A stretch of DNA of 45,679 nucleotides from NCBI GenBank assembly GCA_016783605.1, contig JADHWG010000008.1, forward strand, positions 1-45,679, given 5' to 3'. This stretch comes from Candidatus Omnitrophota bacterium. Lineage in GTDB: Bacteria > Omnitrophota > Gorgyraeia > Tantalellales > Tantalellaceae. A model generated the notes under the pieces. That model saw only the letters and a program-made list of their open reading frames with translations, was not told the origin of the DNA and did no database searches. Positions 1 through 45,679 of this stretch are shown here, piece after piece. The position numbers were made by a program, and so were the translations under genes. Numbering within the stretch: the stretch's first letter is position 1; each line of letters opens with the position of its first letter.

Positions 1-172
1 CTTCAATTAATCGGACAAGGCAGGCCTTGTCCCTACGAATAATATAAAACATGCCCAACAAATCGTAGGGGCCGGGCCTGCCCGGCCCTTTTATCCCCAT
101 CATCATTGATAACCTTTATATGTTGATGCCATTATAAACAGTTACCTGAATTGTGACAATACGCGCCCTACG
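1..172. repeat. MITE-like element, copy 1 (left end outside window)
   Basis: Bases 1-160 match, position for position, the right 160 bases of the elements at 13082-13302 and 35015-35235. The right terminal inverted repeat is GTTACCTGAATTGTGACAAT at 141-160, continuing into a CCCTACG end at about 172. An internal GC palindrome (GTAGGGGCCGGGCCTGCCCG and its partner) lies at about 66-90. The left 61 bases would lie before the window. No open reading frame is supported, so this is a non-autonomous element. It lies just beyond the 3' end of the orphan secreted gene. Confidence 0.85.
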
Positions 173-194
173 TTCTATCCAATCGGTTAACCGA

Positions 195-2822
195 TTACGC
201 TCTTATCCACGCTTCTTTCGCGTGTTCATAGATCTTTGTTTGTTCGTTAACATTTACAGGCATGATCGGGAGGAGTTTTATTAATTTGTTGAGCGCACTC
301 ACCAGAGTATTGATGGGACCTCTTGCTATGCTGATAAGATCGCTCTCCGTCAAATCAAAACTGTCGGCGTCATATCCGCCGGATATGTACAATTTTTTAA
401 GTTCCATTAAAAGATCGGAAACGAATGGACTGTTTCTCGTGTACTTTTTGTTGGCGGCAATTTCAGTTAAAATCATTCCGAAAAATATGCTTCTGGCGAG
501 TCCCGTCTGGTCGTAGTTGTGTCCTACCGGCGAGATTATGGTGTCCAACAACGGATTAACAAATCCTTCGTCACCAAAATAGCGCAGTTTATCCCATTTC
601 GAGTTGTTTAAATTAGCCGAGAATTCTTCCCCTTTGTGTACAAAAAAAATCGTAACCGTGTTTGCCCTGGACATAACAAAATCTTTTGGTAAACTTTCTT
701 TTTTGATACCGAATTTTTCATACTCCTCGGCATCGACTTCCATATACGTTTCAGTTGAAAGAAACTCCACATAAACTTTTCCTAAACTGCTATTTTCTTT
801 CTTGAGTGCTCTTAACAACACCCCGGCGTCTTTTTTGCCGATGCGTTCAAGTATTTCAACAGGCACCCTGACAAGTTTGCTTGTCTTTTGTTTCTTTTTT
901 ATCCCGCCCAAACACGCGGCAGAGGAGTCAATAAAAGAACGAATTCCTTCGGTCATCCCGAGCGACGCGGCATTGTCTTCGGCCGAGTCAATTTCTTTCG
1001 CCACGCGCGCTTTTGCTTTACTTAAAGACAGAACCTCCATGGGAGCATCTTTTTTTGCTGAGCGGCAAAGAGCACCAAGTTTTGAAACAAAGTTTGTGTT
1101 ACTATTCGGACCGAATATTTTCTCGTATTGCGCGTCAAAAGAACTGCCGGAAAAATAGTTTTTGGGGATATTAACCCAAAGCGCCTCGGGAAAACTTTCA
1201 TTCATTTTGACAACCACAGGCACGCCGTTAAATATGAGCGCACCGTATGGGGCGTAATCCTGTTCTTTTCCTTTTTCTGCCAAAGCTTTTTCTATAGCTA
1301 CCAGCTCTGTTTCATCATATTCCGAATCAAAAAGTTTTGCCTGCTTCGCGGTTACCGGAAAAGAAAAGTCGTCAAATCCTTCCAATCCGTATCCGCCGAT
1401 GTCTATCATATAATCCCGCCAACCCGGCGCGGAAAAACATCTCTCCCCTTCCCTTACCAAATGGCAGACAACCTTAACTATTTGCCCTTTCGTATCATAC
1501 TTTGCATTGACCTGGATATACACTCCGTGATTTATTTTTTTAGCATCCGCTAGTCCCACCAATTTTCCGTTCATTTTCTTGACCTGAAGATGCCCCGGTC
1601 CCGTGCTCGCGGGCTGAAAAGAACTCGGGAGCATAGCATTTACAAAAAGCGTTTTATGCGGATTACTTAATCCGTCTTCTGTAATATGCTTTCTTGCGTC
1701 ATGGCTGACCTTCCTTCCTCCGTGAAGCATTACATACTGAACCAGTTTTTTCTCTAACTTCAAAAAACGCCGCATATTCCAGATCGCAAATTCCATAATG
1801 TTTTCCGGGCGGATCTTAGAAACACCTTCGATCCCTCTCCCATATAATCCTGCATCTGTCTCTTCTTTGACCTCTTTTATGCCATCAGGAAGCGTACGGA
1901 CATCTATAAAACTTTCTCCGCGCTTTTTGTTCCACACCATATTATCTTTGTCTGCGGTAAATCTAACTCCTTTCGGAATTATCCATATCTGTCCCGCCAT
2001 TTTCTGCACCGCTTCGGCAACCTCAATATCCTCATCACTATCTCCGGAAAATTCAACAATGCCTTTGATCAATTCGCTGGTAAAATCCCTGACAGTTTCT
2101 TTCTTCTTCTCGTCTTTTTCAAGCGCGTCCAACAATTTATTAAGTATCCCCGCCGGAACATCCAAATTCTCTTTTTTTGCCTGAAACACTTCTGTCGTAA
2201 AAAATTGTTTTATGGCTTCGGGAACTTTTTCTTCCAAAACCAACCTGGATATTGTATATGCAGAAAATACTTTAGGATCCCACAATTTGATGAATTCTCG
2301 TACCTTTCCGGGTTCTGAACTTTTTTTGTTTTCCATCATTTTGTCCTCTATTTTTTCAATTAAAAATTCGTATTTCTCCACTTGTTGCCAACCGCTTTCG
2401 GTTCGTCCCTCTTTAATTTTTCGAATTCTTATCCTTTGAAGAAACTTCTTCCCATGAAACACTATCCCGATCTCTCCATCTTTCGAACTATCTCCGTTAA
2501 TATCGGTTATATCCCCATCCAATAATTCCTGAGGCAAATCTTTGATCTTTTTCGATAAGGTTTCACAAAATTTATCCGAAGAGCCTCCTTTCAAAAAATA
2601 TTCGCCTATGCTGAAAAAAAGATTTAATCTCTTAGCCTCATTCTCAACATCCTGTATGTCATCCTGAAAAGGTTCTGTGGAAAAATTCTTATCTCCGGTA
2701 AATTTCGGAGCGGCCAAATTATCCGTAAAGGAATCCGCCACACACGAAACAGTATTAAAGAGAAACACAACCCCAAAAAGAACGCTCACCACTTTCATCG
2801 ACACCCCTTGCCTTTTCCGCAT
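195..2822 (-). CDS. Orphan secreted protein, 875 aa
   Basis: I do not recognise a family. Residues 1-30 form a basic start, a hydrophobic stretch (VVSVLFGVVFLF) and NTVSC, so it is a Sec signal peptide and perhaps a lipoprotein, although the lipobox is poor at -3. The rest is hydrophilic with no further membrane segment, suggesting a periplasmic or surface protein. A short motif PKFTG follows the signal (residues 39-43) and recurs at residues 241-245 of the giant protein at 18371-23956, the only link seen. The first ATG is preceded by a strong GGGAGGAG about 10 bases upstream. A second ATG at 2798 has AAGGGG upstream and would give a shorter signal peptide. The gene stands alone between a mobile-type repeat and a REP pair. 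Function unknown; the reading frame itself is secure because of its length. Confidence 0.8.
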   Translation of the reverse strand: MRKRQGVSMKVVSVLFGVVFLFNTVSCVADSFTDNLAAPKFTGDKNFSTEPFQDDIQDVENEAKRLNLFFSIGEYFLKGGSSDKFCETLSKKIKDLPQELLDGDITDINGDSSKDGEIGIVFHGKKFLQRIRIRKIKEGRTESGWQQVEKYEFLIEKIEDKMMENKKSSEPGKVREFIKLWDPKVFSAYTISRLVLEEKVPEAIKQFFTTEVFQAKKENLDVPAGILNKLLDALEKDEKKKETVRDFTSELIKGIVEFSGDSDEDIEVAEAVQKMAGQIWIIPKGVRFTADKDNMVWNKKRGESFIDVRTLPDGIKEVKEETDAGLYGRGIEGVSKIRPENIMEFAIWNMRRFLKLEKKLVQYVMLHGGRKVSHDARKHITEDGLSNPHKTLFVNAMLPSSFQPASTGPGHLQVKKMNGKLVGLADAKKINHGVYIQVNAKYDTKGQIVKVVCHLVREGERCFSAPGWRDYMIDIGGYGLEGFDDFSFPVTAKQAKLFDSEYDETELVAIEKALAEKGKEQDYAPYGALIFNGVPVVVKMNESFPEALWVNIPKNYFSGSSFDAQYEKIFGPNSNTNFVSKLGALCRSAKKDAPMEVLSLSKAKARVAKEIDSAEDNAASLGMTEGIRSFIDSSAACLGGIKKKQKTSKLVRVPVEILERIGKKDAGVLLRALKKENSSLGKVYVEFLSTETYMEVDAEEYEKFGIKKESLPKDFVMSRANTVTIFFVHKGEEFSANLNNSKWDKLRYFGDEGFVNPLLDTIISPVGHNYDQTGLARSIFFGMILTEIAANKKYTRNSPFVSDLLMELKKLYISGGYDADSFDLTESDLISIARGPINTLVSALNKLIKLLPIMPVNVNEQTKIYEHAKEAWIRA

Positions 2823-2923
2823 ATTTTTTGCACTCCTCCCGCATTTTTTTAACGATCATTCTATCACACCGCCCACCCCCCCATCTCACACAATTTTGTA
2901 ACTTTTTCCACCTTAACCTCGCC

Positions 2924-3062
2924 AAAACAACCTCGTAGGGGCACATTGCATGTGCCCGTAATTGATTTTTATGAGTTACGAGGCGTATTCCTTACCATCC
3001 CGATCTTGTTTTGGCACATGCAATATTCGGGCACATGCAATGTGCCCCTACGAGGTTGTTTT
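2924..3062. repeat. Inverted pair of REP palindromes (BIME-like)
   Basis: Two 35-base arms, 2924-2958 and 3028-3062, are exact reverse complements. Each arm contains the head CTCGTAGGGG followed by a palindromic stem (GCACATTGCATGTGC). The 69-base centre is unremarkable and contains one further partial stem. The arrangement is that of REP doublets mobilised by RAYT transposases; a RAYT remnant lies at 26007-26444. The pair occupies the divergent spacer between the 875-aa gene and recN. Confidence 0.8.
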
Positions 3063-3106
3063 TGAGAAATGGGACATGACCTAATACGGCTTGAATTGAT
3101 TGGCTC

Positions 3107-3134
3107 TTGCAAATTGGGGGGCAAGTGGTAAAAT
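3107..3134 (+). promoter_or_regulatory. Candidate sigma-70 promoter of recN
   Basis: TTGCAA at 3107-3112 and TAAAAT at 3129-3134 are 16 bases apart, placing a start site near 3141, about 38 bases before the recN ATG. The spacer includes a small inverted repeat (CTTGC ... GCAAG). No LexA-type box was recognised. There is no clear Shine-Dalgarno before recN, only an A-rich run. Confidence 0.45.
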
Positions 3135-3178
3135 AGGGCTAAAGTTTGCGGGTTTTTCGATTAAGTTAAAAAAAAATT

Positions 3179-4843
3179 ATGATATCTCAGCTTACGATAC
3201 AAAATTTTGCGCTTATTGATCGCATCGAGATCGAATTTCGCGGCGGGATGAATGTCTTTACCGGCGAAACCGGCGCTGGGAAATCCATACTGATAGATGC
3301 CCTGCACGCGGTTTTGGGCAAACGTCTCACGTCTTCGGTTCTTCGCGACAATGACTCTCCGTGTATTATTGAAGCTCTTTTTGAACTTTCTTCAAAACAG
3401 CTTGCCGAATCCGCGTTCTTTTCAGAATATACGCGAGATGACGAACCGATCCTGATAATAAACAGAACTTATTTCCCGGACGGCCGCAACAAGATCAAAA
3501 TTAACGGTTTCAGTGTAACCATTTCTCAATTAAGAACTCTCGGTAACAACTTGATCGATTTTCACGGACCGCATGACCACCAAATGCTCTTTTCCGAAGA
3601 ATCGCACATTCGGATTCTCGACAGGCTTTGTGATTTCAAGAATGCCCAAAAACTTTATGCGGAAAAATACACTTCTTATTCCGCTCTTCAAAAAGAGCTG
3701 GATGCTTTGCGTGCTTTAAGCAAAAACAAAGCGCGGGAGGAAGAGATCCTTGAATTTCAAATAAAGGAATTGGAACAGGTCCCTCTTGATAGCAACCATT
3801 ATGAACGTGTCATAGAAAAAGAAACTCGCGCGAATAATTCCGAAACACTTCAGGAAAATGCCGCGGAAGTAATTGGAGGCCTGGAAAACGAACATAACGG
3901 ACTTGCCTCAGCAATAAGCCGAATGTTCCCCCCCCTCGGCACGCTTCAAAAACTCGATGAGACAACGGCGCCTTTTTCGGAAATTCTCGAACGCATACAA
4001 AATGACTGCTCGGAACTCGCCTCTCAACTTAACGATTACCTCGACAAATTGTCATTCGACCCGGAAGAAACGGCTAAGTTGAAAAAACAATACGACATAT
4101 ATTACGAAATACTGCGTAAATACGGCCCAGAGATCGAAAACGCGAAAAACTATTACGAAAAAGTGAAACAAAAATATAACACTCTGCTCGACCTTGAACA
4201 CTCTGACGCATCTCTCAAACGCAGGATCGCCCGCGACGAAAAAGAACTAAATTCCTTAGCGAAAAACGTAACCGATATTCGTAAACAAACGGCGGAAAAG
4301 TTAAAACGAACAATAGAACGGGAACTACAAGAACTCGGTATCTCCGGAGTTCGTTTTGAATGCCGCGTGGAAAAAACCGATCTGTCTCCAAGCGGACAGA
4401 ATAAAGTTACCCTTTTCATAAGTCCTAACGTAGGTGAAGGGTTAAAGCCTTTGGCAAAAATCGTCTCTTCCGGTGAAGCCGCCAGAGTAATGCTGGCACT
4501 CAAAAAGGCCTTAACAAAAGTTGACCCCATCCCCGTCCTTATATTTGACGAAATAGACGCGCAGATCGGAGGAAGACTGGGCACCATTACGGGTAAAAAA
4601 TTAAAAGAATTAGCTGAGGACAGACAAGTTATACTTATCACACACCTTCCGCAGATCGCGTCATTCGGCGCGCGGCACTACAAAGTCTCAAAACACGTTA
4701 AAAATGACAGAACTGTTACCGAAGTCACTTTTCTAAACAAATCCGATCGTGTCAAAGAACTGGCGCAAATGATGAGTGGAAGAACGGAAAGTCAAATAGC
4801 TATTGAGCACGCTTCTCACCTCCTAGATCAGGCAACGCGATAA
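3179..4843 (+). CDS. recN: DNA repair protein RecN
   Basis: SMC-like ATPase that acts in the cytoplasm on double-strand breaks and helps RecA-dependent recombination. The N-terminal half-ATPase has FALIDRIEIEF, typical of RecN, and a Walker A (GETGAGKS, residues 29-36). A long charged region from about 160 to 400 fits the coiled-coil arm. The C-terminal half carries the ABC signature area (SSGEAARVML), Walker B (PVLIFDEIDAQIGG) and the His-switch segment (ILITHLPQIAS). Length (554 aa) is normal. It is a single plus-strand gene with its own candidate promoter, followed 14 bases later by the cold-shock promoter. A complete, ordinary RecN. Confidence 0.97.
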   Translation: MISQLTIQNFALIDRIEIEFRGGMNVFTGETGAGKSILIDALHAVLGKRLTSSVLRDNDSPCIIEALFELSSKQLAESAFFSEYTRDDEPILIINRTYFPDGRNKIKINGFSVTISQLRTLGNNLIDFHGPHDHQMLFSEESHIRILDRLCDFKNAQKLYAEKYTSYSALQKELDALRALSKNKAREEEILEFQIKELEQVPLDSNHYERVIEKETRANNSETLQENAAEVIGGLENEHNGLASAISRMFPPLGTLQKLDETTAPFSEILERIQNDCSELASQLNDYLDKLSFDPEETAKLKKQYDIYYEILRKYGPEIENAKNYYEKVKQKYNTLLDLEHSDASLKRRIARDEKELNSLAKNVTDIRKQTAEKLKRTIERELQELGISGVRFECRVEKTDLSPSGQNKVTLFISPNVGEGLKPLAKIVSSGEAARVMLALKKALTKVDPIPVLIFDEIDAQIGGRLGTITGKKLKELAEDRQVILITHLPQIASFGARHYKVSKHVKNDRTVTEVTFLNKSDRVKELAQMMSGRTESQIAIEHASHLLDQATR

Positions 4844-4857
4844 TTTAAACTATTTTA

Positions 4858-4885
4858 TTGACAAAGGGAAGAGTTAATGTATACT
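4858..4885 (+). promoter_or_regulatory. Sigma-70 promoter of the cold-shock gene
   Basis: A consensus -35 TTGACA (4858-4863) and -10 TATACT (4880-4885) are separated by 16 bases, placing the start near 4892. This leaves a leader of about 105 bases before the ATG at 4998, long for a 66-codon gene and typical of cold-shock mRNAs. The promoter begins just 15 bases after the recN stop codon. Confidence 0.8.
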
Positions 4886-4918
4886 ATTGGGTGAGATGAA
4901 TAAGAAAGCTTCGATAAC

Positions 4919-4956
4919 ACGCAAGGTTCCGAGTTCTTTCGCCTTGCGTTTTTTTT
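4919..4956 (+). terminator. Intrinsic terminator or attenuator inside the cold-shock leader
   Basis: ACGCAAGG (4919-4926) pairs with CCTTGCGT (4942-4949) around a 15-base loop and is followed by an uninterrupted run of T to 4956. It lies after the promoter and before the coding region, so full-length cold-shock mRNA must read through it. Temperature-dependent attenuation, or release of a short leader RNA, is an inference. Confidence 0.65.
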
Positions 4957-4960
4957 GTGC

Positions 4961-4989
4961 TTTTTTTCTTCTCAAGAAAAAAAAGGAGG
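4961..4989 (+). promoter_or_regulatory. A-U hairpin abutting the cold-shock ribosome-binding site
   Basis: TTTTTTTCTT (4961-4970) and AAGAAAAAAA (4974-4983) are perfect reverse complements around a 3-base loop. The 3' arm runs directly into AAGGAGG, the ribosome-binding site 8 bases before the ATG. The hairpin is almost all A-U, so it would be marginally stable and sensitive to temperature. A thermosensor role is inferred. Confidence 0.5.
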
Positions 4990-4997
4990 AATGAATA

Positions 4998-5198
4998 ATG
5001 GTAAAGGGAACAGTAAAATGGTTCAACAACGCCAAAGGTTATGGTTTTATAACTCCTGAAGACGGTAAAGATGTATTCGTACATCATAGCGCCATTCAGG
5101 GTGAAGGCTATAAAACTTTGGAAGAAGGTCAAAGTGTTGAATTTGAAATTAAACAAGGACCTAAAGGTGAAGAGGCTGCGAACGTAGTGAAATTATAA
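4998..5198 (+). CDS. csp: Cold-shock domain protein (CspA family)
   Basis: Single-domain OB-fold RNA and DNA chaperone of 66 aa that melts mRNA secondary structure in the cytoplasm. It starts [21 protein letters not shown]1 (KGYGFIT, residues 13-19) and RNP2 (VFVHH, residues 26-30) are intact, as are the aromatic residues of the nucleic-acid face. AAGGAGG lies 8 bases before the start. Another ATG at 4991, in a different frame, opens only a short peptide. Expression is probably controlled by the leader: a strong promoter, an internal terminator-like hairpin and an A-U hairpin at the ribosome-binding site. The gene is followed by a perfect palindrome acting as terminator. Confidence 0.97.
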
Positions 5199-5203
5199 AC
5201 CTT

Positions 5204-5261
5204 GACGAAAAAAATAGGGACGTCACCCAATTAATTGGGTGACGTCCCTATTTTTTTCGTC
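5204..5261. terminator. Bidirectional terminator, 58-bp perfect palindrome
   Basis: 5204-5232 is the exact reverse complement of 5233-5261. The stem core is GGGACGTCACCC with AATTAATT at the centre, flanked by a run of A on the left and T on the right. It can therefore terminate both the plus-strand cold-shock gene, six bases after its stop, and the minus-strand transcript arriving from the cyclophilin gene. A second CCCTATTTTTT follows immediately. Confidence 0.8.
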
Positions 5262-5274
5262 CCTATTTTTTGTC

Positions 5275-5368
5275 GCAGGTTACACGTTGCATGTCACACG
5301 TTTTTCCGCCAGAGGCGGGTCCGCCTCTGGCGGAAAACATGAAGCATACAACCTGAAACATGTAACAC
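5275..5368. repeat. Spacer palindrome with GGCGG core (type A)
   Basis: The core hairpin at 5301-5337 pairs CCGCCAGAGGCGG with CCGCCTCTGGCGG. It is flanked on the left by words such as GGTTACACGTTGCATGTCAC and on the right by their approximate inverse (AACCTGAAACATGTAAC). This is one of six loci with this core; see 9163-9352, 30185-30362, 32620-32727, 40280-40400 and 41168-41284. Confidence 0.75.
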
Positions 5369-5372
5369 GCAT

Positions 5373-5885
5373 TTATTTAACAGACGCCTTTATGATCTTT
5401 TGTTCGTTAACGGGCTTATCCATCGAACCTGTTTCGGTGTTTTCTATTTTTTGAACCACATCGTATCCGGAAACAACTTCCCCGAAAATCGTATGTTTCA
5501 TATTAAGCCACGGAGTCGCGGCGGTTGTAATAAAAAACTGACTGCCGTTCGTTCCGGGACCTGAGTTTGCCATAGCGAGCAAACCGGGTTTTTCAAAAGT
5601 AACGGTTTCAGTAACTTCGTCTTCAAAAGGTTTACCCCAGACAGAATCCCCGCCTCTGCCTGTCGCGGTGGGGTCTCCCCCTTGGATCATAAAGTTCTTT
5701 ATCACTCTGTGAAAAGTGGTCCCGTCATAATACCCTTTTTCAACAAGAGCCGTAAAATTTTCGCACGCTTTCGGCGCGGAATCCGGCATTAATTTAATTT
5801 TCACCATTCCCTGATTTGTCTCAAATACTACCATCTTTCCTCCACTACTCCCTTCTGTTTTCGCGACAGCTGTTAAATTCATCAA
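5373..5885 (-). CDS. Cyclophilin-type peptidyl-prolyl isomerase
   Basis: Catalyses cis-trans isomerisation of proline peptide bonds. The cyclophilin core is complete: FHRVIKNFMIQGGDPTATGRGG, MANSGPGTNGSQFFI, and the closing HTIFGEVVSGYDVV. The start is uncertain. ATG 5834 gives the usual cytoplasmic form (MVVFETNQG, 153 aa) with GGAGG four bases upstream. The frame remains open upstream of that and encodes a convincing signal peptide, RIKTVAKVCLIFAFILMN then LTAVA-KTEG, which would need a TTG or ATG start at 5885/5882 inside the hydrophobic core, or a rare ATT start near 5942 beside GGGGGG. I give the TTG-start frame here. Either the periplasmic form uses an unusual start codon, or the signal was inactivated. 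The family call is secure. Confidence 0.9.
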   Translation of the reverse strand: MMNLTAVAKTEGSSGGKMVVFETNQGMVKIKLMPDSAPKACENFTALVEKGYYDGTTFHRVIKNFMIQGGDPTATGRGGDSVWGKPFEDEVTETVTFEKPGLLAMANSGPGTNGSQFFITTAATPWLNMKHTIFGEVVSGYDVVQKIENTETGSMDKPVNEQKIIKASVK

Positions 5886-5942
5886 GATAAACGCGAATAT
5901 TAAACAAACTTTTGCAACGGTTTTAATTCTAATGTTAATATT

Positions 5943-6016
5943 CCCCCCTTAGACAAAATTGAGATGTCATTCCCGCAAGCTTGTCCTCGTAAAAACGGGG
6001 AACGGGGGCGGAAATC
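5943..6016. repeat. Degenerate intergenic repeat between STAS gene and cyclophilin gene
   Basis: A segment beginning GTCATTCCCGCAAGCTTGTC and continuing into an AAAACGGGGAACGGGGGCGG stretch resembles the GTCATTCC...GCGGGAATC repeats at about 17833-17860 and the GTCATCCTCGCGCTTGT repeats beside the RES-Xre pair. It is non-coding and probably a decayed member of a dispersed family. Confidence 0.4.
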
Positions 6017-6044
6017 TTTAAAAAAAACGACTCCCCTCTTAACC

Positions 6045-6452
6045 TTATATCTCGCCGGTTTCTTCTTGAGAAGTTCCGTCTTGTTTTTCAAGTTCATTTT
6101 TCTGAACAAGGTCAAGATATTTGTCAACTTCTTCCATATTCTCAAAAACCGGATTATTCGGCAAAGCTTTTACCACTTCAAAAATTTTCTTTATTTGAGG
6201 CTGAAAATTGGTCAGGATAAAAACACCTTTTCGGGTTTCTATGGTCTTTTTTGCCTGAAATATCACACCTAAACCAATACTGCTGATATAATTCAGCTCC
6301 TTCAGATCAAAAATTAATATTTTGGTTTCTTCGCCAAGATATTGTTTTATTTTTTCACCAAAATCAATGTATGTTTCCGTATCGAGTCGTCCGTTTGGGG
6401 CAATTACGTATACACCTTTCCTCTGCTCCTTGACGTCTATCTTTAGCGACAT
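6045..6452 (-). CDS. STAS-domain anti-sigma factor antagonist
   Basis: Small regulatory protein of the SpoIIAA/RsbV type. In that family the unphosphorylated STAS domain binds an anti-sigma or switch kinase and releases its partner, while phosphorylation of a conserved serine turns it off. The domain fills residues 1-110: GVYVIAPNGRLDTETY, then KILIFDLKELNYISSIGLGV, with Ser58 in the phosphorylation position. An acidic and glutamine-rich tail (residues 115-135) is dispensable in the family. No anti-sigma kinase or PP2C phosphatase gene is seen in the window, so its partners lie elsewhere. It sits downstream of a coiled-coil envelope protein and a response regulator, all on the same strand, suggesting a signalling cluster, though a 257-base repeat-filled spacer separates it from them. 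Confidence 0.92.
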   Translation of the reverse strand: MSLKIDVKEQRKGVYVIAPNGRLDTETYIDFGEKIKQYLGEETKILIFDLKELNYISSIGLGVIFQAKKTIETRKGVFILTNFQPQIKKIFEVVKALPNNPVFENMEEVDKYLDLVQKNELEKQDGTSQEETGEI

Positions 6453-6550
6453 AATCCACTTCCTCCCTTAACATTAATGTCAAATGACAAAATTCAAATG
6501 ACAAAAAAAAATCAAAGCACAAATAACAAAATACCAAGCTTACCCCTGCC

Positions 6551-6641
6551 TGTGCCCCTACGATGGGCGCCCAAATAAAATTACCCGTAGGGGCACATTG
6601 CATGTGCCCATGGTACAAGGTTCAACCTACGAGGTTGTTTG
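6551..6641. repeat. REP palindromes in the STAS upstream spacer
   Basis: The spacer contains CGTAGGGGCACATTGCATG with its palindromic stem at about 6586-6610. On the left is a partial inverse (GTGCCCCTACGATGGGCGCC) and on the right an AACCTACGAGGTT palindrome. It is the same family as 2924-3062, less perfectly paired. Confidence 0.65.
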
Positions 6642-6709
6642 GGGAGGCGTCCACCAGTTATTGTACCTTCCGAAGCGTGATATTACAAGAACAAGATTTA
6701 AAAATTTTT

Positions 6710-7585
6710 TTAGAACCTTATTCGTCTTTCTCTTCTTAATTCCTCAAGTTCTCTTTCCTTCGCTTCTTTTTCTATTTGTTTCTGCCTCTCTTTCTCTCTT
6801 TTTTCCCACTCTTTTTCCCGCGCCAATGCTTCTTTTCGAATTAACTGTTTCTCATTTTCTATTTCTCTTTCGGAATCTTCACGTTCTTTGAGTCTTTTTC
6901 TCTCTTCTATAACGCGTCTTAGCTCTTCTTCACGTTCATTTTTTTCAGTTTCCTCTATCATTTTTTGTCTTTCCAGCACCTCTTTTTTTTGTTCAGCTTC
7001 AATTCGTTCCGCTTCCTTTTTCTCGTTCAACTGGCGCCTGAGTTCCAATTCTTCCTCTTCTTTGGCTTCTTTCTTCTTTTTTTCAATTTCTTCGGCTATT
7101 TCTATCTCTTTTTTCTCACCTAACTCATTTATCGTTTTGTCGGATATCCGCAGTTTCCACGCGTATTGTTCCCAGATCATGTTTACCGAACGATATCCGC
7201 CTTCATCCAATTTGAACACGATCGTCATTTCATTTTCAACTCTCTCCTTTTTAATAATTTCCTGACCCGGCGGCACTATTGCCCTGAGTATATCGGCGCT
7301 CATTCTCGCGGGCGCCACTTCAACAAATAACCGCCTGCCGGTTAATCCTTCAACATGCGCACTCGGAACTTCCTGTGCGATATTCCATAGCCGCACCAAT
7401 CTCCGCATCATTTCGGAAAATTCTTTTTGCGAGGATTTATCCAAACTATCATAAAAATCTCCCCACTCGCCCTTCGCCGCGTATTCAGCTATCCTTTCGT
7501 AAACAATCTCCGCGCTTGGCATCTTCGTGCATGAGAAAGAAATAAAACTTAAACTGATGAGCACCGCTATGAGTATTTTTTTCAT
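6710..7585 (-). CDS. Exported coiled-coil protein of unknown function
   Basis: The N-terminus MKKILIAVLISLSFISFSC is an export signal ending at a cysteine, so it may be a lipoprotein, though serine at -3 makes the lipobox weak. Residues about 22-150 look like a compact domain (AEYAAKGEWGDFYDSLD ... FKLDEGGYRSVNMIW), reminiscent of small NTF2-like periplasmic domains but not assigned. From about residue 155 to 291 the chain is almost entirely Glu, Lys and Arg with few hydrophobics, which predicts a long charged helix or coiled coil. AAAGGA lies 9 bases before the ATG. The response regulator gene ends 29 bases upstream on the same strand, so the two are probably cotranscribed. Function unknown. 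Confidence 0.8.
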   Translation of the reverse strand: MKKILIAVLISLSFISFSCTKMPSAEIVYERIAEYAAKGEWGDFYDSLDKSSQKEFSEMMRRLVRLWNIAQEVPSAHVEGLTGRRLFVEVAPARMSADILRAIVPPGQEIIKKERVENEMTIVFKLDEGGYRSVNMIWEQYAWKLRISDKTINELGEKKEIEIAEEIEKKKKEAKEEEELELRRQLNEKKEAERIEAEQKKEVLERQKMIEETEKNEREEELRRVIEERKRLKEREDSEREIENEKQLIRKEALAREKEWEKREKERQKQIEKEAKERELEELRRERRIRF

Positions 7586-7614
7586 ACAAGCTGTTCCTTT
7601 CGAAATGTACGTTT

Positions 7615-8013
7615 CTAATCAATTGAAAGGGGAATAAATTTATCTCTTTTTTTTAATTTTGTCGCTACTTTTTTGAAAAGCTGACTAAGAACTACAGGTT
7701 TTTGAACACATTCAATTTTTCTTTTTTCACACTCTAACTCTACGATGGCGCTATTCCACGCCGTGATCAAAATCGTATCCACATTCTGTTCGCAAATATC
7801 GTTCATTTCGTCCAAAACCGATATTCCGTTCTTCTCCGGCATTCGAACGTCCAGTATCATAACATCACACTTCACGCTCTTCAAAATATCTAACGCTTCG
7901 GAGCCGTTTCCCGCTTCATAAACGTTACATTCAATTCTGCCGCTTAAAAACATCCTCAGCGTGTTTCTCGTTTCAAATTCATCATCAACGATCAAAACGT
8001 TTGGAATGTCCAT
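7615..8013 (-). CDS. Single-domain response regulator (CheY-like)
   Basis: A stand-alone receiver domain of 132 aa with no output domain, so it must act through protein contacts. The acidic pocket is D10 and D11, the phosphoacceptor is D55 (VMILDVRMPEKNG), the switch Thr is T84 (ILITAWN) and the conserved Lys is K105 (VQKP). AGGAAGGA precedes the ATG. It is upstream of, and probably in an operon with, the exported coiled-coil protein. No histidine kinase is visible nearby, so the cognate kinase is unknown. Confidence 0.93.
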   Translation of the reverse strand: MDIPNVLIVDDEFETRNTLRMFLSGRIECNVYEAGNGSEALDILKSVKCDVMILDVRMPEKNGISVLDEMNDICEQNVDTILITAWNSAIVELECEKRKIECVQKPVVLSQLFKKVATKLKKRDKFIPLSID

Positions 8014-8163
8014 ATTGTTTCCTTCCTCTTATTTCCTTGTATATCATACATTGGTCGACTATACAAAAAAAACCGTTAAAAGGTACATATCGAGAATGAA
8101 ACGATCAATATCAGTTTATGTGCTTAAGGTCATTATATTAAGATGAATGAACAGCAAAATATA

Positions 8164-9144
8164 TTATTGCGTTGTCATAAGTGAGGTGATATCTTCCGTC
8201 GTATGTATGGAAACCGTGTTCAAGGAACTGTCGATCTTTTTCAGAAGACTTCTCAAGACACTTCCGGGACCTATTTCAAGATAATCTTTCACTCCCAATG
8301 AAACGGCTTTTCTTACGGACGCTTCCCACAAGGTCTTGTTATCGAGTTGATTCGCGAGATTTGTTTTTATCTTTTGGGGGTCAGAGGTAACTTCGGCATC
8401 AATATTGCTGACGAAATCGATAATCGGTTCTTTTATTTCCATTTTAGACAGAACGACTTTCAATTTTTCTTTCGCGCTCACCATAAGTTCAGAATGGAAA
8501 GCACCGCTTACCTTCAGCATTATCGCACGACGCGCGCCCTGATTCTTAGCCAGATCCGCGGCAAGTTCAACCATTGCGGCGTGACCTGATATAACCACCT
8601 GTCCCGGAGAATTAAGATTGGCAACTTGACATCCGCCGATACCCTGGCACAGTTCTTCAACTTTTTCAAGTTCCAGCCCCATTATCGATGCCATCTTACC
8701 AGGATTTTTTACGGAAGCCTCCTCCATAAACTCTCCACGAGCGGCAACAAAACGCAGTCCCTCTTCAAAAGTTAAAGCCCCGGCCGCCACCAACGCTGAA
8801 GGTTCCCCCAAACTCAATCCCATAGCAAGAGCACCAACCGATCTTATGTCTTCATTGGAAAAAAATTCTCTTTTCTCATCACCCACGGGAGTGGCTTTCA
8901 ATTTTTCGATCAAAACATTCAGTGTCGCCATACTCACGGTAAAGATCGCCGGTTGACTGTTCGCGGTGGTCGCAAGCACGTCTTCCGGACCTTCAAAACA
9001 AAGTTTTGTAATACTCCTGTCTAAAACTTCATCAGCCTTTTCAAAAACCCATCGAGCGGCGGGCTGAGTATCATACAACTCTTTACCCATACCAACCGTC
9101 TGAGATCCTTGCCCCGGGAATAATAATCCAAATTTTTTGCTCAT
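8164..9144 (-). CDS. fabD: Malonyl-CoA:ACP transacylase FabD
   Basis: Moves malonyl groups from CoA to acyl carrier protein, the step that supplies two-carbon units for fatty-acid synthesis. The fold is intact: LLFPGQGSQTVGMG at the start, nucleophile Ser111, oxyanion Gln-rich loop, Arg136 (AARGEFM) for the malonyl carboxylate, and catalytic His217 (GAFHSELM). The nucleophile elbow reads GLSLGE rather than the common GHSLGE; a Leu here is known in plant and PVC-type enzymes. Length 326 aa is slightly above average owing to an insert at residues 82-100. Last gene of the rpmF-plsX-fabH-fabD cluster; no acpP, fabG or fabF follows, so the rest of the pathway is elsewhere. Confidence 0.96.
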   Translation of the reverse strand: MSKKFGLLFPGQGSQTVGMGKELYDTQPAARWVFEKADEVLDRSITKLCFEGPEDVLATTANSQPAIFTVSMATLNVLIEKLKATPVGDEKREFFSNEDIRSVGALAMGLSLGEPSALVAAGALTFEEGLRFVAARGEFMEEASVKNPGKMASIMGLELEKVEELCQGIGGCQVANLNSPGQVVISGHAAMVELAADLAKNQGARRAIMLKVSGAFHSELMVSAKEKLKVVLSKMEIKEPIIDFVSNIDAEVTSDPQKIKTNLANQLDNKTLWEASVRKAVSLGVKDYLEIGPGSVLRSLLKKIDSSLNTVSIHTTEDITSLMTTQ

Positions 9145-9162
9145 GATATGTTACCATTCTAT

Positions 9163-9352
9163 GGTATTGGTTACAGGTTACAGGTTACAAGTTTCAGGTT
9201 TCAAGTTTCAGGTTTCAGGTTTCAAGTTTCAAGTTTCAGGTTACAGGTTGTAGGTTGCAGGTTGCAGGCTACAGGGTTTCCGCCGAAGGCGGTTCCGCCT
9301 TTGGCGGAAAAAACGTGAGACCTGTAACCTGAAACCTGCAACCTGTAGCGAA
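9163..9352. repeat. Spacer palindrome with GGCGG core (type B), fabH-fabD spacer
   Basis: This fills the whole fabH-fabD spacer. The left array has about fifteen copies of 7-8-base words (TTACAGG, TTTCAGG, TTTCAAG, TTGCAGG). The core hairpin pairs CCGCCGAAGGCGG with CCGCCTTTGGCGG. The right array is shorter and inverted (ACCTGTAACCTGAAACCTGC). The strand can fold on itself as one long imperfect hairpin. It is not a CRISPR, because the unit is too short and there are no spacers. Confidence 0.85.
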
Positions 9353-9355
9353 AAT

Positions 9356-10336
9356 TCACCATTTGATGACAAGCGCTCCCCATGTTAAACCGCCGCCGAA
9401 AGCGTCCATTAGAATCGTATCACCCTTTTTTATTCGCCCTTCTTCAACGGCTTCAGTAAGCGCGACCGCGCTGGAGGCGGCCGACATATTGCCGTATTTC
9501 TCTATGTTGAGATACACTTTCTTCTCGGGATCAACTCCCATTCTTTTTGCCAAAGCGTTCAGAATACGTATATTTGCTTGGTGCGGAATAATTATGTCTA
9601 TATCGTCTCCTTTAAGACCTAACGGTTCCGTTACCGCCAGCGCCGCGTCAGCCATGATCTTAACGGCATGTCTAAAAAGAATGTTACCTTCCATTTTTAT
9701 GGTGTGCAGTCTATTTTCAACGGTTTTTATCGACGCCGGCATACGCGATCCACCAGCCGGAAGCTGAAGCAGATCTCCTTTACTCCCATCCGCGCCCAAA
9801 GCGACCCCTAATATCCCGCCGTCCGAAACCTCGCCCAGCACCGCCGCTCCCGCACCGTCACCGAACAGCACGCATGTGGAACGATCGTCCCAATCCGTAA
9901 CACTCGAAAGTTTTTCAGCCGCCACAACAAGCGCGCGCTTATACGTTCCGCTTTTGATGAACTGATCCGCGATAGCCAATCCGTAAATATATCCGGAACA
10001 CGCGACCGAAATATCAAACGCCGGTATGTTCCCGGCGCCAAGTTTATGCTGCAGCAAACACGCGGTAGACGGAAAGAACATGTCCGGCGTGATTGTCGCG
10101 ACGATGATCAGATCAATATCTTGAGGTGTAAGAGACGCGTTCTTTAGCGCGCTTTTGGCGGCTTTTACGGCCATATCACTTGTCGCCTCGTTTTCTCGAG
10201 CAATACGCCTCTCTTTTATTCCGGTTCGCGTAGTGATCCATTCATCACTGGTGTTGATCATTCTTTCCAGATCAGCATTGGTCAATATATTTGCCGGAAG
10301 ATATTTACCGACACCCAAGATCCCAGTCTTTTTCAC
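9356..10336 (-). CDS. fabH: Beta-ketoacyl-ACP synthase III FabH
   Basis: Condenses acetyl-CoA with malonyl-ACP to start fatty-acid synthesis. The thiolase-fold enzyme has the Cys-His-Asn triad: Cys in ISVACSGYIYGL, His in IIPHQANIRIL and Asn in EKYGNMSAAS. The C-terminus (FGGGLTWGALVIKW) is standard. I chose the GTG at 10336, preceded by AAGGAGT; this gives 326 aa beginning VKKTGILGVGKYLP, as in the family. A longer frame to 10423 only translates the repeat array in the plsX-fabH spacer. It sits between plsX and fabD, the usual order. Confidence 0.96.
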   Translation of the reverse strand: MKKTGILGVGKYLPANILTNADLERMINTSDEWITTRTGIKERRIARENEATSDMAVKAAKSALKNASLTPQDIDLIIVATITPDMFFPSTACLLQHKLGAGNIPAFDISVACSGYIYGLAIADQFIKSGTYKRALVVAAEKLSSVTDWDDRSTCVLFGDGAGAAVLGEVSDGGILGVALGADGSKGDLLQLPAGGSRMPASIKTVENRLHTIKMEGNILFRHAVKIMADAALAVTEPLGLKGDDIDIIIPHQANIRILNALAKRMGVDPEKKVYLNIEKYGNMSAASSAVALTEAVEEGRIKKGDTILMDAFGGGLTWGALVIKW

Positions 10337-10348
10337 TTTTACTCCTTG

Positions 10349-10437
10349 TTCGTTGATCGTTAGTTCGTTGATCGTTGAATGGATAACAGGAAATAACCTA
10401 ACAATCAACAAGCTGACAATCAACGACCCAACGAACT
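10349..10437. repeat. Spacer array of TCGTTG words, plsX-fabH spacer
   Basis: The left part reads GTTCGTTGATCGTTAGTTCG and onward; the right part is its approximate inverse (CAATCAACGACCCAACGAAC), around a short AT-rich centre. It has the same architecture as the GGCGG-core elements but a different repeated word and no GC core. It runs up to the plsX stop codon. Confidence 0.7.
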
Positions 10438-11428
10438 AATAGCTCTGAAGTTCTTCAACGACATGCGTATTAACTTTATGTTCAACATTCTCCGCCGCCA
10501 CGCGAACGGCATTTTTTATCGCCTTTTCGTCCGAAGCCCCGTGCGCGATGATCACACTACCGTCAACACCCAAAAGAGGCGCTCCGCCATATTCGGCGGC
10601 GTCTATTTTTTTCTTTATGACCTTAAACGCTGGAATCGTTAAAAATGCTCCAAACTTGGTAATAAAATTACTGCGCTTCAGTTCTCGTCTGAGAAGCCTG
10701 CTTGCCGCGTCCGCGAACCCTTCGGTAACTTTCAAAAGCACGTTGCCGACAAAACCGTCGCAAAGCACCACATCCGCGTTTCCATGATACACTTCTTTGG
10801 GCTCAATATTTCCAACAAAATTAAGTTTGCTTTCGCTGAGCATCATATGGGATTCTTTAACAAATTCGGTTCCTTTGCTGGATTCTTCCCCGATATTCAA
10901 AAGTCCGACGATAGGATTTTCTTTGTTTAAGACATGTTTGGAATAAGCGTCTCCCATGATCCCGTACTGAAGAAGATGCAAAGGTTTGGGGTCGATATTC
11001 GCGCCGACATCAATGACCATGCACGGTTTATTCAACGTTGGAAAGATCACCCCGATCCCGGGTCTGTCAACTCCCGGCAGGAGCCTTAAGCTAAGCGTCG
11101 CCGCGCAAACTACAGCACCTGTATTTCCGGCGCTGACAAAGGCGTCAAACTCACCTTTTTTAAGAAGCTCCATTCCTCTGACTATCGAAGAGTTTCTTTT
11201 TTTTCTAACGGAAAGCGCCGCCGGCTCATGCATTTCTATCGTTTCAGCGGCATCTACAACATTTATATTCTGCGCGGGATAACTATGAACTCTCAGACTC
11301 TTCCTTATCTGAGCTTCCACGCCGATCATCGTAACATGATATCCGTACTGTTTCGCCGCTTCCACACCGCCGGCAATCGTACATTCGGGCGCCTTATCTC
11401 CCCCCATCGCATCTAAACCGATTCTCAT
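10436..11428 (-). CDS. plsX: Phosphate acyltransferase PlsX
   Basis: Converts acyl-ACP to acyl-phosphate, the donor for PlsY in phospholipid synthesis; a peripheral membrane enzyme. The family opening MRIGLDAMGGDKAP, the motif DVGANIDPKP, VVLCDGFVGNVLLK and the C-terminal GVDGSVIIAHGASDEKAIKNA are all present. The start is ATG 11428, six bases after GGAGGT; the GTG at 11434 overlaps that ribosome-binding site and is rejected. 330 aa is normal. It links acyl chain supply by fabH/fabD to membrane lipid synthesis. Confidence 0.97.
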   Translation of the reverse strand: MRIGLDAMGGDKAPECTIAGGVEAAKQYGYHVTMIGVEAQIRKSLRVHSYPAQNINVVDAAETIEMHEPAALSVRKKRNSSIVRGMELLKKGEFDAFVSAGNTGAVVCAATLSLRLLPGVDRPGIGVIFPTLNKPCMVIDVGANIDPKPLHLLQYGIMGDAYSKHVLNKENPIVGLLNIGEESSKGTEFVKESHMMLSESKLNFVGNIEPKEVYHGNADVVLCDGFVGNVLLKVTEGFADAASRLLRRELKRSNFITKFGAFLTIPAFKVIKKKIDAAEYGGAPLLGVDGSVIIAHGASDEKAIKNAVRVAAENVEHKVNTHVVEELQSY

Positions 11429-11449
11429 ATACACCTCCGATGGTATTTG

Positions 11450-11505
11450 AGGGGTCGGGGAGTTTTTCTCCGACCCCTCATCCTGAGCAAAGCGAAGGAT
11501 CTCTG
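11450..11505. repeat. Hairpin and dispersed repeat in the rpmF-plsX spacer
   Basis: AGGGGTCGG (11450-11458) pairs with CCGACCCCT (11470-11478) across an 11-base loop. It is followed by CATCCTGAGCAAAGCGAAGG, a widely dispersed intergenic repeat type in many bacteria. It could act as a weak processing or attenuation site between rpmF and plsX, but there is no U-run after the stem. Confidence 0.45.
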
Positions 11506-11540
11506 GTTAATTCTTCAAAAAGATCCCTCCATGCAAAAAC

Positions 11541-11765
11541 TTATGATCTTTTTTGTTTCTTTTCACGTTTCGCTTTACGTTCTTCGATAGTTTCAATACG
11601 TTTTACCTGCCGACCGTCGTAATAACCGCAATGCGGACAGATCTCGTGCGATTTTTTTAGTTTTCCGCATTGAGTACATTTCACCATTGCCGGTGCTGTC
11701 GCTTTGTAATGAGTTCGCCTTTTACGACCTCTTGCTTTTGAATGTCTATGTTTAACTTTCGGCAT
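11541..11765 (-). CDS. rpmF: Ribosomal protein bL32
   Basis: Small large-subunit ribosomal protein. The N-terminus MPKVKHRHSKARGRKRRTHY is diagnostic, and a zinc ribbon is formed by CTQCGK and CPHCG. At 74 aa it is longer than usual because of a basic tail (KRIETIEERKAKREKKQKRS). GAGGAG lies 9 bases before the ATG. It heads the rpmF-plsX-fabH-fabD group, a classic linkage of ribosome and lipid synthesis. The DUF177/YceD gene that commonly precedes rpmF is absent; ackA is next upstream. Confidence 0.97.
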   Translation of the reverse strand: MPKVKHRHSKARGRKRRTHYKATAPAMVKCTQCGKLKKSHEICPHCGYYDGRQVKRIETIEERKAKREKKQKRS

Positions 11766-11873
11766 TTCACTTATCTCCTCTTTTTAATTGTGCTGTATAT
11801 TGCACAAATTTTCTTTTTTGTCTTTTGAATTGTTGATTTTGATATTTTTTTGTCATTTGAATTTTGTCATTTG

Positions 11874-13019
11874 TCATTCCATGTTCTTCACTATCCCATA
11901 CGTGTCTTTGGCGATCAAAAGTTCCTCGTTGGTGGCGATAATAAGAAACTTTGTCTTTTTGCCCATTAACGGTCTCAGATCTTTTTGCATTGTGTCCTTT
12001 ATCGCCGGCACATTCTCTCCTATCCCGGCTGTAAAAACCACCGCGTCAACTCTTCCAAGAACCGCGGCATAAGAACCTATATATTTTTTTATGCGGTACA
12101 AAAAAACATCATATGCCAACTGAGCTCTTTTGTCTCCGGCATCAATAGCCTTCAGGATATCCCTCATGTCGTTGCTGATGCCTGAGACACCCAAAAGTCC
12201 GCTTTTCTTATTCAAAATGTCGTTAACGCCTTCTCCGTCAAGACCTTCTTTCTGCATCAGAAAAGTCACCGCCGCCGGATCGATATCTCCGGAACGCGTC
12301 CCCATAACAAGCCCTTCAAGCGGGGTAAATCCCATCGACGTATCCACGCTTCTTCCTCCGGAAACAGCCGCCGCGCTGCATCCGTTACCCAAATGTACCG
12401 TGATCGCGTTAAGTTCTTTGAACGGCTTTTTCAAAAGTTCGGCCGCGCGCGCGGCAACATACCTATGGCTCGTTCCGTGAAATCCGTATCTTCTTATTCC
12501 ATATTTTTCATAGAACTCATATTTGACGCCGTAACAATAAACGTATTTTTCCATTGAATGATGAAACGCCGTATCAAAAACCGCAACTTGCGGTGCGGAT
12601 CGAAAAATTTTTCTACAGCTCTTTATTCCCTCCAACGAAGGCGGATTGTGCAAAGGAGCCAATGGTACGAATTTTTCTATGCTTTTAATAACGTCATCAT
12701 CAATAAGTGTGCTTTGGCTGAATTCTTCACCGCCGTGCACCACTCTGTGCCCAACGCCTTTTACCTCGGAGGCTTCCGAGATCACACTTTTATTTTCATC
12801 AAGCAAAGCGTCTCTGATTATTTCCACCGCCTGATGATGATCGCGGCAAGAAACTTTCTTACATATTTTTTCCGCGCCGCGCACCTCATGCGTAATAATT
12901 GACGAATCTTCCCCTATTCGTTCAACTATCCCGCGGCATAGATCTCGCCCGGTACCATCAACATCGAAAAGATCATACTTAACCGAAGAAGACCCGCAAT
13001 TTATAACTAAGATCAGCAT
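11874..13019 (-). CDS. ackA: Acetate kinase
   Basis: Interconverts acetate plus ATP and acetyl-phosphate plus ADP. With Pta it makes ATP from acetyl-CoA or activates acetate. Signatures: LVINCGSSSVKYDLF at the start, FDTAFHH, RYGFHGTSHRYV, VHLGNGCSAAAV, MGTRSGDIDPA and FTAGIGEN near the end. 381 aa is slightly shorter than average but all motifs are present. It lies downstream of pta, but a 221-bp inverted-repeat element has inserted in the 333-base gap, so cotranscription must pass through it. Confidence 0.97.
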   Translation of the reverse strand: MLILVINCGSSSVKYDLFDVDGTGRDLCRGIVERIGEDSSIITHEVRGAEKICKKVSCRDHHQAVEIIRDALLDENKSVISEASEVKGVGHRVVHGGEEFSQSTLIDDDVIKSIEKFVPLAPLHNPPSLEGIKSCRKIFRSAPQVAVFDTAFHHSMEKYVYCYGVKYEFYEKYGIRRYGFHGTSHRYVAARAAELLKKPFKELNAITVHLGNGCSAAAVSGGRSVDTSMGFTPLEGLVMGTRSGDIDPAAVTFLMQKEGLDGEGVNDILNKKSGLLGVSGISNDMRDILKAIDAGDKRAQLAYDVFLYRIKKYIGSYAAVLGRVDAVVFTAGIGENVPAIKDTMQKDLRPLMGKKTKFLIIATNEELLIAKDTYGIVKNME

Positions 13020-13035
13020 TTATGCACACTCACTT

Positions 13036-13076
13036 TTATGTTAACTGTTCACGGGCGGACACTTGGGTCCGCCCCT
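13036..13076. repeat. REP-like palindrome beside MITE copy 2
   Basis: GTTCACGGGCGGACACTTGG with its partner GTCCGCCCC forms a short GC stem immediately left of the inverted-repeat element at 13082. It resembles the GGACCCGTGTGTCCGCCC repeat at 26495-26522. Confidence 0.45.
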
Positions 13077-13081
13077 TGTAT

Positions 13082-13302
13082 ATTGTCACAATTCAGGTAA
13101 CAAATCGATAGCGACCGGGGCCACCCGACCATTTTGTCCCCTCTTCAATTAATCGGACAAGGCAGGCCTTGTCCCTACGAATAATATAAAACATGCCCAA
13201 CAAATCGTAGGGGCCGGGCCTGCCCGGCCCTTTTATCCCCATCATCATTGATAACCTGTATATGTCGGTGCCATTATAAACGGTTACCTCAATTGTGACA
13301 AT
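13082..13302. repeat. MITE-like element, copy 2 (complete)
   Basis: 221 bp bounded by ATTGTCACAATTCAGGTAAC (13082-13101) and its inverse GTTACCTCAATTGTGACAAT (13283-13302), one mismatch. Inside are an ACCGGGGCCACCC stem, GGACAAGGCAGGCCTTGTCC, and a GTAGGGGCCGGGCC palindrome. The length equals copy 3, and the shared 160 bases align without gaps with copy 1. No protein is encoded, so it needs a transposase supplied in trans. It has landed between pta and ackA. Confidence 0.9.
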
Positions 13303-13352
13303 ATACACCCTACGAATATCCATCAAACAACTTCGTAGGTTGTTTGATAAGG

Positions 13353-14360
13353 TTATGCCCCTACTTGCGCTCTAATGGCTGTTACGACTGTTGTGTCAAC
13401 GATATCTTCCCAACTGCATCCGCGCGACAGGTCACTACAGGGTTTGTCCAGTCCCTGAATTATCGGCCCCACCGCACGCGCGTTACCCAGCCTCTGAGTA
13501 AGTTTATACGAAATATTGCCCGCGTCCAAATTCGGAAAGATCAAAACATTCGCCTTGCCCGCGACATCACTGCCGGGACACTTCACCTCCGCCACTTCCG
13601 GAACTATCGCCGCGTCTAACTGAAGCTCACCGTCGATCATAAGATCGGGACGTTTCGTTTTTATCCGAGCAAGAGCCTTTACAATATTTTCCACCGATTC
13701 CGCCGCTTTCGCACTGCCCTTCGTCGAATAACTCAACATCGCGACTCTCGCTTCGACATTAAACAGCTTATGGAACATATCGCTTGTGGCAATGGCGATC
13801 CCTGCGAGCTGTCTCATATTGGGATAAGGAATAATACCGCAATCTCCATAAGCAAAAAGTCCATTCTCTCCGAACGAACAATTTTCAAGTTCTATAATGA
13901 ACGAACTTGAAACCGTTCCTATCTCTCTATCAAGTTTTAAACATTGAATGGCGGCTCTGGCGACTTCCGATGTTGTATGACTCGCGCCGGCCACAAATCC
14001 GTCGGCGATGGACATATTCGTCATAAGCGCCGCGTAAAACACAAGATTTCCCATTACGATTTTCTCCGCGGATTCCAAAGTAACGCCTTTATTTTTTCGT
14101 TTCTCGTAATACGCGTTTATTATTTCTTCGTGCCGATCGTAAACAATCGGATCTATAATGCCCACTCCCTCAAGAGATATTCCGTTTTCTTTAGCAAGCG
14201 TATTAATGTCCTCTTCTTTTCCCAAAAGGCACACATCCGCGAGAGATTCCCGCGCGATAAAAGACGCGGCTTTAAGTGTTCTTTTGTCTTCGCCTTCAGG
14301 TAAAACTATTTTTCGTTTTTCCTTTTTCGCCTTCTCTCGCAATTTCAGTACTCTATTCAT
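13353..14360 (-). CDS. pta: Phosphate acetyltransferase
   Basis: Interconverts acetyl-CoA and acetyl-phosphate; partner of AckA. The PTA_PTB domain fills the 335 aa, with KIVLPEGEDKRTLKAA at the start, GFVAGASHTTSEVARAA for substrate binding, MLSYSTKGSA, DAAIVPEVAEVKCPGSDVAGKANVLIFP and IQGLDKPCSDLSRGCS near the C-terminus. It is the short, single-domain form without the DRTGG regulatory region. The start overlaps the coaD stop by 4 bases, so the two genes are translationally coupled. Linking CoA synthesis, Pta and FabH places the acetyl-CoA and acetyl-phosphate balance in one cluster. Confidence 0.97.
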   Translation of the reverse strand: MNRVLKLREKAKKEKRKIVLPEGEDKRTLKAASFIARESLADVCLLGKEEDINTLAKENGISLEGVGIIDPIVYDRHEEIINAYYEKRKNKGVTLESAEKIVMGNLVFYAALMTNMSIADGFVAGASHTTSEVARAAIQCLKLDREIGTVSSSFIIELENCSFGENGLFAYGDCGIIPYPNMRQLAGIAIATSDMFHKLFNVEARVAMLSYSTKGSAKAAESVENIVKALARIKTKRPDLMIDGELQLDAAIVPEVAEVKCPGSDVAGKANVLIFPNLDAGNISYKLTQRLGNARAVGPIIQGLDKPCSDLSRGCSWEDIVDTTVVTAIRAQVGA

Positions 14361-14839
14361 TTTTCGAATTTTTCCTTTAATTTGTTTTCAACATTTTTAG
14401 GCACAAATGCCGAAATATCCGCGTCCAAACCGGCAACTTCCTTGATCAACCGGCTTGAAAGATACGAATAAGATTCTTTCGGCATCATGAACACTGTTTC
14501 AATCTTCGAATTCAGCTTCCGATTGGTAAGCGCCATCTGAAATTCATATTCAAAATCCGATATCATTCTGAGCCCTCGAATGATAACTTTCGCGGATTTT
14601 CGCCCGGCATAATCAACCACCAACTCATTAAACTCTTCCACTTCGACATTGCCGAACGCCCCAGTCTCTTCCTTCAGCATTTTTACGCGTTCTCCCGCGG
14701 TAAAAAGAGGTTTTTTACCCACACCGGTCGCGACAGCAACAAGCACCTTGTCATAAAGAGCCGACGCCCTCTCTATGATATCAAGATGCCCATACGTAAC
14801 AGGATCAAAAGTTCCGGGATATATTGCTTTTCTTGTCAT
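14357..14839 (-). CDS. coaD: Phosphopantetheine adenylyltransferase
   Basis: Fourth step of CoA synthesis: adenylates 4'-phosphopantetheine. The nucleotidylyltransferase motif YPGTFDPVTYGHLDII carries the T/HxGH residues. The phosphopantetheine pocket (GLRMISDFEYEFQMA) and the C-terminal YSYLSSRLIKEVA are intact, and 160 aa is typical. It overlaps rsmD by 4 bases upstream and pta by 4 bases downstream, indicating tight coupling. The rsmD-coaD pair is a very common arrangement. Confidence 0.97.
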   Translation of the reverse strand: MTRKAIYPGTFDPVTYGHLDIIERASALYDKVLVAVATGVGKKPLFTAGERVKMLKEETGAFGNVEVEEFNELVVDYAGRKSAKVIIRGLRMISDFEYEFQMALTNRKLNSKIETVFMMPKESYSYLSSRLIKEVAGLDADISAFVPKNVENKLKEKFEK

Positions 14840-15387
14840 TTTTTTTGAAAAATAGATATTAAAATTTTTCCATAAGTCTTTTGTTTACAAATAAAAACAT
14901 TCCCTTCAAAACTGGGAATGCCCTCATCCCGGTGGTGCTCGATAACCATTAAGCCGGAGTGGTTTAATATATCATACTGATTTACCATAATCAAGGTTTT
15001 TTTGGGCATATTCGCTTTATACGGCGGATCACAAAAAATAAGGTCAAACTTCTCCGCGTTTTGCCCCAAAAGCTCTAACGCGGCGGACATATCCTTTACG
15101 ATCACGCGCGTAGACCCTTCCTCACCCAAAAGCCGTATATTCTCCCCGATGACTTTTGCGGCGTTTCTATCCTTTTCAATGAACACAGCTTCTTTCGCTC
15201 CGCCTGAAATTGATTCCAATCCGTAAGCTCCGCTGCCGGCAAAAATATCCAAAACTCGTGAATGGCGAACACTTGAGGCGACCATGTTAAAAACAGCCTC
15301 GCGCACACGATCCTTAGTCGGCCTCACCGACACAAACTCAGGCCGCGCGATTTTCCTGCCTCTATATCTTCCGGAAATTATTCTCAT
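14836..15387 (-). CDS. rsmD: 16S rRNA (guanine966-N2)-methyltransferase RsmD
   Basis: SAM-dependent methylation of G966 in the small-subunit rRNA. MRIISGRYRGRKI at the start and RPTKDRVREAVFN are family hallmarks. The SAM site is ILDIFAGSGAYGLE-like (residues about 45-57), and the catalytic motif is DPPY (FCDPPYKAN). 183 aa is typical. The gene's start follows a long repeat-filled spacer after recG; its stop overlaps the coaD start. Confidence 0.96.
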   Translation of the reverse strand: MRIISGRYRGRKIARPEFVSVRPTKDRVREAVFNMVASSVRHSRVLDIFAGSGAYGLESISGGAKEAVFIEKDRNAAKVIGENIRLLGEEGSTRVIVKDMSAALELLGQNAEKFDLIFCDPPYKANMPKKTLIMVNQYDILNHSGLMVIEHHRDEGIPSFEGNVFICKQKTYGKILISIFQKK

Positions 15388-15396
15388 GGTTCTCGT

Positions 15397-15680
15397 TAAC
15401 TCGTTGATCGTTAATTTGTTGATCGTTGGCCATTGGTTGGACTTTCCACCGCACCTCGTAGGTGCAACCGGTTTTGGTTACACCAATTCGTTGGTCGTTG
15501 GTTGTTATCGTTGGTCGTTGGTTGTTATCGTTGGTCGCTGGTTGTATATGTTGTTATTTTTATCATCAGCCTTGTAGGTTGATGGTGATCGATAAGGCTG
15601 GTGGTGATTCGAAATCCCCCCGACCCCCTTTTTCAAAGGGGGAGAAACATATACGACTAATGACCAACGACTAACGACTA
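15397..15680. repeat. Composite repeat block filling the recG-rsmD spacer
   Basis: The left array repeats TCGTTGATCGTTAATTTG and later TCGTTGGTTGTTA three times. The centre holds palindromes CACCTCGTAGGTG (about 15451) and CAGCCTTGTAGGTTG (about 15570) and a CCCCCCGACCCCCTTTTTC segment whose inverse occurs at 34484-34521. The right array is inverted (GACCAACGACTAACGAC). The right array runs into recG and supplies its last codons and stop. No gene is seen in these 283 bases. Confidence 0.75.
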
Positions 15681-17734
15681 TTAAATCTCTCCCGAATATT
15701 GTTTTTTATTTCCAAATTCCGAAGATCTTTCAGCTCCGGATCCTCTTTTATCAAATTGAACGCCTCTTCCCTTGCCTCTTCCATGATAGCAAAATCCTTA
15801 ACAACGTTGCCCACCTTAAGTTCCGGAAGCCCGCTCTGACGCGTCCCTAAAAACTCTCCCGGTCCCCTTATATCAAGATCTTTTTGAGCGATCTGGAAAC
15901 CGTCATCCGTTTCAACTATCGCCGAAAGTCTTTCATTCGAGAGGTCTTCATCTTGGCTGACGAGAATGCAATATGACGCGTGTTTCCCGCGGCCGATACG
16001 TCCGCGAAGTTGATGAAGTTGAGCCAATCCGTATTGTTCAGCGTGTTCCACAACCATAACCGTCACGTTCGGGATATCTACTCCAACCTCTATCACCGTG
16101 GTCGCGATAAGGATATCATATTTTTTTCCGCGAAAATCTTCCATCACCTTTTTTTTCTCATCCGTCCGAAGACGCCCGTGAATGATCGCCAACCGCTTAT
16201 CTTTAAACTCATCTTTTTTAAGACGCTCGAACATCTCAACCGCCGCCCGGGCTTCGGTAATATCTTTCGTTCTTATTCTGGGATATACGATAAACGCCTG
16301 GCGTCCCTTTTTTATTTCTTCACGTATGAAGGCATAAACATCTTCTCTTTTATTTTCATCCACAACGTATGTCGCCACCGGCGCGCGCTCGGCCGGTTTC
16401 TCGTTAAGAACGGACACATCCATATCGCCAAACACCGTAAGACTCAAAGAGCGCGGTATCGGGGTCGCCGTCATCACCAAAAGATCGGCTCTAGAGCTTT
16501 TACCTTGCATCATTTTTCGCTGTCGGACGCCAAACTTATGCTGCTCGTCTATCACTATTAATCCAAGCTTGCCGTATTCAACGGCCTCCTGAAAAAGAGA
16601 ATGGGTCCCAATAACAATATCAGTAGCACCTTCGGCAATACTCTTTTTAATATTTTCCTTCGCCTTTTTTTCTATTCCGCTGATAAGAAGACGAACATTT
16701 ATGCCAAGCGGCATAAATATTTTACTGAACGACACATAATGCTGACGAGCCAAAACTTCCGTAGGCGCCATAACCGCGGTCTGATATCCTCCGACGGCGG
16801 ATATCATCGCCGCGCGCATCGCCACAACCGTTTTTCCGCTTCCCACATCCCCCTGAAGAAGTCTGTGCATGGAAGCGTCTTTTGCCATGTCGCGCTCTAC
16901 ATCGTCAATACATTTCTTTTGCGCGGGCGTAAACTCGAACGGAAACAATTTTTCAAAATCCGGCAGGTGTTTGGAATCTATTTCATGCCGTATCCCGTTT
17001 TTTTTCTTTTTCCCGCGCCGGCGAGCCATTACCGCCTGCAGAACGAAAAATTCTTCAAAAACCAGACGTTTATAAGCCTTTTCCAAATTATCGTATGAAC
17101 ACGGAAAATGAATATTTTGTACGGCAAATTTAAAATCCACTAAGCGCCGCCTCGCCCGTATCCTTGTAGGCAAGAGATCAACCGAGGCGGACAAATATTC
17201 GTCCAGTACGTTTTTGATGATCTTACGCAAATATTTTTGATTAAGGTTTTCCGTAAGTGAATAGATCGGAACTATCCGTCCCATATTCAGGGAATTTTCA
17301 AGTTTATTGTTATCCAAGATCTCAAACGTCGGGTGACTTATCTGCAAGTGCCTTTGCAGTTCAACTTTACCATAGATCGCCACCATCTGACCAATCTCAA
17401 AAATATTTTTCATGAAGGGCTGGTTATACCACACCGCGGACACTTTTCTGTTTCCCGATCCAAGAACCGCCTCAACTATACATGTGCCTGTTCTGGCCCT
17501 AAAAATATCCGTTTTGAGGACTTTCCCTATCGTCCCCTGCACCTGACCAACCATAAGCTCCCCTATATCAACGATACGGCTCCTATCCTCATACCGTCTC
17601 GGAAGATAATGAAACAGGTCACTTACCGTTTCAATGCCTATTTTCCCGAATAGATCCGCCCTGCGCGGACCAACCCCCTTGATATACCTGATGGAGGCGC
17701 CCTTAATGGTCTTTTTTTCTTGCATAATCCCCAT
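15671..17734 (-). CDS. recG: ATP-dependent DNA helicase RecG
   Basis: Branch-migration helicase that reverses stalled forks and processes recombination junctions. An N-terminal wedge OB-fold (YIKGVGPRRADLF ... GKVEL) precedes helicase lobes with Walker A (GDVGSGKTVVA), DEQH box (IVIDEQHKFGVRQR), MTATPIPRSL, and motifs V-VI (TTVIEVGVDIPN, QLRGRIGRG). The frame is open from an ATG at 17785, but a -10 TATAAT overlaps that ATG, so translation must start later; ATG 17734 gives 687 aa and ATG 17725 gives 684 aa, both normal. The final residues (NSR and stop) are encoded by a TAGTCGTTAG repeat array. It is the first gene of the leftward core block. Confidence 0.95.
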   Translation of the reverse strand: MGIMQEKKTIKGASIRYIKGVGPRRADLFGKIGIETVSDLFHYLPRRYEDRSRIVDIGELMVGQVQGTIGKVLKTDIFRARTGTCIVEAVLGSGNRKVSAVWYNQPFMKNIFEIGQMVAIYGKVELQRHLQISHPTFEILDNNKLENSLNMGRIVPIYSLTENLNQKYLRKIIKNVLDEYLSASVDLLPTRIRARRRLVDFKFAVQNIHFPCSYDNLEKAYKRLVFEEFFVLQAVMARRRGKKKKNGIRHEIDSKHLPDFEKLFPFEFTPAQKKCIDDVERDMAKDASMHRLLQGDVGSGKTVVAMRAAMISAVGGYQTAVMAPTEVLARQHYVSFSKIFMPLGINVRLLISGIEKKAKENIKKSIAEGATDIVIGTHSLFQEAVEYGKLGLIVIDEQHKFGVRQRKMMQGKSSRADLLVMTATPIPRSLSLTVFGDMDVSVLNEKPAERAPVATYVVDENKREDVYAFIREEIKKGRQAFIVYPRIRTKDITEARAAVEMFERLKKDEFKDKRLAIIHGRLRTDEKKKVMEDFRGKKYDILIATTVIEVGVDIPNVTVMVVEHAEQYGLAQLHQLRGRIGRGKHASYCILVSQDEDLSNERLSAIVETDDGFQIAQKDLDIRGPGEFLGTRQSGLPELKVGNVVKDFAIMEEAREEAFNLIKEDPELKDLRNLEIKNNIRERFNSR

Positions 17735-17783
17735 TATTATGTTAATATCCAAATCCTGTTTACATCCCAAGCGGGACTGGTTC

Positions 17784-17812
17784 ATTATACGAAGTATACC
17801 ATGCCCTGTAAA
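17784..17812 (-). promoter_or_regulatory. Sigma-70 promoter of recG
   Basis: On the minus strand TTTACA (17812-17807) and a perfect TATAAT (17789-17784) are 17 bases apart. The -10 overlaps the first ATG of the open frame (TATAATG). The transcript should begin near 17777, which excludes that ATG and supports a start at 17734 or 17725. Confidence 0.75.
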
Positions 17813-17829
17813 GGATGAAGATTAAAACA

Positions 17830-17860
17830 AATTATGTCATTCCGCGGCAGGCGGGAATCT
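17830..17860. repeat. GTCATTCC...GGGAATC dispersed repeat
   Basis: GTCATTCCGCGGCAGGCGGG followed by AATC is a short imperfect palindrome of a dispersed intergenic type. It lies in the divergent recG-rpmB spacer. Confidence 0.4.
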
Positions 17861-17912
17861 ATTATTACAAACACTTATGGATCATCAACTTAAATAAGAG
17901 GTGAGATAAATT

Positions 17913-18143
17913 ATGTCAAAAGAGTGTTCAATTTGCGGGAAAAAACCTGTAAGCGGCAGATCCATCAGCCGCCGCGGTATGGCAAAAAGTAAAGGCGGAG
18001 TCGGACAAAGAGTGACCGGTTCCACATTGCGCCGCTTCGTCCCCAACATACAAACAACCCACACCATAATAGACGGCAAAAAGAAAAAGATCAAGATCTG
18101 CGCAAAATGCCTAAAAGCCGGCAAAGCCCAAAAAGTAAACTGA
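17913..18143 (+). CDS. rpmB: Ribosomal protein bL28
   Basis: Large-subunit ribosomal protein of 76 aa. It begins MSKECSICGKKPVSGRSISR and has CAKC near the C-terminus; together these give a four-cysteine zinc-binding version. The core (RFVPNIQTTHTIIDGKKKKI) is typical. AGAGGTGAG lies just before the ATG. The 3' part, from 17966 to the stop, and about 45 bases beyond are repeated directly at 24048-24272. The two coding stretches differ at only three positions, all silent. The gene looks intact and functional; its 3' end may have been replaced during integration of the DNA carrying the giant gene. Confidence 0.97.
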   Translation: MSKECSICGKKPVSGRSISRRGMAKSKGGVGQRVTGSTLRRFVPNIQTTHTIIDGKKKKIKICAKCLKAGKAQKVN

Positions 18144-18171
18144 TCCATATCAAATATCCCATAAATAAAAA

Positions 18172-18234
18172 ATTACCGCTATTCCACCTTGTAGGCGAAG
18201 CTCTATTCCACCTACGAGGTGGAATAGCGGTAAT
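18172..18234. repeat. Hairpin downstream of rpmB
   Basis: ATTACCGCTATTCCACCT (18172-18189) pairs perfectly with 18217-18234 around a 27-base loop that itself holds CTCTATTCCACCTACG. There is no T-run after the stem, so it is a weaker terminator than the homologous hairpin at 24252-24297. The CCACCTACGAGGTGG palindrome type recurs at 34335-34412. Confidence 0.6.
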
Positions 18235-18370
18235 CCCATTCACCGGATGTAGGCTTTTTTCTTTGGTATTTTAATTTTTATCTTTTGTCGACAGGTTGAT
18301 AAAATTCAAGGGGAATCATACTTCTTAACTTTTTGGGACAAATTTTGACATTTTTTTGAATAAACAATTA

Positions 18371-21300
18371 TTAAGCCGCTTGTAACATTTTTTGCATTGT
18401 CGTGTGAAATCTATTGATCTTATTCACCAAATCTTTTACGATTGGTCGCAGAGCATATTCCTTTGCCCATATTATTTTGTTTCTCGAACATCCCATTACC
18501 ATAAATTTAAGGACATCTATACCGAAATCTTTATCCTTTCCAATAACTCCATAACGCTGGTAAATCCTTTTGATCCTATTTAAAAAAGTTTCTTTCGTAG
18601 AATTCTTTATCGCATCAAATTTCTTAAATTTATCTTTTTCTTGCGTTTCTTCAGCTACTGCCCTTAAAATTGCCTGCGCTATACCTATAGCCGCAGCTGC
18701 AGAATAATTTGGAATAGGAATGCCCGTTTTTTCAGGATCATCAGTGAGACTGACTACAAATTCCCAGTCATTTATTTCTTTATTCATTTTTCCGATATTT
18801 TCATCAGTTTTTAATATCACTTTTATCACATTGTCACCCGTAAAAGGGGCTCCTACAGTAGCAAGTAATTTTTCTTTGCTAACATTAAATCTCTCTGACA
18901 ACTCTTCAAGTTTGTTTCGAAGTAAAAATAGAGCTTCACTTTTATCGTTGTCATTTTCAAGAACATATCTGATTTTTAATCCATGAGATACATACCATGC
19001 AATTTTACAAGCGAGTGTTTCTACATTTTTGTCGAGTTGCTCTTTTTGTTGATCCTCTGACAGCATTCTATACGGTATTGCATCCAAGTCTATGTGCAGA
19101 TTAATAGAATATTTGTTGAGCTGTTTTTTCGCTCTTGTAATCACAAATTCCTCATCTTTGTTTTCCCTGAATAATCGCATCTTTTCTTGGGAGGTTAACA
19201 TAGGAGATATTAACTCTTTCTCGCTTGCGTCTAATTGTATGGATAAAGTATCTACGAGTTTTTCGTCATGCCAAAGTAGCCTTAGTTGCTGTAATGATTC
19301 TTGCAATTGAACAGACATGGTTTTTCCGTTTATGACGCGCCCCAAATGATAAGTATTTTTCCGTATTGTGATGGAAGTATTCGCGTAATCATAAATAAAT
19401 GAGTAAAGAGCGTCATTAAAATCCATATCAAAAACAGATTTTGGCACTTCTGTAAACGGTCCACCGCCACTTCGTCCTTCCCATTCGTCAACAAGTTTAA
19501 ACGGATAAACGTTAAACTCGCTATAAACACCATGAATACGGAGCAAAGAAGTAGCATAAAGCAATATCTGAAGTTTTTGTATCTCCTGCGGGCTAGCAGT
19601 AAGAATTTCACTTTTCTTTTGCATATGTTCTTCTATTGTAGTCATCCCTATGCTTGCCATTTCCGGCATACATATTTTATAACCTTGTTGGGTCAATCCT
19701 TCAACATCATCAAGCCAGTCCGTTGTTGATAGATAATTGTCGGGAAACTTAATCTTGATATTCTGAAAAAAATTATGAAGTAAAAAACTTAGCTCAGAAC
19801 GCTTGAATGGTTTTTTACTAAATATGTTGTGATCACTCCAAATATCTTCTGTAATTTGAAGTATTCTTATGCGTTCCTTATCCGAAACTATTCCCTCACC
19901 GAGAATCCCTACTTCCAGACCTAATTCATCCCTGAAAGAAGTATTAATTGGAGATCTTTCTCGATCGAAGTCATCCCTGTACGTTAGTTCCCTGATCCAA
20001 AATGACATGCCCTGAATCGATTTATCCCAATTTACATTCCCTTCTTTATCCAATACCGCGAATCTCTGCCCACCAACATAAACATTACCTCGTTTCATGG
20101 TTTGTGTCTCCGGATCAAAACCTAAATATTTAAAACCGCCTACTTCGGGTACATTAACAATATCACCCACAAAATCCGGATTATGTGGATGATACATCAG
20201 ATTTACTCCCTGCAATATCTGATAAACTAAATTTGCATCTTTGGTAATAATTTCAGTATAATTACCTTCACGCGGTGAAATCTCGCTAATAGCGGGCTCT
20301 AATGTCTCAGCCCCTTTCGGAAGTGAATAATCTACTCTCCAATTTGCAGAAGCATAAGTAACCCGAGAAGCACCATAATCACGTAACAGGCTTAAAGCGA
20401 CAATTGACAGCCCTTCTCCATGTTTTCCCACACTGCCTGTTGAGTCTCCTGTTTCCGTCTGTTTTCCCGAGTCTCCAACTGTCATGGCTTTTGTTAGATC
20501 ATATTCTCCCCACCCTGTAATACCAAGAGTGTACTCATTGTTTTGCGGATTCTTCATAACCGTATAACCGGTTCCCTCTAATGTTCCACTATGTCCATCA
20601 AAATTACCTTGATGTAAATCTCTCAAAGTTTTATTCAAATCCCATTCAATGCCGTAATCCCTATGTATCTGCCCTCTTCCCAAAAGGTTGTCAATATCTT
20701 CAGTTTTTTGCTTAAAGTTAAATTCCGGATTTATAGTGGTGCGTGTAGCCCAAATAAATCCTCTACCAAGCATCTTTTTAAAAGTTACTGACTTCGCGTC
20801 TTTAATGGAAACCGGTTGAGGTTTGGGATTATCAATATCAACAGGAATCTCTAAACAGAACGGACTGTTCAGTTCTGTGACATTTTTGAGACTAGGCAGT
20901 TCCAGTATTTTTTGTTTGGGAATACTCTTTGATGAATTAAGGCTTTCATAGACATGCGTATAGTCATCAGACTCTGATTCCTCGTAAAAAGTTACGTCAG
21001 TAGCGGCTAGAGCTTCCTGTAAAGCTTTTCTATCCTGGGACGCGGTCAAAACTTCTATAAGTGCATCTCGGAAATTTTTTATTACAACGCCAGAATTTAT
21101 CAACTCCATCAATGATTCTTCAATGTCGAGCCATTCATACGGATCTATATCATACGTCTTCAGCATAAGCTGATTGATATCATCAAACATTGATTTATAC
21201 GCTTCAGACCGTGTATCAATATCCTGCTCATCTGATATTAACATTTCCTGTGTTTTGGTTCCTTCTAAAGTTTGGCTCGGAACGCCCCCGATATGATAAG

Positions 21301-23956
21301 TTTTTCTTTGCTCTTCACTAACCTTTTCCCAAAGTAACACCAAATCTTCAAAGTCTCTTCTACAACCAGGGGAACAATCCCATGAGCGGGTGATAACTTT
21401 CCACAGCATCTGTTCTGACGGATATAAAGCACTCTCGTCGTCTAATCCATTTTCTGAAGATAATATCTTACGCAAAGTATTGTGCGGTGAACCATCCAGC
21501 ATCTCCCTGTTAATGTAAAAAGTTGATTTCCAATCATTCCTTGCCTGGCGAAAAGCCTCACCGTGAACATTATTCTTGCTCAGCGAATCAAAGAATTGTG
21601 CCGAATCTAAAAAACAAAACTTACTTAGTCTCTTTGCGAGTTTACTCTCATAATCATCCTCGGATCCTAATTCCTCCTGCAGTAAATCGATAGCTTCTTT
21701 AATGATTGCCAATTTTCGTAATTCGAATTCATTAACCGGTCGACCATGATCAGTTTTCTTCAATTTTTTGAAAGTAACAAGGGTCTCTGTTACAGTTGCG
21801 ATTTTCAGCTTACTTACGGAAGGAAAACAAACTTGGTATTCGGATGAACTAAGTTCTTCCAGTTTCTCTCTGCCATAAGCCATTATTCCTAATGGAGATG
21901 GAGAATTATAATGTTCATCTACTGCAATAAATTTTTTCTCTCCGAAATCAAGCTGTTTTCCTTCCTTATTAAGGCGCGTAGCAAGTATGGTCGTTAATTG
22001 CTCAATTAAAAAGTATATTCCCGTGTAAGAGCTATCCTTCCAGTTTTGTTCAAATAAAAGGAAGTTACTCCACACCGGTTCAAGCTCTCGTAAAACCCCC
22101 AAAAGCTCTTCCATGGAACTGGCTTCAAGAACACTCTTAACAGCAATTTTAAAACTGTCCTGATCTCGATCAAGACAAACTGGTGGACGTTCCCTATTTA
22201 GCATGTGGGGGGCAAAAGACTTCCTATACGTCCAAAAGGAAATACCCGGAACGCCGTTCTCCCAGGCCGGGACACTACGAGCATAAGAAGTTTGAAACCT
22301 AAGCCCTTGCAAGTACAGGTTGCCCTTGTTTAGTTCAGAGGTATGGTTGGAACCAAGATACTTAAACCCTCCTACGGTATTATCCAATGTTGGTGTTTGG
22401 AAATCCGGATTACAGGAATGATATACTAAATTTATTGCGGTTAACAAATTATAAATCAATTCAGGATCACTGGTAATTATCTCTGTGTAATTACCACCCC
22501 GATCTGAAACTTGATTTATTTCAGGATGTAAGGTTTCTTCCCCGGATCTGATGAAATAATTAACCTGCCAATTGCGAGAGGAATAGATTACTCTGGAAGC
22601 TCCGAAGTCTCTAAGCAACAATAGAGCCGCAACTTTTAAACCTTCTCCATGTTTACCTTGTGTTCCTTCTACTATTTCTCCCGACTCGGTCCTTTTCCCG
22701 GACGCACCCAAGGTAAGAGCTTTTGTCATGTCATATTCGCCATATCCCTCGATCCTGAGAATATACTCTCCAGATTCCTTTCTGGTTACAACGTAATTAA
22801 CTCCGTCGAGTGTTCCACAATGACCATCAGCATAGTTCTGGACACTCACATCACGTGCTGTCTTAATTATATCCCATTTAATTCCATAATTTTTATTGAT
22901 AGTTGCCCGCCCAATGAGTTGGTGTTTAACACTATCTGACATTTGATCAAAATCAAATTTTGGATCGGATTTTGTTCTGGTAGCAAATATCGTACCTTCT
23001 TTTGTTGGCACCTCCATAATCTCGAATTTAGCATTATTCGAAACTTCGGGCTTTGTCCTTTCTGTAGTCTCTTTTAGTGGTATCCGCTTCTCTATGGTAC
23101 CACTAAGGCTAATAAGATCCTTTAGTGATGGCAATTCAATTGTTTTGTCTTCTTCGGCAGGTATTGTAGTCGTAGCTGTAGAATTGTATTCAACTTTTTC
23201 TAATGACGCGTGTTCTTGTTCCCCTGTAAATTTCGGAACGTATGCACTAATGTTAGAAGTATCTAGCTTCATTCCATCAACTCTGGCAAGTTGCTGAGCT
23301 AAAACATCGATTAGTGAATCTAAAATTCTGCCACTTTCGGGCGCCTTAAGACTTTTCTTTACAGCTCTTAAAACATATTCCCAGATTGACGGAAGCTCAC
23401 CCGGATGCATTTGATGTAAAAATGATTCAAGTTTTTTCAGTTTTTGAAAAGATGGCAAAGTATTATCCATACACACCAAATCTTTCAATTTCGCGTATAC
23501 ATATGGCGACACTCTAACTATTTGCATATTTTCATCACTTTCTGATATTTCGAAAATCTTCCCCCTTTTTTTCAGCACCTTAAACTTTGCTTTTGTAACT
23601 TTGTCTTTTCTTTCTACGTCCCCGACAAACTCAATTCGTTCCTTGCCATTCATTTTTCCGGCAGCTTCGCGCAAATAACTATTCGCAACCATTGTCTCCG
23701 ATTCCTTACAAATGCCCTTACAAATGTGTTTTAGTCCCATTACCGCTTCAAGCACAATCTCCCAAGGATCTTCTATCCCTTCGTCCATCAAAGCTTGGCA
23801 TAAAAGCCACCTTGAAAGGGTATTGTCTTCCACGCCGATAACTACATTCTCTGATGATGCCAGAGATATCACAACAGTGTTAGTAACAAGTAGGCACGCT
23901 AATACCATGGCAACAACCCTTGTTGCTATCTTATGTTTACTCTTAAAAACATTCAT
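18371..23956 (-). CDS. Giant secreted protein with two GHKL-like ATPase modules, 1,861 aa
   Basis: A Sec signal peptide (residues 1-34; VAMVLACLLVTNTVVISLASS minus its last residues) starts the protein, and no other membrane segment is evident. Two homologous halves follow. Each has ELPSLK, ATRT, YGI(K/E)WD, then a GHKL (Hsp90/MutL/histidine-kinase) pattern: N-box-like WDIIKTARD (361-369) and WDLNKTLRD (1105-1113); G1-like IEGYGEYD (402) and ITGWGEYD (1146) leading into SGK; and GKHGEGL (434 and 1177). After each come GNYTEIIT, VGGFKYLG and KGN(L/V)Y. The usual N-box Asn is Thr, and the adenine-binding Asp of G1 is Ile in both, so ATP binding is doubtful. The long linkers and C-terminus (1500-1861) are unassigned. 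It has its own promoter and GGAG before the ATG. It is a monocistronic gene enclosed by direct copies of the rpmB 3' end. The GHKL call is by motif only. Confidence 0.75.
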   Translation of the reverse strand: MNVFKSKHKIATRVVAMVLACLLVTNTVVISLASSENVVIGVEDNTLSRWLLCQALMDEGIEDPWEIVLEAVMGLKHICKGICKESETMVANSYLREAAGKMNGKERIEFVGDVERKDKVTKAKFKVLKKRGKIFEISESDENMQIVRVSPYVYAKLKDLVCMDNTLPSFQKLKKLESFLHQMHPGELPSIWEYVLRAVKKSLKAPESGRILDSLIDVLAQQLARVDGMKLDTSNISAYVPKFTGEQEHASLEKVEYNSTATTTIPAEEDKTIELPSLKDLISLSGTIEKRIPLKETTERTKPEVSNNAKFEIMEVPTKEGTIFATRTKSDPKFDFDQMSDSVKHQLIGRATINKNYGIKWDIIKTARDVSVQNYADGHCGTLDGVNYVVTRKESGEYILRIEGYGEYDMTKALTLGASGKRTESGEIVEGTQGKHGEGLKVAALLLLRDFGASRVIYSSRNWQVNYFIRSGEETLHPEINQVSDRGGNYTEIITSDPELIYNLLTAINLVYHSCNPDFQTPTLDNTVGGFKYLGSNHTSELNKGNLYLQGLRFQTSYARSVPAWENGVPGISFWTYRKSFAPHMLNRERPPVCLDRDQDSFKIAVKSVLEASSMEELLGVLRELEPVWSNFLLFEQNWKDSSYTGIYFLIEQLTTILATRLNKEGKQLDFGEKKFIAVDEHYNSPSPLGIMAYGREKLEELSSSEYQVCFPSVSKLKIATVTETLVTFKKLKKTDHGRPVNEFELRKLAIIKEAIDLLQEELGSEDDYESKLAKRLSKFCFLDSAQFFDSLSKNNVHGEAFRQARNDWKSTFYINREMLDGSPHNTLRKILSSENGLDDESALYPSEQMLWKVITRSWDCSPGCRRDFEDLVLLWEKVSEEQRKTYHIGGVPSQTLEGTKTQEMLISDEQDIDTRSEAYKSMFDDINQLMLKTYDIDPYEWLDIEESLMELINSGVVIKNFRDALIEVLTASQDRKALQEALAATDVTFYEESESDDYTHVYESLNSSKSIPKQKILELPSLKNVTELNSPFCLEIPVDIDNPKPQPVSIKDAKSVTFKKMLGRGFIWATRTTINPEFNFKQKTEDIDNLLGRGQIHRDYGIEWDLNKTLRDLHQGNFDGHSGTLEGTGYTVMKNPQNNEYTLGITGWGEYDLTKAMTVGDSGKQTETGDSTGSVGKHGEGLSIVALSLLRDYGASRVTYASANWRVDYSLPKGAETLEPAISEISPREGNYTEIITKDANLVYQILQGVNLMYHPHNPDFVGDIVNVPEVGGFKYLGFDPETQTMKRGNVYVGGQRFAVLDKEGNVNWDKSIQGMSFWIRELTYRDDFDRERSPINTSFRDELGLEVGILGEGIVSDKERIRILQITEDIWSDHNIFSKKPFKRSELSFLLHNFFQNIKIKFPDNYLSTTDWLDDVEGLTQQGYKICMPEMASIGMTTIEEHMQKKSEILTASPQEIQKLQILLYATSLLRIHGVYSEFNVYPFKLVDEWEGRSGGGPFTEVPKSVFDMDFNDALYSFIYDYANTSITIRKNTYHLGRVINGKTMSVQLQESLQQLRLLWHDEKLVDTLSIQLDASEKELISPMLTSQEKMRLFRENKDEEFVITRAKKQLNKYSINLHIDLDAIPYRMLSEDQQKEQLDKNVETLACKIAWYVSHGLKIRYVLENDNDKSEALFLLRNKLEELSERFNVSKEKLLATVGAPFTGDNVIKVILKTDENIGKMNKEINDWEFVVSLTDDPEKTGIPIPNYSAAAAIGIAQAILRAVAEETQEKDKFKKFDAIKNSTKETFLNRIKRIYQRYGVIGKDKDFGIDVLKFMVMGCSRNKIIWAKEYALRPIVKDLVNKINRFHTTMQKMLQAA

Positions 23957-24003
23957 TTTTAACTTTCTCCACTTTTATTTTAAATACAAAGTTTGAGCAT
24001 TGT

Positions 24004-24032
24004 ATTGTACCAAATCGTGGAGGTTAGGTCAA
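24004..24032 (-). promoter_or_regulatory. Sigma-70 promoter of the giant gene
   Basis: TTGACC (24032-24027) and TACAAT (24009-24004) on the minus strand are 17 bases apart, with a start near 23997 and a leader of about 40 bases to the ATG at 23956. The promoter begins 16 bases from the edge of the displaced rpmB copy, so the gene carries its own expression signal within the enclosed segment. Confidence 0.75.
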
Positions 24033-24047
24033 GAAAAAGTTTTAATA

Positions 24048-24225
24048 CAGCCGCCGCGGTATGGCAAAAAGTAAAGGCGGAGTCGGACAAAGAGTGACCG
24101 GTTCCACTCTGCGCCGTTTCGTCCCCAACATACAAACAACCCACACCATAATAGACGGCAAAAAGAAAAAGATCAAGATCTGCGCAAAATGCCTAAAAGC
24201 CGGCAAAGCCCAAAAAGTAAACTGA
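24048..24225 (+). pseudogene. rpmB: Displaced 3' end of rpmB (second copy, no start)
   Basis: These 178 bases repeat the rpmB coding sequence from 17966 to the stop, encoding SRRGMAKSKGG through KAQKVN. Only three bases differ, all third-position or otherwise silent (ACA/ACT, TTG/CTG, CGC/CGT). The copy lacks the first 18 codons and any ribosome-binding site. Homology continues past the stop to about 24272. The absence of amino-acid changes argues that the difference arose while both versions were under selection, for example in different genomes, rather than by decay in place. It is followed by a well-formed terminator. Confidence 0.92.
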
Positions 24226-24251
24226 TCCATATCAAATATCCAATAAATAAA

Positions 24252-24297
24252 AAATAACCGTTATTCCACCTACTCTGGTAGAATAGCGGTTATTTTT
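24252..24297 (+). terminator. Intrinsic terminator after the displaced rpmB end
   Basis: AAATAACCGTTATTC pairs with GAATAGCGGTTATTT (one wobble), with ACC/GGT at the top, and is followed by a short T-run. It is homologous to the hairpin at 18172-18234 but has a tighter loop and a U-tract, so this copy may be the ancestral rpmB terminator. Confidence 0.7.
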
Positions 24298-24325
24298 GTT
24301 AGCTCAAGCTGTTTCTCCTCGTAGG

Positions 24326-24378
24326 TGGCTGTCGCGAAATACCCCCAAAATGTCATCCTCGCGCTTGTTCTGCCGCTT
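24326..24378. repeat. Direct repeat, left side of the RES-Xre pair
   Basis: GGCTGTCGCGAAATACCCCC, a variable patch, then CATCCTCGCGCTTGT. It matches 25460-25513 in the same orientation with several mismatches and small gaps. The two copies lie on either side of the toxin-antitoxin genes. The remaining bases to 24469 hold no gene I can support. Confidence 0.55.
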
Positions 24379-24469
24379 CGATATTTTCTCGGCACCACCT
24401 TTTGAAAAGATTCTTTTATTATCGACCATTTCGCGAGGGTTTAATACCTGGATAAACGTGCGCACATGG

Positions 24470-25030
24470 CTATTTTTTCTGTGCTCTCTTTTCTGATTTC
24501 GATATAATTTTGACTTTTTTGCTATCCACGTATTTATCAAAAATAACAAGATTGTTTTCTGTTCCGGTAATCGATGGCGATAAAATCCCTTCAAAGCCTA
24601 GTTGATAAGCTAATCGCGCGATGGCCCAGGTTAAGACCCAACCGCCATCTTTTTCTTCTGAAAGTAGTTCGGCTTTTTTAATTTTCAACTTTTTAAGGGT
24701 TTCGGGATCGGTTAAATCTAAAATCTTTCCGTAGGATACTTTTATTTTTCCCATAATTTGAGAAATTAGTAAAGAGTTTTTAGATTTTGTTTGCCGTTCC
24801 GCTTTACAAAGTTTTTCTGTTTCTCCAAGATATAAGGCGCCGAATTCACCATCGGGATTATAACGTCCGCCGTATGCAAAACTGCCTTGTGTACTCAAAA
24901 TTTCATCAACTCGTTTTGGAGAAACCAAACGAAAATACACACCAATAATCCGGGAAGGCTTAACTCCCCGGAGACTTTTTTGAAGAGATTCTTTTGTATG
25001 GTGTTCTTCCACTACGTCGCTATCCCCCAT
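24470..25030 (-). CDS. RES-domain toxin
   Basis: RES toxins degrade NAD+ in the cytoplasm and stop growth when the antitoxin is lost. The protein (186 aa) has VYFRLVSPKR (Arg34), FAYGGRYNPDGEFGALYLGE (Arg56, Tyr57, Glu70) and ILSPSITGTENN (the Ser of the R-E-S signature), matching the family active site. The ATG overlaps the antitoxin gene by 19 bases with no clear Shine-Dalgarno of its own, so translation is probably coupled to that of the antitoxin. Gene order (antitoxin first, then toxin) is the usual one. It is apparently complete and may be active. Confidence 0.9.
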   Translation of the reverse strand: MGDSDVVEEHHTKESLQKSLRGVKPSRIIGVYFRLVSPKRVDEILSTQGSFAYGGRYNPDGEFGALYLGETEKLCKAERQTKSKNSLLISQIMGKIKVSYGKILDLTDPETLKKLKIKKAELLSEEKDGGWVLTWAIARLAYQLGFEGILSPSITGTENNLVIFDKYVDSKKVKIISKSEKRAQKK

Positions 25031-25365
25031 TCAAGACGACCCAAGAGTCGTAAAACTTCCTGGACACCGGCAGGTCCTTGCTCTATTACTTCCAAGGGGG
25101 TTTTGTTTTCCAGAGCTTCGCTTGGTGTATTGAACCACTCTGTTTCTTTTCCCGGCTTTATTACACCATCCATTTTGTCTAAAATGTTTTGTAGCTCTTG
25201 AACTTTTTGTTTAGCCAAAAAATGGGGATCGGTTTCCTCTGCCTCCCAACGAGCCACGGTTCTTCCGGTTACGCCGATTATATGACCCATGATTTCCTGC
25301 GAACAACCGAATAGAGTCCTTACGAAATGAATCCTTTTATTTATCTGATGTGTTAGTGTAGACAT
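25012..25365 (-). CDS. Xre/MbcA/ParS-type antitoxin
   Basis: Partner antitoxin of the RES toxin. An N-terminal helix-turn-helix (FGCSQEIMGHIIGVTGRTVARWE) binds the promoter, and the C-terminal part (WFNTPSEALENKTPLEVIEQGPAGVQEVLRLLG, abbreviated) is the toxin-binding DUF2384-like region that caps the RES active site. The start is ATG 25365, preceded by AAAGGAGGTGACAAA; a frame extended to 25401 would overlap the -10 box. 117 aa. Likely autoregulated through a palindrome next to the -35. Confidence 0.9.
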   Translation of the reverse strand: MSTLTHQINKRIHFVRTLFGCSQEIMGHIIGVTGRTVARWEAEETDPHFLAKQKVQELQNILDKMDGVIKPGKETEWFNTPSEALENKTPLEVIEQGPAGVQEVLRLLGRLEWGIAT

Positions 25366-25391
25366 TTTGTCACCTCCTTTTTCCCACTTAA

Positions 25392-25431
25392 AGGATATCA
25401 CAGAATATGAACTATGTCAAGACATCTGTCT
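25392..25431 (-). promoter_or_regulatory. Promoter and possible operator of the RES-Xre operon
   Basis: On the minus strand TTGACA (25420-25415) and TATCCT (25397-25392) are 17 bases apart. AGACA and TGTCT form an interrupted inverted repeat (25420-25431) touching the -35, a plausible binding site for the Xre antitoxin. Promoter seen; operator inferred. Confidence 0.7.
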
Positions 25432-25459
25432 AATAATGAATTACTCTTACACCAAAGGG

Positions 25460-25513
25460 GGCTACGGCAAAATACCCCCACCCATGTTACCATCCTCGCG
25501 CTTGTCCGGCTTT
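25460..25513. repeat. Direct repeat, right side of the RES-Xre pair
   Basis: Imperfect copy of 24326-24378 (GGCTACGGCAAAATACCCCC, then CATCCTCGCGCTTGT). The following bases to about 25750 contain fragments such as GACAAGCTTCGCGAAAATGA but no gene; the open frame across this stretch has no homology I recognise and is taken as chance. Confidence 0.5.
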
Positions 25514-25753
25514 GACGGGAACGCGGGGATCTATAAGTCTAAGAAACACAACATGTTACGGATTTTCGCCGCGCGCTTAGAACTTGCGGGGACAAGCTTC
25601 GCGAAAATGACAGAAAAAGGTGTTTTGCGACAGGTCCTAAAAAAGGAGTCTCTCCTCATTTGTGTAGGGTCAAATGTCGTAGGGAAGATCTCGATATTGG
25701 GCAAGAACCCCTTATTGAAAGTATCCTATAATTCCAATAACTTGGACAGGAAA

Positions 25754-26095
25754 TTATCTACGTGTCCCCTTTGTAAGCTTTTTTGTTTTGGTTAAAAATT
25801 CTTCGGTCAGTTTTAGCATTTCGCTGGAGCCGAGTTTTGACCAGTCGTCGTAATAGTCGGCGTCTTCGCGCAGTGCTTTGCCTTTTTGAAGAGCTTCAAC
25901 GAGATATGCCGGCATTTTTCCGGTATCGACGTAGAGATGTTTTAGGGCGACAATCAAAAAATAATGACTTTTTTCACTTGGCCCCGTGATCCGTTGAATT
26001 TCGGTTTCAAGAAAATCTTCCAACGGACGAGATATAAAGAAGACGAGAGAAAAGAAAGTGTAAAATTTTTTGTGAACTTGTAGATATAAGCACAT
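25754..26095 (-). pseudogene. HEPN-domain (UPF0332-like) protein remnant
   Basis: The C-terminal 75 residues fit the HEPN/UPF0332 pattern: KSHYFLIVALKHLYVDTGK, then LREDADYYDDW and SSEMLKLTEEFLTKTKKL. The R-x-x-ADY motif is characteristic of this family, which usually pairs with a nucleotidyltransferase (MNT) protein as a toxin-antitoxin or cargo-protection system. The N-terminal helix with the usual AYYA motif is not found; the first 20 residues (FYTFFSLVFF) may be its decayed form, and no MNT gene is adjacent. Its start overlaps the RAYT remnant in another frame. Probably a broken gene. Confidence 0.45.
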
Positions 26096-26444
26096 CTTTT
26101 TTATTCATGTTCCTCCCATTATTTTGAACCATCGCCCAATATTTTGGGGAGTTTGTCAAGAAATGTTCTATATTTTCCTTCTCTTTTGCCCACTTGGCAG
26201 GCTTATTAACTATGTATTCACGAATTCTGTTTAATGATTCTTCGTTTCGTATTGTGTAGTCATAAGATGACCGTTGCCATATTTTACCGGAAATATTTAA
26301 ATTGTTTTGTTTAATATGTTTCAGGTATTCCATGGTAGATTTTGATTTAAATGATCGAATAATTTGAGATATCGTAGGGGCGCCGCTTGCCTGCGCCCGT
26401 CTGTTGATAACAATAATACCGTGTAGATGATTATACCAATTACG
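26007..26444 (-). pseudogene. REP-associated tyrosine transposase (RAYT) remnant
   Basis: RAYT (Y1/HUH) transposases are thought to spread REP palindromes. The frame opened at 26444 reads NWYNHLHGIIVIN, where HLH is the HUH metal-binding motif. It then continues RRAQASGAPT, ISQIIRSFKSKST, KIWQRSSYDYTIRNEESLNRI and REYIVNKPAKW, the family's C-terminal half with the catalytic Tyr region. A TAA at 26447-26445 cuts off the N-terminal half, whose likely remains (FVIRNVQLI-like) sit upstream in another frame. After about 26170 the sequence no longer matches the family. The gene is dead but clearly identifiable. The segment encoding RAQASGAP is itself a REP palindrome. Confidence 0.8.
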
Positions 26445-26572
26445 TTAATTAATTGTACATTTCGAATTACAAAATGCATGACGTAATTAACATCGTAGGG
26501 GAGGACCCGTGTGTCCGCCCTAATGAATTGAATGGGAAAGATATTACGGGCGCAGGCAAGCGGCGCCCCTAC
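26374..26572. repeat. Three REP units around the RAYT remnant
   Basis: Unit 1 (26374-26399, GTAGGGGCGCCGCTTGCCTG...) and unit 3 (26547-26572) are inverted copies of each other. Unit 2 (26495-26522, GTAGGGGAGGACCCGTGTGT...) has a different stem. Unit 1 lies inside the RAYT reading frame; unit 3 provides the TAG stop codon of recJ at 26569-26571. Confidence 0.8.
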
Positions 26573-28272
26573 TGACGGGTAGAATATTGCAGGTCTTTAA
26601 TATTTAATTGAATAGAATCATATCCGCCCCAGCTGTTGATCGACGGGCTGAAAGCAAGATTGACCACGTCACCGGAGGAAGGCTTGGGGATCTCATTTTT
26701 CTTAAAAGTAATTGCCTCATAAGTAAGATTCCCGCGTTTAACTAAAAATTTGATCCCGTTTTTTCCGATATTTCGGGGAGTATTCTTTATTTCAATGTCG
26801 CTTGAGGCAAAAATCGGCTCTCTGTTCCCTGGACCGTACGGCATAAGCATTTCAAGTTCATCGATAAGACGCGGCGTTATACGCGCGAACGGGATATCAT
26901 AATCGATCAAAAATTCACGGCTTTCTTCTTCATTCTCAAAACACCCGGGGGCAACCGAATTTAAACTTTCTTTAAACCGCTCTATTTTTTCTTTTTCTAT
27001 TCTTATTCCGCAAGCGGCTTTATGTCCGCCGAAACCTATCAGATGTTCTCCGGCGCGGCTTATCGCTTCGAATAAATTAAACCCTTTTATTCCCCGCGCG
27101 GAACCTTTTCCCTGATTATCCGTAAGTGAGATCAAAACTGCCGGTTTATTATACATTTGGGTGAGACGCGCGGCTACGATACCGATAACACCTGCATGCC
27201 ACGCGCTATCGGCAAGCACGATAACTTTATCTTTTTCTAAGTCGATCTCTTTTTCCGCTTTCTGAACAGCCTGATCCAAAACATCTTTTTCGATATCTCT
27301 TCGCCTCCGGTTTTCTTTCTCAAGAATTGCGGCCAATTCCCTTGCCTTGTCGGAACTTTTGCACAAAAGAAGCTCCAGCGCGACTTCAGCCGTCCCGAGA
27401 CGCCCCATCGCGTTTATTCTGGGTCCCAAAACAAAACCTATGTGCCGGGAATTAACTTTTTCCGGATCAAGTCCGGAAACTTCCATCAAAGCTTTAAGAC
27501 CGGGTTTTGTTGTTCTCCGCAGGCGCTTAAGCCCTTTTTTTACCAGTATTCGATTTTCACCGTTTAAAGGCACAATATCGGCAACCGTCCCTAAAGCAAC
27601 CAGATCAAGATGATCATCAACCGCGTCTTCCCGGCCTTTCATAAGAGCGCGCGCGAATTTATATGCCACGCCGACTCCCGCCAATTGCTCGAAAGGATAA
27701 CCGCACTCGTCCTGATGCGGATTGATGGCGGCGAACGCCGCGGGACGCGGCGGTCTAACTTCATGATGATCGGTAATGATAACGTCAATTCCGCAGGAAT
27801 TCGCCTCTCGAACTTCTTCGCTTGAATTTATACCGCAATCAACCGTAACGATCAAATTGACGCCTTCTCCCGCGAATTTAAGTATTGCCCCGGTATCAAG
27901 CCCATATCCTTCTTCAAGCCGATTCGGAATAAACACTTCAAAATTCGCGCCTAACTTTTCGAACACGTCCGCCAAAAGAGCGGCAGAGGTCACCCCATCC
28001 ACATCATAATCGCCGTAAATTAATATTTTTTCTTTCTTTTGAACCGCTTTTTCCACCCTTTGGACGCCTCGTGCCATATCCTTCATCTTCCAAGGGTCCG
28101 GCGATAACGACACGTCACCAAAAAGAAACATTTCCGCGTCCTGAAGCGTTCGGATATTACGATTTATCAAAATTTGCGCGATCACCGATGAAACGTTCAA
28201 TTCGGAACTGAACATCTGCTGCAAACGAGAGTTTTCTTCACATAATTTCCATTTTTTTTTGTTATTTGCCAT
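26569..28272 (-). CDS. recJ: Single-stranded-DNA exonuclease RecJ
   Basis: 5'-3' exonuclease acting in recombination, mismatch and base-excision repair. The DHH core is complete: GDYDVDGVTSAAL (metal ligands), VTVDCGINS, ITDHHEVRPP, then DHHA1 with GFGGHKAACGIRI, and a C-terminal OB-like domain (GPGNREPIFAS ... LAFSPSINSWGGYDSIQL). The frame opens at ATG 28323, where a promoter -10 ends 8 bases upstream; homologs begin near KKWKL, so ATG 28272 (567 aa) is preferred. The alternative is a nearly leaderless longer form. The stop codon is formed by the GTAG head of a REP unit. Confidence 0.95.
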   Translation of the reverse strand: MANNKKKWKLCEENSRLQQMFSSELNVSSVIAQILINRNIRTLQDAEMFLFGDVSLSPDPWKMKDMARGVQRVEKAVQKKEKILIYGDYDVDGVTSAALLADVFEKLGANFEVFIPNRLEEGYGLDTGAILKFAGEGVNLIVTVDCGINSSEEVREANSCGIDVIITDHHEVRPPRPAAFAAINPHQDECGYPFEQLAGVGVAYKFARALMKGREDAVDDHLDLVALGTVADIVPLNGENRILVKKGLKRLRRTTKPGLKALMEVSGLDPEKVNSRHIGFVLGPRINAMGRLGTAEVALELLLCKSSDKARELAAILEKENRRRRDIEKDVLDQAVQKAEKEIDLEKDKVIVLADSAWHAGVIGIVAARLTQMYNKPAVLISLTDNQGKGSARGIKGFNLFEAISRAGEHLIGFGGHKAACGIRIEKEKIERFKESLNSVAPGCFENEEESREFLIDYDIPFARITPRLIDELEMLMPYGPGNREPIFASSDIEIKNTPRNIGKNGIKFLVKRGNLTYEAITFKKNEIPKPSSGDVVNLAFSPSINSWGGYDSIQLNIKDLQYSTRQ

Positions 28273-28331
28273 CTTATTCTCGTTTCGTTGATATGAAAGA
28301 ATTTTGTTATACGAGCCGCTCATTGTTCGGT

Positions 28332-28360
28332 ATTATAGGCTACTTGCTAAACATTATCAA
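28332..28360 (-). promoter_or_regulatory. Sigma-70 promoter of recJ
   Basis: TTGATA (28360-28355) and a perfect TATAAT (28337-28332) on the minus strand, 17-base spacer. The start site should be near 28325, at the first ATG of the frame. The leader is therefore about 2 bases for that ATG or about 53 bases for ATG 28272. Confidence 0.75.
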
Positions 28361-28397
28361 CCGAAATGTTTTGTCATAACCGCATCGTTATAGACCC

Positions 28398-28424
28398 CGG
28401 GCACGGCATGCCGTGCCCCTACGG
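28398..28424. repeat. REP palindrome
   Basis: GGGCACGGCATGCCGTGCCC followed by CTAC, the inverse of a GTAGGGGC head. It lies in the divergent spacer between recJ and the nucleotidyltransferase gene. Confidence 0.75.
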
Positions 28425-28533
28425 GATAATTGCAATATGATGAAAACAAATGAAATTATAACAGTTCGATCAACGGGACTTTTCCCGCCGCTAAAGCCGA
28501 TTATTTCGTAAGAATTTAAAATACAAAGAGAAA

Positions 28534-28563
28534 TTAGATTTTTTTTAAAAAAAATGCTATAAT
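28534..28563 (+). promoter_or_regulatory. Candidate promoter of the nucleotidyltransferase gene
   Basis: A perfect TATAAT at 28558-28563 stands 6 bases before the ATG at 28570. A weak -35 (TTAGAT, 28534-28539) lies 18 bases upstream. Transcription would begin at or next to the ATG, implying a leaderless message. There is no Shine-Dalgarno. Confidence 0.5.
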
Positions 28564-28569
28564 TTGACT

Positions 28570-28839
28570 ATGATTAGTGAAAAGGATAAAAAAATAATCC
28601 AACAATTATCAGCAAAATATCACGTCAAAAAGGTATTGCTTTTTGGTTCTAGTGCAGATCCAACCAAAGAAGGTCGTGATATCGATTTAGCTGTCGCGGG
28701 TATTAAACCCATAGAATTTTTTAAATATTACGGCAGGCTTATGCTAAAATTGTCTAAACCTGTTGATTTAATCGATTTAGATGAACCATCGAAATTTGTT
28801 GCTTTAGTAAAAAAAGAAGGCATTCCTATATATGGCTAA
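28570..28839 (+). CDS. MNT-type nucleotidyltransferase antitoxin
   Basis: Minimal nucleotidyltransferase of the MNT/MntA group, which in HEPN-MNT pairs inactivates the HEPN RNase, in characterised cases by adding AMP to it. The 89-aa protein has KVLLFGSSADPTKEGRDIDLAV abbreviated as GSS (residues 26-28) and D-x-D (D37, D39), so the catalytic residues appear intact. A TTG at 28564 is an alternative start. The stop lies within the beginning of the adjacent HEPN sequence. Because that toxin is truncated, this may be an orphan antitoxin. It has its own promoter. Confidence 0.88.
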   Translation: MISEKDKKIIQQLSAKYHVKKVLLFGSSADPTKEGRDIDLAVAGIKPIEFFKYYGRLMLKLSKPVDLIDLDEPSKFVALVKKEGIPIYG

Positions 28840-29111
28840 CTACAAAAAATATATTAAAACAAGTATTCAAAAAACTCTCCCTTAATCTGCCAAAAGGCCC
28901 CGCTTGGCACCAAGACCTTATTAATTCCTCCGTAAACGAAAAAATCATATCTGAGGTTTTAGCAGAGGAAATCAGCGAATATATGGGATTTAGGCATTTT
29001 GTAGCCCACGGCTATGCTTTCAATTTAAATGCCGAAAGACTCCAGGAACTTGCCAATAGTGTTGTAAAAACATTTAAAAAATTCAAAAAAGAAATTAACA
29101 AAAACACATAA
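28833..29111 (+). pseudogene. HEPN toxin gene, N-terminal part missing
   Basis: In the frame ending at 29111 the translation runs TKNILKQVFKKLSLNLPKG, PAWHQDLINSSVNEKI, then YMGFRHFVAHGYAFNL and a Lys-rich helix. FRHFVAHGY is the R-x4-H RNase motif of HEPN toxins (HepT-like family), and WHQDLI also matches. About 50-60 residues that normally precede this are absent: the frame runs straight back into the MNT gene with no ATG, GTG or TTG. The ATG at 28832 is in another frame and stops after 17 codons. The pair has therefore lost its toxin by a 5' deletion, unless an unusual start is used. Confidence 0.75.
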
Positions 29112-29147
29112 CAATTCATTTCAGACGGACCTAAAACTGCATCTTAG

Positions 29148-29295
29148 TAGGGGACGTGCATGCCAGTCCCTTCTACAAATTCAACAAATTATAAAATCAA
29201 ATCATATAAATTAAAGGGCACGGCATGCCGTGCCCCTACGTATTTCAAATTAACTCCCAATTTGTTACCTGAATTGTGACAATATACACCCTACG
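29148..29295. repeat. REP units joined to a lone MITE end
   Basis: GTAGGGGACGTGCATGCCAG (29148 on) and GGGCACGGCATGCCGTGCCC (29217-29236, then CTACG) are REP types. They are followed by TATTTCAAATTAACTCCCAA and a terminal inverted repeat GTTACCTGAATTGTGACAAT at 29264-29283 with the CCCTACG end. The same string of parts occurs inverted at 43452-43613, so this is one end of a second element subfamily. Confidence 0.7.
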
Positions 29296-29300
29296 GTATT

Positions 29301-30182
29301 TCAGTCAGCCTTCGGCTCAACGTGAACGCTAATATCCTTAACACTCTGCATTTCACTGAAAATACTCTCTCTTACGGTATCGGTTATTTTGTGACCCTCC
29401 TCCACCGTTTTTTTTCCATCGATCCCGATAATTACCTCTACAAAATACTCTATCCCGGTTTTTCTTATCATTATTTTTTTTACTTCGCGCACATCCTTCA
29501 CGCCAGAGGTAATGCGTTGTATCTTTAGATATATTTCCTCCGGAGGAGCCGCGTCCATAAGCTCGTCATACGCGGTATGAAATGTCCGCGCGCCGAATTT
29601 TATGATAAACCCGGCCACAACGATTCCCGCCGCCGGATCCATGAAAGTATATCCGAGCCGAGCTCCAACAATTCCTATAATCGCCGCGACCGACGAAAGA
29701 ACGTCGCTTCTGTGATGCCGCGCGTCCGCGGCAAGCGCGACACTGTTTATTTTTTTAGCCGCGCGGGAAACCTTTTTATATGTGATTTGTTTAACGATGA
29801 TCGAGAAAGCGGCCGCGAATAAAGTGATAATCGCGGGTTCTGTTATTTTTCCGGAGATTAAAATTTTTACCGAACTGTAAACAATGCCGATACCTGTCAG
29901 GATAAGAACAATGGAGACAATTTTGGCCGCGACGGGCTCCGCTTTGCCGTGACCGAAAGGATGATGTTTGTCAGCGGGTTTCCCGGCGATCTTAAAACCC
30001 ACCAAAACAGCCGCGCTTGTTAGAGCGTCACCGGCGGTATGGAACGCGTCCGCGATGATCGCCTGGCTTTTTCCAAAAATACCCGCGCACAATTTTACAA
30101 CAAAAAGCAGCAAATTGCTCAGGATGCCGAGCCACGCGTTTTTCTCCCCCACCCGATACCCTTGCGTGTAAACATGCGCCAT
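29301..30182 (-). CDS. Cation diffusion facilitator transporter
   Basis: Inner-membrane proton-coupled exporter of divalent metals. Six membrane helices are evident in residues 15-215. The transport site is formed by H48-x3-D52 in helix II (DAFHTAGD) and H156-x3-D160 in helix V (HHRSD). A His-His-Asp-Asp site favours zinc or a similar ion over the all-Asp sites of iron/zinc carriers. The loop PADKHHPFGHGKAE between helices II and III is typical. The cytoplasmic domain (residues 215-293, CDF dimerisation fold) is complete. 293 aa is a standard length. It follows secDF on the same strand, separated by a spacer palindrome; no metal regulator is adjacent. Confidence 0.94.
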   Translation of the reverse strand: MAHVYTQGYRVGEKNAWLGILSNLLLFVVKLCAGIFGKSQAIIADAFHTAGDALTSAAVLVGFKIAGKPADKHHPFGHGKAEPVAAKIVSIVLILTGIGIVYSSVKILISGKITEPAIITLFAAAFSIIVKQITYKKVSRAAKKINSVALAADARHHRSDVLSSVAAIIGIVGARLGYTFMDPAAGIVVAGFIIKFGARTFHTAYDELMDAAPPEEIYLKIQRITSGVKDVREVKKIMIRKTGIEYFVEVIIGIDGKKTVEEGHKITDTVRESIFSEMQSVKDISVHVEPKAD

Positions 30183-30184
30183 AA

Positions 30185-30362
30185 TTAGTCGTTAGTCGTT
30201 GGTCGTTGGAAAACCACCGCCAATCTCGTAGATTGATAATCGATTCGCCGGTTAGTTTAAGTTACAAGCTACAGGCTACACGTTACACGTTTTCCCGCCG
30301 AAGGCGGAACCCGCCTTCGGCGGGAAACGTGTAGCATGTCACGTGTTGCATGCAACTTAACT
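30185..30362. repeat. Spacer palindrome with GGCGG core (type C), secDF-CDF spacer
   Basis: It begins with a TTAGTCGTTAGTCGTTGGTC array and an AATCTCGTAGATT palindrome. Then a GTTACAAGCTACAGGCTACA array leads to the core CCGCCGAAGGCGG / CCGCCTTCGGCGG (about 30295-30326), followed by inverse words (CGTGTAGCATGTCACGTG). It fills the 188-base spacer. Confidence 0.8.
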
Positions 30363-30370
30363 ATCCGACC

Positions 30371-32602
30371 CTATCTTTTTCTTACCACTTTTCTTCCGGG
30401 CCAATCGATCAAAAGCGGACTAGCAATAAATATGGATGAATACGTACCGGCTATGATACCGACAAGAAGCACAAACGAAAAATCGTTGATCACTTTCCCG
30501 CCGAAAATAAAGAGTGCCAAAACAACAAGCAGCGTCGTCATAGATGTCAGCACGGTACGTGAAAGAGTCTGATTTATACTAGTATTTATTATTTCTTTCT
30601 GGTCGGCTTTACGCATCAATTTACGGTCTTCTCTTATCCTATCGAACAAAACTATCGTATCGTTGATGGAATAACCGACTATCGTTAAAAGCGCGGCTAT
30701 TACCGGCAAAGAAATTTCGCGCCCCGTAAGCGCAAGCATTCCAAGCGTGATCAAAACGTCATGGACTAGCGCGATTATCGCGGTTACCGCGAATCTAAAC
30801 TCGAACCGGAACGATATATAGATACATATCCCTATCATCGCGAAAATAAGCGCTTTTATTGCCGCGCGTCTGAGATCCTCGCCGACAGCCGGCCCCACTT
30901 CTTCAACCCGCATAACTTCAAAAGAATCCGTTCCGAATTCTTTTCCGATCTCATCCGTAACGATTTCCGTTTTCCCTCCCAAAGACCGAATGATCACTTC
31001 TTTGCCTTCTCCGAATCGCTGGATCGAAGACTCTCCAAGCCCGACATCCGAAAGAACTTTTCGAATCGCTTTAACCGATACAGACTCGGTAAACTTGAAC
31101 TGTTGCAATGTCCCTCCGGTGAAATCAATACCGTAATTTTTTTCTCCACGCGAGAGAAAAAGAAACATACCGCCGATAATAACCAAAGTTGACAGGATAT
31201 ACGCGATCTTCCGCACCTTTACGAACGGTATCTTCGGCTCAGCAAAAAACCTCAACATTGGCAAACGCGTCATGGTCGGATTGGCTATCGTGATCAGGTC
31301 AAGAATGAGCCTCGTCACAACAAGCGCCGTGAACATACTGGCAAGAATACCGATACTGAGCGTCGTCGCGAATCCCCTAACCGGTCCCGTCCCGAACTGG
31401 AACAATATGAGCGCCGTAATAAGTGTCGTTAAATTCGCGTCAAGGATCGTCCAAAACGCTTTATCATACCCCGCGTGGATCGCGGCTCTAAGCGATTTGC
31501 CAAGCCTCGACTCCTCCCTTATTCTTTCGAAGATCAGCACGTTCGCGTCTACCGCCATACCAATGGTAAGAACAAGTCCCGCTATCCCCGGAAGAGTAAG
31601 TGTCGCGCCAAAATATGATAACGCTCCGGTGATGATCAAAATATTTAGCACTAGCGCGAAATCCGCGACAACACCGGCTAAAAGATAATATACCGCCATA
31701 AAAATAAGAACGCATATGCCTCCTGCGATTATCGCTCTTATGCCCTTTTGAACGGAATCTTTTCCAAGTGCCGGCCCCACACTTCTCTCTTCAATAATTT
31801 CAACAGGAGCCGGCAAAGCACCGGCTCTAAGGATCAAAGCAATATCCTGAGCTTCCTGAACGGAAAAATTACCCGTAATTTGCGCTCTCCCGGAAGGTAT
31901 TCTCTCTCTTATTACAGGCGCGGTATAAACCTCACCGTCAAGAACGATCGCCAAACGCCTGCCGACATTTCCGCCGGTAATGTCGGTAAACTTGTCCGCG
32001 CCGTCGCTATTGAATTCAAGCGAAACGTAAGGAAGTCCAAATCCCTGCTGACTGAATTCGGCGCGCGCGTCAGTTAACATGTCTCCGGTCAGAACCGATT
32101 TGGTTTCAACGAACAATTTTTCAGTTTTTCCCTCACGTGTTTTCATCTCTTTAATTTCGTATCCGGAAACTTCTTCTCCAGAAGTTATTTTTTTGACGAG
32201 TTCCGGATCATCACTTACAAGCTTAAACTCCAAATGCGCGGTTTTGCCTATAATTTCTTTCGCCCGCTGGCGATCGCTGATCCCCGGAAGCTGAACAAGC
32301 AAACGATTATCCCCTTGAAGTTGAATAACCGGCTCTAAAACACCAAACTGGTCAATTCTGTTCCTGATAACTTCAAGCGCTCTTTTGGGTGCGTCTTTCG
32401 CCTCGTCCTGAGTTAAATCTGAGGTGTCAACTTCAAGGATCAAATGCATCCCTCCCTCGAGATCAAGCCCAAGATTGATCTTGCCCTCTTCGGTTACATT
32501 CCCGTCTTTGTCGTGAATATCCAAAGGCGGATACGAAAACCATATCGCCAAAGCCGCGATTATCACAATTAAGACACTTTTCAATTTAAGCTTTTTCCAC
32601 AT
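30371..32602 (-). CDS. secDF: Fused protein translocase SecDF
   Basis: Uses the proton gradient to pull secreted proteins through SecYEG. At 743 aa it is the fused form: SecD (residues 1 to about 430) with an N-terminal helix, the large periplasmic domain (P1; NLGLDLEGGMHLILEVD, IRNRIDQFGVLEP) and six helices including IAGLVLTIGMAVDANVLIFERI; then SecF (about 440-743) with YGIDFTGGTLQQF, ALVHDVLITLG and VVGYSINDTIVLFDRIRE-like motifs. The catalytic Asp in GMAVDANV is present. It follows yajC, its usual partner in the SecDF-YajC complex, with a spacer palindrome between them. Confidence 0.97.
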   Translation of the reverse strand: MWKKLKLKSVLIVIIAALAIWFSYPPLDIHDKDGNVTEEGKINLGLDLEGGMHLILEVDTSDLTQDEAKDAPKRALEVIRNRIDQFGVLEPVIQLQGDNRLLVQLPGISDRQRAKEIIGKTAHLEFKLVSDDPELVKKITSGEEVSGYEIKEMKTREGKTEKLFVETKSVLTGDMLTDARAEFSQQGFGLPYVSLEFNSDGADKFTDITGGNVGRRLAIVLDGEVYTAPVIRERIPSGRAQITGNFSVQEAQDIALILRAGALPAPVEIIEERSVGPALGKDSVQKGIRAIIAGGICVLIFMAVYYLLAGVVADFALVLNILIITGALSYFGATLTLPGIAGLVLTIGMAVDANVLIFERIREESRLGKSLRAAIHAGYDKAFWTILDANLTTLITALILFQFGTGPVRGFATTLSIGILASMFTALVVTRLILDLITIANPTMTRLPMLRFFAEPKIPFVKVRKIAYILSTLVIIGGMFLFLSRGEKNYGIDFTGGTLQQFKFTESVSVKAIRKVLSDVGLGESSIQRFGEGKEVIIRSLGGKTEIVTDEIGKEFGTDSFEVMRVEEVGPAVGEDLRRAAIKALIFAMIGICIYISFRFEFRFAVTAIIALVHDVLITLGMLALTGREISLPVIAALLTIVGYSINDTIVLFDRIREDRKLMRKADQKEIINTSINQTLSRTVLTSMTTLLVVLALFIFGGKVINDFSFVLLVGIIAGTYSSIFIASPLLIDWPGRKVVRKR

Positions 32603-32619
32603 ATGTTTTACATCCTTTC

Positions 32620-32727
32620 TACAGGTTTCAGGTTTCAGGTTTCACATTACACGTTACATAATTTCCGCCGAAGGCGGACCCGCCTCCGGCGGGAAAACCT
32701 GAAACCTGTAACCTGCAACGTGTGACC
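32620..32727. repeat. Spacer palindrome with GGCGG core (type D), yajC-secDF spacer
   Basis: Left array ACAGGTTTCAGGTTTCAGG, core CCGCCGAAGGCGG / CCGCCTCCGGCGG, right inverse array CCTGAAACCTGTAACCTGC. It fills the spacer from the yajC stop to the secDF ribosome-binding region. Confidence 0.85.
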
Positions 32728-32729
32728 CT

Positions 32730-33062
32730 CTATTTTTTTTCTTCGATTTTGGGGTTTTTCAGTTTCGATACGGACCCTTTTTGAATTTTTATTCTCGTAT
32801 TATCATCAACACGCAAAGTAACAACATCGTTCTGAATATTCACAATAGTTCCGTATATTCCGCCGGAAGTGATAACTTCGTCGTTTTTTGTCAGATTCGA
32901 GATCATTTTCGCGTGTTCCTGCTGATTCTTTTTCTGTGGTCTGATAAGCAAAAAATAAAAAATAATGAAGATTATCGCGATCGGCATAAGCCCGATAAGA
33001 GAACTCCCCGTACCACCTGCCGGCGCGGATCCTGTTCCGGCCGCAAAAGCTAAAGTTAACAT
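32730..33062 (-). CDS. yajC: Preprotein translocase accessory subunit YajC
   Basis: Small single-pass inner-membrane protein associated with SecDF. The helix LIGLMPIAIIFIIFYFLLIRP is followed by the family signature QKKNQQEHAKMISNL and the SH3-like domain VITSGGIYGTIVNIQNDVVTLRVDDN. An N-terminal segment rich in Gly, Ala and Ser (residues 5-24) precedes the helix. 110 aa is typical. Order tgt-yajC-secDF is conserved in many bacteria. Confidence 0.96.
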   Translation of the reverse strand: MLTLAFAAGTGSAPAGGTGSSLIGLMPIAIIFIIFYFLLIRPQKKNQQEHAKMISNLTKNDEVITSGGIYGTIVNIQNDVVTLRVDDNTRIKIQKGSVSKLKNPKIEEKK

Positions 33063-33075
33063 ATTTCCTCCCTTA

Positions 33076-34412
<1,337 letters not shown>

Positions 34413-34483
34413 AAAAAAAATCCACCTCGTAGGTGGTTTTTTTTGGTATACCGCGGCGAATATGCCAAATACTATTCCAACTT

Positions 34484-34521
34484 CCTTCCCCCTTTGAAAA
34501 AGGGGGTCGGGGGGATTTCGA
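34484..34521. repeat. GC-rich hairpin repeat CCCCCTTTGAAAAAGGGGG
   Basis: CCCCCTTTGAAAAAGGGGG followed by GTCGGGGGGATTTCG. The inverse occurs at about 15608-15645. It is a dispersed intergenic repeat type found in many bacteria. It abuts the response regulator stop. Confidence 0.65.
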
Positions 34522-34533
34522 CTCCATCCTTAC

Positions 34534-34899
34534 TCAATTCAATATCGTCTTCACCCGGCGCACTAATTCTCTCGGATGAAACGGCTTCGTCATGTAATGC
34601 GTCACCCCGCAAGCCCGTGCGGTCATCTTTTCTACATCATCATCAAGACAGGTTAAAAAGATCTTAGGCACTTTTTGATAAAGCCCTCTGTCCTTAAAAT
34701 CTTCAATTAAGTTAAACCCGGTTCTTTTAGGCATGAAAATATCGATTATCAATAGATCGGGATTATACTGATCTATATATTTCTCAGCTTCACTCGGATT
34801 GGAAAGTGTCTTAAAATCAAACCCTTCCGGTTCAAATATGTCTTTAAGCGTGCTTAAAAAAGTCTTGTCATCATCGATCGCAAGTATAATTTTTTTCAT
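34534..34899 (-). CDS. Single-domain response regulator
   Basis: Stand-alone receiver domain of 121 aa. Acidic pocket D9-D11 (AIDDDKTF), phosphoacceptor D53 (LLIIDIFMPKRTGF), T83 (IFLTCLD) and K105 (YMTKPFHPREL) are all present. The start is ATG 34899 after GGGAGG; a frame extended to 35022 lacks the family N-terminus. It sits inside a queuosine/secretion cluster with no kinase nearby, so its role is unknown. It is flanked by an inverted-repeat element upstream and a long palindrome downstream, and may be a late arrival in the cluster. Confidence 0.92.
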   Translation of the reverse strand: MKKIILAIDDDKTFLSTLKDIFEPEGFDFKTLSNPSEAEKYIDQYNPDLLIIDIFMPKRTGFNLIEDFKDRGLYQKVPKIFLTCLDDDVEKMTARACGVTHYMTKPFHPRELVRRVKTILN

Positions 34900-35014
34900 C
34901 ACCAACCTCCCACCACAACATATCGCAAAACCTAACTCTTTTAACCACATACATTTTACCACTTCAGTCAACCCATTGTAAAGATTTTTACCACGCCACA
35001 CTCGTAGGACGCAT

Positions 35015-35235
35015 ATTGTCACAATTCAGGCAACAAATCGATAGTGACCGGGACCACCCGACCATTTTGTCCCCTCGTCAATTAATCGGACAAGGCAGGC
35101 CTTGTCCCTACGAATAATATAAAACATGTCCAACAAATCGTAGGGGCCGGGCCTGCCCGGCCCTTTTATCCCCATCATCATTGATAACCTTTATATGTCG
35201 GTGCCATTATGGACGGTTACCTAAATTGTAACAAT
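35015..35235. repeat. MITE-like element, copy 3 (complete)
   Basis: 221 bp between ATTGTCACAATTCAGGCAAC (35015-35034) and GTTACCTAAATTGTAACAAT (35216-35235). The interior is nearly identical to copy 2. The left end is preceded by CGTAGGACGCAT, matching the extended terminal repeat seen on the right of other copies. It lies between queA and the response regulator gene. A GGGGCGGGTTTAGAACCAGC palindrome follows at about 35240-35268; no gene is present in this 406-base gap. Confidence 0.9.
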
Positions 35236-35305
35236 GTACAAGGGGCGGGTTTAGAACCAGCCCCTACGATTTAAACTCTCCGCGTTCAATTACCGATCTG
35301 CGGAA

Positions 35306-36316
35306 TCAAACTATCATCATCGCGTCGCCGTAGGAAAAAAATCTGAATTTACGTTTGATCGCTTCCCGGTAAGCTTGAAATACGAATCCTTTACCGGCAA
35401 AAGCGCTGATTAACATTAGGAGAGTGGATTTCGGCAGATGAAAATTGGTTACCATAGCGTCTACTATCTTAAAATCGTATCCCGGGTAGATATAAAGATC
35501 GGTCATACCTTTTGATGCGACTATTTTTCCTTTTTTGCGCGCGGCGGACTCCATAACACGTACGGAAGTGGTTCCAACCGCGAATACTCGCCCGCGGGCG
35601 GCTTTCGTCGCGTTAATGACGCTCGCGGCCTCTTCACTTATTTCATACCATTCCGAATGCATTTTATGGTTCTCAATATCTGTCTCAACAACCGGTGAAA
35701 AAGTCCCATACCCGGTATGAAGCGTTACATAAACTATTGAAACCCCTTTTTGTGAAAGCCGTTTTATAAGCTCTTTTGTAAAATGAAGTCCGGCTGTCGG
35801 CGCGGCGGTCGCCCCGTCATTCTTCGCGTATACCGTTTGATAATTCTGCTCATCTTTTTTAGTGTCATCTCTGGAAATATACGGCGGCAGAGGAACATGT
35901 CCTTTTTTTAAAACGTCTTCAATAGCCATATTAAAACGAACAAAGCGTCCAAGCGGGGCTTTTTCAAGTACGAGAACTTTAATTCCATCGCCCAATTCAA
36001 TTTTTTCACCATCTTTAACACGTTTTGAAGGCCGGATTAACGCGTACAGCTTTTCCGAGGCCGGATTAAGCACGAATATCTCAACTTTTCCTCCTGTTTT
36101 CCTTTTTCCCAAAAATCGAACGGGAAGGACTCTGGTATCATTGAGAACCAGGCAATCTCCGGGGGAAAGATATTCTTCGATATCACAAAAAGTCTCTGTT
36201 TGAACGGTCTTTTTCTTTCGATCCAAAACCATCAAACGGGACGAATCCCTCTTTTGCAACGGTTCCTGCGCGATCAAACTTTTAGGCAATTTATAATCAA
36301 ATTCTTTTAGTTTCAT
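35306..36316 (-). CDS. queA: tRNA ribosyltransferase-isomerase QueA
   Basis: Transfers and rearranges the ribosyl part of SAM onto preQ1-tRNA, giving epoxyqueuosine. Signatures: FDYKLPKSLIAQEPLQKRDSSRLMVL abbreviated at the start, LNDTRVLPVRF, AAPTAGLHFTKEL, YVTLHTGYGTFSPV and FHLPKSTLLMLISAFAG near the end. 336 aa is standard. It is 5 bases downstream of the SpoIID-like gene and on the same strand as tgt, which uses the same pathway. It is separated from tgt by the inverted-repeat element and a response regulator. Confidence 0.97.
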   Translation of the reverse strand: MKLKEFDYKLPKSLIAQEPLQKRDSSRLMVLDRKKKTVQTETFCDIEEYLSPGDCLVLNDTRVLPVRFLGKRKTGGKVEIFVLNPASEKLYALIRPSKRVKDGEKIELGDGIKVLVLEKAPLGRFVRFNMAIEDVLKKGHVPLPPYISRDDTKKDEQNYQTVYAKNDGATAAPTAGLHFTKELIKRLSQKGVSIVYVTLHTGYGTFSPVVETDIENHKMHSEWYEISEEAASVINATKAARGRVFAVGTTSVRVMESAARKKGKIVASKGMTDLYIYPGYDFKIVDAMVTNFHLPKSTLLMLISAFAGKGFVFQAYREAIKRKFRFFSYGDAMMIV

Positions 36317-36321
36317 GGATT

Positions 36322-37494
36322 TTAAATTTCTTTCAACTTTACTATTTTCGTGCCCGGATAATACGTCTTTAAGATCTTCTCACATTTATATCGGCGAAGA
36401 GACATACTAAATGCTCCCCACTGGCACATTCCAACTCCATGCCCCCATCCATATCCACTAAAAAGATAAAAAAATGGATACTTTTTAATACGGAAATTAG
36501 CACTTTTTAACGATTTTCGTCCACCGGCGGATCTGAAATCTTCGGTTTCTATCTCAAACCATCTATTATCAGATTTCACTATCACATGTTCTAAACGGCC
36601 GGAATTATCTCTCGTTCCTTCTTTTATTGCTTCAACCGTCAGTATCGGATATCCTTTTTCTTTTAATTTTTTTCCCAGTTTCTCCGCAGGAACCTTTACC
36701 TGCCAGCGATAATAGGGCGTCCATCTACACCAATTGCACATGGTCCCCCGAAGCGGTTCAAGTTCACCTCCCCAAACATTCGCAATATCCTGCGTATGCC
36801 CGCCGCAGGACGCGTGATAATACGCCGGAAATACTTCTCCTTTATATTCGAGGACTTCCCCCTCCGTCGCCTTAACCGCTCTTGACGTACGCCACTTTTC
36901 ATCACTTTTGCCGCCATACATTTGAGAAAATGTATCATTCGTTAGATCATATTCTTCATTCTTGCGCCGCATACTTTCATAAACCGCGTAACTGCGGGAC
37001 GCGATAGCTTGAGTTTTCATCATTTCAAACGGCCATAAAAAGTTCACTTCTCTCGGCAAAACACCCAAAAGATAATCTTCAATTTTGACCCTATTGATCA
37101 CACTGAAAACGCCGCCGGTCTTAATTACGTCTATGCATCCCCGATACAGCACGCCATCAACTTCTATCGCGCCGTTCGCTCGCGGAGAAACACGGAGCGC
37201 GCGGGAATTAAATTTATTCTTTCCGATCAATATTCTTCGATGAACCGAACGTATTTCTACAGACTCAGAAATTTTCATATTCTTCCTAAGAACGCGCCCG
37301 GAAGAAATGTCAGAAATATCACATCTTTTTTTCGCTTTTATTACGGGAGCTTTCGATGCTTTTACTATCCTGACGCGAACAATACATGGACTGTCGCCGC
37401 GAGGGATCAACTTGAACGGGATATAAAAAAACCTAAAAATCCCGATAGCCGCTATGCAAATAAGCCCAATCTGGACTAATCTTTTATTCGGCAT
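36322..37494 (-). CDS. SpoIID/LytB-domain protein
   Basis: SpoIID-family proteins act on peptidoglycan; SpoIID itself is a lytic transglycosylase and LytB an amidase enhancer. An N-terminal helix (LVQIGLICIAAIGIFRFFYIP) suggests membrane anchoring with the domain outside. The SpoIID domain spans about 125-380: IEDYLLGVLPREV, KTQAIASRSYAV, VFPAYYHASCGGHTQDIANVWG and GYGWGHGVGMCQWGA, all diagnostic. A Glu in PREV corresponds to the catalytic position of SpoIID. 390 aa is ordinary. In non-sporulating bacteria such proteins serve wall turnover. Tightly packed between DUF2905 (18 bases) and queA (5 bases). Confidence 0.94.
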   Translation of the reverse strand: MPNKRLVQIGLICIAAIGIFRFFYIPFKLIPRGDSPCIVRVRIVKASKAPVIKAKKRCDISDISSGRVLRKNMKISESVEIRSVHRRILIGKNKFNSRALRVSPRANGAIEVDGVLYRGCIDVIKTGGVFSVINRVKIEDYLLGVLPREVNFLWPFEMMKTQAIASRSYAVYESMRRKNEEYDLTNDTFSQMYGGKSDEKWRTSRAVKATEGEVLEYKGEVFPAYYHASCGGHTQDIANVWGGELEPLRGTMCNWCRWTPYYRWQVKVPAEKLGKKLKEKGYPILTVEAIKEGTRDNSGRLEHVIVKSDNRWFEIETEDFRSAGGRKSLKSANFRIKKYPFFYLFSGYGWGHGVGMCQWGAFSMSLRRYKCEKILKTYYPGTKIVKLKEI

Positions 37495-37512
37495 AATAAG
37501 ACACTCATGTTT

Positions 37513-37728
37513 TTATTTTTTTGAAATAAAATACAACACCAAGGATAATATCACACTTACGAGAATACATGTGGAAATCGGAAAATAAAAAGAAAAACCG
37601 CCTCGTTTTATAAACACGTCTCCGGGAAGTTTCCAAACGCAAGAGAACTTTCCGGCGAAAAAAATAATTCCGCCGATCATGACAAGCACAATTCCAAGGA
37701 TAACCAAATATTTCCCTATTGCCTGCAT
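37513..37728 (-). CDS. DUF2905 small membrane protein
   Basis: 71 aa with two membrane helices (YLVILGIVLVMIGGIIFFAG and ISTCILVSVILSLVLYFI) around a loop KLPGDVFIKRGGFSFYFP. The LPGD...FYFP pattern is the hallmark of the DUF2905 family. Function is unknown, but it is very often encoded beside ruvB or queA, as here between ruvB and the SpoIID-like gene. Confidence 0.9.
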   Translation of the reverse strand: MQAIGKYLVILGIVLVMIGGIIFFAGKFSCVWKLPGDVFIKRGGFSFYFPISTCILVSVILSLVLYFISKK

Positions 37729-37764
37729 ATCAAAATGTTTTCCCCTTCACCGCACACCCACAAC

Positions 37765-37925
37765 AACTTCGTAGGAGCACGGCACGCCGTGCCCTTACGA
37801 TTCTCCGTTTACATCTTTCCCACGATTCGTCCGTCATCATTCGTAGGGGCACGGCATGCCGTGCCCTTTATGTCACACAAATCACCGATCCCATGAGGGC
37901 GCGGCATGCCGCGCCCCTACGAGGT
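37765..37925. repeat. Three tandem REP palindromes in the ruvB-DUF2905 spacer
   Basis: GTAGGAGCACGGCACGCCGT (about 37771), GTAGGGGCACGGCATGCCGT (about 37842) and GGCGCGGCATGCCGCGCCCC (about 37898, then CTACG). The stems differ by single or paired compensating changes (CACGGC/GCCGTG versus CGCGGC/GCCGCG). The third unit overlaps the ruvB stop codon region. Confidence 0.8.
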
Positions 37926-38984
37926 TTCTTTGGAAGTTTTGAACAATTCTCCGAACAACGCGTCCTTTTTTCCTAAATATTCGCAAGCCGTATCCGTCAG
38001 CTCCCGACCACGCGAAGTTCTCCTCAAAAATCCCATTTTCAAAAGATATGGTTCGATAACGTCTTGAATCGTATCCACTTCTTCATTAAGTGATGCCGCG
38101 ATCGCTTCAATACCCACCGGCCCTCTCTTATACGTCGAAAAAATAACTTCTAAAACTCTACGTGAAATCCTGTCAAGCCCCGCGGAATCTATCCCATGAG
38201 TAGATAGCGCCTCAATCGCCGCTTTTCGGGTGATCTTTCCGTCAGACTTAACTTCCACCCAATCCCTGACCCTCCGCAAAAGCCTGTTGGCAATACGCGG
38301 AGTACCTCTGGAACACGCGGCAAGCTCCCTCGCGCCGTCATCATCAATAGAAATGTCCAATATTTTAGCCGACCGTTTTATTATACGCGAGAGATCTTCT
38401 ATCGAATAAAATTCAAGATGAAAGAACATCCCGAACCGATCCCTAAGCGGCGCGCTTAAAAGCCCCGCCCGTGTCGTCGCGCCTATAAGAGTAAATCGTT
38501 TCAAATTAAATTTTACGGTTTTGGCGTACGGTCCCTTATCCACTAAAAAATCTATCTGAAAATTTTCCATCGCCGGATAAATAAACTCTTCCACGACTTT
38601 TGAAAGTCGATGAATTTCGTCTATAAAAAGAATGTCCCCATCGGAAAGATTCGTTAGTATCCCGATAAGATCCCCGGCTCTATCGATAGCCGGACCGCTT
38701 GTCGCGGTAACTTTCCGGCCCATTTCTCCGGCGATAATATACGCCAAAGACGTTTTTCCGAGCCCGGGAGGACCCGAAAAAAGCAAATGTTCCAACGGCT
38801 CATCCCTTTTTATGGATGCCTCCAACGCGATATCCATCGGTTCAACTACCGTTCCTTGCCCGATAAAGTCTTTAAGAAGCTTTGGACGAAGAGATAAGTT
38901 TAATATTGCCTCATCATCCGTTTCGTCGACCCGAACAATTTTTTCAGCTTCGTCAATAAATTTTTCCCGTCCGCCCGTTTCCAT
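37917..38984 (-). CDS. ruvB: Holliday junction helicase RuvB
   Basis: AAA+ hexameric motor that drives branch migration with RuvA. Walker A GPPGLGKTSLAY, Walker B ILFIDEIHRLS, sensor 1 LIGATTRAGLL with the arginine-finger region SAPLRDRFG, and the C-terminal winged helix (RGPVGIEAIAASLNEEVDTI ... GFLRRTSRGRELT) are all present. I prefer ATG 38984 (355 aa, METGGREKF...). A GTG at 39011 adds nine residues and lacks a ribosome-binding site. Downstream of ruvA with a 124-base repeat-containing gap. Confidence 0.96.
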   Translation of the reverse strand: METGGREKFIDEAEKIVRVDETDDEAILNLSLRPKLLKDFIGQGTVVEPMDIALEASIKRDEPLEHLLFSGPPGLGKTSLAYIIAGEMGRKVTATSGPAIDRAGDLIGILTNLSDGDILFIDEIHRLSKVVEEFIYPAMENFQIDFLVDKGPYAKTVKFNLKRFTLIGATTRAGLLSAPLRDRFGMFFHLEFYSIEDLSRIIKRSAKILDISIDDDGARELAACSRGTPRIANRLLRRVRDWVEVKSDGKITRKAAIEALSTHGIDSAGLDRISRRVLEVIFSTYKRGPVGIEAIAASLNEEVDTIQDVIEPYLLKMGFLRRTSRGRELTDTACEYLGKKDALFGELFKTSKETS

Positions 38985-39026
38985 CGTTACCGTCCCCCAT
39001 TCACCGTTCACCGTGTCTTTTGTTAA

Positions 39027-39056
39027 GGGCGAAAAAATTTTCGCCCCTACGGATAT
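39027..39056. repeat. REP unit with AT-rich stem
   Basis: AAGGGCGAAAAAATTTTCGC followed by CCCTACG. It shares the GTAGGGGC head but has an A/T stem centre. It lies in the ruvA-ruvB spacer. Confidence 0.6.
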
Positions 39057-39135
39057 TTACGAAAATATCCATATATATATCATCATTTATCGTTCCTTCA
39101 TTATTTGTGTTTTGACATTTGAATTTTGTCATTTG

Positions 39136-39789
39136 TCATTTATCAGTCATTCTCCCTTTATATACCTCGTTCAAAAGTTCTTCGCTCGTTTTTATTTCCG
39201 GCTGGCGCTCGGAAGCTTTCCGGATCATATTTTCCGCTTCCTGTCTTTTATACTGAAGCTGAAGGAGAACTTCAATGGCTTCATATTTGATGTTACTATA
39301 TTTTTCGTCGGGCGCCTCTTTCCGCCCGTCTTGTATCAACCCGAATTTTCCGACTTTACCTTGCAATTTCGCGACTATCAAACGTGCTCTTTGTTGACCT
39401 ATCCCCGGCAATTTTTTGAGAAATGCCACGTCACCCGAATCTATCGCACCGGCGATCGCTGAAATCGGCTCAGCCAAAGCTCTGCATGCCGCTTTTGGTC
39501 CGACTCCGGAAACTGAAATGAATTTTTCAAAAAATTCTTTTTCGATTTCGTTTGAAAACCCTATTAAAACAGGGATAGCGCGGGACGGCTCCATTTGATA
39601 ATAATGATACGTCACCAGATCAATTTTGCGTTTCCGTTCGTTTTCAGCTTCCGGATTCACTTCACCGCCATTTTTTATCACTTTCATAATGGCAAGCGGG
39701 ACCAAAACTTCATAACATAGATCCCCGGCGGAAATAAAAAGAGCGCCATCGGTCTCTCCCAAAATCGCCCCTGAAATTCTTGAGATCAT
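39136..39789 (-). CDS. ruvA: Holliday junction DNA helicase subunit RuvA
   Basis: Tetrameric junction-binding protein that loads RuvB. The N-terminal OB-fold (MISRISGAILGETDGALFI), the helix-hairpin-helix pair (ISVSGVGPKAACRAL and LKKLPGIGQQRARLIVAKL) and the C-terminal RuvB-binding domain (EAIEVLLQLQYKRQEAENMI) are complete. 217 aa is slightly long because of a Lys/Glu-rich insert near residues 45-60. Start overlaps the ruvC stop by 4 bases. Confidence 0.96.
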   Translation of the reverse strand: MISRISGAILGETDGALFISAGDLCYEVLVPLAIMKVIKNGGEVNPEAENERKRKIDLVTYHYYQMEPSRAIPVLIGFSNEIEKEFFEKFISVSGVGPKAACRALAEPISAIAGAIDSGDVAFLKKLPGIGQQRARLIVAKLQGKVGKFGLIQDGRKEAPDEKYSNIKYEAIEVLLQLQYKRQEAENMIRKASERQPEIKTSEELLNEVYKGRMTDK

Positions 39790-40277
39790 GTTGCCCGCCC
39801 TTTCGTACTGATATACATATAACTCATCGCCATTGCGAGCGCGTCGCTTATATCTACGGGTTCCGGATCTTTTTTTAGTTTTAAAAGTTCCTTTACCATA
39901 CGCTGAATTTGTTTTTTGCCGGCTCTACCGTTACCGGTAACGGCTTTTTTAATGTGTGTCGCCGAATAATTTACAAGCTGCACGGAATTAATTCCACATA
40001 ATAAACATACAACTCCTCTGGCGTGCCCCATAAGAATGGACGTCGCGGGATGCTTATAGTGAGAATAAAGCTTTTCCAAAACAACAACTTGCGGTTTATA
40101 TGTACGGATAATGTCGTTAAGGTTATCGTAAATAATACGCAGGCGATTTGAAATACCCTGATCCGGGCGGGTTTTAACAACACCGGCTTCAATTAGCTTT
40201 ACGCGTTCGTCGGAGAAAACCTCTATCAGTCCGTACCCGGTCCTAACCAACCCCGGATCAATGCCTAAAATTTTCAT
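39786..40277 (-). CDS. ruvC: Holliday junction resolvase RuvC
   Basis: Endonuclease that resolves Holliday junctions. RNase H-like fold with the four acidic residues in view: Asp in ILGIDPGLVRTGYG, Glu in VVLEKLYSH, and the two Asp of VDISDALAMA. HARGV and the basic GNGRAGKKQIQRMV are also typical. 163 aa is standard. Gene order yebC-ruvC-ruvA-ruvB is the common one, and the ruvC-ruvA overlap implies coupling. Confidence 0.97.
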   Translation of the reverse strand: MKILGIDPGLVRTGYGLIEVFSDERVKLIEAGVVKTRPDQGISNRLRIIYDNLNDIIRTYKPQVVVLEKLYSHYKHPATSILMGHARGVVCLLCGINSVQLVNYSATHIKKAVTGNGRAGKKQIQRMVKELLKLKKDPEPVDISDALAMAMSYMYISTKGRAT

Positions 40278-40279
40278 GA

Positions 40280-40400
40280 TGTTCAGGGTTCAGATTGCAG
40301 GGCTCATGTTGCAGGTTACAGGTTTTCCACCGAAGGCGGACCCGCCTTCGGCGGGTAACGTGAACCCTGTAACTTGTAACTTGCAACCTGTAATCTGAAC
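40280..40400. repeat. Spacer palindrome with GGCGG core (type E), yebC-ruvC spacer
   Basis: Left array TTCAGGGTTCAGATTGCAGG, core CCACCGAAGGCGG / CCGCCTTCGGCGG, right array inverse (GTAACTTGTAACTTGCAACC). It occupies nearly the whole 124-base spacer from the yebC stop to the ruvC start. Confidence 0.85.
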
Positions 40401-40401
40401 C

Positions 40402-41154
40402 CTATTCTCCTATTTCTTTCAAAATCTCGTCAGAAATATCAAAATTAGAATATACATTCTGTACGTCGTCATTGTCTTCAAGCTCTTCCACAAGCGTTAA
40501 AACTTTTTTTGCCGTTTCTGCGTCTTCAATTTTAATGGTATTTTTGGGTATCATGCTGAGTTCTCCGGACTCAAGTTTTACTTTTTCCCCGATCAAAGCT
40601 GACCTAACCTTATCAAAATCCTGCATTCGGCAAATAACCTGAAAAAAATCTTCGTCTGCCGTTAAGTCTTCCGCTCCGGCTTCTAAAATTATGTTCAGAA
40701 GTTCTTCTTCCGCGGCATCCTCCTTTTTAACAAGAAAAATGCCTTTTTTCTCGAACCCGAACGCGACAGATCCGGCTCCTGCCATATTCCCGCCGCGTTT
40801 GGCAAAAATACTTCTAACGTCACTGGTCGTACGATTACGGTTATCCGTAAGCCCCTCAACGATAACCGCGACCCCGCCCGGCGCGTATCCTTCAAAAGAA
40901 ACCGTCTCATACGAAACACCTTCGAGCTCCCCCGTTCCCTTTTTTATCCCGCGTTCTATGTTATCAGACGGCATATTGGCGTCTTTCGCTTTCTGAATGG
41001 CTAATCTAAGCCGCGGATTGGAATCCTGATTTCCGCCGCCTTCGCGCGCCGCAACTGTTATCTCACGAATCAGCTTGGTAAATATCTTACCGCGCTTAGC
41101 GTCAAGCGCCCCCTTTTTATGCTTAATACTAGACCACTTTGAATGCCCGGACAT
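40402..41154 (-). CDS. yebC: YebC/PmpR-family protein
   Basis: Widely conserved cytoplasmic protein first described as a DNA-binding regulator; recent work on family members implicates them in translation of proline-rich stretches. MSGHSKWSSIKHKKGALDAKRGKIFTKL abbreviated is diagnostic, followed by ANMPSDNIERGIKKGTGE, YEGYAPGG-like FEGYAPGGVAVIVE, and RNRTTSDVRSIFAKRGGNM. 250 aa is normal. Usually next to ruvC, as here. Confidence 0.96.
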   Translation of the reverse strand: MSGHSKWSSIKHKKGALDAKRGKIFTKLIREITVAAREGGGNQDSNPRLRLAIQKAKDANMPSDNIERGIKKGTGELEGVSYETVSFEGYAPGGVAVIVEGLTDNRNRTTSDVRSIFAKRGGNMAGAGSVAFGFEKKGIFLVKKEDAAEEELLNIILEAGAEDLTADEDFFQVICRMQDFDKVRSALIGEKVKLESGELSMIPKNTIKIEDAETAKKVLTLVEELEDNDDVQNVYSNFDISDEILKEIGE

Positions 41155-41167
41155 CGTGTTCTCCTTC

Positions 41168-41284
41168 GCATTATCGTATATCGTATATGGTATGTCGTAT
41201 ATCGTAAAAATTCCCGCCGAAGGCGGGACCGCCTCCGGCGGTCTTTATGCGATATACGATATACGACATACTACATACGATTAA
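41168..41284. repeat. Spacer palindrome with GGCGG core (type F), fusA-like/yebC spacer
   Basis: Here the flanking word is TATCGTA/ATATCGT rather than ACAGGTT: left ATTATCGTATATCGTATATG, core CCGCCGAAGGCGGG / CCGCCTCCGGCGG, right GCGATATACGATATACGACA. Left and right arrays are inverse, so about 117 bases form one long imperfect stem that fills the spacer. Confidence 0.85.
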
Positions 41285-43341
41285 TGCACTTCTTCCTTCG
41301 CCTTTTTACTTTCGTTAACAATTTTCTGCGCCACGTTTGACGGCACGGCCTCATAATGTGAAAAACTCATTGTGTAGGTGGCGCGCCCCGCGGTGAGCGA
41401 CTTTAATTCATTCGCGTATTTATACATCTCTTCTAACGGAATCTTGGCTCTAACCAACTGCATGCCGGCTTCGGAATCCATCCCCTGCACCCGGCCTCGG
41501 CGCGAACTTAAAGATCCCGTTATGTCACCCATATTTTCTTCCGGAACGGTAAGCTCAACATTCATTATCGGCTCAAGCAAAACCGGTTTCGCTTTATCGC
41601 ACGCTTCTCTAAAAGCATGCGCGGCGGCTATCTGAAAAGCTATATCTTTTGAATCCACCGGATGCGTCTTGCCGTCGTATACAATGGCTTTAACGTCGAT
41701 CATTGGATATCCGGCAACTGTTCCATCCGTCAAGGCCTGCTTTACACCTTTTTCACAACTGCCGACCAACTGTTTGGGGATCGCGCCGCCGACCACTTCA
41801 TCCACAAATTCAAACCCGCTTCCTCTTTCCATAGGTTCAACTCTCATCCAAACTTCCGCGAATTGCCCCGCGCCTCCGGACTGTTTTTTATGTCTATATT
41901 TCGAATCCCCATTTGAGGTTATCGTTTCTTTGTAAGCGACTTTCGGCGTTCCGATCTCAACATCCACTCCATATCTCGCTTTCATTCGACTTATTATCGT
42001 TTTAAGGTGAAGATCTCCCATTCCGGAAATAACAAGCTCGTGAGTCTGTTTATCAAGCATCATCTTAAAGGTCGGATCTTCCGCCATCAGCTTACCCAAT
42101 GCCCCGGATATTTTATCTTCGTCTGACCGACTTTTAGGTTTTATTGAAAAACTTATCGCCGGTTCCGGGAACCTTATGTTTTTAAACTTTACCGGTTTTT
42201 TGTCATCCGACAAAGAATCTCCCGTATCGGTATTCTTTAATTTCGCGGCCGCCGCGATATCTCCCGCGACCGCGGCTTGCGTCTGCACTTGCTCTTTTCC
42301 TTTAAGATAAAACAACTGGCCGAATTTTTCCGGACTATTTTTGGAGGAATTACGCACCGTTTGATTTGTAACGGCTTTTCCGCTCCTGACACGAAAAATT
42401 GATATCTGCCCGGCATACGGATCGGATATTGTTTTAAAAACTTGCGCCGAAAAAGGAGCATCCTCTTTTGCCTCGATCGTTACAACTTCCGCGTTCTCGT
42501 CCGCATTTTCGGATTCGATCTCAACCGGGGGTCTGTCTTCCGGTGATGGCATATACTTTTTTATAACGTCCATTATTTCTGTCGTACCAATACCGGTTTC
42601 CATTGAGGCGGGGATAACCGGAATAATTTTGCCGCCGGCGACCCCCGTTCTAAAAGCTTTATTAAGATCTTCCGCGGCAAGCTCGCCTCCATCCAAATAT
42701 TTCTCCAAAAGCGCGTCATCAGATTCCGCCACACTTTCGGTCATCTCATTCGAAAGCATTTCCGCCTCATCCTTGACGTCACCTGAAAGCGCGTCTATCC
42801 CCTCTTTCGTCAGCAAATTCGCCACTGACGAAAAAGACGCACCCGACGCGTTTGGATAATATAACGCGACACATTTTTTTCCGAATACTCCCCTGACGTT
42901 TTCCAAAACTTTCGCGAAATTCGCATTACTTTTATCCATTTTATTGACAATTATCATCCCCGGGAGATTAAGCCTTTGCGCTAACTTCCAAAATTTACCG
43001 GCACCGACTTCAATACCATGTGTAGCATCAATGAGCAAAACCGCCGCGTCCGCAACATTCATCCCCGCGACAACTTCACCCATATAATCCAGATATCCCG
43101 GCCCGTCAAGAATATTTACTTTCACGCCACCGAATTCATAATGCGCGATCGAAAGATTAATAGACGTCTTACGCGATTTTTCATCGTCACCATAATCAGA
43201 AACGGTCGTCCCCGCACGCACGTTTCCCATCTTTGATATCGCTCCACCTTTAAAAAGTAAATTTTCGGTTAAAGTGGTTTTTCCTGTCCCGGAATGCGCG
43301 AGCAAAACAATATTTCGAATGTCTTTAGTTGAAACAGCCAC
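41281..43341 (-). CDS. Elongation factor G-like GTPase (EF-G paralog)
   Basis: Translational GTPase with the five EF-G domains (686 aa). P-loop AHSGTGKTTL (residues 15-24), switch I-like RKTSINLSI, G3 DGPGY (79-83), G4 NKMD (134-137). Domain IV appears as YKETITSNGDSKYRHKKQSGG and domain V as ILEPIMNVELTVPEENMGDI-like text. The G3 motif has Tyr in place of the His that triggers GTP hydrolysis in canonical EF-G. With the AHSGTGKT P-loop this places it among the EF-G2/EF-G-like paralogs of uncertain role, so a second, canonical fusA is expected elsewhere. Starts with GTG; own promoter 62-89 bases upstream. Confidence 0.92.
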   Translation of the reverse strand: MAVSTKDIRNIVLLAHSGTGKTTLTENLLFKGGAISKMGNVRAGTTVSDYGDDEKSRKTSINLSIAHYEFGGVKVNILDGPGYLDYMGEVVAGMNVADAAVLLIDATHGIEVGAGKFWKLAQRLNLPGMIIVNKMDKSNANFAKVLENVRGVFGKKCVALYYPNASGASFSSVANLLTKEGIDALSGDVKDEAEMLSNEMTESVAESDDALLEKYLDGGELAAEDLNKAFRTGVAGGKIIPVIPASMETGIGTTEIMDVIKKYMPSPEDRPPVEIESENADENAEVVTIEAKEDAPFSAQVFKTISDPYAGQISIFRVRSGKAVTNQTVRNSSKNSPEKFGQLFYLKGKEQVQTQAAVAGDIAAAAKLKNTDTGDSLSDDKKPVKFKNIRFPEPAISFSIKPKSRSDEDKISGALGKLMAEDPTFKMMLDKQTHELVISGMGDLHLKTIISRMKARYGVDVEIGTPKVAYKETITSNGDSKYRHKKQSGGAGQFAEVWMRVEPMERGSGFEFVDEVVGGAIPKQLVGSCEKGVKQALTDGTVAGYPMIDVKAIVYDGKTHPVDSKDIAFQIAAAHAFREACDKAKPVLLEPIMNVELTVPEENMGDITGSLSSRRGRVQGMDSEAGMQLVRAKIPLEEMYKYANELKSLTAGRATYTMSFSHYEAVPSNVAQKIVNESKKAKEEVH

Positions 43342-43402
43342 AGCATCTACCCCCTTTTTTAATGGTCATTAGGACATATTCGCGGAATATAGCAGTATTT
43401 TC

Positions 43403-43430
43403 ATTATAAGGAGCTACGTAACTTTGTCAA
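43403..43430 (-). promoter_or_regulatory. Sigma-70 promoter of the EF-G-like gene
   Basis: A consensus TTGACA (43430-43425) and TATAAT (43408-43403) on the minus strand with a 16-base spacer. Start near 43396 and leader about 55 bases. It is the best match to consensus in the window and may drive the downstream yebC-ruvCAB genes as well. Confidence 0.85.
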
Positions 43431-43451
43431 TGGCAATGTATTATCTTGTCC

Positions 43452-43613
43452 CGTAGGATGTAGGTAAAACAAATTGGGAATTAATTTGAAATACGTAGGG
43501 GCACGGCACGCCGTGCCCTTCCCCTTACGACTCGTGCCTTTCTAAAATCGATAGTTAATTTTGAATACACAGGGAATATATATCGTTACCTGAATTATGG
43601 CAACATACAGGGA
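43452..43613. repeat. Second-subfamily inverted-repeat element containing a REP unit
   Basis: Left end CCGTAGGATGTAGGTAAAAC, then AAATTGGGAATTAATTTGAA, then a REP (GTAGGGGCACGGCACGCCGT). It ends with GTTACCTGAATTATGGCAAC (43585-43604), a degenerate terminal repeat. The same parts occur inverted at 29217-29295. Ends are shared with the 221-bp elements but the interior is different. Confidence 0.6.
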
Positions 43614-43657
43614 AACAGGCAGACCCATCCCCTACGAAATTTAGAACAGAAACAAGT

Positions 43658-43684
43658 AGTGCCCCGGTATCTTCACGGGGCACT
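43658..43684. terminator. Hairpin downstream of the aldolase-like gene
   Basis: AGTGCCCCG (43658-43666) pairs with CGGGGCACT (43676-43684) around a 9-base loop. It lies about 50 bases beyond the minus-strand gene's stop. The U-tract on that strand is poor (ACTTGTTT), so termination is plausible but not strong. Confidence 0.5.
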
Positions 43685-43735
43685 ATTTGTCAGAACTCGG
43701 CAAATTTGCAAAAGCATATAACAAAGTCAGACACA

Positions 43736-45571
43736 TCACGCCGAGATCAATGCCGCGGCAATCGTTCCGTAGGTGGGCGTATCATACGGTTCGGCAGGTC
43801 TGTAAGCTAGATAACCTTTGATCAATGTGTCGACAGTGCCATCAACAACAGCTTGTATATACTCTTCAACTTCGATATCCTCATTTAGATCAAAATGTGA
43901 TCTTATATAGAAACTCAAAGTACGATACACCGAGGATTCTTTTTTTACCTTGCCATCCATACGACGTACAGCAAACATAGTGGCATAGGTATCCAATTGA
44001 AATTGTTCCCTATTTGGATCATTACTATTTCTTGCTGCCAAAAGAACCGGCGTATTTGTTCTGACAAACCTTATTCCTTTGTCCGTAAGTATTTTGAGTT
44101 GATCAGCTGATAGATACTTGGGAACAAGCGCCACTGTTCTGTTAGGATCTTTAGTTTTTGACAGGATGTTGCCGATAAGTTGGTCAGATGTACTCCCGCT
44201 TATACTGTCAATCTCAAACCTGTCTTTGAATCTATTATCGTTTTGATGATTTCTGAGTTCCCCATCCTTAAAAAATCCTTCACAAAGCAAAAAGGTATAC
44301 CTTGTTTTTAAATGCGTCGGCATTTCTAAACCGGCTTTGGATGCGGTAGGTTCCATCTTTATTATTTCCGCTTCTTCTCTCGAAACCCTGGATTCGGGAG
44401 GAGAGGATATATAGCCCTTTAACGCATCCGGCATGGGCGTTCGAGGCGGTGTTGGGAACTTCTCGTTTTCTATTATCTTGCCCGTATCTTTCGCGTTTAG
44501 TAGCTCCACATACCGCGTGACCTGCTCTTCAACCACCTTATTAAGCTGAGCAAGCGTCTCTTTCGGTAAAGCCATCATATCCTTCTCAAGATCGATAAAC
44601 GACCATACACCTTCACCCTTATCATGCTGTTCTTTTGACGTACCTTTTCCTCTGGCTGTATGAACGATCCAGGCTACCTGCTCGCGCTGTTCGTCGCTGA
44701 GCGGCTTCCCATCTTCAATGGTTTTGTCTATTTCGCCCACTATGTCACCTATCATAACATTCGGAGTATAATCGTCTATCTGTTTGACCAAAAGTTTTGG
44801 GTTCCTTAGCCTTAAGAGGGCAAACAGCTTTGATACCAACTCCGTCGGAAATTCCGGATGGCTAAAGATCCTGTCATGGATGTAAGTAGCAAGATGAACC
44901 GCGATCGCTCCTCTTTTTACGGCTTCGGCAAGTTCTTCTTCGGAAATACTCGACGCGCCGTGCAATATGAGTCCGGCCAATCCATACATCCTGCATATGT
45001 CAGCCAGTTCCTCAAGGCGTTTCATGTTTACTACCGGATCACCTGTTCGCTTCCACGGTTTACCTTTTACTTTTACGCCTCCGTGTTTCGTACCAACCTG
45101 ACAGCTCATTGCTTCAAGGTCGTGGAACTTTACTGCCTCATTGTTCACAACTTGTTTCACTCGACTCATTTCCTCATCACTAAACCCGAAGATGCCATTG
45201 TTATCATCGATCCATTCCAATTGGGCATCCGGCTTAAGCGCCATAAATTCATCTAGTGTACTTCTGTAGCCAGCTAAATACGCTGTTAGTTCTTCAGTTG
45301 TCACCACTTCTGTCCCCACTTCGCCGACTTCACCGTTAAGAGCAATGCTCGGCAAACCGTATATATGTTCTAACAATCTGGCAAAAATGGTAAGCTTGAC
45401 AGCCGACTCAAAATTGGGTCTCTGCTGTTCTACGACACTACCATTTTCCTCAGGGGTCAGGGCCAACGTAGACGTATCCAGATCACTACTGTATATTTTT
45501 CCTTCGAGCGCATCCTTCCGAATCGTATCTGCCCTGCTTCCCCTATATCCTGAATAGAAAGAAGTAAACAA
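43736..45571 (-). CDS. Class II aldolase-like protein with long C-terminal tail, 5'-truncated
   Basis: Residues about 55-245 match the C-terminal two-thirds of class II fructose-bisphosphate aldolases: GEVGEVG (81-86, Glu ligand), VGTKHGG (His163, zinc), LILHGASSIS (His204, zinc) and AIAVHLAT. The N-terminal third, with the first zinc His and catalytic Asp, is missing. Residues 250-611 are unassigned, with PTPPRTPMPD near 370-380 as a linker. The open frame begins at a TTG with no ribosome-binding site or signal, and just upstream the frame runs into a TAA in an insertion-sequence-like end (about 45575 onward). I infer that an IS cut off the 5' part and that the remnant is probably not expressed. 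Confidence 0.65.
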   Translation of the reverse strand: MFTSFYSGYRGSRADTIRKDALEGKIYSSDLDTSTLALTPEENGSVVEQQRPNFESAVKLTIFARLLEHIYGLPSIALNGEVGEVGTEVVTTEELTAYLAGYRSTLDEFMALKPDAQLEWIDDNNGIFGFSDEEMSRVKQVVNNEAVKFHDLEAMSCQVGTKHGGVKVKGKPWKRTGDPVVNMKRLEELADICRMYGLAGLILHGASSISEEELAEAVKRGAIAVHLATYIHDRIFSHPEFPTELVSKLFALLRLRNPKLLVKQIDDYTPNVMIGDIVGEIDKTIEDGKPLSDEQREQVAWIVHTARGKGTSKEQHDKGEGVWSFIDLEKDMMALPKETLAQLNKVVEEQVTRYVELLNAKDTGKIIENEKFPTPPRTPMPDALKGYISSPPESRVSREEAEIIKMEPTASKAGLEMPTHLKTRYTFLLCEGFFKDGELRNHQNDNRFKDRFEIDSISGSTSDQLIGNILSKTKDPNRTVALVPKYLSADQLKILTDKGIRFVRTNTPVLLAARNSNDPNREQFQLDTYATMFAVRRMDGKVKKESSVYRTLSFYIRSHFDLNEDIEVEEYIQAVVDGTVDTLIKGYLAYRPAEPYDTPTYGTIAAALISA

Positions 45572-45576
45572 AAAAA

Positions 45577-45643
45577 GCCCCTGTTGTTATAATGGTTTTA
45601 GAAGTAAAGCCACATCACCCAAAGGGTGAAAAACAACAGGAGC
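45577..45643 (+). promoter_or_regulatory. Promoter and start-site hairpin at an insertion-sequence-like end
   Basis: TATAAT at 45588-45593 lies 56 bases before an ATG. GCCCCTGTTGTT (45577-45588) is complementary to AACAACAGGAGC (45632-45643) with one mismatch, and the latter contains the AGGAG ribosome-binding site. CACCC/GGGTG in CATCACCCAAAGGGTGA makes an inner stem. A transcript from the internal promoter would lack the left arm, whereas read-in from outside would include it. Confidence 0.55.
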
Positions 45644-45649
45644 AAAGAT

Positions 45650-45679
45650 ATGATAGCAAAAGAATTGAACAGAGTCACG
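45650..45679 (+). CDS. Partial ORF, probable transposase start (cut by window end)
   Basis: Ten codons, MIAKELNRVT, begin at an ATG 7 bases after AGGAG and run off the window. Too short to identify. A transposase is inferred from its position beside an abrupt gene truncation, its own promoter and the protective hairpin over its ribosome-binding site. Confidence 0.4.
   Translation, partial: MIAKELNRVT

What the first reader, a model, noticed from the sequence alone, without database searches (positions are those of the whole stretch)
18371..23956. Secreted 1,861-residue protein with tandem, degenerate GHKL-like modules
Two halves repeat the order (I/L)-x-K-T-x-R-D, G-(Y/W)-G-E-Y-D, S-G-K and G-K-H-G-E-G-L, about 743 residues apart. 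This matches the N, G1 and G2 boxes of the GHKL ATPase fold, but the Asn of the N-box and the adenine-binding Asp are replaced in both copies. A signal peptide sends the protein out of the cytoplasm, where ATP is scarce. A duplicated ATPase fold used extracellularly, perhaps as a scaffold or for another ligand, or as an effector delivered into another cell, would be unusual.
Basis: partly seen in the sequence, partly recalled or inferred. Interest (0 to 1): 0.8.

Follow-up and report, generated by a model that had tools for sequence, protein, structure and literature searches.

The report
Exported protein with two GHKL domains
This gene encodes a large, probably exported bacterial protein in which two diverged copies of an ATP-clamp-like fold, related to an unstudied phage protein family, sit between conserved start and end pieces that sister proteins use to carry quite different enzymes, so it looks like one payload of a delivery format rather than a lone oddity.

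Summary
The 1,861-codon ORF is on the minus strand. Its halves (269-760 and 1014-1473) are 36% identical (E 2e-86), with GKHGEGL at 434 and 1177. Both copies carry a diverged GHKL/Bergerat domain: PHROG family phrog_6077 matches at E 1.7e-10, profile-profile comparison with seven phage/plasmid members gives E 2e-8, and models of both copies have only GHKL proteins as top PDB folds. The adenine-binding Asp is missing in both copies, but also in 86 of 86 phage/plasmid relatives.

The wider finding is a chassis. The signal-peptide N-module and the C-terminal domain (no Pfam match) recur in at least eleven other large ORFs of related genomes with unrelated middles: SNF2 and SF1 helicases, methyltransferases, kinases, GNAT, HD. 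The gene is an insertion between rpmB and recJ, bounded by a 224-bp direct repeat; two relatives show the site nearly empty. Best reading: a payload protein exported from the cell, possibly into prey. Export is inferred; delivery is untested.

The parts
18371..23956 (-). 1,861-aa exported tandem-GHKL protein (whole gene, with stop codon)
   Evidence: single match in own genome
23852..23956 (-). signal-peptide-like N-terminus, residues 1-35 (K/R-rich n-region, hydrophobic core, candidate SLA|SS site)
   Evidence: no signal-peptide predictor available
23531..23956 (-). conserved N-terminal chassis module, residues 1-142
   Evidence: A8; 14 of 19 genomes of the family; pairs with the C-module in 12 ORFs
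21677..23152 (-). internal repeat 1, residues 269-760
   Evidence: blastp of halves, 36% identity, E 2e-86
22487..22909 (-). GHKL module 1 core, residues 350-490
   Evidence: phrog_6077, hhalign, model plus Foldseek
22826..22864 (-). N-box copy 1, K365-D377: KTARDVSVQNYAD (Glu to Asp369; Asn374 kept at spacing 5)
22730..22753 (-). G1 box copy 1, I402-D409: IEGYGEYD (adenine Asp absent)
22637..22657 (-). G2 box copy 1, residues 434-440 GKHGEGL
19538..20917 (-). internal repeat 2, residues 1014-1473
20255..20677 (-). GHKL module 2 core, residues 1094-1234
   Evidence: second phage-HMM stretch, model pLDDT about 80-90 in core, Foldseek
20597..20632 (-). N-box copy 2, residues 1109-1120 KTLRDLHQGNFD
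20498..20521 (-). G1 box copy 2, residues 1146-1153 ITGWGEYD (adenine Asp absent)
20408..20428 (-). G2 box copy 2, residues 1177-1183 GKHGEGL
22181..22198 (-). NRERPP, residues 587-592, equivalent of the family's (L/D)RDR motif in the domain after GHKL
   Evidence: A5
19949..19966 (-). DRERSP, residues 1331-1336, the copy 2 equivalent of that motif
   Evidence: A5
18374..19108 (-). conserved C-terminal chassis domain, residues about 1617-1861, ending at the C-terminus
   Evidence: A7/A10; no Pfam domain
17966..18189 (+). left copy of a 224-bp direct repeat (3' part of rpmB plus downstream)
   Evidence: 97% identity to 24048-24271
24048..24271 (+). right copy of the 224-bp direct repeat, with a 5'-truncated rpmB (24061-24225)
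17913..18143 (+). complete rpmB (bL28), 76 aa; the relatives with a match list one copy each

Best explanation
The gene encodes an exported multi-domain protein built on a two-ended chassis: signal-peptide N-module, variable middle, about 254-aa C-terminal domain. Its variable middle is a tandem pair of diverged GHKL-fold units homologous to the phage/plasmid family phrog_6077. Proposed mechanism: the N-module sends it through the Sec pathway; the chassis and a further, unidentified route carry it out and possibly into a neighbouring cell. There the two GHKL units act as an intramolecular clamp that binds a nucleotide or related ligand and turns it over slowly or not at all. Shown by computation: the homology, predicted fold, duplication, shared ends with different middles, and insertion at rpmB-recJ. 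Inferred: Sec export, delivery into another cell, ligand binding and clamp action.
For: GHKL homology and fold. Duplication within the gene; the two copies are sisters with support 100/100. Chassis: N- and C-modules found together in 12 ORFs, the C-module at or within a few residues of the C-terminus each time, with middles matching SNF2, SF1, methyltransferase, GNAT, mTERF, cytidylate kinase, CoaE/CTP-transferase, HD, B12/radical-SAM and ABC1-kinase families. Payload motifs largely intact: ADEPGLGKT/DEAH, GPPGTGKT, GGTGSGKT, GPSGTGKS, HxDPHAGN. The own genome has a second chassis protein, with an SNF2 helicase, and two secretins. Accessory status: the gene lies in an insertion flanked by a 224-bp repeat, and relatives show recG-rpmB-recJ nearly contiguous.
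Against: Export rests on a hydropathy scan and sequence reading; the window's cleavage site is less typical than the W-A|Y/H-P of its relatives. No secretion system, receptor or immunity gene is tied to it. In both copies the catalytic Glu is Asp, the G1 Asp is absent and the Asn spacing is +5, so nucleotide binding may be lost. No close homologue of the modules was found, so conservation of the motifs across species cannot be tested. Model confidence is low outside the GHKL core.
Confidence: 0.5

Rival explanations
1. Extracellular scaffold or adhesin: the GHKL units are dead folds, kept as structural modules of a surface or coat protein that binds another ligand; nothing is delivered into another cell.
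For: Catalytic Glu to Asp and no G1 Asp in either copy; very long branch (4.0 changes per column); giant extracellular and adhesin-like proteins are described in Omnitrophota (PMC10066038).
Against: G2 box, Arg-acid pair, Lys of SGK and the RER motif are retained in both copies; sister chassis proteins carry enzymes with largely intact motifs, which a coat would not need.
Confidence: 0.22
2. Periplasmic or cell-envelope protein acting in its own cell on a non-ATP ligand, anchored by the uncleaved N-terminal helix.
For: Single N-terminal hydrophobic helix; an exported protein of similar plan exists in a second lineage (L024).
Against: SNF2 and SF1 helicases and cytidylate/dephospho-CoA kinases on the same chassis have no obvious envelope substrate.
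Confidence: 0.15
3. Cytoplasmic protein with a misleading hydrophobic N-terminus; it works like the phage family inside its own cell.
For: Payload enzymes of the chassis need cytosolic cofactors; no direct export data.
Against: The hydrophobic N-terminus and the residues after it are a conserved module in related ORFs, often with an A-W-A|Y/H-P type site.
Confidence: 0.13

Closest known systems
phrog_6077, phage/plasmid 'histidine kinase-like ATPase' of unknown function (e.g. Serratia phage ChuuTotoro URC22155.1)
   Same: N-box helix R-(E/D)..QN, G2 box GxxGEG, LGxSxK motif and the following domain with a (L/D)R-(D/E)-R motif, in the same order
   Different: Phage proteins are mostly about 350-420 aa, single-copy, without the chassis; Glu is invariant there (86/86) but Asp here; the window copies have inserts
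Exported tandem-GHKL proteins of another family of the same class (L024, 1,575 aa; L026/L027)
   Same: Signal-peptide-like start, two GHKL units, Glu to Asp in every copy
   Different: They keep D-x-G-x-G, end in an HExxH-like domain, lack the window's chassis modules and group apart in the tree
Hsp90, topoisomerase II and VI-B, MORC (GHKL superfamily)
   Same: Predicted fold
   Different: No sequence match in Pfam above cut-off; G1 Asp absent; probably exported
Giant multidomain proteins of predatory Omnitrophota (PMC10066038; PMC12419801)
   Same: Very long ORFs, proposed prey-directed batteries of enzymes including methylases and peptidases
   Different: The shared N/C chassis and a GHKL payload are not mentioned in the passages read; the phylum of this window was not verified by a named record
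Polyvalent proteins of phages and conjugative elements (PMC5512222)
   Same: Multi-domain proteins with SNF2, methylase, GNAT and peptidase units acting in another cell
   Different: Those travel with mobile-element DNA; here Sec-type N-termini and chromosomal context

Membership tests
GHKL superfamily (fold) | Bergerat alpha/beta sandwich | tested here: met
   Prediction only: m2 model, core pLDDT about 80-90, the 50 PDB hits shown are all GHKL, E from 3e-5; m1 first 12 all GHKL, E 2e-3 and weaker
GHKL ATPase (active) | N-box E-x3-N | tested here: inconclusive
   Glu is Asp in both copies; Asn present at +5 instead of +4
GHKL ATPase (active) | G1 box D-x-G-x-G with adenine-binding Asp | tested here: not met
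   IEGYG / ITGWG; also absent in 86/86 phage/plasmid relatives
GHKL ATPase (active) | G2 box G-x-x-G-x-G | tested here: met
   GKHGEGL in both copies
GHKL ATPase (active) | ATP binding or hydrolysis | not testable with these tools
   needs an assay
phrog_6077 family | profile match in both copies | tested here: met
   E 1.7e-10 for the whole protein, two stretches; copy 1 alone 8.8e-8, copy 2 alone 0.018; shuffle control
phrog_6077 family | invariant R-E-x-x-Q-N-x-x-D | tested here: not met
   R and Q kept, Glu is Asp, spacing changed; so a diverged homologue, not a typical member
N/C chassis set (defined here) | N-module at the start and C-module at the C-terminus of one ORF | tested here: met
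   (12 ORFs; the set was chosen by these modules, so the Fisher value is only descriptive)
Polymorphic toxins | variable C-terminal toxin with adjacent immunity gene | tested here: not met
   variable part is in the middle; neighbours are rpmB and a RES/Xre pair
Giant proteins of predatory Omnitrophota | host belongs to Omnitrophota | not testable with these tools

The most novel reading that the evidence does not exclude
A previously undescribed export format: a fixed N-module and a fixed, unannotated C-terminal domain carry interchangeable cytosol-type enzymes (helicases, kinases, methyltransferases, and here a GHKL clamp pair) out of the cell and into prey or host cells, with the genes gained at hot spots such as rpmB-recJ.
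Probability: 0.33. Interest if true: 0.85.

Novelty: new variant of a known kind. Interest (0 to 1): 0.6.

Why it matters
Giant ORFs of these bacteria are considered poorly conserved and hard to interpret (PMC10066038). A shared pair of end modules gives a handle to list such proteins and read off their payloads. It makes the question 'how do these bacteria act on other cells?' testable with two short constructs (N-module, C-module). It also links an unstudied phage/plasmid GHKL family, whose sampled members all lack the adenine-binding Asp, to a cellular export setting.

Tried and rejected
Reading the module as an ordinary Pfam HATPase: sub-threshold. PADLOC defence families: none. Close relatives of the modules in genome contigs (two scans), in viral contigs with A1 and in 384 genomes of the phylum: none convincing; the contig scans start from short back-translated patterns and do not prove absence. 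The PDB match to a designed TIM barrel: a 31-residue stretch, rejected as chance. Alignment A3, which misplaced the G1 box, was dropped for broader alignments. One shared origin with the other exported tandem-GHKL proteins (L024 type): not supported by the tree. Flanking repeats at other chassis genes: only a weak 45-bp pair at L190, none at the other loci tested. ATP/ADP translocase in own genome: no match, but the control rang nowhere.

Full report
Observation. The ORF of 1,861 codons lies on the minus strand at 18371-23956. Halves 269-760 and 1014-1473 align at 36% identity, E 2e-86; the cores are 46% identical. GKHGEGL occurs at 434 and 1177. A hydrophobic N-terminus follows a basic stretch, and no other membrane-like segment is seen.

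What the repeated unit is. Pfam gives only a sub-threshold HATPase_c_3 hit. PHROG family phrog_6077, of unknown function, matches at E 1.7e-10 with two stretches. The profile-profile comparison of the two copies with seven phage and plasmid members gives probability 95%, E 2.1e-8. A phage-family HMM scores 38.4 bits on the protein; the best of 1,000 shuffles reaches 3.7. Homology extends past the GHKL core into a second domain with the pattern G-x-L-Y-V-x-G-L ... R-D-R, seen in the window as G-N-L-Y-L-Q-G-L ... R-E-R.

Motif register. Aligned with 86 phage/plasmid members, R-D369 and R-D1113 fall on the family's R-E, so the catalytic Glu is Asp. The Asn is at 374 (after Gln) in copy 1 and at 1118 in copy 2, both five residues after the Asp instead of four. 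In the models the N-box helix covers both residues. The G1 Asp is absent (I402, I1146 by strict spacing), but 0 of 86 relatives have it: 77 Ser, 8 Asn, 1 Thr. The exported proteins of another lineage (L024, L026, L027) keep D-x-G-x-G but also have Asp for Glu.

Fold. Copy 1 with flanks: mean pLDDT 50, GHKL core roughly 75-85; the first 12 PDB hits are all GHKL, E 1.8e-3 and weaker. Copy 2, trimmed: pLDDT 65, core about 80-90; 106 hits at E below 1e-3, the 50 shown all GHKL. TM-scores are low (0.3-0.4 by query length) because part of each model is disordered. Both models used viral relatives as alignment rows, so they are not independent of the homology claim; searches are.

Kin. The two copies are sisters (100/100) on a branch of 4.0 changes per column; the L024-type copies form another group. 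This fits separate duplications. No close relative of the modules was found.

The chassis. Residues 1-142 and the C-terminal domain recur elsewhere. With iterated profiles, 12 ORFs carry both, N at the start and C ending at or within a few residues of the C-terminus. These ORFs were fetched because of one or the other module, so the association is partly by selection; but ten of the eleven ORFs found by the C-module with a complete 5' end also have the N-module (the window not counted). Exceptions to pairing are mostly cut by contig ends (L122, L124, L193, L201); L200 has the two modules on adjacent ORFs; L123 and L121 lack one. The middles hold SNF2 (own genome L195; L201), SF1 helicase (L199), methyltransferases (L190, L191), GNAT (L188, L190, L200), cytidylate kinase (L189), CoaE plus CTP-transferase (L194), HD (L197), B12/radical-SAM (L198), and ABC1 kinase (L123, L196). 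The NTP-binding motifs read are largely intact. The C-domain has no Pfam family and no convincing PDB match; it is in 13 of 19 genomes of the family, one to five matches each.

Accessory gene. A 224-bp direct repeat, 97% identical, flanks the gene; it contains the 3' part of rpmB, complete on one side and truncated on the other. The relatives with a match list one rpmB each. In relatives the order is recG-rpmB-recJ, with rpmB and recJ about 170 and 340 bp apart in G001 and G010; G012 and G011 carry other genes there. G+C falls from about 0.44 to 0.35-0.41 across the gene. No integrase was seen in the insert.

How it may work. The payloads on this chassis need ATP or SAM, which argues for action in a cytoplasm; a Sec-type start argues for leaving the cell. 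Delivery into another cell would reconcile the two and fits the predatory or parasitic habit proposed for Omnitrophota (PMC10066038; PMC12419801). This step is inference, and the phylum was not confirmed by a named record. The GHKL pair would be a clamp with slow or no turnover, judged from Asp in place of Glu; this too is inference.

Verdict. Real feature, partly re-read: a diverged GHKL pair on an export chassis. My confidence in the identification of the fold and family is about 0.9; in export about 0.8; in delivery into other cells about 0.4.

Noticed in passing
24470-25401 (-): RES-domain toxin with Xre/MbcA/ParS antitoxin next to the insertion.
   Followed up: partly
1-172, 13080-13307, 35013-35240: Dispersed repeat of about 230 bp, 95% identical, three copies in the window.
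   Followed up: no
195-2822 (-) and 43736-45571 (-): An 875-aa protein with a signal-peptide-like start and no significant Pfam match, and a 611-aa ORF near the contig end with a fructose-bisphosphate aldolase class II match; neither was matched by the chassis profiles.
   Followed up: partly
L029:2-14389 (-): 4,796-aa ORF of a genome of the same family with a GHKL-like stretch (ELISNALDA ... IGRFGVGF) inside a protein with several membrane-like segments.
   Followed up: no
L038:1895-4771: 958-aa plasmid protein of Aneurinibacillus with at least two GHKL units of this family and a C-terminal HEQVH motif.
   Followed up: no
L206:5211-8681: Another ORF with a signal-peptide-like start (1,157 aa) sits at the same rpmB-recJ site in G012, suggesting a hot spot.
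   Followed up: partly
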